From assembly GCF_014931565.1 (NCBI RefSeq), contig NZ_CP063353.1, positions 2,108,001-2,172,000 of the forward strand: 64,000 nt of DNA. The letters are read 5' to 3'. A model generated the notes under the pieces. That model had not been told where the DNA came from and ran no database searches. It saw only the letters and a program-made list of their open reading frames with translations. Both the position numbers and the translations under genes were made by a program. The stretch comes from Clostridium sp. 'deep sea' (GTDB lineage: Bacteria > Bacillota > UBA994 > PWPR01). Positions 1-64,000 of the stretch are shown piece after piece (the stretch's first letter is position 1; the number at the start of each line of letters is the position of its first letter).

Positions 1-96
1 ACCACGTATTTGCTAAGCAAATACACACCACACGACGACAATATGTTTTATGGAGTATAACGGAGCGAAGCCAATAATGTTAAGCGAGTACACTAC
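1..96. other. Non-coding edge with small hairpin
   Basis: No coding frame is supported here. Positions 6-24 form a perfect hairpin (GTATTTGC, loop TAA, GCAAATAC) flanked by A/C-rich linkers of the CACACCAC type. The same architecture, short unrelated hairpins separated by CCCACACC-like linkers, appears at 15189-15385, so this may be the end of a similar array continuing outside the window. The rest of the stretch shows nothing I recognise. Confidence 0.4.
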
Positions 97-135
97 AAAA
101 ATGGGGTAATTCACATCAGTGAATTACCCCATTTT
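97..135 (-). terminator. Terminator of the atp operon
   Basis: A 17-bp perfect stem around a 4-base loop (97-113 with 119-135), with flanking A/T runs, lies directly downstream of atpC. It would end the ATP synthase transcript, and its symmetry would also let it work on the plus strand. Confidence 0.85.
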
Positions 136-137
136 GA

Positions 138-542
138 TTATTTAAAGTTTTTAGTTTTAAGACGAGCCATAGCTCTATCTAAAGCTGCCTTAGCCCTAGT
201 ATGGTCAATCTTATCACTTGTATCCTTTAATCTTTTTTCCGCGCGTTCTTTTGCTTCTTTAGCACGATTAATATCTATCTCACTTTGCAACTCAGCTGTA
301 CGTGCTAATACGGTAATTTGCTCGGTTGAAACCTCCAAAAAGCCCCCTGAAACAGCTATTAGATCATGACTACTATCATTCACCTTAACTCGCATCACTC
401 CGGCCTGTAGAGTGGCTAAAATCGGTGTATGTCCTGGCATAATTCCCAGCTCACCTGATTTTGCTTTTGCTATTACCATATTAATTTCTTTACTATATAC
501 AGTACGCTGTGGTGTAACTATATCGAGTTTTATTGAACTCAT
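138..542 (-). CDS. atpC: ATP synthase F1 epsilon subunit
   Basis: Central-stalk epsilon subunit, 134 residues, the usual length. The N-terminal beta-sandwich contains the family segment GELGIMPGHTPILATL (about residues 30-45). The C-terminal part (about 87-134) is the charged two-helix hairpin that in this family can inhibit ATP hydrolysis. It is the last gene of the operon, 14 bp after atpD and followed by a strong terminator. The ATG start has AGGTGAG just upstream. Confidence 0.97.
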   Translation of the reverse strand: MSSIKLDIVTPQRTVYSKEINMVIAKAKSGELGIMPGHTPILATLQAGVMRVKVNDSSHDLIAVSGGFLEVSTEQITVLARTAELQSEIDINRAKEAKERAEKRLKDTSDKIDHTRAKAALDRAMARLKTKNFK

Positions 543-556
543 AGTCGCTCACCTAC

Positions 557-1975
<1,419 letters not shown>

Positions 1976-2824
1976 TTACTTCAGTGCTTCGGCACCGCCA
2001 ACGATTTCGGAAATCTCCGTTGTAATCGCTGCTTGGCGGGCTCGGTTTCTTAGTATTATTAGTTTTTTAATTAGCTCTTCAGCATTTTTAGTAGCAGAAT
2101 CCATTGCTGCCATTCTTGCTCCCTGCTCACTAGCTTTGCTCTCAAGCATAGCTCTAAATAAAGTTACTGAAATATAGCGAGGTAATAAATCATCTAAAAC
2201 CTCTGCTGGTGTTGGGTCAAATATATATTCAACCTTTACACCTTCAGTTTTTTTAGGTGGTACAACAGGAAGTAAATCATGTACTGTTATTTTACGACTC
2301 ATAGTGTTTTTAAAATGAGCGTAGATAATTTTTACTTGATCAAATACATCTTCTAAAAAATAAGTCACTACAGCATCAGCAATTTCTTTTGCCTTACTAT
2401 AATCAACATTATCTCCTATATCTATATACTCACCAATTACATTAAAGTCTCTATTTGCAAAAAAATCTCTGCCTCTGCCACCTACAGCAATGACACTTGC
2501 TTGATCATTTTTTTTGATAAGTTCGGTAGCAAAGCGATTTATTTGAGCATTATAACTTCCACATAAACCTCGATCGGATGTTACTACAATATAAAGAACC
2601 CTATTTCCTTTACGATTTGTAAGTAGCTGATGTTCATTTAAGTCAGTAACCTCGCCAACTCTATTTAACATTTCTACTATTTTATCGGAATACGGACGAG
2701 CCTGTAGTAGTTCTGTTTGGGCACGGCGTAGTTTAGCAGCAGCCACCATCTTCATCGCCCGAGTAATTTGCTGAGTATTCTTTACACTCTTGATACGTCG
2801 TTTGATGTCCTTAAGATTGGCCAT
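1976..2824 (-). CDS. atpG: ATP synthase F1 gamma subunit
   Basis: Rotor shaft of F1, 282 residues. The N-terminal helix begins MANLKDIKRRIKSVKNTQQI, the typical gamma start, and the C-terminal helix ends in the conserved RNRARQAAITTEI.EIVGGAEAL pattern. These two helices form the coiled coil inside the alpha3beta3 ring. It is spaced 17 bp from atpA and 12 bp from atpD. Confidence 0.98.
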   Translation of the reverse strand: MANLKDIKRRIKSVKNTQQITRAMKMVAAAKLRRAQTELLQARPYSDKIVEMLNRVGEVTDLNEHQLLTNRKGNRVLYIVVTSDRGLCGSYNAQINRFATELIKKNDQASVIAVGGRGRDFFANRDFNVIGEYIDIGDNVDYSKAKEIADAVVTYFLEDVFDQVKIIYAHFKNTMSRKITVHDLLPVVPPKKTEGVKVEYIFDPTPAEVLDDLLPRYISVTLFRAMLESKASEQGARMAAMDSATKNAEELIKKLIILRNRARQAAITTEISEIVGGAEALK

Positions 2825-2841
2825 TATTAATGCACCACCTA

Positions 2842-4908
<2,067 letters not shown>

Positions 4909-4919
<11 letters not shown>

Positions 4920-5400
4920 GTGATCCGCCCATCCCTTCGATAAAACGGTTCACTAAACGCTTTTGACTCTCAGTGTCGAATTCTTGATCAATTACTTTAC
5001 TTGCAGCTGAAATCGCCATGTCTGCAACCTGATCACGCAAATATGTTAATGCCTGATCTTGTTGCATCTCTACATCAGCTTCAGCCCTTGCTTTAATCCG
5101 CTCAGCATCTACGCGAGCTTCACGCACAATTTCATCCTGACGTTTTTGTCCTTGTTTTGTTGCATTTTCAATAATGCCACGAGCCTCTTCGCGAGCTTCT
5201 TTTAACTTTAACTCATAGTCAGCTTTAAGCTTTGCCGCTTCTTTAACGTCTGCATCTGCCTTATCAATAGCATTTTTAATGGCAGCTTGTCTTTTATTTA
5301 GAAACTCTGTTACTGGTTTAAACAAAATATGACGTAAAACTAGGAATAAAATTAGCGTATTACATATTTGAATAACAACTGTGTATTTACTAATATCCAT
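4909..5400 (-). CDS. atpF: ATP synthase F0 b subunit
   Basis: Peripheral-stalk membrane subunit, 163 residues. One N-terminal membrane helix (about residues 7-27) is followed by a long Ala/Lys/Glu-rich coiled coil rich in EAREEARGIIENA-type repeats. It dimerises and holds F1 static against rotor torque. It lies between atpE and atpH, with a 59-bp gap to atpE. Confidence 0.97.
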
Positions 5401-5459
5401 ACTGCCAACTCTCCTCTTATTCGGTATTATTTAATTCCGAACTTCATAAACGTTAATTT

Positions 5460-5735
<276 letters not shown>

Positions 5736-5744
5736 TTAAATAAA

Positions 5745-6413
5745 TTATTCGGTATCCATTGCCATAGAAACAAATACCATTGTTAACATAGTAAAAATAA
5801 AACTTTGAAGAACTCCAGCAAATAAGTCGAAGTAGAAATGTAATGGAACGGGTATTAAAATTGGCATAGCACTATAAACAAGTCCCATGATTACAACACC
5901 TGCCAAAATGTTTCCATACAATCTAAATGCCAATGATACTGGTGTAGCTAACTCACTAATAATATTCATTGGTGCAAAAATAATTGGAATAGGCTCCCAA
6001 ATTAAACTTTTTAGGTACCCAAATAAACCTTTATATTTAATATTGGAATAAACAATTAATACAAAGGTAATTAAAGCTAAACCAATAGTAGTTGCAGCAT
6101 CAGCAGTTGGTGGCCACAAAGCAAATAATCCAGAGATATTTGCAAGAAAAATAAAAATTAGTATAGTTCCTGCATATGAAGCAAACCAGCGATTACGCTC
6201 ACCCATAGTTTGAGCAGTAAAATCACTAATACCTTCAACTAATGCCTCTGCCATATTTTGCACACCACGTGGTAATTGCTCAAACCGTCTTGTAAGTAAA
6301 AAGGCTCCAATAATGATAACAGCCATTATTATCCAAGTGCTAACTACTGTTTCAGTTATAGGTATACCAAACAAATTAAAAACTTCTGACGGTCCAGCAA
6401 GGGCTTTTTCCAA
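5745..6413 (-). CDS. atpB: ATP synthase F0 a subunit
   Basis: Stator membrane subunit that provides the ion half-channels, 222 residues with about five or six membrane helices. The essential arginine of helix 4/5 is R164 in SLAFRLYGNILAG. The N-terminal stretch is short and lacks a long periplasmic extension. It is 27 bp upstream of atpE. Together with the Na+-type c subunit it would form a sodium channel pair. Confidence 0.97.
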   Translation of the reverse strand: MEKALAGPSEVFNLFGIPITETVVSTWIIMAVIIIGAFLLTRRFEQLPRGVQNMAEALVEGISDFTAQTMGERNRWFASYAGTILIFIFLANISGLFALWPPTADAATTIGLALITFVLIVYSNIKYKGLFGYLKSLIWEPIPIIFAPMNIISELATPVSLAFRLYGNILAGVVIMGLVYSAMPILIPVPLHFYFDLFAGVLQSFIFTMLTMVFVSMAMDTE

Positions 6414-6415
6414 AT

Positions 6416-6838
6416 TTATTCCCTCCTTTCAAATTTATTTTTAATATTTTTAAGTTGGCTACTCAAAACATCTTTCCATTGGTCTCTTAGGGTTCTTGTT
6501 ATAATTACAATTTTAACCAAAAGTAAACCAATTATAACACCTAAAAAACTTAGGGTAGGAAGAAAGTAGCTATATGCTAAGATACCAGCATTTACAATGT
6601 ACCTTGCAGAGTAGCCGACTACTGTACTTAAACGGGCTTTTCTTTTGTCGGTGTCAATAACTCGCTCCGCAATCATACAAATTGTTCTAAAATGCATTAA
6701 GGAACATAATCCACCAACAATTATGCCCCACATAAAACTGCTCTGCCCAGATATTAAAGATAGCAATGATATTACAGCTACTATCATTAATACAGTTTTT
6801 TCAATCGATTTTCGCAATTCATGGGGAGAATCATTCAT
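6416..6838 (-). CDS. atpI: ATP synthase subunit I (AtpI-like)
   Basis: Four predicted membrane helices and no soluble domain; it lies between atpZ and atpB, the typical position of AtpI, which in other bacteria assists c-ring assembly. An upstream in-frame ATG exists at 6865, but the ATG at 6836-6838 (MNDSPHELRK) is directly preceded by GAGGTGGAGG and is taken as the start, leaving 140 residues. It ends 2 bp before atpB. Sequence conservation in this family is weak, so the name rests mainly on topology and position. Confidence 0.85.
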   Translation of the reverse strand: MNDSPHELRKSIEKTVLMIVAVISLLSLISGQSSFMWGIIVGGLCSLMHFRTICMIAERVIDTDKRKARLSTVVGYSARYIVNAGILAYSYFLPTLSFLGVIIGLLLVKIVIITRTLRDQWKDVLSSQLKNIKNKFERRE

Positions 6839-6851
6839 AACCTCCACCTCA

Positions 6852-7070
6852 CTAATGTTTATCAATAGTTTTTGTTGCTATACGATAAAGCATATACAAA
6901 CCTGCAACTGATCCCAACAAAACCCCAATTAAAGTAAAGACTATTTCTGTAGAAAGCCATTTATCTAAGTAAAAACCCATATAATAACCAATTAAAACAC
7001 AGCTAATAATCATGATACCAAAGTAGGTAACTAAACCTAAATAATGAACTATTTGTTTAATAGAAATCAT
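6852..7070 (-). CDS. AtpZ/AtpQ-like F0 accessory protein
   Basis: First gene of the atp operon: a small protein with two membrane helices (about residues 7-28 and 40-62) and the conserved pattern YYMGFYLDKWL between them. It resembles the AtpZ family (ATPase gene1), proposed elsewhere to form a Mg2+/Ca2+ channel with AtpI or to help assembly. Two ATGs are available six bases apart; the second, at 7070, has a better-spaced GTGAGG. Confidence 0.8.
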   Translation of the reverse strand: MISIKQIVHYLGLVTYFGIMIISCVLIGYYMGFYLDKWLSTEIVFTLIGVLLGSVAGLYMLYRIATKTIDKH

Positions 7071-7250
7071 TAGCATTACCTCACTCTTGTCTTTCGTTGT
7101 ATCTAACTCTTCTCAAGGTACTGCTGTTTACTACAGTATTGTATACTATATACTTGCTAAGGGAAAGATATTTTTCAGTTTTTTTTAAGATATTTATTAT
7201 TATTATAGCTTTATTTAGCATAATTACATAATAGGAAAATATAAACGTGT

Positions 7251-8414
7251 TTATAGTTCATGATATTTCCATTCATCTATAGCTATATCCTTATGAGCAA
7301 AGTGATTGAGTATTATTTTGACAATTCTCTCAGACGAACGACCATCACCATAAGGATTCACTGACCTCGCCATAGCTTGTCTCTTTTGCTCATTTATTAA
7401 TAACTCTTTAACAGCATTGTATACACCTTCTTTAGTATTACCCGCTAATATAACTGTTCCTGCTTTAATTGCCTCTGGTCTCTCTGTTACATTTCGAGTG
7501 AGTAACATAGGAACACCCATTGCTGGAGCTTCTTCCTGCACTCCTCCAGAATCAGACAAAAGCATAATAGCTTGGCTAAAGAGGTTTTGGTAGTCATCTA
7601 CATCTAATGGGTTAGTTAATAACACCCGATCTACTCCAGATAAAATTTTAAAAATATCATCTCGCACAATTGGATTTAGGTGAACAGATGCTACTAAATA
7701 AACCTCACTAAATTCAGTAACTATTTGTTTAATGGCTTCACAAATTTGCTGTATTGGTGCTCCCCAATTTTCGCGTCTGTGAATTTCCATAACAATCAAT
7801 CGTTTACCTTGCCATGGTTTATTGGCAAGCTGTTTATCTCGAAATTGATGTTTTTCATTAACAGTGTAGTTTAAGGCATCAATTGCTGTGTTTCCGGTAA
7901 CAAAAATTTTATCTTCTGGTACCCCTTCGTTTAGCAAATTTTGCTTAGAGTCAGTAGTAGGAGCAAAGTGTAAATCTGCTAAAACTCCCGTAAGTCTTCT
8001 ATTAACTTCTTCTGGAAACGGAAAGTATTTATTATAAGTTCTTAATCCTGCTTCTACATGACCTATAGGGATTTTTTGATAAAAAGCAGCTAAAGCTGCT
8101 ATAAAACTAGTAGAGGGATCACCATGTACTAACACAAGGTTTGGTTTTACCTCTTGGTACACTTTTTCTAGTCCCCTTAAAGAACGTTCTATAATATCAG
8201 TAAGGGTTTGTTTTTCCTTCATTATATTAAGGTCATAATCAGGCTTTATTTTAAATAAGTTTAGTATTTGATGTAACATCTCCCTATGTTGTCCTGTTAC
8301 CGTAACTATTGATTCTATTTCATTGGGGTATTTTTCCAGCTCCTTTATAACAGGTGCCATTTTAATTGCCTCGGGGCGAACCCCAAACACAGACATAACT
8401 TTTATTTTATTCAT
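7251..8414 (-). CDS. mnaA: UDP-N-acetylglucosamine 2-epimerase
   Basis: Interconverts UDP-GlcNAc and UDP-ManNAc, a cytoplasmic step for cell-wall teichoic or teichuronic polymers. The protein is 387 residues, the normal length of non-hydrolysing WecB/MnaA enzymes, with family segments GVRPEAIKMAPV near the N terminus, VHGDPSTSF (about 95-103), GHVEAGLRT (about 117-125) and SDSGGVQEEAPA (about 287-298). In Bacillota this gene is commonly found just upstream of the atp operon, as here, with a 174-bp gap. Confidence 0.95.
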   Translation of the reverse strand: MNKIKVMSVFGVRPEAIKMAPVIKELEKYPNEIESIVTVTGQHREMLHQILNLFKIKPDYDLNIMKEKQTLTDIIERSLRGLEKVYQEVKPNLVLVHGDPSTSFIAALAAFYQKIPIGHVEAGLRTYNKYFPFPEEVNRRLTGVLADLHFAPTTDSKQNLLNEGVPEDKIFVTGNTAIDALNYTVNEKHQFRDKQLANKPWQGKRLIVMEIHRRENWGAPIQQICEAIKQIVTEFSEVYLVASVHLNPIVRDDIFKILSGVDRVLLTNPLDVDDYQNLFSQAIMLLSDSGGVQEEAPAMGVPMLLTRNVTERPEAIKAGTVILAGNTKEGVYNAVKELLINEQKRQAMARSVNPYGDGRSSERIVKIILNHFAHKDIAIDEWKYHEL

Positions 8415-8515
8415 TATCTATACCTCACCTTAATGTAGTTATTTACGTGGTAGTTTAAACTAGATACTCAACTAATCTTACCACTTATCTAATTTAATAA
8501 AAAGTATAGTCATCA

Positions 8516-8546
8516 TAAAAAAAGATTACACTGTTAAATGTAATCT
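8516..8546 (-). terminator. Terminator after the zinc-ribbon paralogue array
   Basis: Stem AGATTACA/TGTAATCT at 8523-8546 with an 8-base loop, followed on the minus strand by a run of seven T (8522-8516). It ends transcription from the 8642 gene before mnaA. Confidence 0.75.
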
Positions 8547-8641
8547 AATTATTATTATTTAGTTATTATTAAATGTTATTCATTACAGCATTTCTATTTG
8601 AGAAATAACTTGCATGTTGGTACTATTAATTAATTTTAAAA

Positions 8642-9235
8642 TTATCTCTCACTCTCTAAATCAATTTTTATAGGATTACTCAAGTATCCATTTTTACGGT
8701 TATGTTCAATAACCTCTTTGGCCAATTTTCTTTTTAGTGTTATGTACTGCTCTTTAGTAGTTGATTTATATTTAAAATCCTTATTTACTAAGTTAGGCAT
8801 CTCACCTCTAAGAATCATCATTGTTCTTATATAAGGAAAAAATAAATCAAACATATTTTTATAATCTATAGCTTCTCCACTAGTACCAGAATAATAAACT
8901 AATTCATGGTATTCTTTTTCGCAATCAACACACCTTAATACCCTTATACCTATAGGGCTAAAATTATAACCTCCATCTTGGTTAAGTCTACCAGCATAAA
9001 CCTTTTGAACACCCATATTAGACAAAGCACCCCTACAGCTAGCACATTGAGATGCAGTTATTCTGTGCAGATATTTACCTACTAAGTAAAAGACAACAAC
9101 TAAAAGTAGTAAAAACAATAAATAAGGATAAAACTGAGGAGCAATAATACATATTCTTACAAATACAAATATTAGCAGAGGCATCAATACAAAGGCTCTT
9201 ATAAACCTGCCAAGCTTAGGCTGAATATATTTCAT
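8642..9235 (-). CDS. Membrane zinc-ribbon paralogue 1
   Basis: Unrecognised family. The 197-residue protein has two hydrophobic helices (about 12-30 and 36-55), then a two-knuckle zinc-ribbon-like module: CASC (C64, C67) and CVDC (C102, C105) separated by a segment ending in SPIGIRVLRC. A soluble tail carries TKEQYITLKRKLAKEVIEHN, alike in pattern to the tails of the four genes upstream. It is the last and largest member of a tandem array of five paralogues on this strand. Function unknown; metal binding is inferred from cysteine spacing only. Confidence 0.8.
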   Translation of the reverse strand: MKYIQPKLGRFIRAFVLMPLLIFVFVRICIIAPQFYPYLLFLLLLVVVFYLVGKYLHRITASQCASCRGALSNMGVQKVYAGRLNQDGGYNFSPIGIRVLRCVDCEKEYHELVYYSGTSGEAIDYKNMFDLFFPYIRTMMILRGEMPNLVNKDFKYKSTTKEQYITLKRKLAKEVIEHNRKNGYLSNPIKIDLESER

Positions 9236-9330
9236 TAAACTTCTCCCTTATATAAATTTTTATATTATTAAGCATTTTAAGGTAAATTTTTTAGTTTAAA
9301 AATTTTTTGTAAATTATTTACCATGTTAGG

Positions 9331-9360
9331 CAAAAAAAAAGAGAGATAATCTCTATTTTT
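9331..9360 (-). terminator. Terminator between paralogues 1 and 2
   Basis: Short hairpin AGAGATAATCTCT (9342-9354) with nine A on its left side, read as a T run on the minus strand, immediately downstream of the 9368 gene. The T run on the other side makes it nearly symmetrical. The stem is short, so termination may be partial. Confidence 0.6.
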
Positions 9361-9367
9361 TTACTGT

Positions 9368-9874
9368 TTAATACTTTAGCTGACTATTATTATCTGCATA
9401 TTTATTATAGTTTTCATTTACTCTATTAATAAGAGTATTGGCTGTTTTAATAATATTATCATACTCTTTAGCATGTAACCTTTTAAAGTTAATAGGCATT
9501 TTAGCGTAGTCTAATAAGTGTTTTGAGTCACTAGATTTTATAATTTTAGGATCATACCTATATAAACCAACTTTAATCTCAGGTTTTTTAGTTTTCTCAT
9601 GTTTTTCAATCTTGCATTTAGCACACTTATGCACTCTTACTGCAATAGGCTGGTATTTTCTGTTTGTATTTTTATTTACAGCTCCGCTAAAGATCTCTAC
9701 CCAACCACAGTCATGCATAGGCCAGCCACATCTAGGGCATTTTTCGGCTTTTTGCACTGTAGATAACGATTTGTATAAACCAATGCTAATGGCAATTAGT
9801 CCAGCAACACCTGTAGCAGCAACCGCTAAATTCGCTGTAGAGTTAACAAACGCAGCAAACATAAACTCCAACAT
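9368..9874 (-). CDS. Membrane zinc-ribbon paralogue 2
   Basis: 168 residues: one hydrophobic segment (about 14-35), then CPRC (C46, C49), an FSGAVN segment, PIAVRVHKC, and CAKC (C84, C87), then a charged tail with NTLINRVNENYNKY. The layout matches the neighbouring paralogues (membrane helix, four-cysteine module, helical tail). AGGAGG lies 9 bases before the ATG. Not recognised as any characterised family. Confidence 0.8.
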   Translation of the reverse strand: MLEFMFAAFVNSTANLAVAATGVAGLIAISIGLYKSLSTVQKAEKCPRCGWPMHDCGWVEIFSGAVNKNTNRKYQPIAVRVHKCAKCKIEKHEKTKKPEIKVGLYRYDPKIIKSSDSKHLLDYAKMPINFKRLHAKEYDNIIKTANTLINRVNENYNKYADNNSQLKY

Positions 9875-9957
9875 TAATAATACCTCCTATAGTTTATTAA
9901 TGTTATTTACCCAGTAAAATTAGCTATTAAACAGTAAAACTAAGTGTTAATAATTTC

Positions 9958-10491
9958 TTAATATTTGCTACTATTGTTTTCAATGTATTGATTTGAGAGT
10001 TTAAGTATTTCATTAAAAGCCTCTTTACTAATAGCTATTGCTATATTAGCTTCGGCATCTAACATGTTTTTGGGATTATCTATACAGGCAATAAAATCCT
10101 CATCATTATACAGTCTATAAATATAGTCATTCGTTTGTAGTCTTTTTTTAAACCTTTCTATGACCTCTTCATCACTAATATGAATATACTGTTTAATTTT
10201 TTCACCTGAATAAATATCAACAATTGATCTTCCTGCATTTGGGGCGAAATTCTTTAAATATAGAGAACCACAGGAGTTACATTGATATTTGTGAACCCAT
10301 ATTGGAGGATACGTAATATCCTCAGCTATGTCTTTAGCTCCTTCAAATATTTTTGTTACTCCTTTATATATCATTTTATTATGGCAACTTGCACATCTAT
10401 AAGAAGACATTTTTGCATACAAATAAATAAATAAGGCAACAAATAAAACAGCCCCTATAATGTAGCCAGATGAGGCTATAAATGCCAACAT
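9958..10491 (-). CDS. Membrane zinc-ribbon paralogue 3
   Basis: 177 residues. One N-terminal helix (about 8-27) is followed at once by CASC (C33, C36), the motif KIFEGAKDI, PIWVHKYQC and CNSC (C71, C74). The tail ends SKEAFNEILKLSNQYIENN. The GAKDI element is shared exactly with paralogue 4, which supports descent by tandem duplication. The gene follows paralogue 4 after 14 bp, so the two are cotranscribed. Function unknown. Confidence 0.8.
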   Translation of the reverse strand: MLAFIASSGYIIGAVLFVALFIYLYAKMSSYRCASCHNKMIYKGVTKIFEGAKDIAEDITYPPIWVHKYQCNSCGSLYLKNFAPNAGRSIVDIYSGEKIKQYIHISDEEVIERFKKRLQTNDYIYRLYNDEDFIACIDNPKNMLDAEANIAIAISKEAFNEILKLSNQYIENNSSKY

Positions 10492-10505
10492 AAATAAACC
10501 CCCTA

Positions 10506-11081
10506 TTATTTTTTAGTTTTTGTTAAATTAATATCTTTATCACTTTTGCTAAATCCAGCATTATTGTTGTTTCTATTAACCATTGCTGTCAGTTCATTTA
10601 CAATACCTCGATACTCTTCTTTGCTTATTTTCTTTTCTATTTTTACTTTAGCTACTAAGCTTTCGTTTAAGTCTGGACGCATTTTATTTATAGGGCTTAA
10701 TTTACCCACACCATAACTAGTATTTGCCATTCTTAGCTGAAAATAACTAACATCACATTTAGGGCAGTCATAACGAACTAAAGCAATAGCTTCATATGTT
10801 TCTCCTGTATCTATGTCCTTTGCCCCTTTAAACTTTATTGTTTGGTAGTAGTCTTCAAGAGGCTCACTACAATTAGGACATTTCTTAAATACTTTTTTGG
10901 CAAGCATTCTATAAAGATTAAAAAATACTATGGCTAAAATTACAAACACTGCTAACCAATAAAACACTTTTAGTGAGTAAACTGCTAATCTATAAGCAAT
11001 AAACACACTTATTGCAATTAACACTATTTTGGCAACAACAGGGTTAACTTGTTTAGGTGTATTAAGTTTAGAATTTGACAC
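10506..11081 (-). CDS. Membrane zinc-ribbon paralogue 4
   Basis: 191 residues. Two hydrophobic helices (about 17-36 and 40-58) precede CPNC (C68, C71), KFKGAKDIDTGETY, ALVRYDC and CPKC (C106, C109). The tail SKEEYRGIVNELTAMVNRNN is the clearest copy of the family's C-terminal motif (S/T-K-E-x-Y ... V-N-x-N). It stands 59 bp downstream of the broken fifth member. The cysteine module is probably cytoplasmic or membrane-proximal; no catalytic motif is visible. Confidence 0.8.
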   Translation of the reverse strand: MSNSKLNTPKQVNPVVAKIVLIAISVFIAYRLAVYSLKVFYWLAVFVILAIVFFNLYRMLAKKVFKKCPNCSEPLEDYYQTIKFKGAKDIDTGETYEAIALVRYDCPKCDVSYFQLRMANTSYGVGKLSPINKMRPDLNESLVAKVKIEKKISKEEYRGIVNELTAMVNRNNNNAGFSKSDKDINLTKTKK

Positions 11082-11140
11082 TGTAAAAACCTCCTGTTTA
11101 ATTAATGTTATGAAATTTTAAAGATAACTTTTTAAACAGC

Positions 11141-11719
11141 TTACCTTCCTATTTTTTTAATTTGCTTAATATTCTTGTTAAACCCAGCTTTTCTATTATG
11201 ACTATTTACTTTATCTATAAAAGACTGTTTAAGTTGTTTGTACTGTTTTTCTGTCATTTCACTAAAACAAAGATTGATGTTTGTAGCTAACTCATTTTTA
11301 GCAACCACCCTGTGTTTTAAAAACCCCTCTAGATCTTGTTTTATTAAGGCAACGTTATCTTCATAATAGAAGAGCAAATGCAATTCATTTTTACAATTAT
11401 CGCAAGCTATTACTCTTTTACCAATAGCAGGATAAGTCTTTTTGTTATTTACAGCTCCATCAAAAAGTCTAATATCCTACTCACTCATAATTGAACCACA
11501 TAAAGGGCATTTTTTTGAGAAATTTCTCTTAAAAAATTTGCAGACTATAACAACTATTACAGCAACAATCGCTATTTTAGCAACCTTAATAAAAAACTGG
11601 GGCTTTAAAATATATAAGCGGTAAAAAACAATAGCTATTACTATTAACATAAAGCTTAAAAACCCGTACTTACGAACCTTGTATGAGTTTATTTTTATTG
11701 TAGCTTTTAACTTGTTCAC
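11141..11719 (-). pseudogene. Zinc-ribbon paralogue 5, in-frame amber
   Basis: Reading from 11719, the first 80 codons give a two-helix N terminus and CPLCGSIMSE, then TAG at 11477-11479. The same frame continues without a further stop to 11141: DIRLFDGAVNNKKTYPAIG, CDNC, then a tail with TEKQYKQLKQSFIDKVNSHN. The part after the stop aligns with the middle and tail of the four intact paralogues, so this is one gene of 193 codons split by a single nonsense codon. It may be a recent pseudogene, a sequence error, or read through; I favour the first two. Confidence 0.8.
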
Positions 11720-12148
11720 ATCATAACTCCATTCTTGATTATAAATAATTAGTTATAATAGTTACTGTTATATGCCCATTATATAAATAGTTTAAACTTT
11801 TTGACTAGATAAGAGAAACGCCTTTGTAAGCTTTCGCTAAAGCTTTAATTACTTTGTTTTAGTAAACCCTACAGTATAAATCCCCACTGCCTTTTATACT
11901 TTTTCTTGTTTACTTTCTCTCATAATATTATTACACTCTGCACACCTCAGTAAATTTATCTATATTTTCAATACCAATAATACTTAAAGTTTTAAAATAA
12001 GCGTTTATTACAGCTTTAAAAATCATACATGAACTACACATGTATAAAATTTGGCATTGATTATAGTATTAGGTATATGTATGAAAAAATTTTACGTACA
12101 CCGCAGAGATAACTTTTTCTCGACAGCGTGCGTAAAAAAACACCCATT
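11720..12148. other. Intergenic region, possible gene remnant
   Basis: No convincing gene. A short hairpin AAGCTTT/AAAGCTT lies at 11828-11845, and a longer interrupted one at about 12092-12137 (outer stem TTTTACG/CGTAAAA). On the minus strand near 11915-11950 the out-of-frame peptide LRCAECNNIMRE resembles the first knuckle of the zinc-ribbon paralogues and could be the debris of a sixth copy; this is weak. Confidence 0.3.
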
Positions 12149-12177
12149 AAAAAAAGAAAAAGCGGCTAAAAGCCGCT
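12149..12177 (-). terminator. Terminator of the MBL lipoprotein gene
   Basis: Stem AGCGGCT/AGCCGCT at 12161-12177 followed on the minus strand by TTTTTCTTTTTTT. It lies 239 bases past the stop codon of the 12416 gene, and I see nothing else it could serve. The 12178-12415 stretch holds no supported gene. Confidence 0.8.
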
Positions 12178-12415
12178 GGGTAACCCTCTTTTGGTGAAGG
12201 GAAGGAGTTATGAAAATAAATGAAAAATATAATTGCAGGTGCATAATACGCCCCAAAAGTCGAGTTTACCCTAGTGATGTAGTTATTCGACATAAAACTA
12301 TATTTTCCTTCACAAAAAATATAGATTATAACACTTTTTTTAATTTTTTATCATCTTTTTTTACAATATCACTTTATTACCAGATTAATGTAAATTACTT
12401 ATTTACCTATGATAT

Positions 12416-13594
12416 TTATTCTTTCATAATAATCATATCTTTATCTTTATTATATAAGTAAGCTGGATCACGTTTACTATTACTCCAGATGTTTTTAGTA
12501 GTCCATTTAAGACTTGTTGTTCCATTCTCGTAAGCATTTTTTCCAGATGTTATTTTAACTTGTGCTCTTGGCTTTAGGATATAACCCTCTGGAAAACTAT
12601 ATTTTTGATTACCAGCGTAAGATAATAAATACCAATCACTTAGGTCTAGAGATTTATTACTATTATTTTTAATGGTTACAGTTTCATTTACTTTATCAAC
12701 TTTAGTTATTTCTAAGCGATAATCATCATTAAGACTTTCTCTTTTTATAATCTTACCATCCGTTTTTAAAACTATAGTTCCATAATAGGCTGTTTCAAAC
12801 ATCTTAACACCTTGATTTTCAAACATATCGCAGACTTCATCATGAGGCAAACCATAGATATTGTCAAAACCAGCACTTATTACAGTGTATTTTGGGTTTA
12901 CTGACTGTACAAATTTTTTAGTGTTGGCTGTAATAGAACCATGATGTCCAGCAACAAAAATATCTGCATTTATATTTACAGCACTATCTATTAACGCTTT
13001 TTCTCCCTCTTTTTCAAGATCTCCAGTTAATAATAGCTCTACTTCTCCACAAGTAATTTTACTAACTACAGATTGATTATTAACCTCTTGCCAGTCATCA
13101 CCATTCTCAAAAATTTCTATATACATATCCTCACTTACCTCAATTTTTAGGTCTTTATCTTCGCTGTATTTTGCCCCTAATAATAATTCTTGAGCTAATG
13201 CTGCTTCGTATGCTTTATAGTATTTATTGGGGTGGTAATAACCACTATCTATTATTCTTTTAACGTTAAAGCTTTTAAATACCGAGGCTAATGCTGCAAT
13301 ATGATCATCATGGGGATGAGTAACTATTAATAAATCAATGTCCTTAATTTTCATATCATTTAAATATTGAATAATGTAACTCTCAGCCGTATCGGGGCCA
13401 GCATCAACTAAAACTATATATTCTCCTAATTTAATTAAGGTACAATCTCCTTGTCCAACATTTAAAAAATGAAATTCAGCTTTTATATCTTGTAAGCTAT
13501 CTTGAGGCTCTTTATTATTTATTGTCTCTAGGGTACAGGAAGTTAAGGAAATACAAATAAATAAGATGAGTAACAGTTTTTTTAGTTTTATCAT
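12416..13594 (-). CDS. Secreted MBL-fold lipoprotein with lamin-tail domain
   Basis: 392 residues. A lipoprotein signal (lipobox LTSC, C20) is followed by a metallo-beta-lactamase domain like the hydrolase part of ComEC: FLNVGQGDC (about 44-52), DAGPD, the metal motif THPHDDH (about 96-102), TGDLE and AGHHGS. The last 110 residues (from about 280) resemble a lamin-tail domain (NNSNKSLDLSDWYLLS, YSFPEGYILKPRAQVKI). Family members are extracellular phosphodiesterases or nucleases of uncertain substrate. The gene is 7 bp after cca, so cotranscription is likely. Confidence 0.85.
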   Translation of the reverse strand: MIKLKKLLLILFICISLTSCTLETINNKEPQDSLQDIKAEFHFLNVGQGDCTLIKLGEYIVLVDAGPDTAESYIIQYLNDMKIKDIDLLIVTHPHDDHIAALASVFKSFNVKRIIDSGYYHPNKYYKAYEAALAQELLLGAKYSEDKDLKIEVSEDMYIEIFENGDDWQEVNNQSVVSKITCGEVELLLTGDLEKEGEKALIDSAVNINADIFVAGHHGSITANTKKFVQSVNPKYTVISAGFDNIYGLPHDEVCDMFENQGVKMFETAYYGTIVLKTDGKIIKRESLNDDYRLEITKVDKVNETVTIKNNSNKSLDLSDWYLLSYAGNQKYSFPEGYILKPRAQVKITSGKNAYENGTTSLKWTTKNIWSNSKRDPAYLYNKDKDMIIMKE

Positions 13595-13601
13595 TATTCC
13601 T

Positions 13602-14924
13602 CTATCCTTGTTGCCATTTTTTAACTGTACTAATTAAAACATCTTTTTGATTACTTTTAGGATCTGCTAATACTTTGTTTAACAACCTTTGCAAAGTAGT
13701 GCCAATATGTTTACCGCTTAAGCCTAGTTGCATCATATCATTGCCATTTACGGCTAGGTCAACTATTTTAAGCGGTTCTTTATTAGCTAATATTGATTCA
13801 CACATAAATTTTAGCCTATATATTTTTGTAAAGTCGTAGGGTGGTTTTTTGCCTATTTTGTCTGCCACCATAAGCTTAAATAAATCATCAAGATATTCTA
13901 CCCCAATTTCAGTCATAAACTTTTTTATTTTAGTTGGTTTATAACTACCATAAGTTCGCATATGCCCTTTAATAATTTTACATACATGGTCTATTCTTTT
14001 ATTCGGCTGGCACCAGCGCTTTAGAATAACTTCTGCTAGCTCCGACGATAGTTTTTCATGACCATAAAAGTGTCCAATGCCTTTTTTATCTATGGTAAAT
14101 GTTTTTATTTTAGCAATATCATGTAACAGTGCCGCCAAACGTAACTCTACAGTATTATCTATGCAATCTAAAACACTTAAGGTGTGTTCTAAAATTGTTT
14201 TATCATGGTGTGGATTTTGCTGATTAAAGCCCTTCGCCTTAACAAGTTCAGGTAAAACTATTTTAATTAAATTTGTTTCGAATAATAATCTAATTCCTTT
14301 AGAGGGAATATTCGCAGTTAAAGTTTTAACCATCTCTGTGGCAATGCGCTCTCTGCTAATATTTTCTAAATTGTCACTGTGCTCTTTAATTGCCTCTAAG
14401 GTGTTATTTTCAATGCTACCTTCAATAACTGTTGCAAACCTAACTGCCCTTAACAACCGTAAAGCATCTTCACTAAATCTTTCAGTTGCATTGCCAACAC
14501 ACCTAATTAAACCTAGTTGTAAATCTTGTTGACCGTTAAAAGGATCTACTAGACCTTCAGCTTCATTGTATGCCATTGCATTTATCGTAAAATCACGACG
14601 AGCTAAATCCTGCTCTATATCTGCAGTAAAACTTATGTCATTGGGCCTGCGATTATCACTATACTCACCATCAATGCGTAACGTTGTTACCTCAACAGGC
14701 TCATTTTTTATCATTACAGTAACTGTACCATGTTTAATACCTGTAGGAATAGTTTTTGAAAAAATACTCTGTACCATGTTTAATACCTGTAGGAATAGTT
14801 TTTGAAAAATACTCTGTACCTTACCTCTCAAGCTGTCTCGTACAGCCCCACCAACTACCCAGGAATCATAGTTATGTTTTTTAAGTTCTTTCATTATCAA
14901 TTTTATGTAAGCTGGAATTTGCAT
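13602..14924 (-). CDS. cca: CCA-adding enzyme with damaged catalytic motif
   Basis: tRNA nucleotidyltransferase of class II, 440 residues. Intact parts: WVVGGAVRDSLRG (22-34), IPTGIKHGTVTV, RRDFTINAMAYN, ERFSEDALRLLRAVR and an HD domain (ALLHDIAK). In normal homologues about 16 residues containing the metal-binding DxD (G-D-V-D-I-A-T-S type) lie between the GGAVRD helix and the V-x-x-I-F-x-K-T-I strand. Here that slot is filled by K35 plus 15 residues encoded by a tandem copy of the next segment, read in a shifted frame. Without DxD it should be inactive in nucleotidyl transfer. The ATG has GGGGTGG upstream. Confidence 0.85.
   Translation of the reverse strand: MQIPAYIKLIMKELKKHNYDSWVVGGAVRDSLRGKVQSIFQKLFLQVLNMVQSIFSKTIPTGIKHGTVTVMIKNEPVEVTTLRIDGEYSDNRRPNDISFTADIEQDLARRDFTINAMAYNEAEGLVDPFNGQQDLQLGLIRCVGNATERFSEDALRLLRAVRFATVIEGSIENNTLEAIKEHSDNLENISRERIATEMVKTLTANIPSKGIRLLFETNLIKIVLPELVKAKGFNQQNPHHDKTILEHTLSVLDCIDNTVELRLAALLHDIAKIKTFTIDKKGIGHFYGHEKLSSELAEVILKRWCQPNKRIDHVCKIIKGHMRTYGSYKPTKIKKFMTEIGVEYLDDLFKLMVADKIGKKPPYDFTKIYRLKFMCESILANKEPLKIVDLAVNGNDMMQLGLSGKHIGTTLQRLLNKVLADPKSNQKDVLISTVKKWQQG
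14723..14820. repeat. 45/46-bp tandem duplication inside cca
   Basis: Two adjacent direct copies begin at 14723 and 14769, and a third start of the unit (CTGTACC) is at 14814-14820. The units are 46 and 45 bases and differ by one A/T in a homopolymer, which is why the copy that would come first in the protein is translated in another frame. Shared CTGTACC at the borders suggests slippage or template switching. Confidence 0.9.
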
Positions 14925-15111
14925 ATTGCCACCCCTTTAGGCATCATTACACTATAGTATATTAAAAAATTGGTGCTTATGGAGGGAGAACCCCTCCCTC
15001 CATAATTGTACACTATAGTTTACCACAGAAAAACGGAATATACTCACTTTAATATTTGGGGTGGGTAATTGTTTTATTTTATTTTTAAGTAATAATTCTA
15101 CGTAAAAAATA
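14925..15111. other. Intergenic region upstream of cca
   Basis: No gene. A 10-bp hairpin TATGGAGGGA/TCCCTCCATA occupies 14978-15004 and is framed by two direct copies of ACACTATAGT (about 14949 and 15010). On the minus strand it is followed after a 9-base gap by six T, so it may attenuate the cca leader or be part of a small repeat. Purpose not known. Confidence 0.35.
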
Positions 15112-15152
15112 AAAGGGTCAGTCGGAAAATGTTTTCAATTTCCAACTGACCC
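15105..15152 (-). terminator. Terminator of the hyd maturation operon
   Basis: Stem GGGTCAGTYGGAAA at 15115-15128 pairing with 15139-15152, followed on the minus strand by TTTTATTTTTT. It lies about 240 bases beyond hydF, past the hairpin array, and is the first convincing terminator for that transcript. Confidence 0.75.
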
Positions 15153-15188
15153 ATTCTTGAGAGTTTAGGTTAACGTAATGACCTACTC

Positions 15189-15385
15189 GGTACGCATAAA
15201 ATGCGTACCCTACCTATTTTATCGAGCTAGAGTGTAACACAAAGTGGGCTTAAAAAACCGCAACCCACAGGGTGCCCACACCAGATTGCCAAAGCAATCT
15301 CCACCCCGCGTTACACATAGTGTAAGCCCACACCGTAATTGCAATCTTGCAATTACCCAAACCGTGAGTTTTAGTATACTAAAAC
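15189..15385. repeat. Array of unrelated small hairpins
   Basis: Five perfect short inverted repeats lie in a row: 15189-15209 (GGTACGCAT), 15283-15300 (AGATTGC), 15311-15325 (TTACAC), 15335-15356 (GTAATTGCAA) and 15368-15385 (GTTTTAGTA). A sixth, less certain, is GTGGG/CCCAC at 15245-15268. The stems share no sequence, but the linkers do: CCCACACC, CCACCCCGC, GCCCACACC, CCCAAACC. Being just after hydF it would be transcribed as a 3' tail. I know no named element of this form. Confidence 0.7.
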
Positions 15386-15389
15386 GAAT

Positions 15390-16577
15390 CTAATTAAATA
15401 CTTCAGTAGCCCTCTCTAATATTCCATTAATCATAGCTAAAGTCATACCGTAATTAGTAATTGGCACACCTGCTTCTTGACACATTAACATGCGGCTTTG
15501 CATGGTCTTTTTGTTTGACATACAGGCTCCACAGTGGATAACAAGGTTGTAAGAACCTAAATCACTTGGTAAATCTACACCCATAGCAAATTCAAAGTTT
15601 AAGGTTTTGCCAGTTCGTTTTCTTAATAGTTTTGGTATTTTTACTCTACCTATATCCTCATGGGTTTGGTTATGACTACAGGTTTCTACTATTAATATTC
15701 TACTATTTTCTTTTAGCTGATCTATTGCCTTAGTTCCATGTAAGAGGATATTAAAATCACCTTTATGTCTGGCAAATAGTATCGAAAATGATGTTAGTAA
15801 AATATCATTTGGTACAATTTTATCTACTTCTTTAAATGCCTGTGAATCTGTAACTACTAAATCTACTTTTTTTAAATCTGTTAGGGCACCCTCTAACTCG
15901 GTATCTCTTACCACATAAGACTTGATACCGTGATCTAAACAATCTCTTATTAATTGCACCTGAGGTAAAATTATTCTACCCTTTGGTGCTTCAGAGTCTA
16001 TGGGCACCACCATAACTACAGTACTATCATATGGCAGCAAATCACCCACTATAACATCTTCTTCAATCTCGGTGCTTAAACAATTTACAACTGACTCACG
16101 AAGATTATCAATATTTACTAGTTGAGAGGCGGAAACAAAAATACTATTTTCATATTTCTCTTTAATCTCTAGTATTTGCTGGTCATTAGCTGTATCTGCT
16201 TTATTTATAACTAAGAGATGTTTTATGTTAAAGCGTTTAAAGTTTCTTTGCGCTTCTTGATAAACCTCATAGTCAATGTCATTTATATCCATTATATATA
16301 AAGCAAAATCGGTTTTTTGATAAACTCTTGTTGTTTTTTTCACTCTAAGCTGACCTAAATCACCCTCATCGTCTAACCCTGCTGTATCTATAAATAATAC
16401 TGGACCTAGCGGTATCAGCTCCATAGCTTTATATACAGGGTCAGTTGTAGTACCTTTTATATTTGATACCAACGAAACTTTTTGGCCTGTTAAGGCATTT
16501 ATGATAGATGATTTACCTGCGTTTCTTTTACCAAATACAGCAATGTGAATTCTATTTGAATTAGGTGTTTTTCTCAT
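15390..16577 (-). CDS. hydF: [FeFe]-hydrogenase maturation GTPase
   Basis: Scaffold on which the diiron subcluster is assembled before transfer to apo-hydrogenase HydA. 395 residues: N-terminal GTPase domain with P-loop GKRNAGKSS (16-24), switch GTTTDP, DTAGL and NKAD; a dimerisation domain; and a C-terminal cluster domain with CSHNQTH (near 300) and HCGACM about 50 residues later, matching the CxH...HCxxC ligands of HydF. It is 8 bp downstream of hydG. No HydA gene lies in the window. Confidence 0.97.
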   Translation of the reverse strand: MRKTPNSNRIHIAVFGKRNAGKSSIINALTGQKVSLVSNIKGTTTDPVYKAMELIPLGPVLFIDTAGLDDEGDLGQLRVKKTTRVYQKTDFALYIMDINDIDYEVYQEAQRNFKRFNIKHLLVINKADTANDQQILEIKEKYENSIFVSASQLVNIDNLRESVVNCLSTEIEEDVIVGDLLPYDSTVVMVVPIDSEAPKGRIILPQVQLIRDCLDHGIKSYVVRDTELEGALTDLKKVDLVVTDSQAFKEVDKIVPNDILLTSFSILFARHKGDFNILLHGTKAIDQLKENSRILIVETCSHNQTHEDIGRVKIPKLLRKRTGKTLNFEFAMGVDLPSDLGSYNLVIHCGACMSNKKTMQSRMLMCQEAGVPITNYGMTLAMINGILERATEVFN

Positions 16578-16585
16578 TTTAACTC

Positions 16586-17962
16586 CTAGATATATAGATC
16601 TCTTTCACCTTGTTTTAGTCTGGCTAAATTTCCTCTTACAAGCTTTCTTACTTTTTCACGTTCTATGGTTTCAACCTGTTTATCAATAAAAATTTCACCT
16701 TTTTTTAGTAACTCTTCATCACCGTAATCTAACATGAACTCCATTAAAGTCATCAAGGCATTTGGATGACAAACATTTTGAATTTGACCAGATTTAGCTA
16801 AACGCATAAATCGATCACCTGTACGTCCATTACGATAACAAGCAGTACAATAACTTGGTACAAAACCTTCACTAACCAATTCTTTAAGTATCTCGAGGGG
16901 GCTTCTATCATCGGCTAGTTCAAATTGTTTTTTTGATTTTTTCATTTCACTCTCTTTATAGCCACCTACACCTGTGCAAGAGCCAGCGCTAATTTGAGAA
17001 ATTCCATAGTTTAGTAGCTCACGTCTTAAGGATGCACTTTCTCTAGTAGACAAAATCATTCCTGTAAAAGGAATTGCTAAGCGAATAATAGCAACCAATT
17101 TTTTAAAATGATCATCATCTACTAAATGAGGAAACATTTCTAAATCCATACCCTCTGCTTTTTGAAGTCTAGGCACTGAAACAGTGTGGAACCCTACTCC
17201 AAATTTTTCTTCTAAATGATCGTTGTGTAGCATTAAAGCTAATACCTCAAATTTATAGTCTGCCAGACCAAATAAAACTCCACCTCCAACATCATCAATA
17301 CCGGCTTCCATAGCGCGGTCAAAGGCTGTTAAATGATACTCATAATCGCCTTTTATACTCTTTTTATGAGCATTTAAATATGTTGGTTTATGATAGGTCT
17401 CTTGGAATAAGATATAAGTACCAATTTCTTTGGCTTTTAGCCTTTTATAGTCTTCTACTGTTGTAGCGGCTATATTAACATTTATTCTGCGAATTCTACC
17501 ATTAATATTTTCAGTATTATATATTGTACTTATACTATCTAAAACGTAATCTATATCACAGTTTACTGGATCTTCTCCTGCTTCAAGTGCTATTCTTTTA
17601 TGACCCATTTTTTCAAGAATTTTAACCTCTGTCTCAATTTGCTCTGTTGTTAATCTTGATCTGTTAAAATTGTTATCTCTACGATATCCACAATATGTGC
17701 AATTATTAACACAATAATTACTAATATACAATGGAGCAAACACAACTACTCTATTACCGTAAATTTGCCTTTTCACTTTTCCAGCAGTTTTATAAATTTT
17801 AGCTAACATATTTTTATCTTCAATTTGTAATAGATTAGCTATTTCTTGATGGGTTAAGGGCTCTTTATTTTCTGCTTTACGCAGTATTTGGGTAAGCTCT
17901 TGATCTGTAAGAGTTTTGGCATTTTCTAAAAGGTTATATATATATTGATGATTTATAAACAT
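16586..17962 (-). CDS. hydG: [FeFe]-hydrogenase maturase, tyrosine lyase
   Basis: Radical SAM enzyme that splits tyrosine to p-cresol and makes CO and cyanide ligands bound to iron for the H-cluster. 458 residues, full length. The radical SAM cysteines are C84, C88 and C91 (NYCVNNCTYCGYRR). The C-terminal auxiliary cluster motif CTACYRNGRTGDRFM is present around residue 370-385, distinguishing it from ThiH. It sits between hydE and hydF with short gaps. Confidence 0.97.
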   Translation of the reverse strand: MFINHQYIYNLLENAKTLTDQELTQILRKAENKEPLTHQEIANLLQIEDKNMLAKIYKTAGKVKRQIYGNRVVVFAPLYISNYCVNNCTYCGYRRDNNFNRSRLTTEQIETEVKILEKMGHKRIALEAGEDPVNCDIDYVLDSISTIYNTENINGRIRRINVNIAATTVEDYKRLKAKEIGTYILFQETYHKPTYLNAHKKSIKGDYEYHLTAFDRAMEAGIDDVGGGVLFGLADYKFEVLALMLHNDHLEEKFGVGFHTVSVPRLQKAEGMDLEMFPHLVDDDHFKKLVAIIRLAIPFTGMILSTRESASLRRELLNYGISQISAGSCTGVGGYKESEMKKSKKQFELADDRSPLEILKELVSEGFVPSYCTACYRNGRTGDRFMRLAKSGQIQNVCHPNALMTLMEFMLDYGDEELLKKGEIFIDKQVETIEREKVRKLVRGNLARLKQGERDLYI

Positions 17963-17991
17963 TGTCTTCTCTCCTAGTTTTAATTATTTAA

Positions 17992-19032
17992 TTAACTTTT
18001 TTTAAATATAGGATCTCCTCGACCCATGTCTGGGACTAAGCCAACTTCTTTAATGACTTTTATTGATTTTAATAGTTCATTTTTGCTACTATCAGTGCTT
18101 CCTGCTTTATTTTTATATAATTCATACTTCTCTTTTACAGTTTGAGGACTTAAATTAGGCATAACTACATTTGCACCAGCTTTAAGAGCCATACTTCTTC
18201 CATCGCTATTAAGGGTAGATACTGCTGTTGCAGCTGGAATAAGTGAATAAGGTAACAATAATCTAACAAGCGCTAACATAATATAAGTGATTGGTAATGA
18301 GCCAGATTCACACTCTTTTAAAGGTGTATCGGGATGAGGTATAAAGGGCCCAATTCCTACCATCTCAGGATTAAGTTCTTTTAAGAAAAGTAAGTCATTT
18401 ACTAAATCAGCTATTGTTTGATTTGGTAAACCTACCAAAAAACCTGCACCTATATCAAAGCCAGCCTTTCTGAGATTTTTTAAACATGCAACTCTGCTTT
18501 CAAAACTCAAATTTGGGTGCATATTATCATAAATTTGAGTATTAGAGGTTTCATGCCTTAGTAAAAACCTATTTCCACCTGCATCACTAAGCCTTTTATA
18601 TGTTTCATAATCTCTTTCACCTATTGACAGAGCCAATGCACTATTTGGGGCACGCTGCTTAATCTCTTTGATAATGTCTACTAAAGATTCTGCTGTAAAA
18701 CTAAAATCTTCTCCACTTTGTAATACAAAAGAATGAAAACCTAATGTTTGTGCTTTATCTATACAAAGTAAAATCTCGTTTTTACTTAAATGATAACGAT
18801 CTACCTTTTTGTTATCTTTTCTGATACCACAGTATTTACAGTTTTGTTTACAATAATTCGAGAACTCTATTAGTGCTCTTATAAAAACACTATCGCCATA
18901 AGATTCTCTTGCAGTTTGCCATGCCTTTTCAAATAATAAGCTTGGATCTTTTAAACTGTAATTTATTACTTGCAGCAACTCATTTTTAGATAAGCTATTT
19001 TCTTTATAAAGCTTAGTTATTAGTTCTTTCAT
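17992..19032 (-). CDS. hydE: [FeFe]-hydrogenase maturase, radical SAM
   Basis: Radical SAM protein thought to act on the HydG-made iron-cysteine complex on the way to the diiron unit. 346 residues. The cluster motif is CKQNCKYCGIR (C61, C65, C68). It resembles biotin synthase-type barrels, but its place between a TM1266-type gene and hydG makes HydE the clear assignment. Its start overlaps the preceding gene by 4 bases. Confidence 0.96.
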   Translation of the reverse strand: MKELITKLYKENSLSKNELLQVINYSLKDPSLLFEKAWQTARESYGDSVFIRALIEFSNYCKQNCKYCGIRKDNKKVDRYHLSKNEILLCIDKAQTLGFHSFVLQSGEDFSFTAESLVDIIKEIKQRAPNSALALSIGERDYETYKRLSDAGGNRFLLRHETSNTQIYDNMHPNLSFESRVACLKNLRKAGFDIGAGFLVGLPNQTIADLVNDLLFLKELNPEMVGIGPFIPHPDTPLKECESGSLPITYIMLALVRLLLPYSLIPAATAVSTLNSDGRSMALKAGANVVMPNLSPQTVKEKYELYKNKAGSTDSSKNELLKSIKVIKEVGLVPDMGRGDPIFKKS

Positions 19033-19289
19033 ACTACTATCTCTTTCTTAGATATTGATGTTTTAACAGTAACGTCTTTAATGTTGCCTAAACGTCCAGT
19101 AAGATTGTTTATTTCATCTAAAGTTGCCAGAATAGTAATTGAAATTACCGATACTCCAGCCTCAGGCATTGGCAAACCCATGCGACCTTTTACTATTCCT
19201 TTAAAATTAGACACCACTGTATTAAATTGATCTTGTGAGATTTTAGGATTCTCCAGTACCGCACCAATAATAGCTATTCGTTTGCTCAT
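19029..19289 (-). CDS. TM1266-type hydrogenase system regulator
   Basis: 86 residues, with the ferredoxin-like ACT/NikR-C fold pattern of the TM1266 family (starts KRIAIIGAVLENP; SVISITILATLDEINNLTGRLG). Genes of this family stand beside hydE/F/G in many Clostridia and are annotated as iron-only hydrogenase system regulators, although no DNA-binding domain is present and its true role is not settled. It is the first gene of the operon and is preceded by an unusually long structured leader. Confidence 0.9.
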   Translation of the reverse strand: MSKRIAIIGAVLENPKISQDQFNTVVSNFKGIVKGRMGLPMPEAGVSVISITILATLDEINNLTGRLGNIKDVTVKTSISKKEIVV

Positions 19290-19409
19290 TTTTATCCTCC
19301 AAGAAGTTAGTTAACAACCTTTATTGCTGTTATGTAATTTTAATCTGCCTTAATTACTTAAAATACAAGTAATCTTTAATATTCTTTGATGTTTATTTTG
19401 CATTAATCT

Positions 19410-19440
19410 AAAAAAGCTCCCCTTGTTAAGTGGAAGCTTT
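19410..19440 (-). terminator. Second leader terminator of hyd operon
   Basis: Nine-bp stem AAAGCTTCC/GGGGAGCTTT (one G-U pair, 19413-19440) followed by six T on the minus strand. It lies about 120 bases before the TM1266-type gene and downstream of the first leader terminator, so it would be a second barrier, or the 3' end of a leader RNA. Confidence 0.7.
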
Positions 19441-19486
19441 GCCTCAAGTGAATAACAACAATTAATAGGATTACCTCTATTCCTAC

Positions 19487-19664
19487 TAAAAAAACTTCCG
19501 TTAAAACGAAAGTTAGTATTCAAAAGTAAACTGATACGCTATTTAAAATAGCATTCAATTAATTATGGCTAACTTCCTTTCAGATAAGACCAGTTATGGG
19601 TCTTGGCTGTTAGGTTATTAAAATGGTTACCAAACAACTCAGTTTTCACTTTACTGCTTGGCAT
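19487..19664 (-). ncRNA. Candidate attenuator leader of hyd operon
   Basis: From the predicted start near 19664 the RNA can form GCCAAGCA/TGTTTGGT, AAGACC/GGTCTT (19586-19604), and finally an intrinsic terminator AACTTTCGTT/AACGGAAGTT (19493-19514) with seven U (19494-19488). An upstream strand GAAAGGAAGUUAG (19581-19569) is complementary to CUAACUUUC (19517-19509), which contains the 5' side of the terminator. The two pairings exclude each other, the layout of a riboswitch or protein-controlled attenuator. It lacks the conserved T-box sequence and does not match the SAM, TPP, lysine or c-di-GMP motifs I know. Ligand unknown. Confidence 0.6.
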
Positions 19665-19670
19665 ACTTTG

Positions 19671-19699
19671 ATTATATTTGTTAGTTTTAGATATGTCAA
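19671..19699 (-). promoter_or_regulatory. Consensus promoter of hyd leader
   Basis: Perfect sigma-A type promoter on the minus strand: TTGACA at 19699-19694, a 17-base spacer, TATAAT at 19676-19671. Transcription would begin around 19664, about 375 bases before the first start codon. Such a strong promoter makes control by termination in the leader plausible. Confidence 0.85.
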
Positions 19700-19797
19700 T
19701 GTACTATAAAGGCGATTGTTATAGTACTGTTTAATCAAAACCTTATTATGGAACATTATTAATATTTTAGACATCTAATAATTAAAATACTTATTCT

Positions 19798-19826
19798 TTG
19801 ACAAAAAAGCAATCTTAGTTTAAAGT
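19798..19826 (+). promoter_or_regulatory. Possible promoter for secreted-protein pair
   Basis: TTGACA at about 19799-19804, followed after 17 bases by the poor -10 TAAAGT, about 60-85 bases before the ATG at 19886. The spacer up to the gene holds a repeated TATTACAAT. The gene itself has GGAGG at 19871-19877. The -10 assignment is uncertain. Confidence 0.4.
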
Positions 19827-19885
19827 TTAATTGTAGTGTATTACAATATATTACAATTAAAATAAATTATGGAGGTAATTGTTTA

Positions 19886-20617
19886 ATGAGATTAAAAAGA
19901 ATCTTGCTAATGTCACTGCTAATCTGTTTAGCTATTTTTTCGATTAATGCAAAAGTAAGTTTAGCTGGTACAGAATATGAGTTATATAGCATTAATAATG
20001 ATAGCCACTTAGGCATAAAAGGAGAATTTAAAATACCAGTTGTTGATCCAGACTACGATGAAAATGATCACCCTTATAATAAAATTAATTTTGAACAGTG
20101 GTTCCAAGTTAATAGTACTAGTGATTGGTTTGAGATTGGATATAAAAAAGGCAATCTAGCAGATGGTACATCAAATAGTATTTATCATGATGGTTTCTTT
20201 AAATCAAAAAAAGTAAATGGTGTATATACTTGTGATAAGTTAATAAGAAGCTTCAACACAGGAACAACCTATACTTTTACAATCGTAGATTACTATGGTA
20301 AAAAAATATATGATATCTATATTGGCACAAAGTATTTTGGAAGTTTTGCAGATAATGTTAGTCCAGCCAGTGGTGGAACACATGACATGGGATTTGAAGT
20401 AACAAGTGATGCTCAGAGCAATCAATCAATAGGGGATACAAAAATTAGCAACCCTAAGTATTATGTTATAGATACAAATGATTATGATAATGATAATAAT
20501 ACAACAGAACGCATATGGATACCTTGGAGTAATTTATCTCCAAATAGAACCCATGATGCTCCATGTAATATATCTGCAAGTTATGATAGCAGTACCAATA
20601 GAATTACCTTTAATTAA
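19886..20617 (+). CDS. Secreted protein of unknown function
   Basis: 243 residues with a clear Sec signal peptide (MRLKRILLMSLLICLAIFSI, cleavage probably after VSLAG near 28). The mature part is Asp/Asn/Tyr/Trp-rich with alternating hydrophobic residues, suggesting an all-beta secreted domain; acidic stretches such as DPDYDENDH could bind Ca2+. I recognise no family. It is the first of two cotranscribed genes, 21 bp before the next. Confidence 0.7.
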   Translation: MRLKRILLMSLLICLAIFSINAKVSLAGTEYELYSINNDSHLGIKGEFKIPVVDPDYDENDHPYNKINFEQWFQVNSTSDWFEIGYKKGNLADGTSNSIYHDGFFKSKKVNGVYTCDKLIRSFNTGTTYTFTIVDYYGKKIYDIYIGTKYFGSFADNVSPASGGTHDMGFEVTSDAQSNQSIGDTKISNPKYYVIDTNDYDNDNNTTERIWIPWSNLSPNRTHDAPCNISASYDSSTNRITFN

Positions 20618-20638
20618 AAACTTATTGGAGGAATAAAT

Positions 20639-21184
20639 ATGAATAGAAAAAAGCTAATAGCTATTACTATTTTGGTTATATGTTGTGTTATCTATTTTAG
20701 TACCTTACCAAGTACAGCTAAAGAGCTGTCAAGATTCAATAAACTTAAAATGCAAAACGATGAATATATGTTTAGACTACCTAAACAAGAAGCAAAAATA
20801 CTGAGTAGTAAAGTTGAAGAGATAAGAAATGCAAATGAAAACTCCGATAATCTAAAACCTGTTGAATCAATGCAGGGTTATATTGAAGAGAGTAAACTTA
20901 AGAACGGTGCAACCTACAAAAGCAAAGAATTAATGACATATGAAACATTTATTAATGAATATGAGTATTTTGATTACAACGCCCAAATCTCTAAGGATAG
21001 GATGATATGGGTTATTGTAACTAGCTATCCTAACGGTGTAAAAATATCTAAGGGCTTCATTAAGAACGCAGAAGCAATAACTTACTATGATGCTGAAACA
21101 TGCGAGGCATATGGTTTTAGTATTTATTCGCTAAAATCAAACGGCGAAATAGATCCTAATTTTAATTTTGCTAAAACTGAATAG
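20639..21184 (+). CDS. Membrane-anchored or secreted unknown protein
   Basis: 181 residues with an N-terminal hydrophobic segment (about 7-24) ending LPSTAKE, either a signal peptide or an anchor. The mature part begins with a charged helical region followed by a mixed domain containing RMIWVIVTSYPNGVKISKG and TYYDAETCEAYGF, reminiscent of small PepSY-like or beta-grasp modules, but not enough to name. GGAGG precedes the ATG. It ends just before a bidirectional terminator. Confidence 0.7.
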   Translation: MNRKKLIAITILVICCVIYFSTLPSTAKELSRFNKLKMQNDEYMFRLPKQEAKILSSKVEEIRNANENSDNLKPVESMQGYIEESKLKNGATYKSKELMTYETFINEYEYFDYNAQISKDRMIWVIVTSYPNGVKISKGFIKNAEAITYYDAETCEAYGFSIYSLKSNGEIDPNFNFAKTE

Positions 21185-21210
21185 CTAAATTCTCTTTTAC
21201 AGTATTAAAT

Positions 21211-21231
21211 AGGGTTTGCTTAGCAAACCCT
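21211..21231 (+). terminator. Bidirectional terminator between convergent genes
   Basis: Stem AGGGTTTGC/GCAAACCCT with loop TTA. It follows the plus-strand gene pair and overlaps the last bases of the minus-strand HAD gene, so it probably serves both directions. Confidence 0.7.
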
Positions 21232-22036
21232 ATCTTTTATTTAATATATACTTTTCAATAGCAATTGCTACTCCATTGTTATTATTATCTGCTGTTACCC
21301 AGTCGGCAATTCTTTTTACTTCAAGGGGAGCATTACCCATAGCTACTCCTATACCTGACCACTTTAACATATCTATATCATTAGTTCCGTCACCAATTGC
21401 CATAATATCATGATGTTTTATATCCAATTCTTTGCATAAAAACTCTAAGGCTTTGCTTTTTGTTGCTTGTCTATGACCTAATTCTAATAAATGGGGAAAT
21501 GATCTTGTTATATCCCAATTATTTTGAAATTTTTGCTCAATATTTTTTTGCAGTATATTTAGCTTATCATAGTTATTATCTATAAAAACTAGCTTAGTAG
21601 GTGCAATTTTTAAATCATCTACAAAATCTTTGTTAATAATAACCTCTATACCATTAACTTTTTTGTACCTCTCTACAAGCTCATTATGTTTTCTTACAAA
21701 GAGCCTATCGCCATCATATACATTAATATGCACATCAGCCTTTTTAGCTATTTCAATTGCTCTTTTAGCAACAACATTGGTTAAACGCAAATGTAGTAAA
21801 TCTTCTTCAGAAATTAGTTTACGAATTATACTACCCTGATAAGTTATTATAGGCACATCAATGTTTAAATCTCTTGCAAAATTATGAGCGGCAGAGAACA
21901 TTCGGCCAGTAGCAATAGTAACTGCTACTCCCTTATCTCTCGCCGCTCTAATAGCTTCTGCATCTCTAATATCAATTTCTCTTTTGTCGTTTAAGAGAGT
22001 ATGATCTAGGTCTAAAGCTAATAGCTTAACTGTCAT
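21230..22036 (-). CDS. Cof-type HAD phosphatase
   Basis: 268 residues. Motif I is LDLDHTLLND (7-16, nucleophile D9 with acid D11), motif II is ATGR, and motif IV is GDGTNDIDML near 217-226. The C2-type cap between them marks the Cof/YidA group, which dephosphorylates sugar phosphates and similar small molecules in the cytoplasm. Substrate cannot be told. It is the last gene of the DUF2089-headed operon, 18 bp after the membrane protein. Confidence 0.9.
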   Translation of the reverse strand: MTVKLLALDLDHTLLNDKREIDIRDAEAIRAARDKGVAVTIATGRMFSAAHNFARDLNIDVPIITYQGSIIRKLISEEDLLHLRLTNVVAKRAIEIAKKADVHINVYDGDRLFVRKHNELVERYKKVNGIEVIINKDFVDDLKIAPTKLVFIDNNYDKLNILQKNIEQKFQNNWDITRSFPHLLELGHRQATKSKALEFLCKELDIKHHDIMAIGDGTNDIDMLKWSGIGVAMGNAPLEVKRIADWVTADNNNNGVAIAIEKYILNKR

Positions 22037-22054
22037 TTATTTATCCCTCTAACT

Positions 22055-22408
22055 CTAGTCTTCCTTAAATAATAAACCGTTTATTATAAGACTTATTATG
22101 CTAATTAAAATAGAAATCCATATTGAATTAATAAAGCCGTTTAATTGCATTCCAGGCACAAAAAAATCTGTAACCTGTAACATTAGTCCATTCACAACAA
22201 ATGTGAATAATCCTAAAGATATTATATTAAGAGGTAGTGATACTAAAATTAATAATGGTCTGATTATTGAATTAACGAATCCTAAAACTATACCTGCAAT
22301 AACAGCAGCACTTACACTACTAATATAAAAGCCAGATGATAAATAACGTGCTACTAAAAAAATCGCAAGAGCATTAACAACAACTTTACCAAAAAAATTT
22401 TTTTTCAT
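22055..22408 (-). CDS. YvlD-like four-helix membrane protein
   Basis: 117 residues and four membrane helices, with GFVNSIIRPLLILVSLPLNIISLGLFTFVVN in the middle, the hallmark of the YvlD / phage-holin-4-2 (PF04020) family. The family is widespread in Bacillota as a small integral membrane protein, linked in Bacillus to the cell-envelope stress yvl operon; despite the domain name, it is not evidence for a prophage here. Clustered with a SHOCT-like protein, as in yvlABCD. Confidence 0.88.
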   Translation of the reverse strand: MKKNFFGKVVVNALAIFLVARYLSSGFYISSVSAAVIAGIVLGFVNSIIRPLLILVSLPLNIISLGLFTFVVNGLMLQVTDFFVPGMQLNGFINSIWISILISIISLIINGLLFKED

Positions 22409-22430
22409 AAATACCTCCTAATAAATAATA

Positions 22431-22817
22431 TTACTCTACATATACTTCAACTACAGTACCATCTCCTGCTTGAACATCTACTAATTTACCATTAATACCA
22501 GAATGAATCAATTCTAATAACTGTTTTATATCAATATGTTTTAGTTCAGGATATCTATCTACCGGTAAAAACTTAAGTCCTACATCAGCTAATACTTCTA
22601 TTAATGCTATTGGTATATTAACATTAACTTTTATGTTCTCATTATTCTCAATAACTCTAACCTTTAAAACTCTATCTACATTTGTGTTTACCCGTTTTAA
22701 TTCATTTTTAGTTGTAGATGCAGATAAAGCATCTAATAACTTCATTCCTTCTTCTGAAGTAATTTGTTTTGTTTCAATCATTTTTAATATCTGCATACGC
22801 TCTTCTTGTTTATTCAT
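22431..22817 (-). CDS. SHOCT-like/YvlB-type regulatory protein
   Basis: 128 residues. The first 35 residues (ERMQILKMIETKQITSEEGMKLLDAL) form a short SHOCT-like helical motif, with the typical pattern of a helix, I-T/S-x-E-E and a second helix. The rest, with VRVIENNENIKVNVNIPIALIEV and a repeat of small beta strands, matches the YvlB-like part found next to YvlD. Probably a peripheral membrane or envelope-stress protein; no enzyme motif. Confidence 0.7.
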   Translation of the reverse strand: MNKQEERMQILKMIETKQITSEEGMKLLDALSASTTKNELKRVNTNVDRVLKVRVIENNENIKVNVNIPIALIEVLADVGLKFLPVDRYPELKHIDIKQLLELIHSGINGKLVDVQAGDGTVVEVYVE

Positions 22818-22833
22818 TACCTAAACCCTCCCA

Positions 22834-23169
22834 CTAAAATAATTTTAATTTAACCTTTACTTCATTTGTTTCTATATCAACTAAATCTAATCGACCACAT
22901 CGCCTAAAAGCATTCCAAATTTTGCGAACAGACTGTATTGATATATTTGCTACTTGCTGTATGTCAAAATCCCATGAGTTTGACCACTTTAATGTCCACT
23001 TATGCATATTTTTATTGGGTATATACTTCATAAACGGCTTAATTAACCACCAACAATCAAACACACCATCTAACATAAATAATGGTATCGGTATAACAAA
23101 GTGTTTCCCCTTATCCTTTAATGTTAAATCACATAACATGTAGTAATTCTTTATAAACTTCTTTGGCAT
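22834..23169 (-). CDS. Unknown protein in DUF2089 operon
   Basis: 111 residues. No family recognised. It begins with a basic stretch, has a hydrophobic WWLIKPF segment near 40-47 and W-rich KWTLKWSNSWDFDIQ, then a helix-rich end with SIQSVRKIWNAFRRCGRLDLVDIE. The position, 4 bp after the regulator gene and 16 bp before the SHOCT-like gene, makes cotranscription and a shared role likely. Confidence 0.65.
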   Translation of the reverse strand: MPKKFIKNYYMLCDLTLKDKGKHFVIPIPLFMLDGVFDCWWLIKPFMKYIPNKNMHKWTLKWSNSWDFDIQQVANISIQSVRKIWNAFRRCGRLDLVDIETNEVKVKLKLF

Positions 23170-23173
23170 AAAC

Positions 23174-23572
23174 TTAACCTAATTGTTTAATAAGTTTTGT
23201 AGCTTCTTCTGCTGATATTTTGCCTTCACTTAGTTTTTTAAGTATATCTTGACGAGCTTCACTTATTTTTTCTGAAGTAGATTCGTCTTCTACTTTATAA
23301 CCTAATGCCTCAATAGCTTTATCTAAACGACTACGTACTGTTGGGTAAGATATACCCAATTCTCTTTCAACTTCTTTAATATTACCTCTACACTTAATAA
23401 ATACCTCTACAAATTCTTTCATTTCATCATCTAATTGGCAGAATTTACTTAGCTTAAAACTACCACTTAATTCAGTTTTACACCTATTACATTTCAAAAC
23501 TGCTACACTCAAATTATTATCACACACTGGGCACTTACCAGGAGCATCATACATAGTAACACCACCATTCAT
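23174..23572 (-). CDS. DUF2089-type zinc-ribbon HTH regulator
   Basis: 132 residues (126 if the ATG at 23554, which has GGTGG upstream, is used). An N-terminal zinc ribbon (CPVC and CNRC) is followed by a sigma-like helix-turn-helix: EFVEVFIKCRGNIKEVERELGISYPTVRSRLDKAIEALGY is the DUF2089 pattern. The C terminus (SEGKISAEEATKLIKQLG) is another SHOCT-like motif as in the 22431 product. A DNA-binding regulator is expected, and palindromes overlap its own promoter. Confidence 0.9.
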   Translation of the reverse strand: MNGGVTMYDAPGKCPVCDNNLSVAVLKCNRCKTELSGSFKLSKFCQLDDEMKEFVEVFIKCRGNIKEVERELGISYPTVRSRLDKAIEALGYKVEDESTSEKISEARQDILKKLSEGKISAEEATKLIKQLG

Positions 23573-23579
23573 TATCTTT

Positions 23580-23633
23580 ATTAATAATATTAATCTTTAC
23601 ATTAATTATATTAATGTTTTTAAACAATGTCAA
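23580..23633 (-). promoter_or_regulatory. Promoter with tandem palindromic operators
   Basis: Consensus promoter on the minus strand: TTGACA at 23633-23628, 17-base spacer, TATAAT at 23610-23605. The -10 lies inside the perfect palindrome ACATTAATATAATTAATGT (23599-23617), and a second copy of its core, ATTAATATTATTAAT, is at 23580-23594. Both sit where a repressor would block initiation; the DUF2089-type protein encoded next is the obvious candidate. Confidence 0.75.
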
Positions 23634-23696
23634 CATATTTTTAATTTAAATATTTAAAATATCAATATTTACTTACAATATCTTTATTTAGGTAAT

Positions 23697-23735
23697 AAAA
23701 AAGGCTATTACAGTCTCTTCTACTGTAGCATAGCC
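23697..23735 (-). terminator. Terminator of dnaD-dnaI-like genes
   Basis: Stem GGCTAT.TACAGT pairing with ACTGTA.ATAGCC at 23703-23735, followed on the minus strand by TTTTTT. It is 14 bases beyond the stop of the helicase-loader gene. Confidence 0.85.
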
Positions 23736-23749
23736 AATTTTGCACTAAT

Positions 23750-24757
23750 CTATTTAATTATCTCCCGTAAATCATCTCCGACACAGTGTAAAATATCCGA
23801 GTGTTTTTGAATTCGAGAGGCTATTCTAGCATGGTATATACTGTTTCTTAATTCTTTTATTGTATAATTGCTTGAAATTATTATGGGTTTATTTAAACAA
23901 CTAGTTCGGTAATTAATGATAGAAAACAAAACCTCTTGAGAAAAGTCTGTAATGCTTTCTGCTCCTAAATCGTCAAGTATCAGAACATCTACTTCTCTAG
24001 CTGCCTCAATATACTCGTCTACTTTTTTGCGATTATCGCTGATAGTTCCTCTAAGCTGTTGCATAAAATCTACAAATGGCAAATACAATACCGGTACGTT
24101 TCTTTTAAGTAAGCTATTAGCTATTGCTGAACATAAAAAAGTTTTTCCAACCCCAGGATTACCTTCTAGATACAAGCCTTTAACATCAAATCCTAATACT
24201 CCATTAGAAACCTTATACATTTTTTTTACAAAATCTTGAGCCACCAATAAATTAGAATGCATTAATTGCCTATGGGAATGTTCATGTTCAAATTCTATAT
24301 CACTATATACATCTAGTCTAAACCTATTAAAGGTTTGTTTTTTCATTATGGGTGTTAAACATGACGCCTTAAAATAATTATTTATAAGCATTTGCTTTTG
24401 TGCTTTAACTAAACAATTGCATTTTACAACTCTCTTAATTTCATAACCATATAGTTTACTAGCTCGATAATCTACTTCCTCAACCCATCCGCTATCCTGA
24501 CATTTCTCACACTCAAACTTTGGTGATTTATAGTCTTTGGGAATTTTGTGTTTTGCCAAAAAATCTTGATGTTCTGCCTGAATTGTTTTTAGTTTTGTAA
24601 CAACTTCATTTGAATTATTATTACTAAACGATAACAAGGTGTCGGCAATTTGAGTATCAAGCCTTTCAAGCTTGGGGTACTTGTTATACCAAAACTGGGC
24701 TCGTTCATATGCCTTATTATAGTTTTGGGTCTTTTTTTCTCCACTAGGAATAATCAT
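23750..24757 (-). CDS. DnaI/DnaC-like helicase loader
   Basis: 335 residues. An N-terminal region with four cysteines (C83, C86, C113, C115), a likely zinc site, is followed by an AAA+ domain: P-loop GNPGVGKT (199-206), Walker B VLILDDLGAE (near 255-264), and sensor SSNY. Such proteins load the replicative helicase onto oriC or restart forks. It pairs with a DnaD-like gene 16 bp upstream, the standard primosome duo in Bacillota. Confidence 0.9.
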   Translation of the reverse strand: MIIPSGEKKTQNYNKAYERAQFWYNKYPKLERLDTQIADTLLSFSNNNSNEVVTKLKTIQAEHQDFLAKHKIPKDYKSPKFECEKCQDSGWVEEVDYRASKLYGYEIKRVVKCNCLVKAQKQMLINNYFKASCLTPIMKKQTFNRFRLDVYSDIEFEHEHSHRQLMHSNLLVAQDFVKKMYKVSNGVLGFDVKGLYLEGNPGVGKTFLCSAIANSLLKRNVPVLYLPFVDFMQQLRGTISDNRKKVDEYIEAAREVDVLILDDLGAESITDFSQEVLFSIINYRTSCLNKPIIISSNYTIKELRNSIYHARIASRIQKHSDILHCVGDDLREIIK

Positions 24758-24773
24758 TTAAATCACCTGAATT

Positions 24774-25541
24774 TTATTTTTTTAAGCCTTGTTTTTTCAT
24801 TCTTTCATCATACATACTGGATAACGATTTATCATTCGAACTTTTTTTAACCAATGGAGTTGTTTTTTTACTTTTATTACTTTTATTGCTTTTACTACTT
24901 TTGCGTTTTTTGTAATTTTCATCATCAAATTGCACATCACTCAATGTTTTTATACCCTTTAGCTTCCAATTATGAAGAATACTCTGAACATACTGTAGAT
25001 TAAAAGCTTGATTTAAAACTGACCTTGCTATTGCCTCTACAATTAAATCTCGTGAGAAATCATCTTCTAATGAAGCTAAAGTTCTAAATTCAGAAGAACG
25101 AAGAGGCCTGCCATATTCTTTTTCTGCAATATTATAAATACTATCATTACGATGTTGTATTTCAAGCTCTTCCCGCTTTTTATTGTCTTCAGCTCTTGTA
25201 CTCCTACTTGCCTTACGAGATTGCATATATCTGTGAAACTGATCTTTATCTTTGGGGTCATTGATTTTTAAGGTAGTATTAGCAGTACCTGTAAACTCAA
25301 TCAACTCAATCTCTACTAAGGATCCAATAGCTTTAAACACATCTTCGTAATGTAACTGTAATTCATTAGCCATGTACTCAAAATCTACTTTATTTCTTTG
25401 ACTAACTAATCTATAAAAAAAGGTGTAAACTAAAACACCTATGCCTCCAATATGGGGTAAATATAAATCCCAAATCTCGTTAGGAATGCAGGTTACATTA
25501 TCTCTTTTTACACCACTTCTTATTTTAAAACCATCAGCCAT
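24774..25541 (-). CDS. DnaD-like primosome protein
   Basis: About 255 residues. The N-terminal winged-helix region (VTCIPNEIWDLYLPHIGGIGVLVYTFFYRL) is the DnaD/replication-initiation pattern, and the DnaB_2-type domain includes LVEAIARSVLNQAFNLQYVQSILHNWKLKGI near residues 175-205. A lysine-rich tail follows. An earlier in-frame start at 25571 would overlap uvrC by 29 bases; the ATG at 25541 with GAGGTGAG upstream is preferred. Confidence 0.85.
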   Translation of the reverse strand: MADGFKIRSGVKRDNVTCIPNEIWDLYLPHIGGIGVLVYTFFYRLVSQRNKVDFEYMANELQLHYEDVFKAIGSLVEIELIEFTGTANTTLKINDPKDKDQFHRYMQSRKASRSTRAEDNKKREELEIQHRNDSIYNIAEKEYGRPLRSSEFRTLASLEDDFSRDLIVEAIARSVLNQAFNLQYVQSILHNWKLKGIKTLSDVQFDDENYKKRKSSKSNKSNKSKKTTPLVKKSSNDKSLSSMYDERMKKQGLKK

Positions 25542-25542
25542 A

Positions 25543-27387
25543 CTACTCACCTCTCTCTTTTTTAGAACCATTAAAATATTGATAAACTGCGTTTGCCGCA
25601 GCTTTGTTCATTGACTTAACTTCTAAGAGCTGTTTAACACTAGCTTTAGAGATTGATTTTATGCTGCCAAACTCTTTCATTAAGTTTCGTTGCCTAACAG
25701 TACTTATGCCTTGAATTTTAAGCAGCGTACTGCTTTTTTGCCTTTTAGACCTAAGATTTCTATGATACTCAATAGCAAATCTATGCGCCTCGTCTCTTAT
25801 TCTTTGTACCAAATAAAGGCTTCGAGACTGCCTTGGCAACTCTATGGGTATTTTACTACCTGGTCTATATATTAGCTCTTCTCTTTTCGCCAAACTCACT
25901 ATAGTTATATCGGTAGCGGATAGTTTTTGAACAATAGTCATTACTGAGCTAAGTTGCCCCATACCACCATCTATAATTATTAGATCGGGAGTTTGACCAA
26001 AAGATAAATCGTTTGAGTTGAGTTTTTTTAATCTTCTCTCCAAAACCTCTTTTAAACTAGAAAAATCATCTGGACCCTCTACTGTTTTTATTCTAAATCT
26101 TCTGTAATGTTTTTTTGCAGCCTGTCCATCTATAAATACTACCATAGAACCAACACTTTGTTGACCCTGAGTATTAGATATATCGTAACATTCTATTCTT
26201 TTGGGTGTTGTTGGCAACTTTAAGAAGTGAGCTAGTTCACTCATTGTTCCTTGGCGAATATCATCATGACTGCCCCTTTGTTTCCAGCGCTCCTCAACGG
26301 CAAGCATTGCATTTTTACGAGCCATTAATGCTAGTCTTTTTTTATCGCCTCGTTGAGGTATATGAATATATACTTTGCTTTTCTTTTTATCTGTAAGCCA
26401 TTCTTCTAACAATTGTTGGTCATATATTTCGCCGTCAACAATTATATTACGGGGTATAAAGGTATCTAATACATAGTACTGTTTTACAAAGGCAGTTAAA
26501 ATATCCTCAGAACGCTTTTCTACTCCACCCTCTATAACATTTATATCTCTACCCACAATATGACCATCACGCATAAACATAACTATAGTGCATACGTCCT
26601 CTACACCTCTGGCTAAAGATATAATATCAGAATTTTCACCTTTTCCCGATACTATTTTCTGTTTTTCTAAAACTTTTGACAGGCTTTTTATATTGTCTCT
26701 AATTCTGGCCGCTTTTTCGAATTGCAAATTTTGGGCAGCATTATCCATTTCTGATGTTAATTCATTTATTATTTCACGCTCTTCACCGTTTAAATATCTT
26801 ATAGCTTTCTCTAACCTAGCATGATAATCCTCAACATTTATGGCTTTAATACAAGGACCTAAACATAATTTTATATGGTATTTTAAACAAGCTCTATCTT
26901 TTTTATCTGTTGTTATTACCTTTTTACAGGTTCTTAGCTTAAATACTTTACTAAGCACATCAACTAAGTTTCGAACTGCCCATGAATTTGGAAAAGGCCC
27001 AAAATAAGTTGATTTATCTTTACTTACTTTATAAGCTGACTCTAAGCGAGGATAAAGCAGATTTTTATTAATTTTAATATATAAAAAGTGTTTATTATCA
27101 GGTATACGGATATTGTATTTGGGTTGATGTTTTTGAATTAAAATACTTTCAAGCACCAACGCCTCTATCTCGGTATCTGTAACAATATACTCAAAGTCAT
27201 ATATATTAGATACTAACTCTTGAGTTTTGGGGTCATGGCTATGAAAAGAATTAAAATAGGAGCGTACTCTATTTTTAAGATTAACGGCCTTACCTACATA
27301 TATGATTTTGCCATCACAATTTTTCATTATATAGGAACCAGGCATGTCTGGTAAAAGTTTTAGTTTATCTCTAATTAGCTGACTCAT
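25543..27387 (-). CDS. uvrC: UvrABC excinuclease subunit C
   Basis: Dual-incision endonuclease of nucleotide excision repair, 614 residues. The N-terminal GIY-YIG nuclease domain (GSYIMKNCDGKIIYVGKA, about 17-34) makes the 3' cut; the UVR motif (NAAQNLQFEKAARIRDNI, about 210) binds UvrB; the RNase H-like domain with DGGMGQLS makes the 5' cut; a C-terminal helix-hairpin-helix ends the protein. It lies 99 bp after uvrA. Confidence 0.97.
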   Translation of the reverse strand: MSQLIRDKLKLLPDMPGSYIMKNCDGKIIYVGKAVNLKNRVRSYFNSFHSHDPKTQELVSNIYDFEYIVTDTEIEALVLESILIQKHQPKYNIRIPDNKHFLYIKINKNLLYPRLESAYKVSKDKSTYFGPFPNSWAVRNLVDVLSKVFKLRTCKKVITTDKKDRACLKYHIKLCLGPCIKAINVEDYHARLEKAIRYLNGEEREIINELTSEMDNAAQNLQFEKAARIRDNIKSLSKVLEKQKIVSGKGENSDIISLARGVEDVCTIVMFMRDGHIVGRDINVIEGGVEKRSEDILTAFVKQYYVLDTFIPRNIIVDGEIYDQQLLEEWLTDKKKSKVYIHIPQRGDKKRLALMARKNAMLAVEERWKQRGSHDDIRQGTMSELAHFLKLPTTPKRIECYDISNTQGQQSVGSMVVFIDGQAAKKHYRRFRIKTVEGPDDFSSLKEVLERRLKKLNSNDLSFGQTPDLIIIDGGMGQLSSVMTIVQKLSATDITIVSLAKREELIYRPGSKIPIELPRQSRSLYLVQRIRDEAHRFAIEYHRNLRSKRQKSSTLLKIQGISTVRQRNLMKEFGSIKSISKASVKQLLEVKSMNKAAANAVYQYFNGSKKERGE

Positions 27388-27445
27388 TTATTTAGCTCCT
27401 AGCTATTCTAGTAATATCAATTTTAATTATAACACTTTTAATTAT

Positions 27446-27477
27446 AAAGGGGACAGCTCATTCAAATAAGCGCCCCC
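27446..27477 (-). terminator. Possible terminator after uvrA
   Basis: Interrupted GC-rich stem GGGG-GC/GC-CCCC (27449-27477) followed on the minus strand by TTTAT. The T run is short and uvrC follows closely, so read-through is likely. Confidence 0.45.
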
Positions 27478-27486
27478 TAAATATTA

Positions 27487-30300
27487 TTACTTTAGTATTT
27501 TTTTAAGAAATTGGCCGGTATAAGAGTGCTCTATATTAGCTACCTGCTCAGGTGTACCTGTGGCTATAATTAAACCACCATTCTCTCCACCCTCTGGGCC
27601 TAGATCTATAATATAATCTGCACATTTAATAACATCTAAATTATGCTCTATCACTACCACTGTATTACCACCATCAGCTAGTCTTTGTAAAACAGTCAAT
27701 AACTTAGATATATCATCCATATGCAAACCAGTTGTTGGCTCGTCCAAAATATAAATAGTTTTTCCCGTTGCTCGTTTGCTTAGTTCAGTGGCTAGTTTAA
27801 TACGCTGAGCCTCACCACCAGACAATTGGGTAGCAGGTTGACCTAAATGAAGATAGCCTAAGCCAACATCCTGTAATGTTTGCAGCTTTTTAGCAATACG
27901 AGGAACATTTTTAAAGAACTCTAAAGCTTGATCTACGGTCATTTCTAACACATCTGCTATTGACTTATCTTTATATAAAACTTGAAGAGCCTCTCTATTA
28001 TAACGTTTTCCTCCACAAACCTCACAAGGTACATATACATCTGGTAAAAAATGCATCTCAATTTTAATTATGCCATCACCTTTACAAGCCTCGCAGCGAC
28101 CACCTTTTATATTAAAGCTAAAGCGACCTTTTTTATAACCCCTCATTTTAGCTAATGAGGTTTCTGCATAAAGATCCCTAATTATATCAAATGTTTTGGT
28201 ATAGGTTGCAGGATTACTTCTGGGTGTTCTGCCAATGGGAGACTGATCTATTTCAATTACCTTGTCTAAATATTCTAAACCCTCAATACTAATATGTTTG
28301 CCAGGAAACAATTTGCTTCTGTTTAAATTACGAGACAATGATTTATACAGTATTTGATTAACTAACGACGATTTGCCTGAGCCAGATACCCCAGTTACGC
28401 AGGTGAATAATCCTAGAGGAATACTAACATCAATATCTTTAAGGTTATTTTCACTTGCACCTACAACAGTAAGCCATTTACCATTAGGTTGTCTTCTCTC
28501 GCTAGGTGTGGTAATTTGCATTTTTCCTGATAAATACTGACCAGTTATTGAACCCTCAATCTTTTTTATTTCATCAAGGGTTCCTGCTGCAATAATCTCT
28601 CCACCATGCAAACCAGCTCTTGGACCAATATCAATTATATAATCCGCTTCTTGCATGGTTTCTTCGTCATGCTCTACTATTATTAAGGTATTACCAAGAT
28701 TTTTTAGCCTTTTTAGGGTTTGAATTAACCGGCTATTATCTCGTTGATGTAAACCAATACTAGGTTCGTCTAAAATATATACAACTCCTGTTAAGCCAGA
28801 TCCTATTTGGGTTGCTAGCCTAATTCGCTGAGCCTCACCACCAGATAAAGTTCCTGCTTTTCTACTTAGAGTTAAATAATCTAAACCAACGTTATTTAAA
28901 AAATTAAGCCGTGCTTTAATCTCCTTAATAATTTGATTACCGATAAACTCTTGTTTCTCAGTCAAATTAAATTCATTAAAGGCTTTAAGAGCTTTTTTTA
29001 TTGATAAATTAGTTATATCTGCAATGTTATATTTATCTACTAACACAGCTAAACTCTCATTACGTAATCTTTTTCCTTTACACTTGGCACAAGGAGTTAA
29101 GCTCATATACTGCTCTAGTGACTCTCTATTCTCGGAGCCCTCTTCATAGCGACGCTCTAAATAATTAATAACTCCTTCAAAGTAAGTTTCGTAGTTTCTT
29201 ACTCCACCGTGAATAAACTTATATTTCATTTTAATTTTCACTTTATTATTACCATAAAGCATTAAATCTTTATCTTTTTCGCTAAGCTCTTTCCACGGTT
29301 TATTTAAGTCTATGCCAAAGGTTTTTTTAACACCCTTCAGTAGTTGGGGATAATAATTTGTATTCTTTAGGTTCCACGGGGTTATAGCTCCCTCATTAAT
29401 TGATAGACTATCATCTAAAATAACCTTATTAGGGTCAACCTCTCTTTTATAACCTAAACCGCTACACTCACTACAAGCTCCAAAGGGGCTGTTAAATGAA
29501 AACATCCGAGGCTCAAGTTCACCCAAGCTAAATCCACAATGAGGGCATGCATATCTGGTGCTATAAAGCTGTTCTTCTTGATCTATTACGTCTATTATCA
29601 CTAAATCATTACCTAGTTTTAAGGCCGTTTCAAGAGAGTCTGTTAACCGCTGCTTTATGCCATCCTTAATAACTAATCTGTCAACAATAACTGCTATGTT
29701 GTGTTTTTTGTTTTTCTCTAAAACTATTTCTTCTTCCAGTTGGTATACCTTTTTATCTATACGTACCCTTACATAACCCTCTCGCCTTAAATCAGCTAAC
29801 AGATTTAAGTGCTGTCCCTTTTTTCCTCTTACTACTGGCGCTAACACCTGAAACCTAGTTTGCTCGGGGATTTTTAATATTTTATCTACTATTTGTTGAA
29901 CTGTTTGCTGAGTTATTGGTCCATGACCATTAGGACAATGTGGAACTCCAATACGGGCATATAAAAGTCTTAAATAATCGTAAATTTCAGTTACAGTTCC
30001 CACTGTAGATCTGGGGTTTCTGCTGGTTGTTTTTTGATCAATTGATATGGCTGGTGACAATCCTTCAATAGAATCAACATCTGGCTTTTTCATTTGTCCT
30101 AAAAACTGCCGAGCATAAGCAGATAAAGACTCAACATAACGCCTTTGACCCTCGGCGTAAATAGTATCAAAAGCCAAAGAGCTCTTACCTGAGCCACTTA
30201 ATCCTGTAATAACAACCAAGTTATCACGCGGTATTTCAACATCTATGTTTTTTAAGTTATGCTCACGAGCACCCCTTATTACAATTTTTTTTTGAGCCAC
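27487..30300 (-). CDS. uvrA: UvrABC excinuclease subunit A
   Basis: Damage-sensing ABC ATPase, about 937 residues. Two ABC modules are visible ([13 protein letters not shown] near 33; [12 protein letters not shown] near 645) with LSGGEAQRI signatures and zinc knuckles (CPHC/CSEC and CEAC/CEVC). An in-frame ATG at 30315 overlaps its own Shine-Dalgarno GGAGG; the GTG at 30300 (AQKKIVIRG) is spaced 8 bases from GGAGG and is preferred. A LexA-like box lies in its promoter. Confidence 0.97.
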
Positions 30301-30359
30301 TAAACATACCTCCACATCAATTTTAGATATGATAAAATTATCTATAATTAACTTGTTAA

Positions 30360-30388
30360 TTTATCGAACATACATTCGCTTTATGCAA
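30360..30388 (-). promoter_or_regulatory. uvrA promoter with LexA-like box
   Basis: Minus-strand promoter TTGCAT (30388-30383), 17-base spacer, GATAAA (30365-30360). The spacer is filled by CGAACATACATTCG (30365-30378), one change from the Bacillota LexA/DinR consensus CGAAC-N4-GTTCG. Repression by LexA and induction after DNA damage are expected from family knowledge. Confidence 0.7.
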
Positions 30389-30565
30389 TATTCTTATTAT
30401 AGATAAAAAAAACAGATGTGACAAGCATTGTTTAAAATATTATTTTAACATTGCGTAAATATGTTGGGTTTAAAACCAAACAAACAAGGTAAAAGTGCAC
30501 AAATGCAAGGCTTAAATAGTATAGCCTTAAATTAGTAACAGATTATAAAACAACACCTCATACGG
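30389..30565. other. Intergenic region upstream of uvrA
   Basis: Part of a 388-base gap between uvrA and the YoaP-like gene. AT-rich, no supported gene or RNA. A weak inverted repeat AAGGCT/AGCCTT occurs near 30508-30530. Confidence 0.4.
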
Positions 30566-30602
30566 AAAAGAACGCGGGTAACCATAATCGGCTAACGCGT
30601 TC
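30566..30602 (-). terminator. Terminator of the YoaP-like gene
   Basis: Stem GAACGCG/CGCGTTC (30570-30602) with a 19-base interior and TTTT on the minus-strand side. It would end the transcript of the acetyltransferase gene before the uvrA promoter. Confidence 0.6.
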
Positions 30603-30688
30603 CTTTATTTATGTCTTAATTTGTTAATTCCTATTTCCGCTATTGAATACAGTTCAATAATTATGTAAAAGCCCAAAATACTAAATTT

Positions 30689-31441
30689 TTATTTTTTTAG
30701 TATTCTCTTTAAAGTTTTAACATCTAACAACAAGTTTACTGTCTCAAATTTACCTTTATAAAACACAGCCCAGTTATTAAAAACACAAGGTAACTGCTTT
30801 GCTTTTTGGAGCGTATCCACCTGAATTAAAGATACAGGAACGTTATTTATTTCACAATACTGTTTTATCATCTCGATATTTTGATAAACATATGGGCATT
30901 GCATATCATAATAAATTGTTAGTTCTTCACTTTCGATTTCTTGGTTTTTAACATTCTGTGCAAACCTTGGCTCTGATCCATCAAGAGACAGTGCCAGCAA
31001 CTCATATCCATAATCTGTAGTATCAACAACCTCAAAAGCAAACTTTTTTGCAAACGATTGGTTAGAAAGCCATGATTTTTGCCTTTTTGCTCCTAACATA
31101 CAAATGCCTGATTTACCCTTTTCTTTGGCATCAGCTATACAGTACTGCATCAGTGATTTTGCATATCCTTTTCCTTTGTAACTACCAGAAACCCATAAAC
31201 AATACACATAATAATAGTTATCACCAGTTATGGGAACCCAAGCAGTTTCTAGGGGAGCATATTCAATAAAAACTGTAGCTCTTGCATTTAACTTTCTAAA
31301 GACATGTCCTTCATTTAGTCGGTCAGCAAGCCATTGTCGCTTTGAGTCAATACCTTGATGAAACTTTTTGCTGCGAATAATGCAACATAAATGCTCATCA
31401 AAAAGGTTATCTGTTGTTAAGTTAATAAAATCATTACTCAT
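30689..31441 (-). CDS. GNAT acetyltransferase, YoaP-like
   Basis: About 250 residues. The N-terminal GNAT domain includes YCLWVSGSYKGKGYAKSL (acetyl-CoA binding V/L-x-x-x-x-x-G-x-G-x-A). The C-terminal domain (from about 175) is thioredoxin-like, with YYDMQCPYVYQNIEMI and VNLLLDVKTL, as in the YoaP family. Substrate unknown. The frame also opens at a GTG at 31453, but the ATG at 31441 has GTGAGGG at normal spacing. Confidence 0.85.
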   Translation of the reverse strand: MSNDFINLTTDNLFDEHLCCIIRSKKFHQGIDSKRQWLADRLNEGHVFRKLNARATVFIEYAPLETAWVPITGDNYYYVYCLWVSGSYKGKGYAKSLMQYCIADAKEKGKSGICMLGAKRQKSWLSNQSFAKKFAFEVVDTTDYGYELLALSLDGSEPRFAQNVKNQEIESEELTIYYDMQCPYVYQNIEMIKQYCEINNVPVSLIQVDTLQKAKQLPCVFNNWAVFYKGKFETVNLLLDVKTLKRILKK

Positions 31442-31514
31442 GTGTACCCTCACTTCAAACTGTGATTCTTCTTTTAGTATTTCACCTTATAAACTGAACA
31501 TAAAAAAAATCAAT

Positions 31515-31862
31515 TTAATCGAAAAACTTACCTTTATAAAAATTCTCATTACCAAGGTTTTTTGCTGTTAGTCTAAACCTAACACAGCCATCTGGACATA
31601 CAATATCCTTGCTGTATTTACTATTTCCGCCAACGTTCTCTAAATCTCCACCACTTCTAACAGCCTCCATAATTGGGTACATCATCATCATTACTTTGGA
31701 GCAGATACCCTGCCCATCTGCATTTACAGGACACCCATAGGTACAGGTATATTTATCTCCGATTTCTTCGCCGTTTCGACAATAACGCTCCGTGTGTTCA
31801 CTACGAAGAAATCCTACCACCTCAATTTCCCATTCGTATTCCTCATTATACCATTTTTTCAT
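31515..31862 (-). CDS. TIGR04076-like small protein
   Basis: 115 residues. The pattern (an N-terminal strand-rich EIEVVGFLRSEH, CPVNADGQGICSKVMMMMYPIMEAVRSGGDLE in the centre, and CPDGCVRFRL near the end) matches the TIGR04076 family of small proteins with conserved cysteines, function unknown. Here the cysteines C40, C44, C54, C89 and C93 might bind a metal. A plain ATG start; it lies between uvrB and the YoaP-like gene. Confidence 0.7.
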   Translation of the reverse strand: MKKWYNEEYEWEIEVVGFLRSEHTERYCRNGEEIGDKYTCTYGCPVNADGQGICSKVMMMMYPIMEAVRSGGDLENVGGNSKYSKDIVCPDGCVRFRLTAKNLGNENFYKGKFFD

Positions 31863-31988
31863 AATTAACCTCCAACTTTAGATTTTATCTAACACCTTAT
31901 ATCTTAGTACCAAAACAATTTGCAGTTGATCCGTTTTGGCTTTTTATCCTACTACTTATTTTTCAGAAGTCTCGTATCGTGCTTATTG

Positions 31989-33980
31989 TTATCTGAGTTT
32001 TTTTCTCTTCTTAATATCCCTAATTAAATCTCTAAGCTCCGAGGCTTTTTCAAACTCTAGTTCTTTAGCTGCCTGTAACATCTCTTGCTCTAAGTTCATT
32101 ATTAACTGTTTAGCATCCAAACGACTTAAGCGCTTTATGCTCTTAGTAGAAAGGTAATCAGCTTGCTCCTCTGCTACTTTTGAAACCTTTAACAAACCCC
32201 TTACTGACTTTTTAATTGTTTGAGGAGTGATATTATGCTCTTGATTGTAGTTAACCTGAATATTACGCCGACGATTAGTTTCATTAATTGCTCGTTCCAT
32301 TGAGCCAGTCATTCGATCGGCATACATTATAACCTTACCATTAGAGTTTCGGGCTGCCCTACCAATAGTTTGCACTAAGGAGGTCTCCGACCTTAAAAAG
32401 CCTTCTTTATCGGCATCTAATATTGTTACTAAAGAAACCTCTGGTATGTCTAGCCCCTCTCTTAAGAGGTTTATACCAATTAAAATGTCATAAGCACCAA
32501 CTCTTAAGTCTCTAATTAGCTCCATACGTTCAATAGCATCTATATCATGGTGGAGATATTTCACTCGTAAACCTTGCTCTTTAAAGTAGTCTGTTAAATC
32601 TTCAGCCATTCGTTTTGTGAGAGTTGTGACTAATACCCGTTCTTCTTTAGCAATAGTTTTTAGTATTTCACTATATAAATCATCTATTTGACCATCAATT
32701 GGTCGAACCTCTATCATAGGATCAATTAATCCTGTTGGTCTAATTATTTGCTCTACAAGTTTTTGCTTTTTCTCTAATTCATAAGGCCCCGGTGTGGCTG
32801 ATACATAAATGACTTGTTTTAGTCTTTCCACCAACTCTTCAAATTTTAATGGCCTATTGTCTACAGCACTTGGCAACCTAAAGCCATGGTCTACTAGAGT
32901 CATTTTACGTGATCTGTCTCCAAAGTACATACCCCTTGCTTGCGGCATAGACACATGAGACTCATCAACTACCATTAAAAAATCATCAGGAAAATAGTCT
33001 ATAAGTGTATAAGAAGGATCACCCTCTTTTCGACCATCTAAATGGCGTGAGTAGTTCTCTATACCTTTGCAAAAACCTAGCTCTCTTATCATCTCTAAAT
33101 CATAGCGAGTTCTTTGCTCGAGTCTTTGTGCCTCTAACAACTTGCCAGCATCTCTCATATTTTTAAGCTGCACTTCTAATTCTGCCTCTATATCAATAGC
33201 AGCACGCTCTATATTTTCTTCGGAGGTTACAAAGTGAGACTTAGGGTAAATGGCAACGTGATTACGGTCTGCCATTATTTCACCTGTTAGGCTATTAATT
33301 TCGGTTATACGCTCTATTTCATCACCCCAAAACTCTACTCTAATAGCTATTTCGTTATTAGAAGCAGGAAAAACCTCTAAAATATCGCCCCGTACTCTAA
33401 AGGTACCACGCTGAAAATTCATATCGTTTCTAGTATATTGAATGTCTACCAAATGACGCAATATTTCATCTCTACTGCGTACCATACCAGGCCTTAAAGA
33501 CAAGGCTAATTTATAATAGTACTCGGGGGAACCAAGACCGTAAATGCATGATATTGAGGCTACAATAATTACATCTCTTCGCTCAGATAATGCAGAGGTG
33601 GCTGAGTGACGAAGTTTATCTATTTCATCGTTAATTGAGGCATCTTTTTCAATATAGGTATCAGTGCTAGGAACATAGGCCTCTGGCTGATAATAATCAT
33701 AATAACTAACAAAATACTCTACCGCATTATTAGGAAAAAACTCTTTAAATTCACTACATAGTTGAGCGGCTAGGGTTTTATTATGAGCTAAAACCAAGGT
33801 TGGTCTCTGAACTTTTTCTATTACATTTGCTATAGTATAAGTTTTACCTGAGCCTGTTACACCCAATAAAACCTGATGTTTTAAACCATCATTTAGGCCA
33901 TTTGCTAACTCATTAATGGCATTTGGTTGATCTCCTTTAGGTGTATACTGCGAAACCAACTTAAATTTATTCTCACTCAT
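31989..33980 (-). CDS. uvrB: UvrABC excinuclease subunit B
   Basis: Damage-verifying helicase-like ATPase, 663 residues, full length. P-loop [10 protein letters not shown] (about 39-48), the beta-hairpin region [21 protein letters not shown] (about 92-112) that clamps DNA, helicase motifs DESHV and [15 protein letters not shown], and a C-terminal UVR motif for UvrC ([18 protein letters not shown]). First gene of the SOS-controlled uvr group; its promoter carries a LexA-like palindrome. Confidence 0.98.
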
Positions 33981-34086
33981 ATAATCCCCTCCTGCTCCAT
34001 TTACTATATTAAGTATATCAAAAAACTACAAAAATCTTTTACTGCTACACAAATACATGTTTAACCTCACATGCTATAGTCTTTTG

Positions 34087-34115
34087 ACTATACACAAACT
34101 AGTGTTTGCTGTCAA
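34087..34115 (-). promoter_or_regulatory. uvrB promoter with LexA-like box
   Basis: Minus-strand promoter TTGACA (34115-34110), exactly 17 bases, TATAGT (34092-34087). The spacer contains CAAACTAGTGTTTG (34095-34108), a 5+4+5 palindrome with the LexA/DinR geometry and two symmetrical changes from CGAAC-N4-GTTCG. Binding here would exclude RNA polymerase. Confidence 0.7.
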
Positions 34116-34181
34116 GTATTATATCCAATGTGTTTTATAGTAAAATTTTTAAGCTTTAAAGAGTTAGGTAAATTACTTTAA

Positions 34182-34230
34182 ATAAAATAATAGCCTAAAA
34201 TCCACAAGCATTATTGTAAATTTTAGGCTA
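34182..34230 (-). terminator. Terminator of ftsE-ftsX-envC operon
   Basis: Stem TAGCCTAAAA/TTTTAGGCTA (34191-34230) with a 20-base loop, followed on the minus strand by TTATTTTATT. It stands 38 bases after the M23 peptidase gene. Confidence 0.75.
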
Positions 34231-34268
34231 TATATGTTTATGTTAATCTTAATTTTTACTAGTTTGAA

Positions 34269-35402
34269 TTATCTCTTTTTAACATAATTCATAGGATTTG
34301 ATGGTGTTCCATTGTTTCTTATCTCAAAGTGTAAATGTGGACCAGTACTTAAACCTGTTATACCACACTTAGAAATAAGTTGTCCCTTTGATACAACTTG
34401 TCCTTTTTTAACTAAGAGCTTGCTGTTATGGGCGTATAATGAAGATTTTCCATTACCATGGTTAATTACTACTGCTAAACCGTAGTTTCCGTAACTACCT
34501 GAGTGAACTACTGTGCCACCATCAGAAGCATAAATATTTTTCCCATAGCCAATTCCAATATCAATACCTCTGTGGAAGCTTCTTTTACCTGTAACAGGGT
34601 GATTTCTGTAACCAAATGGCGAAGTAACCCATGTTGTACCAGGAGTTGGCCAAGTAAACTTACCAGTACCAACTGAGCTTGGTTCTCCCATGGCTTGTAG
34701 CTCTTTTTCTAACTTTTTAGAGGTCTCTTCTAAATCGTTAAGAGCTTTTTCAAATTCTTTCTTATCTTCTTTTAAAGACTTCATTAAGGCATTACGTTGA
34801 GCAGAACGAGTTTGATACTCGGTTCTACGGCACTCAACTGTTTCTCTTTGTAATTCCATAGCCTGCTTAGCTTCTTCTAAACTCTTTTTTTCTGCTTCTA
34901 GCTGCACTCGTTTATCGCTTATCTCTTTTATTAACTCTCTATCTACAGTGATAAGTTTACGCATCATAGTGTATCTGCTTAAAAAGTCAGCTAAACTTTC
35001 TGATTTAAACAATATTGAAACATAACTTAAAGAACTATATTTATAAATTGCTTGTACACGGCCACCCAATAAATCTTCACGTTCTTTTAAATTCTCTAAT
35101 TCTTGGTCTAATGCTTGCTCGCTATTTGATATTGAAGTTTCTAATTCAACTATTTTTTCTTCTAAAACATTTATTTTGCGTTCAGTTTCGGTTATTTGAC
35201 TATTTAATTTTTTAAGCTGATAAGCAGTTGCTTTTTGTTTATTGTCATTTGCATCAATTTTATCTTTAAGACTTGATAAGTCATTTTTTGCATCCATTAA
35301 TTCCTTTTGTAATTGCCCTGCATCTTTAGCCTCTGTTATGGTAACTTGCATGACTAATAATACTACTATTAAAATTACTGACAACTTTTTTAGTTTACCC
35401 AT
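34269..35402 (-). CDS. EnvC/PcsB-like M23 murein hydrolase
   Basis: 377 residues. A signal peptide (about 1-25) leads to a long coiled coil (about 28-225, many E/K/Q heptads), then a LytM/M23 domain: the zinc motif HRGIDIG (H and D ligands) near 278-284, YAHNSKL, and HLHFEIRNNG near 355-364. All zinc ligands appear present, so it may be catalytic. Position right after ftsX agrees with the role of coiled-coil hydrolases or activators driven by FtsEX during division or spore formation. Confidence 0.9.
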   Translation of the reverse strand: MGKLKKLSVILIVVLLVMQVTITEAKDAGQLQKELMDAKNDLSSLKDKIDANDNKQKATAYQLKKLNSQITETERKINVLEEKIVELETSISNSEQALDQELENLKEREDLLGGRVQAIYKYSSLSYVSILFKSESLADFLSRYTMMRKLITVDRELIKEISDKRVQLEAEKKSLEEAKQAMELQRETVECRRTEYQTRSAQRNALMKSLKEDKKEFEKALNDLEETSKKLEKELQAMGEPSSVGTGKFTWPTPGTTWVTSPFGYRNHPVTGKRSFHRGIDIGIGYGKNIYASDGGTVVHSGSYGNYGLAVVINHGNGKSSLYAHNSKLLVKKGQVVSKGQLISKCGITGLSTGPHLHFEIRNNGTPSNPMNYVKKR

Positions 35403-35430
35403 TCTATTATTCCTTTCGTTTTATTAGTCA

Positions 35431-36315
35431 CTAAAGTTTAAGAAACTTTCTCATTGATATTGTACTACCAAAGATACCTAAGAATGATCCCCCAATTGCT
35501 AAAAATACCCAAAGTTGAGTGTTGATTGTAGCTGTTGGCACAACCTGAACATACTGTATAAGCCCTGAAAACCACAAGGAAAACTGCTTATAAGCATAAA
35601 CCAAGATGCCTCCTGCAACTAAAGAGCCAAACAAGCCAATGAGCCAGCCCTCTAAAATAAATGGCCATCTAATATACCAATTTGTAGCACCAACATATCG
35701 CATAATGGTTATTTCATCACTTCTCATTAATACGGTTAATCTTATTGTATTAAAGATTACAAAAGTCGAAGCTACAGCTACAGCTATGGCTAAGCCTATA
35801 CCTATCATTCTTATTACATTTGTAACATTGATTATATCTGCGATATACTCTTTACCGTATACGATATCTTTAATGCCTTTAAATTCTTTAAGCGCTTCTG
35901 CAACTATAGATATTTGGGCTGAATCTTTAACAGTTATATCGTAGACATCCGGAATCATTTCATATAAATCTAAACCATCTAAAACCTCGGAATTATCACC
36001 AAATTGCCGTTTAAGTAGATTAATCCCAGCATCTTTATCTACATATATTACTTCATTAACCATTGGATGTATTCTTATGCGTTCTTCCAGCAAAGCCTTA
36101 CTATCTAAAGCTATTCCATCTTCTAAAAATATTTTTATCACAAGTTCAGACTCTACTTGATCCACAAAGCAGTTCACATTAGAGATTAATAACACAACTG
36201 TACCAGCAATTAGCAAACAAACCATTACCGTTGAAATAGCCGCCGTCGACATCCAGCTATTTCTAATTAGGTTTCTAAATGCCGTTTTAAGATGATTACC
36301 CATTTTGTAAAACAC
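35431..36315 (-). CDS. ftsX: Cell division ABC permease FtsX
   Basis: Membrane partner of FtsE, about 295 residues: one N-terminal helix (about 18-42), a large extracellular loop with [15 protein letters not shown] and EMIPDVYDI, then three C-terminal helices. It transmits ATPase movement to a murein hydrolase outside. Several starts are possible upstream; the GTG at 36315 lies 8 bases from AGGAGG and overlaps the end of ftsE, so it is preferred over an ATG at 36348 without such a site. Confidence 0.93.
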
Positions 36316-36991
36316 TGCTGTATCCTCCTCTAGCATCATCTCTAACAAGTCGACCTTTATTAATCATAATTACTCTTCGTTGCATTTTATTCACAATATC
36401 TTTATCATGCGTTGCCATCACTACTGTTGTTCCTGCATTATTTATGCGTGAAAATAAGCTCATAACAGACCTAGTCATATCTGGGTCTAGATTTCCAGTA
36501 GGTTCATCAGCCAAAATTAGCAAAGGCCAGTTGGCTATTGCTCTACCAATAGCTGTACGCTGTTGCTCACCACCAGAAAGCTGTTTTGGATAAGCAGATT
36601 TTCGATGAGTCATTTCAATTATCTTTAATACCTCATCGACCCTTTTATTTACCTTATCTTTTGGTAACCCAATAACCTGTAAGGAATAGGCAATGTTATC
36701 AAACACAGATAAGTTAGGGAGCAGTTTAAAATCCTGAAACACTATCCCCATTTTTCTTCTTATATAAGGAATTTTTCTTAATCTTAAGCGAGAGGTATCG
36801 GTACCATTAAAATAAATAGAACCAGTAGTAGGCCTCTCTTCACAGGATATTAATCTAAGAAGTGTAGATTTACCTGCACCATTTGGTCCAACTAAAAATA
36901 CAAAATCTCCTTTTTTAATATTCATACTAAGATCATCAATCGCTTTAACATTTTTAGAATATGATTTCTCTACATTTTTAAATACAAGCAC
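36296..36991 (-). CDS. ftsE: Cell division ABC ATPase FtsE
   Basis: 231 residues. P-loop GPNGAGKST (35-43), signature LSGGEQQR (about 139-146), Walker [13 protein letters not shown]. Together with FtsX it forms the membrane complex that controls peptidoglycan hydrolases at the septum or along the wall. It has normal length and ends inside ftsX, so the two are translationally linked. Confidence 0.96.
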
Positions 36992-37253
36992 TTTTAACCC
37001 TCCGGCTTAAATCTTAGTTGATAACATTATTCTTAATAAGCAAAATAAAATTTACAAAACAGTTATTGATAAACCACAAATAAACAAATCAAAGCTTAAA
37101 TTGACTTGCTTATTATTTGCTTAGCGAAATATAGAACATCTAGTAATATTTTATCAAAATATGTCTACTTATAATTTAATGGTTTAAAGCAAATTTAGCA
37201 AGTAAAATTTAGGCTTTGTTATCAAATTTTAATATATAAACTCAAAAACAATC
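36992..37253. other. Intergenic region upstream of ftsE
   Basis: Part of a 361-base gap. AT-rich, with no supported gene or RNA. The ftsE promoter should lie here, but I cannot fix a -35/-10 pair with confidence. Confidence 0.4.
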
Positions 37254-37296
37254 AAAAAAAATGTTAAGCAACCCTTAGACCTAGGCACTTAACATT
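37254..37296 (-). terminator. Terminator of the creatininase-like gene
   Basis: Stem AATGTTAAG/CTTAACATT (37260-37296) followed on the minus strand by seven T. Confidence 0.8.
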
Positions 37297-37352
37297 TTGT
37301 TCGACTTATTTTTACTTTTTTTGTTATTTTAATTTAGTTGTAAAATTTACAA

Positions 37353-38075
37353 TTATTCTTTAAAAAATTTACCTATCATAAAGCTTTGTAATAAATCAAT
37401 TATATTTTTAGTTACCACAGCTAGTATTTTTTGTCCCTTTTCAGCACTGGCTTTAGTTGCATCCCCCGTTATTGCATTCTCCATACTTTTATAAGCCAAG
37501 TCAGCAGTGTATATTTTACCAATTGTTTCATTTTTGTTTGTTGGCGCATATTGCATGTCAACAAACTCTGGGGTAATTGCTAACATTACAGATGTCTCAT
37601 CCTCACCTGCATGTCCACGGCTTTCACATATCTCTAATATATCCGACATATAATCAGACCACCAATTAACAACAAGCACGTTTGCACCATGGTCTGCCAT
37701 ATGTTGAGCAGCTATCCTTAATGCAGGACCATTACCACCGTGCCCGTTTAATAGTACAATATTATCGATTCCCCATGTTAAAAATCCATTTCCTATTTCC
37801 TCTATATAACAAGCCATTGTTTCATTACTTATATTAACAGTACCAGGAAAAACACCTAAACCCCAAGAGCTACCATAATTAACTGTAGGTGCTACAAAAA
37901 TTTTATCATCTAATTCATTGTTGATATTTTCAACTAATTTATTAGGTATTATAAAATCAGTTCCTAACGGACAATGTGGTCCATGAGCCTCAAAGGTACC
38001 AATAGGTATTATAACGGTATTGACCGTTTCTTGAAATTTAATAAATTTATGCATATTTAAAGTTGATAAGAACAT
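37353..38075 (-). CDS. Creatininase-family amidohydrolase
   Basis: 240 residues. Metal-ligand motifs typical of the family are seen: EAHGPHCPLGTD (28-39), NGHGGN (about 115-120) and GHAGEDETS (about 152-160). Known members hydrolyse creatinine or cyclic amides, or act in flavin and mycofactocin pathways; no cofactor pathway is encoded nearby, so the substrate is open. The gene stands alone and divergent from rnjA. Confidence 0.88.
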   Translation of the reverse strand: MFLSTLNMHKFIKFQETVNTVIIPIGTFEAHGPHCPLGTDFIIPNKLVENINNELDDKIFVAPTVNYGSSWGLGVFPGTVNISNETMACYIEEIGNGFLTWGIDNIVLLNGHGGNGPALRIAAQHMADHGANVLVVNWWSDYMSDILEICESRGHAGEDETSVMLAITPEFVDMQYAPTNKNETIGKIYTADLAYKSMENAITGDATKASAEKGQKILAVVTKNIIDLLQSFMIGKFFKE

Positions 38076-38162
38076 TGTATTGCCTCCTATTCATATAATT
38101 TAGTAGCTATACTTCTAGCCAAAGTGGTAAATTCCTTCGTACTGTACGTAGATACTTGCTTA

Positions 38163-38239
38163 TGATATACTGTATGCAATGTATTAAAGGATACGGGTTA
38201 TATTTCATTTTCCGGTAAGCAGTACTTACCGGCTTTTTT
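38163..38239 (+). promoter_or_regulatory. rnjA leader: extended -10 and terminator
   Basis: An extended -10 element TG-A-TATACT is at 38163-38171. About 40 bases later CCGGTAAG/CTTACCGG (38212-38232) with six T (38234-38239) makes a full intrinsic terminator, 118 bases before rnjA. The layout suggests either a 60-base RNA of its own or premature termination controlling RNase J. A 61-codon frame on the other strand here has no support. Confidence 0.55.
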
Positions 38240-38356
38240 GATATGGACAATTTTTTGTCTACCAAAATATATCTTTTAAATTTTTTAATCAATAGTTAGA
38301 AATAGGGTTATGCTAAAGAAGAAAGAGCAACCCTAACAAGAATTAGGAGAAAATAT

Positions 38357-40018
38357 ATGAATAGTAAAAATAACATTTTATTTATTCCATTAGGTGGAGT
38401 AAATGAAATAGGAAAAAATATGTATGCCCTTCGATATCAAGATGATATTATCGTTATCGATGCGGGTATCATGTTTCCTGACGATGAATTATTAGGAATA
38501 GACTATGTTATTCCCGACATGACGTATTTAATAGAAAATCGTAATTTAGTGAAAGCCATATTTTTAACCCATGGACATGAAGATCATATAGGAGCTATTT
38601 CTTATTTATTACAAGAAATTAATGTTCCTGTTTATGGAACAAAACTGACCCTAGGTTTAGTTGAATGTAAGCTAAAGGATTACGATATTACAAACTATAC
38701 CTTAAATGTTGTTGAAATTGGCGATGTTATTGGAGCAGGATCTTTTGCAATTGAGTTTATTCGTGTTAATCACAGTATTCCAGATGGTGCTGCCTTAGCC
38801 ATAAATACCCCTGCTGGTATTATTCTACACACAGGTGACTTTAAATTTGATCAAACCCCTGTAGACGGCAATGTTACAGACTATCATCGACTAGCAGACT
38901 ATGGAGACACAGGAGTATTGGCCTTGTTTTGTGATGTAACAAACGCTATTCATTCTGGTTATACTCCATCCGAAAAAGTAGTGGGTGATGTTCTTGATAA
39001 TATTATTAGAAATACTACAAATAGAATAATAATGGCTACCTTTGCTTCTAATATTCATAGAATACAGCAAATATTTCAACTAGCTCATAAACACGATCGT
39101 AAAGTTGCTGTTATTGGCAGAAGCATGGTTAATAATGTAAGGATATCAAACGAATTAGGCTACTTAGATATTCCCCCTAATACCTATATTGAAACTGAGG
39201 ATACAGATTTATATCCACCAGAAAAAATACTAATCATTTCAACAGGTAGTCAAGGTGAGCCTTTAGCGGCACTTACTAGAATGGCCTTTAATAGACATGC
39301 TCAAATAAAAATTGGAACTCACGACACAGTAATTATGTCAAGCAGCCCTATTCCAGGCAACGAAAAACTAGTTAATAGAATCATTAATGCTTTAACATAT
39401 AATGGAGCCACCGTTATTACTACAAGAGATGCTCAGGTACATGTATCTGGTCACGCCAGTGCTGAGGAGCTAAAAATGATGTTACACTTGGTAAAGCCCA
39501 AGTATGTAATACCGTTTCATGGCGAATATCAGCATAAAAATGCCTATAGACTAATTGCAACTAGTTTAGGTATTGATCCAAATAATATTTTTATGCTCAA
39601 TAATGGCGATGTATTAGTAATGAACGAAAAAGAAGCATTAGTATCAGATACTGTTGAATCAGGTAGAATTTTAATAGATGGAAGAGGCATTGGGGATGTT
39701 GGTAAAGTTGTATTAAGAGATCGCCATATGTTAGCTCAATATGGAGTACTAACATCTGTAGTTGCAATTAATAAACAATCTCGACAAATTTTAAGTGGTC
39801 CAACAATAGTTACTCGTGGGTTTGTATATGTTAAAGAATCAGAAGATTTACTTGATGAGGCAGCTCATAAGGTGCGTCTAGCTCTGGAAGATCAGCTAGC
39901 CTCGGGCATAACTGATTGGGCGCCACTAAAAAATAGAATGAGACAGGTATTACAAAACTATTTATATGAGCAAACAGGAAGAAGACCAATGATTTTACCA
40001 ATAATTATGGAAATATAA
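38357..40018 (+). CDS. rnjA: Ribonuclease J
   Basis: 553 residues. A metallo-beta-lactamase/beta-CASP nuclease with motif HGHEDH (H72, H74, D76, H77), DAGIMFPD at the start, HTGDFKFD, and a C-terminal J domain. It degrades and matures RNA by 5'-3' exo- and endonuclease action, at the core of RNA turnover in Bacillota. AGGAG lies 8 bases before the ATG. Which paralogue (J1 or J2) cannot be settled from one copy. Confidence 0.95.
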   Translation: MNSKNNILFIPLGGVNEIGKNMYALRYQDDIIVIDAGIMFPDDELLGIDYVIPDMTYLIENRNLVKAIFLTHGHEDHIGAISYLLQEINVPVYGTKLTLGLVECKLKDYDITNYTLNVVEIGDVIGAGSFAIEFIRVNHSIPDGAALAINTPAGIILHTGDFKFDQTPVDGNVTDYHRLADYGDTGVLALFCDVTNAIHSGYTPSEKVVGDVLDNIIRNTTNRIIMATFASNIHRIQQIFQLAHKHDRKVAVIGRSMVNNVRISNELGYLDIPPNTYIETEDTDLYPPEKILIISTGSQGEPLAALTRMAFNRHAQIKIGTHDTVIMSSSPIPGNEKLVNRIINALTYNGATVITTRDAQVHVSGHASAEELKMMLHLVKPKYVIPFHGEYQHKNAYRLIATSLGIDPNNIFMLNNGDVLVMNEKEALVSDTVESGRILIDGRGIGDVGKVVLRDRHMLAQYGVLTSVVAINKQSRQILSGPTIVTRGFVYVKESEDLLDEAAHKVRLALEDQLASGITDWAPLKNRMRQVLQNYLYEQTGRRPMILPIIMEI

Positions 40019-40024
40019 CTTTTA

Positions 40025-40057
40025 AATGGGCTTTCACTACAGTGAAAGCCCATTTTT
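40025..40057 (+). terminator. rnjA terminator
   Basis: Stem AATGGGCTTTCACT/AGTGAAAGCCCATT (40025-40054) followed by TTTTTT. Confidence 0.92.
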
Positions 40058-40211
40058 TACTTTAATATTTATTTGACTATGACGTAAATAAATATTATTA
40101 TATTAATAGAATAATATATTCGATTTAAATTGAATATATTAATAACAGGAATATTGTTTTAGTAAGCAGTTATAAAATTCTTAATAAAATTAAGTTTGGA
40201 GCGTGTAATTG

Positions 40212-40631
40212 ATGAAAGCAAAACCATGTATTTTATTTGTAATTTTAGTTATTTGTAGTCAATTAGTCTTTTTACTATTTTCTAATGTTATTAAAGTACC
40301 CTATATTTTAAACTGTCTTTTTCAAGTATTTGCTATATTTTTTATAGGAGATTTTATAGGTAAGTATATTTTTAAACTTCCATTGTTTAATTACTCAAAT
40401 CCTTTAACCTACTTACACGATAGAATAATTGGATCTATAGGATTTTTATTTGTATTGTGTGTTTTATGGGGTGTTTTGATAGCTTATAATAATTTTTGGG
40501 GTTATAAATATGCAATTTTAGAGCCAATTGTCAAGGGTGGTTTAATACCAACCATTTATTACATGTTAGTTAATATGAATTATCTTAGTAAAAGTGATAG
40601 AGCAAAAAAACTTTTAAAACGTAAGCTATAA
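40212..40631 (+). CDS. Small integral membrane protein
   Basis: 139 residues with four membrane helices and a basic C terminus (DRAKKLLKRKL). No family recognised. Its ATG has TTTGGAG about 10 bases upstream; a TTG immediately before it (40209) has better spacing, so the start is ambiguous by one codon. Stand-alone gene, convergent with the TPR gene. Confidence 0.65.
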   Translation: MKAKPCILFVILVICSQLVFLLFSNVIKVPYILNCLFQVFAIFFIGDFIGKYIFKLPLFNYSNPLTYLHDRIIGSIGFLFVLCVLWGVLIAYNNFWGYKYAILEPIVKGGLIPTIYYMLVNMNYLSKSDRAKKLLKRKL

Positions 40632-40641
40632 GATTTTATAT

Positions 40642-40679
40642 AAAAAAGAAGGTGAATCACAAGTTTTATGTGTTTCACC
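40642..40679 (-). terminator. Terminator of the TPR gene
   Basis: Stem GGTGAATCACA/TGTGTTTCACC (one mismatch) at 40651-40679; six T follow on the minus strand (40647-40642). Confidence 0.75.
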
Positions 40680-40707
40680 CTCTATAATTCTCTTTTATAT
40701 AGAAAAT

Positions 40708-41733
40708 TTATTTTTTGGAATATTCCTCAATTAAGGCTATTATTTGTGGGTATTGTAACATAGTTGAAAAGTCTGCATCTGTTTTTACTACTTCTACATA
40801 CTCTTTATTCAACTTAAAACATTCTTCTAAAGACTTTAAAACCTCAGCCGGTTTCTTCTTTAATACTGCCTGACTACTAGCTAAAAAATACCAACAATCT
40901 GCATTACCATTATCTAATTCTAAAGATTTACTAAAGCTCTCTTCTGATTTTTCATAATTTTCAATCTTATAGTAGGAAACCCCTATATTATAATAAACTG
41001 TTTTGTAGGTATCATCATGCTCTACATTAATAACCTCAATACTATTTTCTATCATTTTATTATAAACAGCAATTTCTTCTTGATATTTTTTGTCTTTATA
41101 ATAAACCTCAGCAAGATTTAAATAATTTTTACCATTATCAGCATCAAACTCAATTGCTTTTTTATAATTATCAGCAGACTCTTCAAGCTGATTATTGATA
41201 TAATAAAGGTTGCCTAACTCTGAATAAATAAATCCAGACTCTGGCTGCTCTTGTAAATAATGCTTTAAAGCAGCTATCGCCTCATCAAGCTTATTTTGAC
41301 GAGCCAAAGACCAAGCTAACAAAACATTAGCATCTTGATTTTCTTTTTTATTTTTAGAAACAGATAATTCTGCATATTTCTGTGATTCTTCATAGTTTTC
41401 TAACATAAAATTTCCAAAAGCTATCCCGTTCATATAATTAATATCATCTTTTAAGTAACTATGAAGTTTATAATAGATATCTAATCCCTCTTGGTAACTT
41501 CCCTGATCATAAAGCTTGTCAGCACGAGACTCATAAACTTTCATACCACCTAAAAAGATTCCACTACCAATTATTACTAAACCTAAAACCAAATACAAAA
41601 TTCTTGCTCCCGCATCACCAATAATTTTTCTTAGATTTTTAGCTTTACGAGACTCCCAAAAAAAACTTACTTTAGTTAGGGCTGCAAACCAACAAAATAA
41701 ACCTACTAAAACTAAAAAAACTCCTAATAACAT
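40708..41733 (-). CDS. Membrane TPR protein with Imm17-like N terminus
   Basis: 341 residues. Two membrane helices (about 2-18 and 44-63) flank a basic loop with FWESRKAKNLRKIIGDAGARILYLVLG, followed by about eight tetratricopeptide repeats (for example YSELGNLYYINNQLEESADNYKKAIEFD). The N-terminal module resembles the Imm17 family and is closely matched by the whole 63-residue product 28 bp upstream. Probably a membrane scaffold for protein contacts; the partner is unknown. Confidence 0.75.
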   Translation of the reverse strand: MLLGVFLVLVGLFCWFAALTKVSFFWESRKAKNLRKIIGDAGARILYLVLGLVIIGSGIFLGGMKVYESRADKLYDQGSYQEGLDIYYKLHSYLKDDINYMNGIAFGNFMLENYEESQKYAELSVSKNKKENQDANVLLAWSLARQNKLDEAIAALKHYLQEQPESGFIYSELGNLYYINNQLEESADNYKKAIEFDADNGKNYLNLAEVYYKDKKYQEEIAVYNKMIENSIEVINVEHDDTYKTVYYNIGVSYYKIENYEKSEESFSKSLELDNGNADCWYFLASSQAVLKKKPAEVLKSLEECFKLNKEYVEVVKTDADFSTMLQYPQIIALIEEYSKK

Positions 41734-41761
41734 AAGCTATACTCCCAACTTAAATAACACT

Positions 41762-41953
41762 TTAACTAAACAACTTAACAATTCCAATAACAATAAATAT
41801 AACACCTATTACAATATGTATTTTTTGCGCTGCACTATCACCAACAGTTTTTCTAAGTCTTACAACTTTATAATTATTCCATAAAAACGATGGTTTTGCA
41901 GTTACACCATAAATAATAACAGCACCAATCAAAAATGCCAATATACTAACCAT
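41762..41953 (-). CDS. Imm17-like two-helix membrane protein
   Basis: 63 residues: two membrane helices around FLWNNYKVVRLRKTVGDSAAQKIHIVIG. This equals the N-terminal 65 residues of the next gene in pattern (F-x-W ... R-K-x-x-G-D-x-x-A-x-x-I), so one gave rise to the other. Family members named Imm17 are called immunity proteins of contact toxins, but no toxin gene lies here. GGGAG precedes the ATG. Confidence 0.7.
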   Translation of the reverse strand: MVSILAFLIGAVIIYGVTAKPSFLWNNYKVVRLRKTVGDSAAQKIHIVIGVIFIVIGIVKLFS

Positions 41954-42074
41954 ATCCTAACTCCCTTTTTTATAATTATTTAATATATAATAAATTATAG
42001 GGGCACTTGTTATGAGAGCCCCATAATAATTTACTCTTATTTTTGTTAAAACATAGTATAAACTTATTACTTAT

Positions 42075-43564
<1,490 letters not shown>

Positions 43565-43582
43565 GGTGATTCCCCCACTTTT

Positions 43583-44053
43583 CTATTTAATGTCGACTAT
43601 TTCGTATTTAATAGTACCTACAGGTACACTAACTTCAATAATATCACCTTTTTTCTTGCCTATTACAGCTTGACCAACAGGTGATTCGTTTGAAATTCTA
43701 CCTTTACGTGGATTAGCTTCAGCTGATCCAACAATTATATACTCCTCATCTTCATTATACTCTATATCTCTTAATACAATTCTTGTACCTAAAGACACTA
43801 CATCTTTATTCTCATTCATTTGAATGATTTCAACTCTGGTTAATGTTTCTTCTAATTCTGAAATACGCATTTCACAGGCTGCTTGCTCTAGTTTTGCTTC
43901 ATTGTATTCTGAGTTTTCACTTAAGTCACCTAATGAAATGGCTTCCTTTATTCGAGCAGAAATTTCTTGACGTTTTACTGACTTTAAATTCTTTAATTCT
44001 TGTTCTAACGCTTCTTTACCCTCAATGGTTAATAAAACTGCTTTGGTGCTCAT
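43583..44053 (-). CDS. greA: Transcription elongation factor GreA
   Basis: 156 residues. An N-terminal coiled coil (about 8-75, GKEALEQELKNLKSVKRQEI, ARIKEAISLGDLSENSEYNEA with the tip acidic residues D and E) and a C-terminal FKBP-like domain (GTRIVLRD, ISNESPVGQAVIGKKKGD). It rescues backtracked RNA polymerase by stimulating transcript cleavage. The greA-lysS pairing is common in Bacillota. Confidence 0.96.
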   Translation of the reverse strand: MSTKAVLLTIEGKEALEQELKNLKSVKRQEISARIKEAISLGDLSENSEYNEAKLEQAACEMRISELEETLTRVEIIQMNENKDVVSLGTRIVLRDIEYNEDEEYIIVGSAEANPRKGRISNESPVGQAVIGKKKGDIIEVSVPVGTIKYEIVDIK

Positions 44054-44272
44054 ATATTAACACCCTCCAAATTATTAAAATTAACAACAAAAAAATGTAA
44101 TTATTACTGTTGTTATAACCAATTTAAACTATTCGGCTTAATGTGGATTATACTTGTCAATTACTGTAAAGTCAACAAAAGCAGCTTAGTAAATATCATA
44201 ACAAAAAAACACTAATATTTATTCCTGCAAAATACTTTTAAGTAATTGCTTAATTGGATTTATTTATGTTTT

Positions 44273-45094
44273 TTAATCTGTTTTAACAATTTCAATTAAA
44301 ACTAAGTCATTTACCCACTTTGTGACCACTACAGTACCTAACTGTAACCGAATAATCTCATACCAACTAGATAAGCTTTGGTGGTAAATACCCAACTCTT
44401 TTAACCACTCGTTTACCAGTACTGTTGGTAAGTACTCCCCATACTGCTTATATAAAATACTGGGAAAATTCTTGTTAATCTTGAGCCTAAACTCACTTGC
44501 TATGTTGTTCATTTTTACCACAACATTTTTTTCACTTACTACTATTAACTTTGGCGCTAATTCTTGCTTAAGCTGGGGCATAAACTCTTTGCTACATATA
44601 CAAGCAATATAATCATTATTGTTTTCAAGCAGTACCTGTCCTGTCTCTCTAATGCAAAACTGTTGCCACCACTTAATCTTTAATTTATTATCACCATTAA
44701 TAATAATATATCTCCATGGTTTAACTAACCTTTTTAAATACCTAACATCGGCCACACTCTCTAAACCATTAACTAATAATACATCTTGTTTAAATTGTAA
44801 ATTTGTCTGTTTAGCTAACTGAGGTAGTATATCAATTAAAAGTGTTGTAATCAAGCTATTTTCACTATTTGCCTCATCTTGCGGTAAAACAATACAATCT
44901 TTAAAATTATATTTAAATTTACTGTCTCTGCAAATTGGTAATACAAATAGCTTAGGGCCATTCTGCCAGGGTATATTAAGAGGCTTTAGCCACCTATTGG
45001 CGACAAATTTTTTTATCTTATTTGGAAAATATTTTAGGACTGGATAATACTGTTCTACATCCTGCCATGTTTTAAGTTGTAGATATATCCTCAT
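44273..45094 (-). CDS. Unknown 273-residue protein
   Basis: No family recognised. It begins with MRIYLQLKTWQDVEQYY and is a soluble alpha/beta protein with several YxIINGD and LIVVSEKN strands, and no membrane segment. GGGGG about 12 bases before the ATG is the only SD-like site. It lies alone between dusB and greA on the same strand; 219 bp before greA contain nothing I can name. Confidence 0.6.
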   Translation of the reverse strand: MRIYLQLKTWQDVEQYYPVLKYFPNKIKKFVANRWLKPLNIPWQNGPKLFVLPICRDSKFKYNFKDCIVLPQDEANSENSLITTLLIDILPQLAKQTNLQFKQDVLLVNGLESVADVRYLKRLVKPWRYIIINGDNKLKIKWWQQFCIRETGQVLLENNNDYIACICSKEFMPQLKQELAPKLIVVSEKNVVVKMNNIASEFRLKINKNFPSILYKQYGEYLPTVLVNEWLKELGIYHQSLSSWYEIIRLQLGTVVVTKWVNDLVLIEIVKTD

Positions 45095-45194
45095 AGTATT
45101 TACCCCCTAATTCAAGTATTAAAACACCTTAAATTAATAAATAAGCTACCTTAACTACTGACTGCTTAGTAAATACTATGTTATATTACCTAAA

Positions 45195-46196
45195 TTAATT
45201 ATTGATATTATCAGGGACAAAGTTCAAAACAAAATTATCTAACATTTTGCACACTTCATCATAACATGTTTCTTGAAACAAACGTTGTCGAAATGAAGCC
45301 GAATGAGGCATTCCCTTAACATACCAAGCTAAATGACTTCTCATTTCTCTAACTGCTGTATACTCACCTTTATCTTCAACAGCTAATTTTAAATGTTTTT
45401 TCATGATAGTTAATTTATCGAGAGTACTAGGCTCGTGAAATTTCCCTGTTTTTAAGTAGCTTTCTACTTGTGAAAATAGCCAAGGGTTACCCTGAGCTCC
45501 TCTGGCAATCATAACAGCATCACAATTAGTTTCATTAAACATGTTAACTGCATCATAGGGTGTAAATATATCTCCATTTCCCACTACAGGTACATTTACT
45601 GCCTCTTTTACTTGCTTTATAATACTCCAATCAGCTTTACCATTATAATACTGCTCTCTTGTTCGGCCATGAACACTTATCATTTTAGCTCCAGCTTTTA
45701 CTACTTTTTGGGCTAATAAAGCAGCATTTAATTCTCTATGATTAAATCCTGCTCTCATTTTTACAGTTATAGGAATCCTAACTGCTTCACTCATGGCTGA
45801 TACTATTTCAGCAGCTAATGTTGGCTTACGCATTAAAGCACTGCCTTCACCATTATTAACTATTTTAGGAACTGGGCAGCCCATATTTATATCAATAACG
45901 TCGGGATTTAACTCGTCAGCTACAATTTTAGTGGCTTTAGCCATAAAATCTGGCTCTGATCCAAATAATTGAACCCCTATTGGTCGCTGATTATTATTAA
46001 AGCGTAAAAGGGATCTGGTTTTTTTGTCACCATAAACAAGGGCTTTAGCACTAATCATTTCCGTAAAGATTAAACCTTCACTCATCTCTCGCACTAATTC
46101 TCGATAACTAAAATCAGTAGTGCCTGCCATAGGTGCTAACATTACCCTACTTTTCTCTATGATATGTTTTATGCTTAATGATACTTTTTGCTTCAT
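45195..46196 (-). CDS. tRNA-dihydrouridine synthase, DusB type
   Basis: About 333 residues. An FMN TIM barrel with LAPMAGTTDFSYREL, the catalytic region NMGCPVPKIVNNGEGSALM (C in GCP), KMRAGF, and GNGDIFTP. It reduces uridine in the tRNA D-loop with NADPH. A GTG at 46208 is in frame, but the ATG at 46196 with GAGG six bases ahead is better. Confidence 0.93.
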   Translation of the reverse strand: MKQKVSLSIKHIIEKSRVMLAPMAGTTDFSYRELVREMSEGLIFTEMISAKALVYGDKKTRSLLRFNNNQRPIGVQLFGSEPDFMAKATKIVADELNPDVIDINMGCPVPKIVNNGEGSALMRKPTLAAEIVSAMSEAVRIPITVKMRAGFNHRELNAALLAQKVVKAGAKMISVHGRTREQYYNGKADWSIIKQVKEAVNVPVVGNGDIFTPYDAVNMFNETNCDAVMIARGAQGNPWLFSQVESYLKTGKFHEPSTLDKLTIMKKHLKLAVEDKGEYTAVREMRSHLAWYVKGMPHSASFRQRLFQETCYDEVCKMLDNFVLNFVPDNINN

Positions 46197-46345
46197 ACTT
46201 ATCCTCACTATTTTAATTCAATTAATACACCACATATAATACCACAATTACTGTGTAATTATAATTAATAATAAAGAAGGATAATGAATTAGAGTACAGA
46301 ACTTTTAGATTATTGAAGTAATTTTAATTTAGGGGAGGCTTAAAA

Positions 46346-48025
46346 ATGTTAAATCCAAGAGAGATAAATTTATCAGAGCTAAAATGGCAACCAGGACCTA
46401 AACAAACTGTTAAAAATGTTAAATCTGCTGTTAGTACTGACAATGCTGTTGTTACTTACTCGTTATTAAATATATTAAAGGCAGGAGGAAATGCTGTAGA
46501 CGCTGCAATTGCAGGTTGTTTATTACAAGCAACAATTGAACCGTTTATGACAAACCATGCCGGAGCAGTAACCTTTTTATACTATGAATCCAAAACTGGT
46601 AAATACTATCAGCTAGATAGTGCTGGAACTTATCCAGAAAACTTGCCATTGCATAGGCCAATACCTAATCAACAGGCTGGTTATGCTGCTGGTCCAGTTC
46701 ATTCCTGTATACCAGGCTTTATGAAGGGATTAAAAGCTGTCCATGAAAAGTTTGGCTCTATGCCTTGGAGTAAACTTTGCGAAGAGGCTATTTATTGGGC
46801 AGAAGAAGGTAATCATGTTTCGCAGTTTGAATTAGAGGCAACCTTACCTGCTCGTATGATGTTTAACTACTTTGAAGAGGGTCGTAATCACTTTTATCAA
46901 AACGGCTATTTTCCACGTGTTGGTGAAAAGTTTAAAAAACCTGAATTGGCAAAAACCCTAAAAAAGGTAGCTGCCGAAGGACCAGATTACATGATAAAAG
47001 GTGATTGGGCTAAGGAGTTTGTAGCTAAAGCCAATGAGCTAGGCTGGAAAATTAATTTAGAAGATATGCAAAAAAATGAACCACGTTGGATAGAACCAAT
47101 TAGATTTAAAATTAAAGACTACGAAATAGTTGCTTTAGCTCCACCTCAACAACAGGGTTTACAAATAGCCTTTGTGCTTGGGGTCTTAGATAAGTTAAAT
47201 ATTAGTGAGTATGAACCCTACTCAGCAGAACACCTGTACTTTATGGCACATACCTTAAGAATTGCTAATCTTATGACAGGATATATAAGTGACCCTGTAG
47301 TGGCCGATACAGACCGTTCAGTATTTACCGATGCAACTTACCATGAGTATATTGCCAAACTTATAAAATCAAATATGCCTAAAATAGATTTAACAGAGCA
47401 TATGAAATTAACTGCTAAAGGTAGCATGGCTAATGCCGCTGGTTTGCCTAATTATCAGTTAAAAAACAATGAAAAATCGGGTAGCTGTGAGCTTAGTATA
47501 GTTGATGAAAACGGTAATTGGGTGCAAATGATGAATACCCTCCAGGGTGGAGGTATTCCAGGAATGGTTATTGGTGGGGTGCCCATGATAGGCAACCATT
47601 CATCTACCAATAGCTTTAAAATGATGGATATTAAACTAGTTAAAAACGCTCGTCAGCGTTTAATTATGGGCAATACTATGGTATTAAAAGATGGTAAACC
47701 CATTTTACAGCTAGGTACACCTGGTTCGCCACCACATACTCAAGCCCAGGCTTTATGTAACTTAATATTCTTTGGCATGGAACCTTATGAGGCAATAAGT
47801 GCCCCTAGAATGTATTCCTTATTCGACGATAATAGCCTCGTAATAGAAAATAGAATTAAAGATGAGGTAATTAGTAAGCTTTACTCTATGGGTGTTAATG
47901 TACGCCTAAATAGCGTTTGGGACTGGCACATGGGTTCATTCCAATGCTGTTATCTTGATAAAGATGGTAAACTATGTACAACCGTTGACCCACGTAGATG
48001 TGGTGTGGCAGATGGATTGAAGTAA
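46346..48025 (+). CDS. Divergent gamma-glutamyltransferase homologue
   Basis: 559 residues, an Ntn hydrolase of the GGT family. N-terminal half: VVTYSLLNILKAGGNAVDAAIAGCL and HAGAVTFLYY. The autocleavage site should read T-[ST]-H-x-[ST] but is S-C-E-L-S, followed by the conserved IVDENGNWV and NTLQGGG; so nucleophilic Thr is replaced by Ser or Cys. No signal peptide is present, so it is probably cytoplasmic. It could still self-cleave and act as an acylase or dipeptidase. AGGGGAGG precedes the ATG. Confidence 0.82.
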   Translation: MLNPREINLSELKWQPGPKQTVKNVKSAVSTDNAVVTYSLLNILKAGGNAVDAAIAGCLLQATIEPFMTNHAGAVTFLYYESKTGKYYQLDSAGTYPENLPLHRPIPNQQAGYAAGPVHSCIPGFMKGLKAVHEKFGSMPWSKLCEEAIYWAEEGNHVSQFELEATLPARMMFNYFEEGRNHFYQNGYFPRVGEKFKKPELAKTLKKVAAEGPDYMIKGDWAKEFVAKANELGWKINLEDMQKNEPRWIEPIRFKIKDYEIVALAPPQQQGLQIAFVLGVLDKLNISEYEPYSAEHLYFMAHTLRIANLMTGYISDPVVADTDRSVFTDATYHEYIAKLIKSNMPKIDLTEHMKLTAKGSMANAAGLPNYQLKNNEKSGSCELSIVDENGNWVQMMNTLQGGGIPGMVIGGVPMIGNHSSTNSFKMMDIKLVKNARQRLIMGNTMVLKDGKPILQLGTPGSPPHTQAQALCNLIFFGMEPYEAISAPRMYSLFDDNSLVIENRIKDEVISKLYSMGVNVRLNSVWDWHMGSFQCCYLDKDGKLCTTVDPRRCGVADGLK

Positions 48026-48048
48026 AAAGTAAATAAAACATATAATTT

Positions 48049-48080
48049 ACCCCACTTAATTATGGTTAAGTGGGGTTTGA
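48049..48080 (+). terminator. Terminator of GGT-like gene
   Basis: Stem ACCCCACTTAA/TTAAGTGGGGT (48049-48076), followed by TTTGAT; symmetrical enough to end the converging minus-strand gene too. Confidence 0.8.
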
Positions 48081-48087
48081 TATAGTT

Positions 48088-48933
48088 TTATTCTTTAATA
48101 AGAATTCTTATTGATTTTAATCTATCAAAAATGGCATGATGAACATTATCTTTAAAATATATGTCTGGACCACCTCTATCAGAGAGATTATAAGGATCAT
48201 GAATCTTAAACTTATCTGCATACGTTCCATCTGGAACTGGTGCAATAATTCCTCTGGTTTCATAATTATATGGAGAAATATTGATTTGATCCATTATGCA
48301 ATCAGATGAATTTTCAATAGAAAAAGCACTTTTAGGTATTAAACTCAAAAAATTCGGAGGAAGTGGATTAACATCAATTCTATGAGATAAAAAAACAATA
48401 AAATGCATTCTTTGCTTTTTATCATAGTTACAATAATAATTCCAATAGCCAATTGGATTGTGGCCTTTCTCAATATAATATGCTATTACATTAGCTTTCA
48501 AACCTTCAGACATTCCCTCCAAATCTATTCTTAACCACTTATCTTCATAATTTTTAAAACTCCAATTTACATATGTACTATTTCCATTTGCAACATACAT
48601 TGAGTATGGATCTGCTACAACACTAGCAGTAACCCCTAATCTTTTATCAAAGATCTCTCCTTTCTGTGGGTATAGCACCATCGCAGCACTTGCCAAACCA
48701 CATCCATAATCTTTGATTAATTTGGACTCATCTATTATGTTATTTTCAGACCATTCAACACCAACTTTACCATATGACGTATCAAAATTTTGAGCCCAAT
48801 ATTTAATATCTGAGTTTGCTGATTTATTAAAATCAGTTAAAAATAATGTTTGATCAATATGTTGATTAGCATTTGCAATAGGACACAATAGCACTGTAAA
48901 CAATAACACTATCAAAATAAAAAACCTCTTCAT
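48088..48933 (-). CDS. Secreted C39-like peptidase family protein
   Basis: About 281 residues with a signal peptide (MKRFFILIVLLFTVLLCPIANA). The mature protein has the C39-like papain-fold triad pattern: DYGCGLASAAMVL (cysteine), MHFIVFLSHRI (histidine), then IHDPYN (aspartate). Members cleave peptides or are found in toxin and secretion settings; the target is unknown. An earlier ATG at 48981 exists, but the one at 48931-48933 has GGGGGAT upstream and gives a clean signal peptide. Confidence 0.75.
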   Translation of the reverse strand: MKRFFILIVLLFTVLLCPIANANQHIDQTLFLTDFNKSANSDIKYWAQNFDTSYGKVGVEWSENNIIDESKLIKDYGCGLASAAMVLYPQKGEIFDKRLGVTASVVADPYSMYVANGNSTYVNWSFKNYEDKWLRIDLEGMSEGLKANVIAYYIEKGHNPIGYWNYYCNYDKKQRMHFIVFLSHRIDVNPLPPNFLSLIPKSAFSIENSSDCIMDQINISPYNYETRGIIAPVPDGTYADKFKIHDPYNLSDRGGPDIYFKDNVHHAIFDRLKSIRILIKE

Positions 48934-49071
48934 AAAATATAATCCCCCATTTTTAATTACCCTATATTTCTTGATATTCACACATGTATACTAAATTTAT
49001 AATATATGGTATTATATTTATATTATAGTTACAACGTTTTTTTGTCAACAAACTACATAGGAGGATTATTA

Positions 49072-50313
49072 ATGAAAAAAACTCTTATTATATTCTTATT
49101 TATAACACTTCTAATTAATTTAACTGCCTGTAATTCAGCCAAACCCTCATTTTTTGACGATGAAAACTTTGAGATGTTAATCCGAAAAAAATTAGGAAAG
49201 CCTACTGAAGAAATTTTAGAAGAAGATTTTTTAAAAATAACTCAATTATATTTAGACAATAAAAACATAAATAGCATAAAGGGTATTGAACTATTTAAAA
49301 ATTTAGAAGTTTTGGATTTGAGTAATAATAATGTTGCAGATATTAGCTTCTTAAGAAATTTAAATAAATTAGACCGATTAAAATTACATGGTAACAATAT
49401 TACGGATTACAGTCCTTTAAATAATTTGAACAAGCTTATAATCTTAGTTATCGATAAAAAAAATAGAGCTATATCTGAAGAAATAGGTGGCTATCAGTTT
49501 TCTGATTCTGCCTTAGAAGAGGCTATTAAAACTTCAATAAACATACCACATAGTCAAAAGCTTACTTTTGATGACTTAAAGATGGTTGAAAAAATAGATA
49601 TACAATACTCAAGCATAGCAAACCTAGACGGTATTCAGTATCTAACAAACCTAAAGTATCTTAGTCTTGAATACAGTGATATAACTGAACTAAATCATAT
49701 TGGAGAATTAAAGAACCTAGAGTATTTAGACTTGGGTGAGAGTAAATTTACAAATATAATGCCCTTACAAAATTTGAAAAACCTAACAGAATTAAGGCTC
49801 TATATTAACAACATAAGTGATATTAGTGCTATATCAACCCTTAAAAAGCTTAAGCTTTTAGTTTTAAGTTATACAAATGTGAGCGACCTAAAGCCATTAG
49901 CAAACTTAACAGCTTTAGAAACACTTACCTTAGTAGGTACTGAAGTAACAGATATAAACTGCCTTAAGGATTTAAGAAAACTAAAATATTTAGACCTAGA
50001 CGGTACACTAATAACAGATTTTAGCGGTTTAAGTACCTTAACTAGCTTAAAAGAGCTTTCTTTAAACAAAACAGCCGTAAAAGACCTTAGTTTTTTGACC
50101 AGTTTAACTAATTTAGAAGCTCTTTATTTAGAGGATACTAACGTAGAAGATATAGCTATATTAAGTCAATTACCTAAACTTAAAAGGCTAAGCTTAACAA
50201 GAAAGAATATAAGCAATTTAAAGGTGTTAAAAGGTTTAAAAAACATTACAGAGTTAGAGCTAAATGGAGATAGCAATTTTAATGATTTTAAATACCTCTT
50301 AGGGTTGAAATAA
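49072..50313 (+). CDS. Leucine-rich-repeat lipoprotein 1
   Basis: About 413 residues. Lipobox LTAC (C20) after a hydrophobic signal, then two blocks of SDS22-like leucine-rich repeats (LxxLxxLxLxxNxIxDIxxLxxL, about 22 residues each), likely an extracellular ligand-binding or adhesive surface. The upstream ATG at 49006 is ruled out by AGGAGG and a perfect signal start at 49072. Its paralogue follows 40 bp later with the same leader and RBS sequence. Confidence 0.88.
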   Translation: MKKTLIIFLFITLLINLTACNSAKPSFFDDENFEMLIRKKLGKPTEEILEEDFLKITQLYLDNKNINSIKGIELFKNLEVLDLSNNNVADISFLRNLNKLDRLKLHGNNITDYSPLNNLNKLIILVIDKKNRAISEEIGGYQFSDSALEEAIKTSINIPHSQKLTFDDLKMVEKIDIQYSSIANLDGIQYLTNLKYLSLEYSDITELNHIGELKNLEYLDLGESKFTNIMPLQNLKNLTELRLYINNISDISAISTLKKLKLLVLSYTNVSDLKPLANLTALETLTLVGTEVTDINCLKDLRKLKYLDLDGTLITDFSGLSTLTSLKELSLNKTAVKDLSFLTSLTNLEALYLEDTNVEDIAILSQLPKLKRLSLTRKNISNLKVLKGLKNITELELNGDSNFNDFKYLLGLK

Positions 50314-50353
50314 GCTACCTCACATAGCTCAAACATACATAGGAGGATTATTA

Positions 50354-51592
50354 ATGAAAAAAACTCTTATTATATTTTTATTTATAATATTGCTTGTTAG
50401 CTTAGCAGCCTGTAATTCAGCTAAACCCTCATTTTTTGACGATGAAAACTTTGAGCAATTAATACGAAAAAAACTGGGTAAACCAAATGAAAAGCTTTTA
50501 GAAGAAGATTTTTTAAAAATAACTCAGTTATATTTTGACAATAAAAACATAAATAGCATTAAGGGTATTGAACGTTTAAAAAACCTTGAAATACTTGATT
50601 TAAGATTTAACAATATAACCGACATTAGTTATTTAAGTAGCCTATCTAAATTAGATAAGATTTTTTTATACGGAAACAATATTATAGATTACACTGCCTT
50701 AAATAAGCTAAGCAAACCCATGACATTAGTTATAGATAAGCAAAACAGAGATATGACTGAAAAAATAGGTGGTTATCAATTCTCTGATTCAAGATTAGAA
50801 GATGTTATTAGATTTTCGCTAAAGAATTATAAACAGGATTTAAGTTTTGAGGACTTAAAAAGGGTTGAAAAAATAGATTACCCTTTTGAAGGAATAGAAA
50901 ATATAGATGGTATTCAATATTTAACAAACTTAAAGCATCTCTGGTTAGAACATAGTGATATAACTGACCTTACACTTATCGGTGAGTTGAAAAACCTAGA
51001 GAATTTAGATTTGGGTGAAAATAAGTTTACAGATATAACACCTGTACAAAACCTACACAATCTAAGAGAATTAAGGCTCTATATTAATGATATAAATGAC
51101 ATTGAAGCTTTAGCAAGCCTAAATAAGCTTGAGCTATTAGTTTTAAGTTATACAAATGTTAACGACCTAAAACCATTAGCAAAGTTAACAACTTTAGAAA
51201 GACTTACTTTAGCAGGCACAGAAGTAACAGATATAAACTGCCTTAAGGATTTAAAAAAACTTAATTATTTAGACCTAGATGATACCCCCATAACTAATTT
51301 TAATGTTTTAAGCGATTTAACTAGCTTAAAAGAGCTATCTTTAAACAAAACAGCAGTAAAAGACCTTAGTTTTTTGACCAATTTAACTAATTTAGAAGCT
51401 CTTTATTTAGAGGATACTAACGTAGAAGATATAGCTATATTAAGTCAATTACCTAAACTTAAAAGGCTAAGCTTAACAAGGAAGAATATAAGCAATTTAA
51501 AGGTGTTAAAAGGTTTAAAAAACATTACAGAGTTAGAGCTAAATGGAGATAGCAATTTTAATGATTTTAAATACCTTTTAGGGTTAAAATAA
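50354..51592 (+). CDS. Leucine-rich-repeat lipoprotein 2
   Basis: 412 residues, same plan as its neighbour: lipobox LAAC (C20), an N-terminal cap (SFFDDENFEQLIRKKLGKP), then leucine-rich repeats. The first and last thirds match gene 1 closely; the middle (residues about 120-160) has diverged. The last 90 residues differ from gene 1 at only one position, so gene conversion or recent duplication is likely. Together they may form a cell-surface display pair. Confidence 0.88.
   Translation: MKKTLIIFLFIILLVSLAACNSAKPSFFDDENFEQLIRKKLGKPNEKLLEEDFLKITQLYFDNKNINSIKGIERLKNLEILDLRFNNITDISYLSSLSKLDKIFLYGNNIIDYTALNKLSKPMTLVIDKQNRDMTEKIGGYQFSDSRLEDVIRFSLKNYKQDLSFEDLKRVEKIDYPFEGIENIDGIQYLTNLKHLWLEHSDITDLTLIGELKNLENLDLGENKFTDITPVQNLHNLRELRLYINDINDIEALASLNKLELLVLSYTNVNDLKPLAKLTTLERLTLAGTEVTDINCLKDLKKLNYLDLDDTPITNFNVLSDLTSLKELSLNKTAVKDLSFLTNLTNLEALYLEDTNVEDIAILSQLPKLKRLSLTRKNISNLKVLKGLKNITELELNGDSNFNDFKYLLGLK
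51323..51590. repeat. Second copy of a near-identical 268-bp segment
   Basis: The end of LRR gene 2 (51323-51590) repeats the end of LRR gene 1 (50044-50311) with only about seven differences, while the genes' middle thirds are far more divergent. A second shared block is the RBS and signal-peptide start (50338-50380 versus 49058-49100). Confidence 0.85.
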
Positions 51593-51600
51593 AATATATA

Positions 51601-51638
51601 AAGAGCAGATTCTTTTAACAAAGAATCTGCTCTTTTGA
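51601..51638 (+). terminator. Terminator between LRR 2 and pncB
   Basis: Stem AAGAGCAGATTCTT/AAGAATCTGCTCTT (51601-51634) with TT ends; the symmetrical stem between two convergent genes serves both. Confidence 0.88.
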
Positions 51639-51653
51639 TTAGTTAAGGTTTTA

Positions 51654-53105
51654 TTAATCTATTTTTTTACTCGACAACTTAGCTAATAAATCATGTTTCA
51701 TGTCCCAAAGTTTTTGAGATAAATCTACATAGTATTTATGGGGATTCTCAAAACGCTTTACTTCTTCCCACAGGGTATTCATTTGCTCTAGGCAATAATC
51801 ACGGATTTCTTTGGTGCTTGGACTTTTATAAACTTGTATGCCTTGCTCAAATACTTTTACTAGTAGTTTTTTTGCTACAAAGTTTTTAACTACTTTGCGT
51901 TTCCAGGTATGCTGAGGGTGAAAAATTTCGTAAGGCTTGTTATCATCAATGACCTCATCATGCATAGTTATAACATCGGCAATTGCTTTGCCATTTCTTT
52001 TATTATATAGTCTCCAAACCTGCTTAAAGCCAGGGTTATTTATTTTTTGCACATTTTCACTTAACTTAATACGAGGGTCAATTACGCCATTTTCTTCTAC
52101 GGCAGCTAGCTTATAAACTCCCCCAAATACAGGCTCAGATTTTGAGGTAATTAGGCGTTCACCTACCCCAAACATATCAATTTTAGCACCCTGTATTAAT
52201 AAATCTTTGATTACATATTCATCTAAAGAATTAGAGGCAACAATTGCACAATCTTTAAATCCTTCTTGGTCTAAAATCTCTCTTACTTTTTTAGATAAAT
52301 AGGTTAAATCTCCACTATCTAACCTTACCCCTTTTGGTTTTATACCTAAAGGTAATAATACCTCTTTAAATACTTTAATAGCATTGGGTAAGCCAGAGTT
52401 TAAAACACTATAGGTATCTATTAATAATGTACAGTTATTGGGGTAGGTTTGAGCATAGGCTTTAAATGCCTCATACTCATTTGGAAAAGCTTGAATCCAA
52501 CTATGAGCCATAGTTCCTGATGCAGGTACTCCAAACTCTTTTTCAGCAACAGTACAAGAAGTACCACTGCAGCCACCAATATAGGCAGCTCTAGCACCAT
52601 AAATAGCCCCATCATAACCCTGAGCTCGACGTGAACCAAACTCTACTACAGTACGTTTTTTGGCTGCTCTTACAATTCTGTTTGCTTTTGTAGTAATTAA
52701 ACTTTGGTGATTTACAGATAATAAAATCATAGTTTCGATTAATTGGGCTTGCATAATTGGACCCCTTACAGTTACTAAAGGCTCGTTTGGAAATATAGGG
52801 GTTCCCTCTTTAATTGCCCATACATCACAAGTAAACTTAAAGTTACGTAAATACTCAATAAAATCTGGGCTAAAAATATTTTTTTTCTCTAAATAATTAA
52901 TATCCTCAATAGAAAATCTTAAATTACTTAGGTATTGTAAAACCTGAGCAATGCCAGCTAATATTGCAAATCCTCCACCATCGGGCACCTTGCGGAAAAA
53001 CATATCAAAGTAAACAACCTTATCTTTATAACCATTTTTTAAGTAACCATTTGCCATGGTTAACTCATAAAAATCTAATAATAAAGATAACTTTTTTTTG
53101 TCCAT
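51654..53105 (-). CDS. pncB: Nicotinate phosphoribosyltransferase
   Basis: Makes NaMN from nicotinate in the NAD salvage (Preiss-Handler) pathway. 483 residues, with the family's segments DFYELTMANGYLKNG at the N terminus, FGSRRAQGYDGAIYGARAAYIGG (about 157-180), MAHSWIQAF and VRLDSGDLT. It ends an operon started by the NrtR-type regulator; the nicotinamidase-like gene is 95 bp upstream. Confidence 0.95.
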   Translation of the reverse strand: MDKKKLSLLLDFYELTMANGYLKNGYKDKVVYFDMFFRKVPDGGGFAILAGIAQVLQYLSNLRFSIEDINYLEKKNIFSPDFIEYLRNFKFTCDVWAIKEGTPIFPNEPLVTVRGPIMQAQLIETMILLSVNHQSLITTKANRIVRAAKKRTVVEFGSRRAQGYDGAIYGARAAYIGGCSGTSCTVAEKEFGVPASGTMAHSWIQAFPNEYEAFKAYAQTYPNNCTLLIDTYSVLNSGLPNAIKVFKEVLLPLGIKPKGVRLDSGDLTYLSKKVREILDQEGFKDCAIVASNSLDEYVIKDLLIQGAKIDMFGVGERLITSKSEPVFGGVYKLAAVEENGVIDPRIKLSENVQKINNPGFKQVWRLYNKRNGKAIADVITMHDEVIDDNKPYEIFHPQHTWKRKVVKNFVAKKLLVKVFEQGIQVYKSPSTKEIRDYCLEQMNTLWEEVKRFENPHKYYVDLSQKLWDMKHDLLAKLSSKKID

Positions 53106-53200
53106 AATTTTGTCCCCATTTCTATCTAATTATCCTTTAGAGTAAATCTTGTATATTGTATACCATTTAATATACATTAGCAATTTTACATGTAAAATTA

Positions 53201-53872
53201 CTACACCACTTCACTTACCAATTCAATTCCACTATTTTGCATAAATAACAACGCCATAATATTCATTAGTTCGGCATAGTGTAAACCCAAATCAAAGGTA
53301 TCTACCAGATTAATTGGCACTATTATTCTTGATTGGCTGTTCAGTCTATTAAAGTTACACTTTAAAGTAAGCGAAAACTGCTCTATGCAAATATCTGTGC
53401 AATCTCCTACTACAATAAAGTTTTTTATTTGAGCATTTTGCTTTAACCATTGCTGAAAAACAGGCTCTAAAAAACCATTGGTTGAATTTTTGGTTACTAC
53501 CTTAAACTCACCAAGTTCTTTTATTTCATTTACAACCTGGGCTTCACTCGTTTCTGCCAAACAATGAACTGGGTAACTTAAAAACTCAGGCGAGTCCACA
53601 CTATGGCTATCTGCAAAAGCAAGTATAGGTATTCCCTCTTTTATACACTTTTGGCTTAGGTCTCTTATTGCAGGAATTAAGGACTTTACTCTTGGGCTTT
53701 TTAAGGCACCCTCTTTGGTAAAACCATTTATTAAATCCACAATAATTAAAGCTGTTTCGTTAGCATTAAGGCTGGCTAAATCTAATAAGGGTTTTTTCTC
53801 AAAAACATCGTATATCTCAGCAAGCTTTTCTTGGCTACACTTAAGCAACAAATCTTTTTTAATGAGTTTCAT
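53201..53872 (-). CDS. Nicotinamidase-like isochorismatase-fold hydrolase
   Basis: 223 residues. Catalytic triad D46 (IIVDLINGF), K in VVTKNSTNGF (near 129) and C in GDCTDICIEQF (near 162). ADSHSVDSPEFLSYPVHC is the metal-binding region of nicotinamidases. With pncB and an NrtR-type regulator next to it, conversion of nicotinamide to nicotinate is the natural role. AGGAT lies before the ATG. Confidence 0.88.
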   Translation of the reverse strand: MKLIKKDLLLKCSQEKLAEIYDVFEKKPLLDLASLNANETALIIVDLINGFTKEGALKSPRVKSLIPAIRDLSQKCIKEGIPILAFADSHSVDSPEFLSYPVHCLAETSEAQVVNEIKELGEFKVVTKNSTNGFLEPVFQQWLKQNAQIKNFIVVGDCTDICIEQFSLTLKCNFNRLNSQSRIIVPINLVDTFDLGLHYAELMNIMALLFMQNSGIELVSEVV

Positions 53873-53884
53873 ATATCCTCCATT

Positions 53885-54745
53885 CTACCCAAAGCTATCA
53901 TGCCATTTAGAATTATACTTATACAATTTACTAGGTCGATGACCTGCACTTTTTCTTTGCCTATTAGTTTCTATTACCATATTAGCAATTTTTCTTCTAA
54001 AATTAGCCTTTAGTAACTCTGTATCTAAAATTACTTCATACACTTTTTGTAATTCTGTTAAAGTAAATAACTCCGACATTAAGCTAAAAGCAATATCTGT
54101 ATACATAACTTTATTTCTAATGCGTTCAATTCCATAACCAATAATTCGGGCGTGATCGTAAGCAATACCGTCGCTGTTAATAATTTCTCTACGGTATTTT
54201 GTTATATTCCCTTGAAAAGTTTTATTGATTTTTAACATTGCACTAAGCTTTGTATTGTTATTGTAAAGGGTTAACTGATATAAAGATTTTTCGGTATGAC
54301 TATGCTCATGAATATCCTTTTGCTCCTGTTTTAATCTTAAGCTAACAGTAAACCATGCTCTTATTTCCCCATTGCTAGTTAGAGAGTTGTTTATTTTTTC
54401 ACTATTAACTAAAGCCATGTACGATAAACTAACCGTACTAGTATAAGGCTCTCGATATACATCTCCCCATGTATACAACTGCTCTAAGTAAATATCGTCA
54501 GTATTGGCCTCGTTATGTAACTGCTCTATCGCAAATGATTCTAAGTCTTCATTAAAGCCAACAAAATCACCAGGCAGTCTCCATTCATCGCTATCTTTCT
54601 TTTTAACCATTAAAATACGCATAACTTTTTCGGGCAGTTTGCGATAATTTGTGTTTTCTTCATCTGCCACCGTTAAAGCTAAAAGATCTATTGAAAGAGT
54701 ATTTTGTTGAATCTTAACACTGTTTACAGTGTTCAACTTAACCAC
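53885..54745 (-). CDS. NrtR-type Nudix regulator of NAD salvage
   Basis: 286 residues. The N-terminal Nudix domain lacks the full catalytic GX5EX7REUXEEXGU box (here GFNEDLESFAIEQLHNEANT), as expected for ligand-sensing members. The C-terminal winged helix (FTLTELQKVYEVILDTELLKANFRRKI ... HRPSKLYKYN) matches the DNA-binding half of NrtR. Operon head with the two salvage genes. A GTG at 54745 touches its SD; TTG at 54736 has better spacing. Confidence 0.85.
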   Translation of the reverse strand: MVKLNTVNSVKIQQNTLSIDLLALTVADEENTNYRKLPEKVMRILMVKKKDSDEWRLPGDFVGFNEDLESFAIEQLHNEANTDDIYLEQLYTWGDVYREPYTSTVSLSYMALVNSEKINNSLTSNGEIRAWFTVSLRLKQEQKDIHEHSHTEKSLYQLTLYNNNTKLSAMLKINKTFQGNITKYRREIINSDGIAYDHARIIGYGIERIRNKVMYTDIAFSLMSELFTLTELQKVYEVILDTELLKANFRRKIANMVIETNRQRKSAGHRPSKLYKYNSKWHDSFG

Positions 54746-54925
54746 TTCCTTGTTATTATCTTTTTGATATTATCATTCTAATACTTATTAACAGTTGTTG
54801 TCAACAGTAATTATTTAAATATACTATTATTATAAAAAAACAGCTATTATTTTTACATTTTATTAAAGCCTAAACTCAAATAAACTGTATAGCTAAACCA
54901 TAAAGGGGAACTATAAACGCGAGAG
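54746..54925. promoter_or_regulatory. Divergent promoter region, NAD operon / ger operon
   Basis: Minus strand: TTGACA near 54808-54803 and a weak TAGAAT. A perfect small dyad TGATA-T-TATCA lies near 54764-54774, and AACAGTTGTTGTCAACAGT just beyond. Plus strand: the sporulation sigma-G-like TATACTA occurs near 54819, but no matching -35 is clear. Operators are not proven. Confidence 0.35.
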
Positions 54926-54934
54926 GTGATAACA

Positions 54935-56503
54935 ATGTTTAGGTGGGTACGCAAAGCCTTAAATATTTGGAGATTAGTTCAACAAAATGGTTCAGAAATA
55001 AAAAGCAAATACTTAAATGAACAATTAACAACTAATTTAGCAGAAAACATTAAAACTATAACAAAATCCTTTAGCTATAGTAATGACGTTATTGTGAGAG
55101 AATTTTCATGCAATATTACTATTGAGCATAGCCTTAATTTTGCTTTAATTTATATAGAAGGATTAGTAAGCGAAGATCGCATACAACAAACAGTTATAAA
55201 GCCTATTATAGAATATAATTATAGCTCTAAAGATCCCCAGCAAGACTATTATAGCTTTGTTGAGTCTTATGTATTAACAAACAGTCAAGTAGCCAGACTC
55301 GAGTCGTTAAATGATAGCCTAGATACCTTGTTAGCTGGTGACTCTATCTTGTTAGTAGACGGTTATAATAAATCCTTTTTTATTGGTAGTAAAGACTGGC
55401 CAACAAGGGGTGTTGAAGATACAAAAACAGATGTTACTATAAGAGGCCCCCACCAAGGATTTACCGAAACCCTTCGTATTAATACAACCCTAATAAGAAG
55501 GGCTATAAGAAACACAAAGCTAACCTTTGAAAGCTTTATAATTGGCAAACAAACCCGTACGGATGTTGTTATAGCCTACCTTAAGGGTTATGTTCACCCT
55601 GCTATTTTGCATGAAGTTAAAAAAAGAATAAAAGAAATAAAAGCAGATATAATTTTAGAATCAGGCTACATTGAGGAGTTAATAAGTGATTCACCTCTAT
55701 CCATGTTTTCAACAATATCATATACGGAAAGACCCGATGTTGTAGCCTCTAAATTACTGGAAGGTAGAGTGGCTATTATTATAGACGGTACTCCTATAGT
55801 ATTAACAGCCCCTAAGGTATTTATAGAGTCTTTTCAGCACCCTGCTGACTACTATGTTGGACCATCCTATTACACCAGTATTTTAAGGGCTATTAGGTTT
55901 ATTAGCTTTTTAATTAGCACTACTCTACCGGCAATTTATGTTGCGGTTACCTCTTATCATATGGAGATGTTGCCAGCACCTCTGCTAAAAACTATTCAGC
56001 AAGCTATGGAAGGAACCCCGTTTCCTTCACCAATATCAATCTTAATTATGCTTTTTATTGCTGAAATATTAAACCAAGCAAGCGTTGGCTTACCAAGGCA
56101 AATTGGTCAAGCTGTTAGTATTGTGGGGGCTTTAGTACTAGGTGAGGCAGCAGTAGCCTCTGGATTAATAGGAGATCCTGAGGTAATTATTGTAGGTTTA
56201 TCGGTTGTTTCGAGCTATGCGGCAATTAAACTTATAGAATCTATGACCATTTTAAGAGTTGTGCTTTTAATACTAGCAACTGTTTTAGGGGCTTTAGGCA
56301 TTGCTGTAGGTGTATTATTTATACTAACCTACTTATCTACCTTAACCTCATTTGGGGTGCCTTATTTAACCCCTATTGCCCCTATAATAACTACTGATAT
56401 AGATGATACTTTATTCAGAGATATTTTAAGTAAAGCACCATCTAAAGCCAAAACCATAAAACCCGTAGAGACTACTAAACAGTTTAACAAACAAGAAAAT
56501 TAA
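54935..56503 (+). CDS. Spore germinant receptor A subunit (GerA family)
   Basis: About 522 residues. N-terminal soluble domains, with the family blocks FSYSNDVIVREF and RGPHQGFTETLRINTTLIRRAI, and a C-terminal membrane region with five to six helices (about 290-480). It belongs to inner spore membrane germinant receptors. The ATG at 54935 has GAGAGGTGA upstream. First gene of a canonical A-C-B operon. Confidence 0.95.
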   Translation: MFRWVRKALNIWRLVQQNGSEIKSKYLNEQLTTNLAENIKTITKSFSYSNDVIVREFSCNITIEHSLNFALIYIEGLVSEDRIQQTVIKPIIEYNYSSKDPQQDYYSFVESYVLTNSQVARLESLNDSLDTLLAGDSILLVDGYNKSFFIGSKDWPTRGVEDTKTDVTIRGPHQGFTETLRINTTLIRRAIRNTKLTFESFIIGKQTRTDVVIAYLKGYVHPAILHEVKKRIKEIKADIILESGYIEELISDSPLSMFSTISYTERPDVVASKLLEGRVAIIIDGTPIVLTAPKVFIESFQHPADYYVGPSYYTSILRAIRFISFLISTTLPAIYVAVTSYHMEMLPAPLLKTIQQAMEGTPFPSPISILIMLFIAEILNQASVGLPRQIGQAVSIVGALVLGEAAVASGLIGDPEVIIVGLSVVSSYAAIKLIESMTILRVVLLILATVLGALGIAVGVLFILTYLSTLTSFGVPYLTPIAPIITTDIDDTLFRDILSKAPSKAKTIKPVETTKQFNKQEN

Positions 56504-56516
56504 GGTAGGTTTTATT

Positions 56517-57647
56517 ATGTTCAAAGTTAAAAAACTAATTTTATTACTATGTATAATTGTGCTTTTAAGTACTACTGGCTGCTGGGATTATACCGAACTA
56601 GATAAAATAACACTAGTAAAGGGCTTTGGTATTGATATTAACGAAAATAATGAAATAATATTAACTTTTCAAATGTTAAAACCTCAAAATTCTACAAGTC
56701 AAGGTGAATCAAATGAAGATAAAAAAGTGTTTATTATAGAAGAAAGTGGTAAAACAGTTTTTGATGCTATCCGTAATGCCTCGCTACACGCCAGTAGAAA
56801 ACTCTACTTTGCTCATAATCAAGTAATTATTTTAGGTAAAAAGGCAGCCCAAAGCAACCCAAAGGGACTATTAGAAAACTTTAGAAGAGATACCGAAAGT
56901 CGTACCCTAGATTACATATTAATTGCTGAAAATACAGCCTCCGAAATACTACATAGTAAGGGTGGACTTGATAGTATTCAGTCTCAGGATTTAGGTAGTT
57001 TGGTAAGCAATTTTAAGCCCTCTGGCAAGGTTGTACCTATTAGGATATCAGATATAACCTTAGCCATGTTATCTAAAACAACATCACCCATAGCCCCTAT
57101 TGTTAAGCTAGATGAAGCTGGTCACTCATATTTATCTGATACAGCTATAATAAAAAATAATCGCTATGTGGGTAACCTTAATTCCGAAGAAACTCGAGGT
57201 TATTTGTGGATAACCAACAAGCTTAAAAGTGGCATTATTAATATTGAAGATAAAGAAAAAGATATATTAATAGCATTTGAGATAATCGACACAAATTCTA
57301 AGTTAAAATTTAACTTTAAAGAGGATATAGTGGTTGAAATATCTTTAGAAGCCCATACTAACTTAGGTAATAACTTAAAAAGCACAAAAAATGTAACCGA
57401 AAAAGAGCTTATACGTATGCAAGAAGAACACATAAAAGAAACAGCAATGAAAGCCATAAATAAAGCAAATTATTATAATGCAGATATTTTTGGATTTGGA
57501 GAATATATTCACGCCAATTATCCAAAACAATGGAAGAAAATTGAGAAAAATTGGAGTCATACTTTTTCACAACTGAAATATGAAATAGATGTAAAAGTTG
57601 AAATAAAAAGTCATGGCCGAATTACTACTAAATATAAAGAGGAGTGA
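56517..57647 (+). CDS. Spore germinant receptor C subunit lipoprotein
   Basis: 376 residues. Lipobox STTGC (C22, GCWDYTEL being the GerAC signature), then the three-domain C subunit with KGFGIDIN, ILIAENTASEIL and the C-terminal W-x-K segment. It is attached to the inner spore membrane outer face by a lipid. It ends overlapping the B subunit start by four bases. Confidence 0.94.
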   Translation: MFKVKKLILLLCIIVLLSTTGCWDYTELDKITLVKGFGIDINENNEIILTFQMLKPQNSTSQGESNEDKKVFIIEESGKTVFDAIRNASLHASRKLYFAHNQVIILGKKAAQSNPKGLLENFRRDTESRTLDYILIAENTASEILHSKGGLDSIQSQDLGSLVSNFKPSGKVVPIRISDITLAMLSKTTSPIAPIVKLDEAGHSYLSDTAIIKNNRYVGNLNSEETRGYLWITNKLKSGIINIEDKEKDILIAFEIIDTNSKLKFNFKEDIVVEISLEAHTNLGNNLKSTKNVTEKELIRMQEEHIKETAMKAINKANYYNADIFGFGEYIHANYPKQWKKIEKNWSHTFSQLKYEIDVKVEIKSHGRITTKYKEE

Positions 57648-58729
57648 TTTTCATAAAGCTTAAACAAGAAAAAATCTCTAATTCTCAGCTAACCTTTACT
57701 GTAATTGGTTTTACTATTGGTAGTAGTTTGGTTTTACCTCCAGGTAGAGATTTAGCTAGTAAAGCTTGGATGGCTATTATTTTAGGGCTGCTAGAAGGTA
57801 TAATTTTTATACTAATATTTACCAATTTATCTCAAAAATTTAACATGAAAAGTTACTTTGAAATCTTAAAAAAAATTTTTGGTAAATTTTTGGGTACCAT
57901 ATTTTTTTCAATATTCGTATTGTACTGTATTCATTTATGTTCCTTAGTTTTAAGAAACTTTATGGATTTTATTAGCACTACTATGATGATAACAACACCT
58001 ATAATGGCTATTGGTATTGCTGTATTGGCTACCACAGTATATGCTACTTTATATGGCATTGGAGTAATAGGTCGCAATAGTCAAGTATTAGTGCCCCTAA
58101 CTTTTACAGCAGTAGCTATTACTGTAATTTTACTATATAAAGATATGAAAATAATGTATTTTAAACCCTTTTTTGAGGTTAAACTAAAAGACTTATTATT
58201 AGCTAGTCATGGTGCTGCTAGTTTTCCGTTTGGTGAAACAGTTGTTTTTTTAATGATTTTTCCACTTGTTAAAAATAGTAAAAAAGTGCGCAGCTCTGTT
58301 ATAAAAGGTGTTATGTATGGTGGATTAATAATACTAGTAGCAGTTTTAAGAAATATTGCAGTACTTGGCATTAGGTCTACAATAGCAACATATCCTTCAG
58401 CACAGGCGGTAAGGCTTATTAATATAGGTAACGTAATAACTCGACTTGAAGTAATAATATTTTTCAACCTGTTAACAATGGGCTTCATAAAATGCTCCGT
58501 GCTTCTATGGTGCTCCTGTAAAGGACTTAGTGAATTGCTTAACATGAATAAGTACCAAGATGTAATAATACCTGTTGCAATATTTATCTTATTTATAGCA
58601 AATTTTCAATTTCAAAATGTAATGGATAATGTGAAATTCACTGAATTTTATCCTCTATATGCTCCCTTTATTCAAGTAGGAATACCTGGTTTGGCTCTCA
58701 TAGTAGCTAAAATAAGAAAACTAATTTAG
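57644..58729 (+). CDS. Spore germinant receptor B subunit (GerAB)
   Basis: 361 residues, ten membrane helices of the APC transporter-like fold, starting KISNSQLTFTVIGFTIGSSL. In this family it binds or senses the germinant. The GTG at 57644 overlaps the SD sequence AGAGGAG (57638-57644), whereas an in-frame ATA at 57653 is spaced exactly 8 bases from it. Either GTG initiates through translational coupling or ATA is used. Confidence 0.93.
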   Translation: MIFIKLKQEKISNSQLTFTVIGFTIGSSLVLPPGRDLASKAWMAIILGLLEGIIFILIFTNLSQKFNMKSYFEILKKIFGKFLGTIFFSIFVLYCIHLCSLVLRNFMDFISTTMMITTPIMAIGIAVLATTVYATLYGIGVIGRNSQVLVPLTFTAVAITVILLYKDMKIMYFKPFFEVKLKDLLLASHGAASFPFGETVVFLMIFPLVKNSKKVRSSVIKGVMYGGLIILVAVLRNIAVLGIRSTIATYPSAQAVRLINIGNVITRLEVIIFFNLLTMGFIKCSVLLWCSCKGLSELLNMNKYQDVIIPVAIFILFIANFQFQNVMDNVKFTEFYPLYAPFIQVGIPGLALIVAKIRKLI

Positions 58730-58931
58730 TAAATAGTATTTACTTTAGTACGATTATATACAAGGAATAATAGCTACTAGTTACCTAAAATTAAGTGCGT
58801 GTATCGCATTAGTGAAACTATTATTAACACTGTTAAAAGTATCGTGATAAATGCAATGATATCCTATTATAGTTTTTTTAGTTTTTAGATCGAAATTGGT
58901 AAATAATTATTTTTAATGGACACAGCCCTTG

Positions 58932-59369
58932 CTACTCAATTATTTTAAAACTCATTTTACAGGGATCTTTACCTTTTGACATTAAAGGTGAACTTACTAT
59001 TGTACAATCTAGTTTATTATCTAAGGCTATTTGCAAATGGTGTTTAATATGCCCACCACAACACATACAATATGTTTTAGAAATTGGCTCATCTATTACA
59101 TTGATACAAGGGCATGAATACTTTTCTCTGTTGTCAGGAAAAAACTGAACTGTTATAGAATTATCTATTTCTTTTTTTACACTATAAGCAAAAACCTCAG
59201 GGGTATTATTTGCTGCCTCTATTCGTTCATCTAAAGTTATGTAATCTTTAGCTATGGCTTGAGACAAAGCCAGCCTTTTTCCACCTAAACAACATGAACA
59301 ACTCTCTCTAATTTCTTTCTTTTTTTCTTTGCTAAATAATTCATCCATTCTATCCATTGCTTGTTTCAT
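58932..59369 (-). CDS. Cysteine-rich unknown protein
   Basis: 145 residues, about 11 cysteines in three clusters: ESCSCCLGGKR (22-32), SCPCINV (near 84-90) and TYCMCCGGHIKHH (near 98-110). Metal or Fe-S cluster binding is likely from spacing, but no family is certain. Start overlaps the stop of the next upstream gene (ATGA), so the two are cotranscribed. Confidence 0.65.
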   Translation of the reverse strand: MKQAMDRMDELFSKEKKKEIRESCSCCLGGKRLALSQAIAKDYITLDERIEAANNTPEVFAYSVKKEIDNSITVQFFPDNREKYSCPCINVIDEPISKTYCMCCGGHIKHHLQIALDNKLDCTIVSSPLMSKGKDPCKMSFKIIE

Positions 59370-60046
59370 AAAATAAGATAAATTATCTTTTTTAGATTTT
59401 TTTGGGCTTTTTTAAGTTTTCCAGCACCTTGTAATATATAATCCATATCTTTTTTTGCAACTTTGTGTTTTAAAAGAGCATTATGTAAAACCATAATTTT
59501 GCCATACACCATATCTTCATTATTATGCTTGTAGTAATCAACAACTCTATTCACACAAGGTTTATAGTGCTCAAGACTTAGGGTTTTTCCATTATTATTG
59601 TAATACTTTATTAAGCTATTTTTAGTAAAAATTTGCAAAGAACAATTATAGTTAGGGTGTAGCTTATAGCAGCTATCATTTAAGGCCTGGCTTAAATAAC
59701 TGTTTAATTGCTCCATACTATAACAACTAGTTTTTAGCTTTATACCATACATTCTCTTTTTTATGATATCTATATATGTATAACCCTGAGGTACAGCAGT
59801 ATTAGCTTCATGCAGCATTCCTATTAGATAATCATAACTACCATCTTCCCTAAAATTATAAGCATATGCGACATACTGTTTATAAATTAACGGCAAATCC
59901 TCAAGTTGTTGAAAAGTATCATCATTTAAACAAGTTTTCCACAGTTTTGTTTGTTCATCTCCATTTTTTGTACAAGCAGTACTTCTACCTATTAATCTAC
60001 ACTCTCTATAATATTTTCTAACATGCCTAAATACAGTACAAATTAT
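59366..60046 (-). CDS. Unknown protein, possible AUA/AUU start
   Basis: The frame is open from 60046 to 59366 (about 226 codons), but its first conventional codon is a TTG at 59896 without a convincing RBS. At 60059-60050 stands AAAGGAGAGG; the in-frame codons after it are ATT, ATA (60046) and ATT (60043). The predicted extra N terminus (ICTVFRHVRKYYREC) is cysteine- and arginine-containing and in the same style as the rest. No family recognised. The 5' end is uncertain. Confidence 0.55.
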   Translation of the reverse strand: MICTVFRHVRKYYRECRLIGRSTACTKNGDEQTKLWKTCLNDDTFQQLEDLPLIYKQYVAYAYNFREDGSYDYLIGMLHEANTAVPQGYTYIDIIKKRMYGIKLKTSCYSMEQLNSYLSQALNDSCYKLHPNYNCSLQIFTKNSLIKYYNNNGKTLSLEHYKPCVNRVVDYYKHNNEDMVYGKIMVLHNALLKHKVAKKDMDYILQGAGKLKKAQKNLKKIIYLIL

Positions 60047-60154
60047 AATCCTCTCCTTTAATAATTATGCAAATATTGTAACATAGCTAATAAGACATAA
60101 AGCTGTCATATATTACTTAATCTTTAGGTATATTGTTATGTTGTTTTCATACTA

Positions 60155-60183
60155 TAAAAAAGAACAACCCATAGGTCGCTCTT
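60155..60183 (-). terminator. Terminator of PTS EIIC-like gene
   Basis: Ten-bp stem with two G-U pairs AAGAGCGACC/GGTTGTTCTT (60160-60183), followed on the minus strand by TTTTTAT. Confidence 0.7.
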
Positions 60184-60225
60184 AAACAGATATCTATTAA
60201 ATTGAACTTTTTTTAGTTAAAACAA

Positions 60226-61266
60226 CTATAACTCTAGTTTTAAATCATTCTCTTTAATCATATTCTTTTTACGCATAAAGCCTGCAATTAACAAGGTTAT
60301 TACTGCTGGTAAAATAAAGTGTAGCAGAATTATGGCTAAATACATTTTTACTCCACCTAAACCTGCTGCCTCCATGGCTGTAACAGTACCAAACTGGCCT
60401 ACTAAACCACTAGTACCCATACCAGAGCCTATAGGTATGTTTTGCATTTTAAAAACAGTAGTAGCCAATGGGCCTATAATTGCTCCCGCTAAAGTTGGTG
60501 GAATCCATACCTTCCAGTTTTTAACGATATTTGGCATTTGAAGCATTGAGGTACCTAACCCCTGTGCAAATAAACCCCCCCAGCCGTTTTCTTTAAAGCT
60601 CATTACTGCAAAACCTACCATTTGAGCCGCACAACCTACGGTAGCAGCTCCTGCGGCAATACCACTTAAACTCAACATAATGCCAATTGAAGCACTACTT
60701 ATTGGTAGGGTTAACGCCATACCCATTAAAACAGCAATAATAATGCCCATAGGTATAGGATGCATTTCTGTTGCTCTCATAATTAAAGTTCCAAAGCCAC
60801 TCATTATGGCATCTACCCCTGGACCAACTAAAGTTCCTACTAAACAGCCCACAATAATTGTAACTGCTGGTGTAACTATAATATCAATTTTGGTTTCCTT
60901 AGAAACCATTTTACCAAACTCAGCACCAAAGGCACCTGCCAAAAAGGCCCCTACAGGTCCACCAGCCGCACCCCCAGCTGCACCTGTTATTGCTGAAGCA
61001 AACAAAACTAAAGGTGGTGCTTGTAAGCCATAAGCTACTGCTACAGCAATAGCAGGACCAGTCATTTGTTTAGCCAAAGGCCATACAGTATCTGTTAAAA
61101 AAGTAATGCCTAATTTGCCACCTATTACATTTAAGATACTACCAATAATTAATGATGAAAATAAACCTAAAGCCATATAACTAAGGGCATCTATTAAGTA
61201 ACGCTGAACAGTAAATTCAATATTTTTACGCTTAAAAAAGCCCTGCTTAACTTGTTTTTTTTCCAT
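60226..61266 (-). CDS. PTS EIIC-like membrane transporter
   Basis: About 346 residues and eight or more membrane helices with glycine-rich loops (GAAGGAAGGPVGAFLAG). It fits the PTS_EIIC_2 family (PF13303), whose members are sugar or unknown-solute transporters without fused IIA or IIB; none are encoded nearby. The ATG at 61264-61266 has AGGGAGAG; an upstream ATG at 61299 is less likely. Confidence 0.8.
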   Translation of the reverse strand: MEKKQVKQGFFKRKNIEFTVQRYLIDALSYMALGLFSSLIIGSILNVIGGKLGITFLTDTVWPLAKQMTGPAIAVAVAYGLQAPPLVLFASAITGAAGGAAGGPVGAFLAGAFGAEFGKMVSKETKIDIIVTPAVTIIVGCLVGTLVGPGVDAIMSGFGTLIMRATEMHPIPMGIIIAVLMGMALTLPISSASIGIMLSLSGIAAGAATVGCAAQMVGFAVMSFKENGWGGLFAQGLGTSMLQMPNIVKNWKVWIPPTLAGAIIGPLATTVFKMQNIPIGSGMGTSGLVGQFGTVTAMEAAGLGGVKMYLAIILLHFILPAVITLLIAGFMRKKNMIKENDLKLEL

Positions 61267-61315
61267 AATACTCTCCCTATTAAAAATTGTTAACATCATT
61301 CTCTTATTAACACAT

Positions 61316-61368
61316 TGTTATTATGTGTCTGTTATTATGTGATTGATAATAACAAAAATATAATAACA
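61316..61368. promoter_or_regulatory. Four-copy operator dyad
   Basis: Four copies of the 9-mer TGTTATTAT: direct at 61316-61324 and 61330-61338, inverted at 61346-61354 and 61360-61368. Both pairs have a 14-base step, so the whole 53-base block is a dyad centred near 61342. It lies between the PTS EIIC-like gene (minus) and the small secreted gene (plus). Confidence 0.6.
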
Positions 61369-61524
61369 CAAAAAATAAATAATGCAAGACATATTTTAGA
61401 AAACATCTTAAAAATATTTTAACTACAACAATCATGTTGAAAAAAATAAACATGTTAGTGCGATGTTTTGACTAATAATTACCAAAACCTTATAATTAAA
61501 TTACAAACAAAAGGGGAAAACAAA

Positions 61525-61898
61525 ATGAAAAAGAGAATGGTGGTAGGTGTAATTATAGCTACATTATTTATTGTTACTATTACATTTACCTCGGCACACA
61601 ACAACATATTACAACACATTTTAGGAAAACCCGCAACAAAAGAATTTATTAAAGATACCGTACATATTCATGGTAAAATACAAAAAATCGAAAACAACTC
61701 TATTGATTACATTGAAGTAACAATTATCAATGATCATAAAACTTTAGTATTGCTTGTAAACAACGAAACTACATAGGTAATTATACAAAAAGCCCTGCCA
61801 AACAAGTTGATTACTTAAAAAAAGATATGAGTATAGATGTAAACTACTATAAACAAAATAATAAGTTAATTGCAACAACCATAAATGTAGTTAATTAA
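61525..61898 (+). pseudogene. Small secreted protein, frameshifted
   Basis: ATG at 61525 with GGGG upstream. A signal peptide (MKKRMVVGVIIATLFIVTIT, cleavage near TSA) leads to a small domain HIHGKIQKIENNSIDYIEV and then TAG at 61774-61776. In the frame beginning at 61770, YIGNYTKSPAKQVDYLKKDM continues for 42 codons to TAA at 61896-61898 with no break. The join is smooth, so one base is missing near 61765-61772. No family recognised. Confidence 0.7.
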
Positions 61899-61916
61899 AA
61901 TAACATTTGTAGCACT

Positions 61917-61943
61917 AAGCTGATCTTTAAGATCAGCTTTTTT
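61917..61943 (+). terminator. Terminator of the small secreted gene
   Basis: Stem AAGCTGATC/GATCAGCTT (61917-61939) followed by TTTTTT, 19 bases after the restored stop codon. Its position supports the idea that the restored frame is the real gene end. Confidence 0.85.
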
Positions 61944-62101
61944 ATGTACTATAATCTTATTTATTTCGAATAAATATTTCTACTTACATAGAATATATGC
62001 TATTATTAAGTAAAATAAGGTAATTTTATATTTTTATACATATTAATCTTATAAATATATATTACTAACCTTATAAATATTCTACTAGGGGTGTGATTTA
62101 T

Positions 62102-62842
62102 ATGAAACCAGGCTTGTTTTTTGATTTTTGTACTCTACTAGTTATAGCTACTATTACAACAATTTTCACTTTTATTGGTACGAAAAAAAACTTTTACTTA
62201 CGTGAAATAAGTGGCTTAAATGCCATAGAAGAGGCCATTGGCAGGGCAACAGAAATGGGCAAAAAGGTTCATTTCGTACCAGGCATAGGTGGAATTGTTG
62301 GCCGCTCATCAGCATCAACATTATCTAGTTTACAATTACTAACCTACACAGCTAAAAAAGTAGCTAACTATGGATCCAAAATTCTAGTTAGCGTTAATAG
62401 TGCTTTAATGCTTCAGATAAGCCAAGAAACTATTAGAATTGCGTATAAGGCCGTTAACAAAGAAAAAAGTTATAGTAATAATTCTGTTCAGTTTATATCT
62501 AATAACCAATTTGCGTATGCAACAGCAATACGCTCACTTCTCGATAGCGGAGAGATAGCCGCTAATATAATGATTGGGTCTTTTTATGCTGAAGCCCTCA
62601 TGATTGCTGAGGCAGGAAACTATGCTGGAACTATTCAAATTGCTGGCACCGATAATTTAACCCAAATACCTTTTTTTATTGCTAGTTGTGATTATGTACT
62701 TATAGGTGAAGAAATATTTGCGGCAGGTGCAATTGTATCTAACGACCGACTGAAAAAAGGCTGCATTGTGGGTCAAGATTTTAGCAAGATTGTGATTATT
62801 GCTTTTTTATTAGTAGGCGGACTTTTACAACTACTAAAATGA
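62102..62842 (+). CDS. DUF6754-type membrane protein
   Basis: About 246 residues. Membrane helix (about 8-28), then a soluble domain with GLNAIEEAIGRATEMGKKVHFVPG, SSLQLLTYTAKKVANYG and GTDNLTQIPFFIASCDYVLIGEEIFAAGA, then a C-terminal helix. This matches DUF6754, of unknown function. First of at least three genes. A GTG at 62093 is in frame, but the ATG at 62102 has AGGGGTG at good distance. Confidence 0.8.
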   Translation: MKPGLFFDFCTLLVIATITTIFTFIGTKKNFYLREISGLNAIEEAIGRATEMGKKVHFVPGIGGIVGRSSASTLSSLQLLTYTAKKVANYGSKILVSVNSALMLQISQETIRIAYKAVNKEKSYSNNSVQFISNNQFAYATAIRSLLDSGEIAANIMIGSFYAEALMIAEAGNYAGTIQIAGTDNLTQIPFFIASCDYVLIGEEIFAAGAIVSNDRLKKGCIVGQDFSKIVIIAFLLVGGLLQLLK

Positions 62843-62854
62843 GGAGAATAACTT

Positions 62855-63478
62855 ATGAAATTAAAAACTATTTTCTTACTTATTACAATTGTTTGTACTG
62901 CTATTGTATTAATAGATGGCTTTTTTGATCTACCCCTATTCCCCATGCTCTCTGCCAATTTAGTAAACTGGGTTGTAGTAATAGGATTAATGGCTTTAGC
63001 AACAGCTGTCATAAATTTAATGCAAATACACACTAAAAGAATTATCCAGCGCAAAAAAAACTGGTTTTATTCGGCTTATTTTGTAATTGTGTTTTTAGTA
63101 GTAACCTTTATTGGAATTATTGAATACCCCAATGGCGCTACCTTTTCTTTTATTATTAAAAATATCTACACACCATTAGCCACCACAATTTACTCTTTAT
63201 TGGGGTTATGGATGGCTACAGCAGCATATAAAGCATTTAGATTAAGGTCGTTTAATTCATTAGTACTTTTACTTTCGGGGGTAATTGTTTTGCTAGGCAG
63301 CACTACCTTTGGAGCAGCTATCTCACCTGTTTTTTCTATAATAGCTACCTATATACGTATTATACCAACAACAATAGCAACTAGAGCAATATTAATTAGT
63401 ACTGCCATAGGAACTATAGCTCTAGGACTTAGAATTTTACTAGGCATAGAATCACCCTTTTCAACAAAACAAGATTAA
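62855..63478 (+). CDS. Multi-helix membrane protein in DUF6754 cassette
   Basis: 207 residues and five or six membrane helices, almost no soluble part. No family recognised. It begins 12 bp after the DUF6754-type gene and ends 18 bp before the next one, so it is cotranscribed and may form a membrane complex with both. Confidence 0.7.
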   Translation: MKLKTIFLLITIVCTAIVLIDGFFDLPLFPMLSANLVNWVVVIGLMALATAVINLMQIHTKRIIQRKKNWFYSAYFVIVFLVVTFIGIIEYPNGATFSFIIKNIYTPLATTIYSLLGLWMATAAYKAFRLRSFNSLVLLLSGVIVLLGSTTFGAAISPVFSIIATYIRIIPTTIATRAILISTAIGTIALGLRILLGIESPFSTKQD

Positions 63479-63496
63479 TGAAAGGAGACTTTTAAA

Positions 63497-64000
63497 ATGA
63501 AAAAAATCTTTAATCTTAAACGTAAAACTATTTATTTACTCGTTATTTTATCATTAGCTATACCCTTGCTTTTTCCGTTTAAACTACCCGCTCATGCCAC
63601 TAATGAAACTAAAGATTTTTATGAAAAAATAGAAAATTTGCAACCTCAAAGCAGGGTGTTAGTAGTTGTTAGCTTTTCAGCATCTGATGAGGTAGAAATG
63701 AAAAGCCAATTTAATGCAGTAATGAAACATTTATTTAGTAAGAAAGACATAAAAATGGTTACATTTTCAATTGATCCAACTGGCTTAATCTACTTAGAAG
63801 AGTATATGAACTTATACCAATCAGAGTATCAAAAAGTTAGTGGAAAAGATTTTGCTAATTTGGGTTACTTATATGGAAACGACAATGCCATAGCTAATTT
63901 TTCAAAGAATATACATAAAGCAGCTCCTACAGATCACTATGGAACACCTATAGAAAACCTAAGTATAATGAGCAACATTAAAAGTGGTGCAGATTTTGAT
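63497..64000 (+). CDS. Partial gene, third of DUF6754 cassette
   Basis: Open from ATG at 63497 (AAAGGAG upstream) to the window edge, at least 168 codons. It begins with a membrane anchor or signal peptide (KTIYLLVILSLAIPLLFPFK then PAHA) and a soluble domain with SRVLVVVSFSASDEVEMKSQ, followed by KDIKMVTFSID and NLGYLYGNDNA. The alternation of strands and helices suggests a Rossmann-like extracellular domain. No family recognised; the 3' end lies outside. Confidence 0.65.
   Translation, partial: MKKIFNLKRKTIYLLVILSLAIPLLFPFKLPAHATNETKDFYEKIENLQPQSRVLVVVSFSASDEVEMKSQFNAVMKHLFSKKDIKMVTFSIDPTGLIYLEEYMNLYQSEYQKVSGKDFANLGYLYGNDNAIANFSKNIHKAAPTDHYGTPIENLSIMSNIKSGADFD

Follow-up and report, generated by a model that had tools for sequence, protein, structure and literature searches.

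A conserved leader RNA as a candidate transcription attenuator of the [FeFe]-hydrogenase maturation genes in Clostridium sp. 'deep sea' and its relatives

The hydrogenase maturation operon in the window, which is the whole stretch of 64,000 nucleotides analysed here, is preceded by a leader that very probably is a conserved cis-regulatory RNA controlling the genes of H-cluster maturation via transcription attenuation, a confidence that applies to the attenuator itself and not to its effector. The computed basis for this assignment consists of two hairpins, P1 and P2, at the 5' end of the leader, an antiterminator strand that lies directly 3' of P2 and overlaps it, and an intrinsic terminator in front of the first gene. 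An unrecognised attenuator leader had been proposed at this place in a sequence-only reading of the DNA, and the proposal is borne out by the presence of the RNA in many families, strong covariation, a mutually exclusive antiterminator and terminator, and the lack of a corresponding Rfam class. The P1 and P2 hairpins with their pseudo-symmetric tandem-GA design are, as judged from the sequences, the conserved part of this RNA, which the earlier reading had overlooked, as it had only the antiterminator.

The features of the leader and of the operon are compiled in Table 1. As claimed before, a perfect sigma-A type promoter and a leader of about 375 nt precede the TM1266-family gene and hydE, hydG and hydF on the minus strand, and all four gene products exceed their own NCBIfam cut-offs. 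Only one perfect promoter match was found, while a 1.6-kb sequence should contain about nine promoter-like sites of weaker match by chance alone, and the leader of the congener (L002) has TTGACA-17-TAAGAT at the equivalent place. The 381-nt leader folds better than 100 of 100 dinucleotide shuffles (z = -4.6). Elsewhere in the window, a predicted tRNA nucleotidyltransferase ORF (13602-14924) carries at 14700-14850 on the minus strand a VQSIF...VQSIF repeat after GGAVRDSL in place of the expected DxD motif, possibly a local duplication or a sequence error.

Table 1. Features of the leader and the hyd maturation operon, in positions of the window.
Feature	Positions	Strand	Basis and details
Sigma-A type promoter, TTGACA-17-TATAAT	19671-19699	-	12/12 consensus match; predicted start near 19664
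Hairpin P1	19629-19662	-	R3 match 19664-19575 (40.2 bits); fold
Hairpin P2	19576-19614	-	R3 match; family covariation
Antiterminator 5' strand, GGAAGUUAG	19569-19577	-	Predicted fold; complementarity test
Spacer hairpin between P2 and terminator	19529-19560	-	Fold only
Antiterminator 3' strand, CUAACUUUC	19508-19516	-	Overlaps the 5' arm of the terminator
Intrinsic terminator 1	19488-19514	-	9-bp stem (19514-19493), 4-nt loop, seven T (U tract 19494-19488)
Second terminator-like hairpin, AAGCUUCC..GGGGAGCUU + U6	19413-19440	-	Read from sequence; window-specific
TM1266-family gene, first gene of the operon, 86 aa	19029-19289	-	TIGR03959, 91.3 bits (cut-off 60.8); PF21699; PDB relative 2NZC
hydE	17992-19032	-	TIGR03956, 423 bits
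hydG	16586-17962	-	TIGR03955, 615 bits
hydF	15390-16577	-	TIGR03918, 539 bits

The family was recognised when the leaders of TM1266 genes were gathered from relatives and a similarity among them was noticed by eye. A regular expression that leaves the central helix unconstrained matches 39 of 120 TM1266 leaders compared to 0-3 in shuffled leaders, whereas many of the sampled TM1266 leaders contain no recognisable motif. Within the matched leaders the free NNNN arms form on average 2.96 of four pairs versus 1.74 when the arms are swapped (0/2000). Using an alignment of 20 sequences, which are mostly matches of this expression plus one that was picked by hand, RNAalifold reproduces the hand-drawn structure CCU [GA] NNNN [RA] GGG loop CCU [GA] NNNN' [RA] GGG, hence an architecture of short helices with tandem G.A-type loops between them. 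Covariation across homologous leaders, which had been named as the check on the earlier proposal, is strong: 161 double-change cells were counted versus 52 after shuffling (0/500), which is far above slid controls, with strong covariation in the NNNN helix, and the Clostridium set is 99% paired (0/500); alignments made with Infernal are fitted to the model and lean toward its structure. The leaders hence share a conserved, covarying domain that resembles an aptamer. In the P2 module the conserved letters of one strand recur almost unchanged in the other, so that the NNNN helix contains a pseudo-two-fold axis, and many leaders carry a pair of such hairpins one after the other (L012, L023, L026, L070, L104, L105, L183 and L187).

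The leader of the window is not easily recognised as belonging to this family. Plain BLASTN retrieves only the leader of the congener, as a weak match, and of the two single-hairpin covariance models R1 gives the window leader only 5.8 bits and R2 misses it. Since neither model recovers the window, the two-hairpin model R3 was built. In Clostridiaceae genomes that have the window-like, low-scoring subtype of TM1266 the leaders read CCUAACAG...UCUGAAAGG, and R3 comprises P1 and P2 of 16 Clostridiaceae leaders, with window and congener excluded from the training. R3 detects the window leader at 19664-19575 with 40.2 bits and an E-value of 4.5e-5 in 64 kb; across the 3.8-Mb genome it has no other match, and the E-value is 0.0027. 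These and all other E-values rest on a shortened calibration. The leader of the congener scores 40.1 bits; a first look with R3 at the whole genome had missed it. The window leader also shares the order of P1 and P2, the tandem-GA loops and the place in front of TM1266 and hyd genes. As an independent model finds it, we regard the window copy, on this sequence-level evidence, as a divergent member of the conserved hyd-leader RNA family.

In the window, P1 is predicted as GCC-AA-GCAGU-AA-AGU-GAAA-ACU-GA-GUUGU-UU-GGU, with its 5' edge only a few nucleotides from the predicted start, and P2 as CCU-AA-CAGC-CA-AGACC-loop-GGUCU-UA-UCUG-AA-AGG, which is a divergent form of CCU-GA-NNNN-RA-GGG..CCU-GA-NNNN'-RA-GGG. 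The outer loop of P2 is with AA/AA close to the canonical GA/RA letters, whereas the inner loop CA/UA departs from the RA/GA of the relatives, as it does in the congener, and a C.U mismatch occupies the position of a pair in relatives.

The complete intrinsic terminator with its seven U, described earlier at 19493-19514, was found again as a 9-bp stem with a 4-nt loop, and it is preserved with compensating changes in the congener and in Clostridium. The pairing of its 5' strand with an upstream segment, formerly drawn at 19569-19581, is real as well, but its edges had to be corrected, since the antiterminator comprises 9 bp between GGAAGUUAG (19577-19569) and CUAACUUUC (19516-19508). Compensating changes preserve this pairing as GGAGGUUAG/CUGACUUCC in the congener and as GGAGGUUAG/CUGACUUUC in Clostridium, and neither the window nor the congener nor C. 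brassicae has lost any of the nine pairs. Moreover, across 24 leaders the complementarity between the 3' strand of P2 and the terminator arm lies above that of all 1000 between-leader swaps (0/1000), and in another set of leaders one of 500 swaps was as good. The antiterminator 5' strand has GG (19577-19576) in common with the 3' strand of P2, and the rest of it is occupied in the minimum-energy fold by an extension of P2 (19621-19617/19573-19569). The expression platform and the conserved domain are hence predicted to be mutually exclusive, an exclusion that partly depends on the weak P2 extension because only 2 nt are common to P2 and the 9-bp antiterminator. For the complete leader, the fold with P2 and terminator is computed at -46.1 and the antiterminator at -41.6 kcal/mol, i.e., 4.5 kcal/mol in favour of P2 plus terminator. 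For a shorter transcript, still lacking the 3' arm of the terminator, the values are -40.9 kcal/mol for the P2 fold and -41.6 kcal/mol for the antiterminator, a gap of 0.7, and in this energy model such a transcript end is plausibly the point of decision. The second terminator-like hairpin could be read in the window sequence as described, but it is absent from the leader of the congener; it may be a further checkpoint or a remnant. Just upstream of it lies another hairpin, and both follow terminator 1.

Since P2 and the antiterminator are mutually exclusive, formation of P2 should favour termination and thus the OFF state. We therefore assume that an effector would stabilise P1/P2 and keep the antiterminator strand in P2, which would let the terminator form and switch the operon off. 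Without effector the antiterminator would form and RNA polymerase would continue into TM1266-hydEGF. In some relatives, i.e., at L195 and in the ECF transporter cases described below, the GGGG strand of P2 lies in the ribosome-binding site, where translation would be blocked instead.

The distribution of the RNA was determined by covariance-model scans, which covered whole genomes of sampled sets and made no use of neighbouring genes. R1 matched in 44 of 398 genomes of the window's phylum, and R2, whose training sequences come partly from the scanned groups, in 119 of the 398 (about 30%) and in 58 of 341 Clostridia. A scan of eight clostridial genomes with R1 gave no match, which is probably due to a loose first look, as R2 finds G398 at 3.9e-8. 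Confident matches in the phylum lie nearly all before hyd maturation or TM1266 genes, and many Clostridium genomes have the RNA as well. Among the 90 R2 neighbourhoods that were read, 66 have TM1266, hydE, hydG or hydF first or in the operon, six precede transporter, hydrogenase-subunit-like or nitrogenase-like genes, and 18 have no assigned target, nearly all of the latter apparently lying in coding sequence and taken as chance. The rejected matches in coding sequence are L278, L302, L294, L299, L303, L304, L306, L334, L343, L347, L349, L351-L353 and L356-L358 from R2 and L193 from R1; those among the 40 loci of one batch all have E > 2.5e-4. L278 and L302 are near-identical and probably the same coding stretch. 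L337 has no assigned target.

The targets outside the maturation genes are diverse. An SsuA/NMT1-type ABC operon stands behind the RNA in three distant genomes (G157, G411 and G616; L183, found with R1, L288 and L290), which we take as a clue to the signal, and a different SsuA-like ABC operon follows it at L305. The binding proteins of the former three operons are closely similar. A gene for an ECF transporter S component (PF12822) follows the RNA in two genera (L322 as well as L184/L185), with a short form of the motif overlapping its ribosome-binding site in all three cases. Furthermore, the RNA stands before hydrogenase-subunit genes of the NuoE/NuoF-like kind at L307/L317 and before a nitrogenase-like operon of nifH type at L268/L314. 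The match at L317 (G678:C162) is weak with 23 bits, and a long ORF there starts like a FeFe-hydrogenase or NADH dehydrogenase G subunit; at L314 (G616:C59) the motif is followed by a NifH-like gene and then by nitrogenase component 1-like genes. In two genomes (L315, L316) the RNA is followed by a single operon of hydF and aspA, the latter encoding aspartate ammonia-lyase, and family f18 has an extra copy of the RNA within the operon, between TM1266 and hydG (L014, L073, L197 and L198).

Two kinds of effector come into question. Slightly the more probable of the two, at a little less than an even chance, is the TM1266 protein itself, which would bind to the pseudo-dyad hairpins and hold P2 in its folded state in a case of autogenous attenuation by an RNA-binding protein. 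This is favoured by co-occurrence, pseudo-dyad and gene order. In a sample of 96 HydE-positive genomes the motif is present in 48 of the 79 with TM1266 and in none of the 17 without (Fisher p 2.7e-6, a statistic that counts genomes without regard to phylogeny), a match in the TM1266-free genome G071 lying in coding sequence and not being counted as a real motif. The pseudo-two-fold axis of P2 suits an oligomeric protein, and TM1266 is usually encoded first after the RNA. Moreover, TM1266 figures in annotations as a putative regulator that lacks a known target, and its GRMG.P and tGkLG motifs are near-invariant across 90 homologues. However, RNA binding by the TM1266 family is putative only, and the predicted regulon also takes in transporters. 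The latter rather favour a directly sensed metabolite, since riboswitches often precede transporter genes, and it is quite possible, if short of likely, that the RNA is a classical riboswitch whose tandem-GA hairpins recognise a metal or small molecule linked to H-cluster synthesis. In line with this, the conserved letters are those of the internal loops, transcriptional and translational platforms both occur, and the regulon includes the SsuA/NMT1-type ABC operons and the ECF S components. On the other hand, no junction or pseudoknot pocket is seen, and the absence of the RNA from the 17 sampled genomes with HydE but without TM1266 is unexpected if a ligand alone is sensed. It is improbable that the RNA acts as an aptamer which binds an H-cluster assembly intermediate or a component specific to this assembly, such as an Fe-CO/CN-cysteine synthon; if it did, no RNA sensor of an organometallic precursor would be known before it. 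The RNA is accordingly a concrete candidate for what TM1266 acts on, or else it represents a new class of orphan riboswitch. In the latter case its regulon is a pointer to the signal, as it includes, besides hyd genes, an SsuA-like ABC importer, an ECF S component and genes that resemble those for hydrogenase subunits and for nitrogenase. Such an RNA could be of use for the control of biological hydrogen production.

A constitutive partial terminator or an RNA-stability element that acts without effector would alone be enough for a reduced downstream expression, but this is unlikely given that the GA/RA loop letters and the antiterminator are conserved and that the RNA is placed before several unlinked operons. 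Attenuation by a leader peptide is highly improbable, as the 31-codon frame MPSSKVKTELFGNHFNNLTAKTHNWSYLKGS (AUG at 19664 to UAG at 19569) is not conserved and has no Shine-Dalgarno sequence, the overlapping frame of the congener continues beyond the terminator, in most Clostridium leaders P2 is not covered by a frame, and the covariation is at the RNA level.

We return to the RNA attenuator and its relation to known systems. With Rfam 15 no covariance-model match was obtained in the window or in the leaders that belong to 26 related loci, so that a known Rfam class is rejected and this check, like that on covariation, does not go against the earlier proposal, in agreement with the earlier failure to recognise a T-box, SAM, TPP, lysine or c-di-GMP motif. 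A description of this leader was not found in the literature, although the survey of 224 motifs (10.1093/nar/gkx699) may mention it, and neither was an account of RNA-level regulation of [FeFe]-hydrogenase maturation genes. The hyd-leader RNA resembles guanidine-II in its pair of small hairpins, in which conserved elements are repeated, but its conserved letters lie in internal loops (CCUGA/RAGGG), and it has no Rfam match. Guanidine-II (mini-ykkC) riboswitches carry both hairpins in one leader, with conserved ACGR apical loops. Rfam 15 also includes a Moco family. Among the riboswitches for molybdenum and tungsten cofactors (Moco/Wco), some tandem Wco riboswitches are located upstream of hydrogenase genes (PMC9481103). 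Unlike these, the RNA described here has no match in Rfam 15 and targets the HydE/G/F/TM1266 maturation genes. As in protein-dependent attenuation, the operon may be under autogenous control by the small protein that its first gene encodes, and the tandem G.A pairs of the RNA resemble the k-turn core, but the RNA has no three-nucleotide k-turn bulge and binding by TM1266 is putative. L7Ae/L30-type k-turn feedback leaders and PyrR are examples of such protein-dependent attenuation. Like transcription-attenuating riboswitches, it is a 5' leader in which the 3' strand of a structured domain competes with an antiterminator and a terminator precedes the operon, and as with riboswitches generally there are variants at the ribosome-binding site; unlike them, the window RNA consists of two short tandem-GA hairpins with neither junction nor pseudoknot and has no assigned Rfam class or ligand. 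The hyd-leader RNA is thus, as a candidate, a new class of cis-regulatory RNA on the familiar terminator/antiterminator platform.
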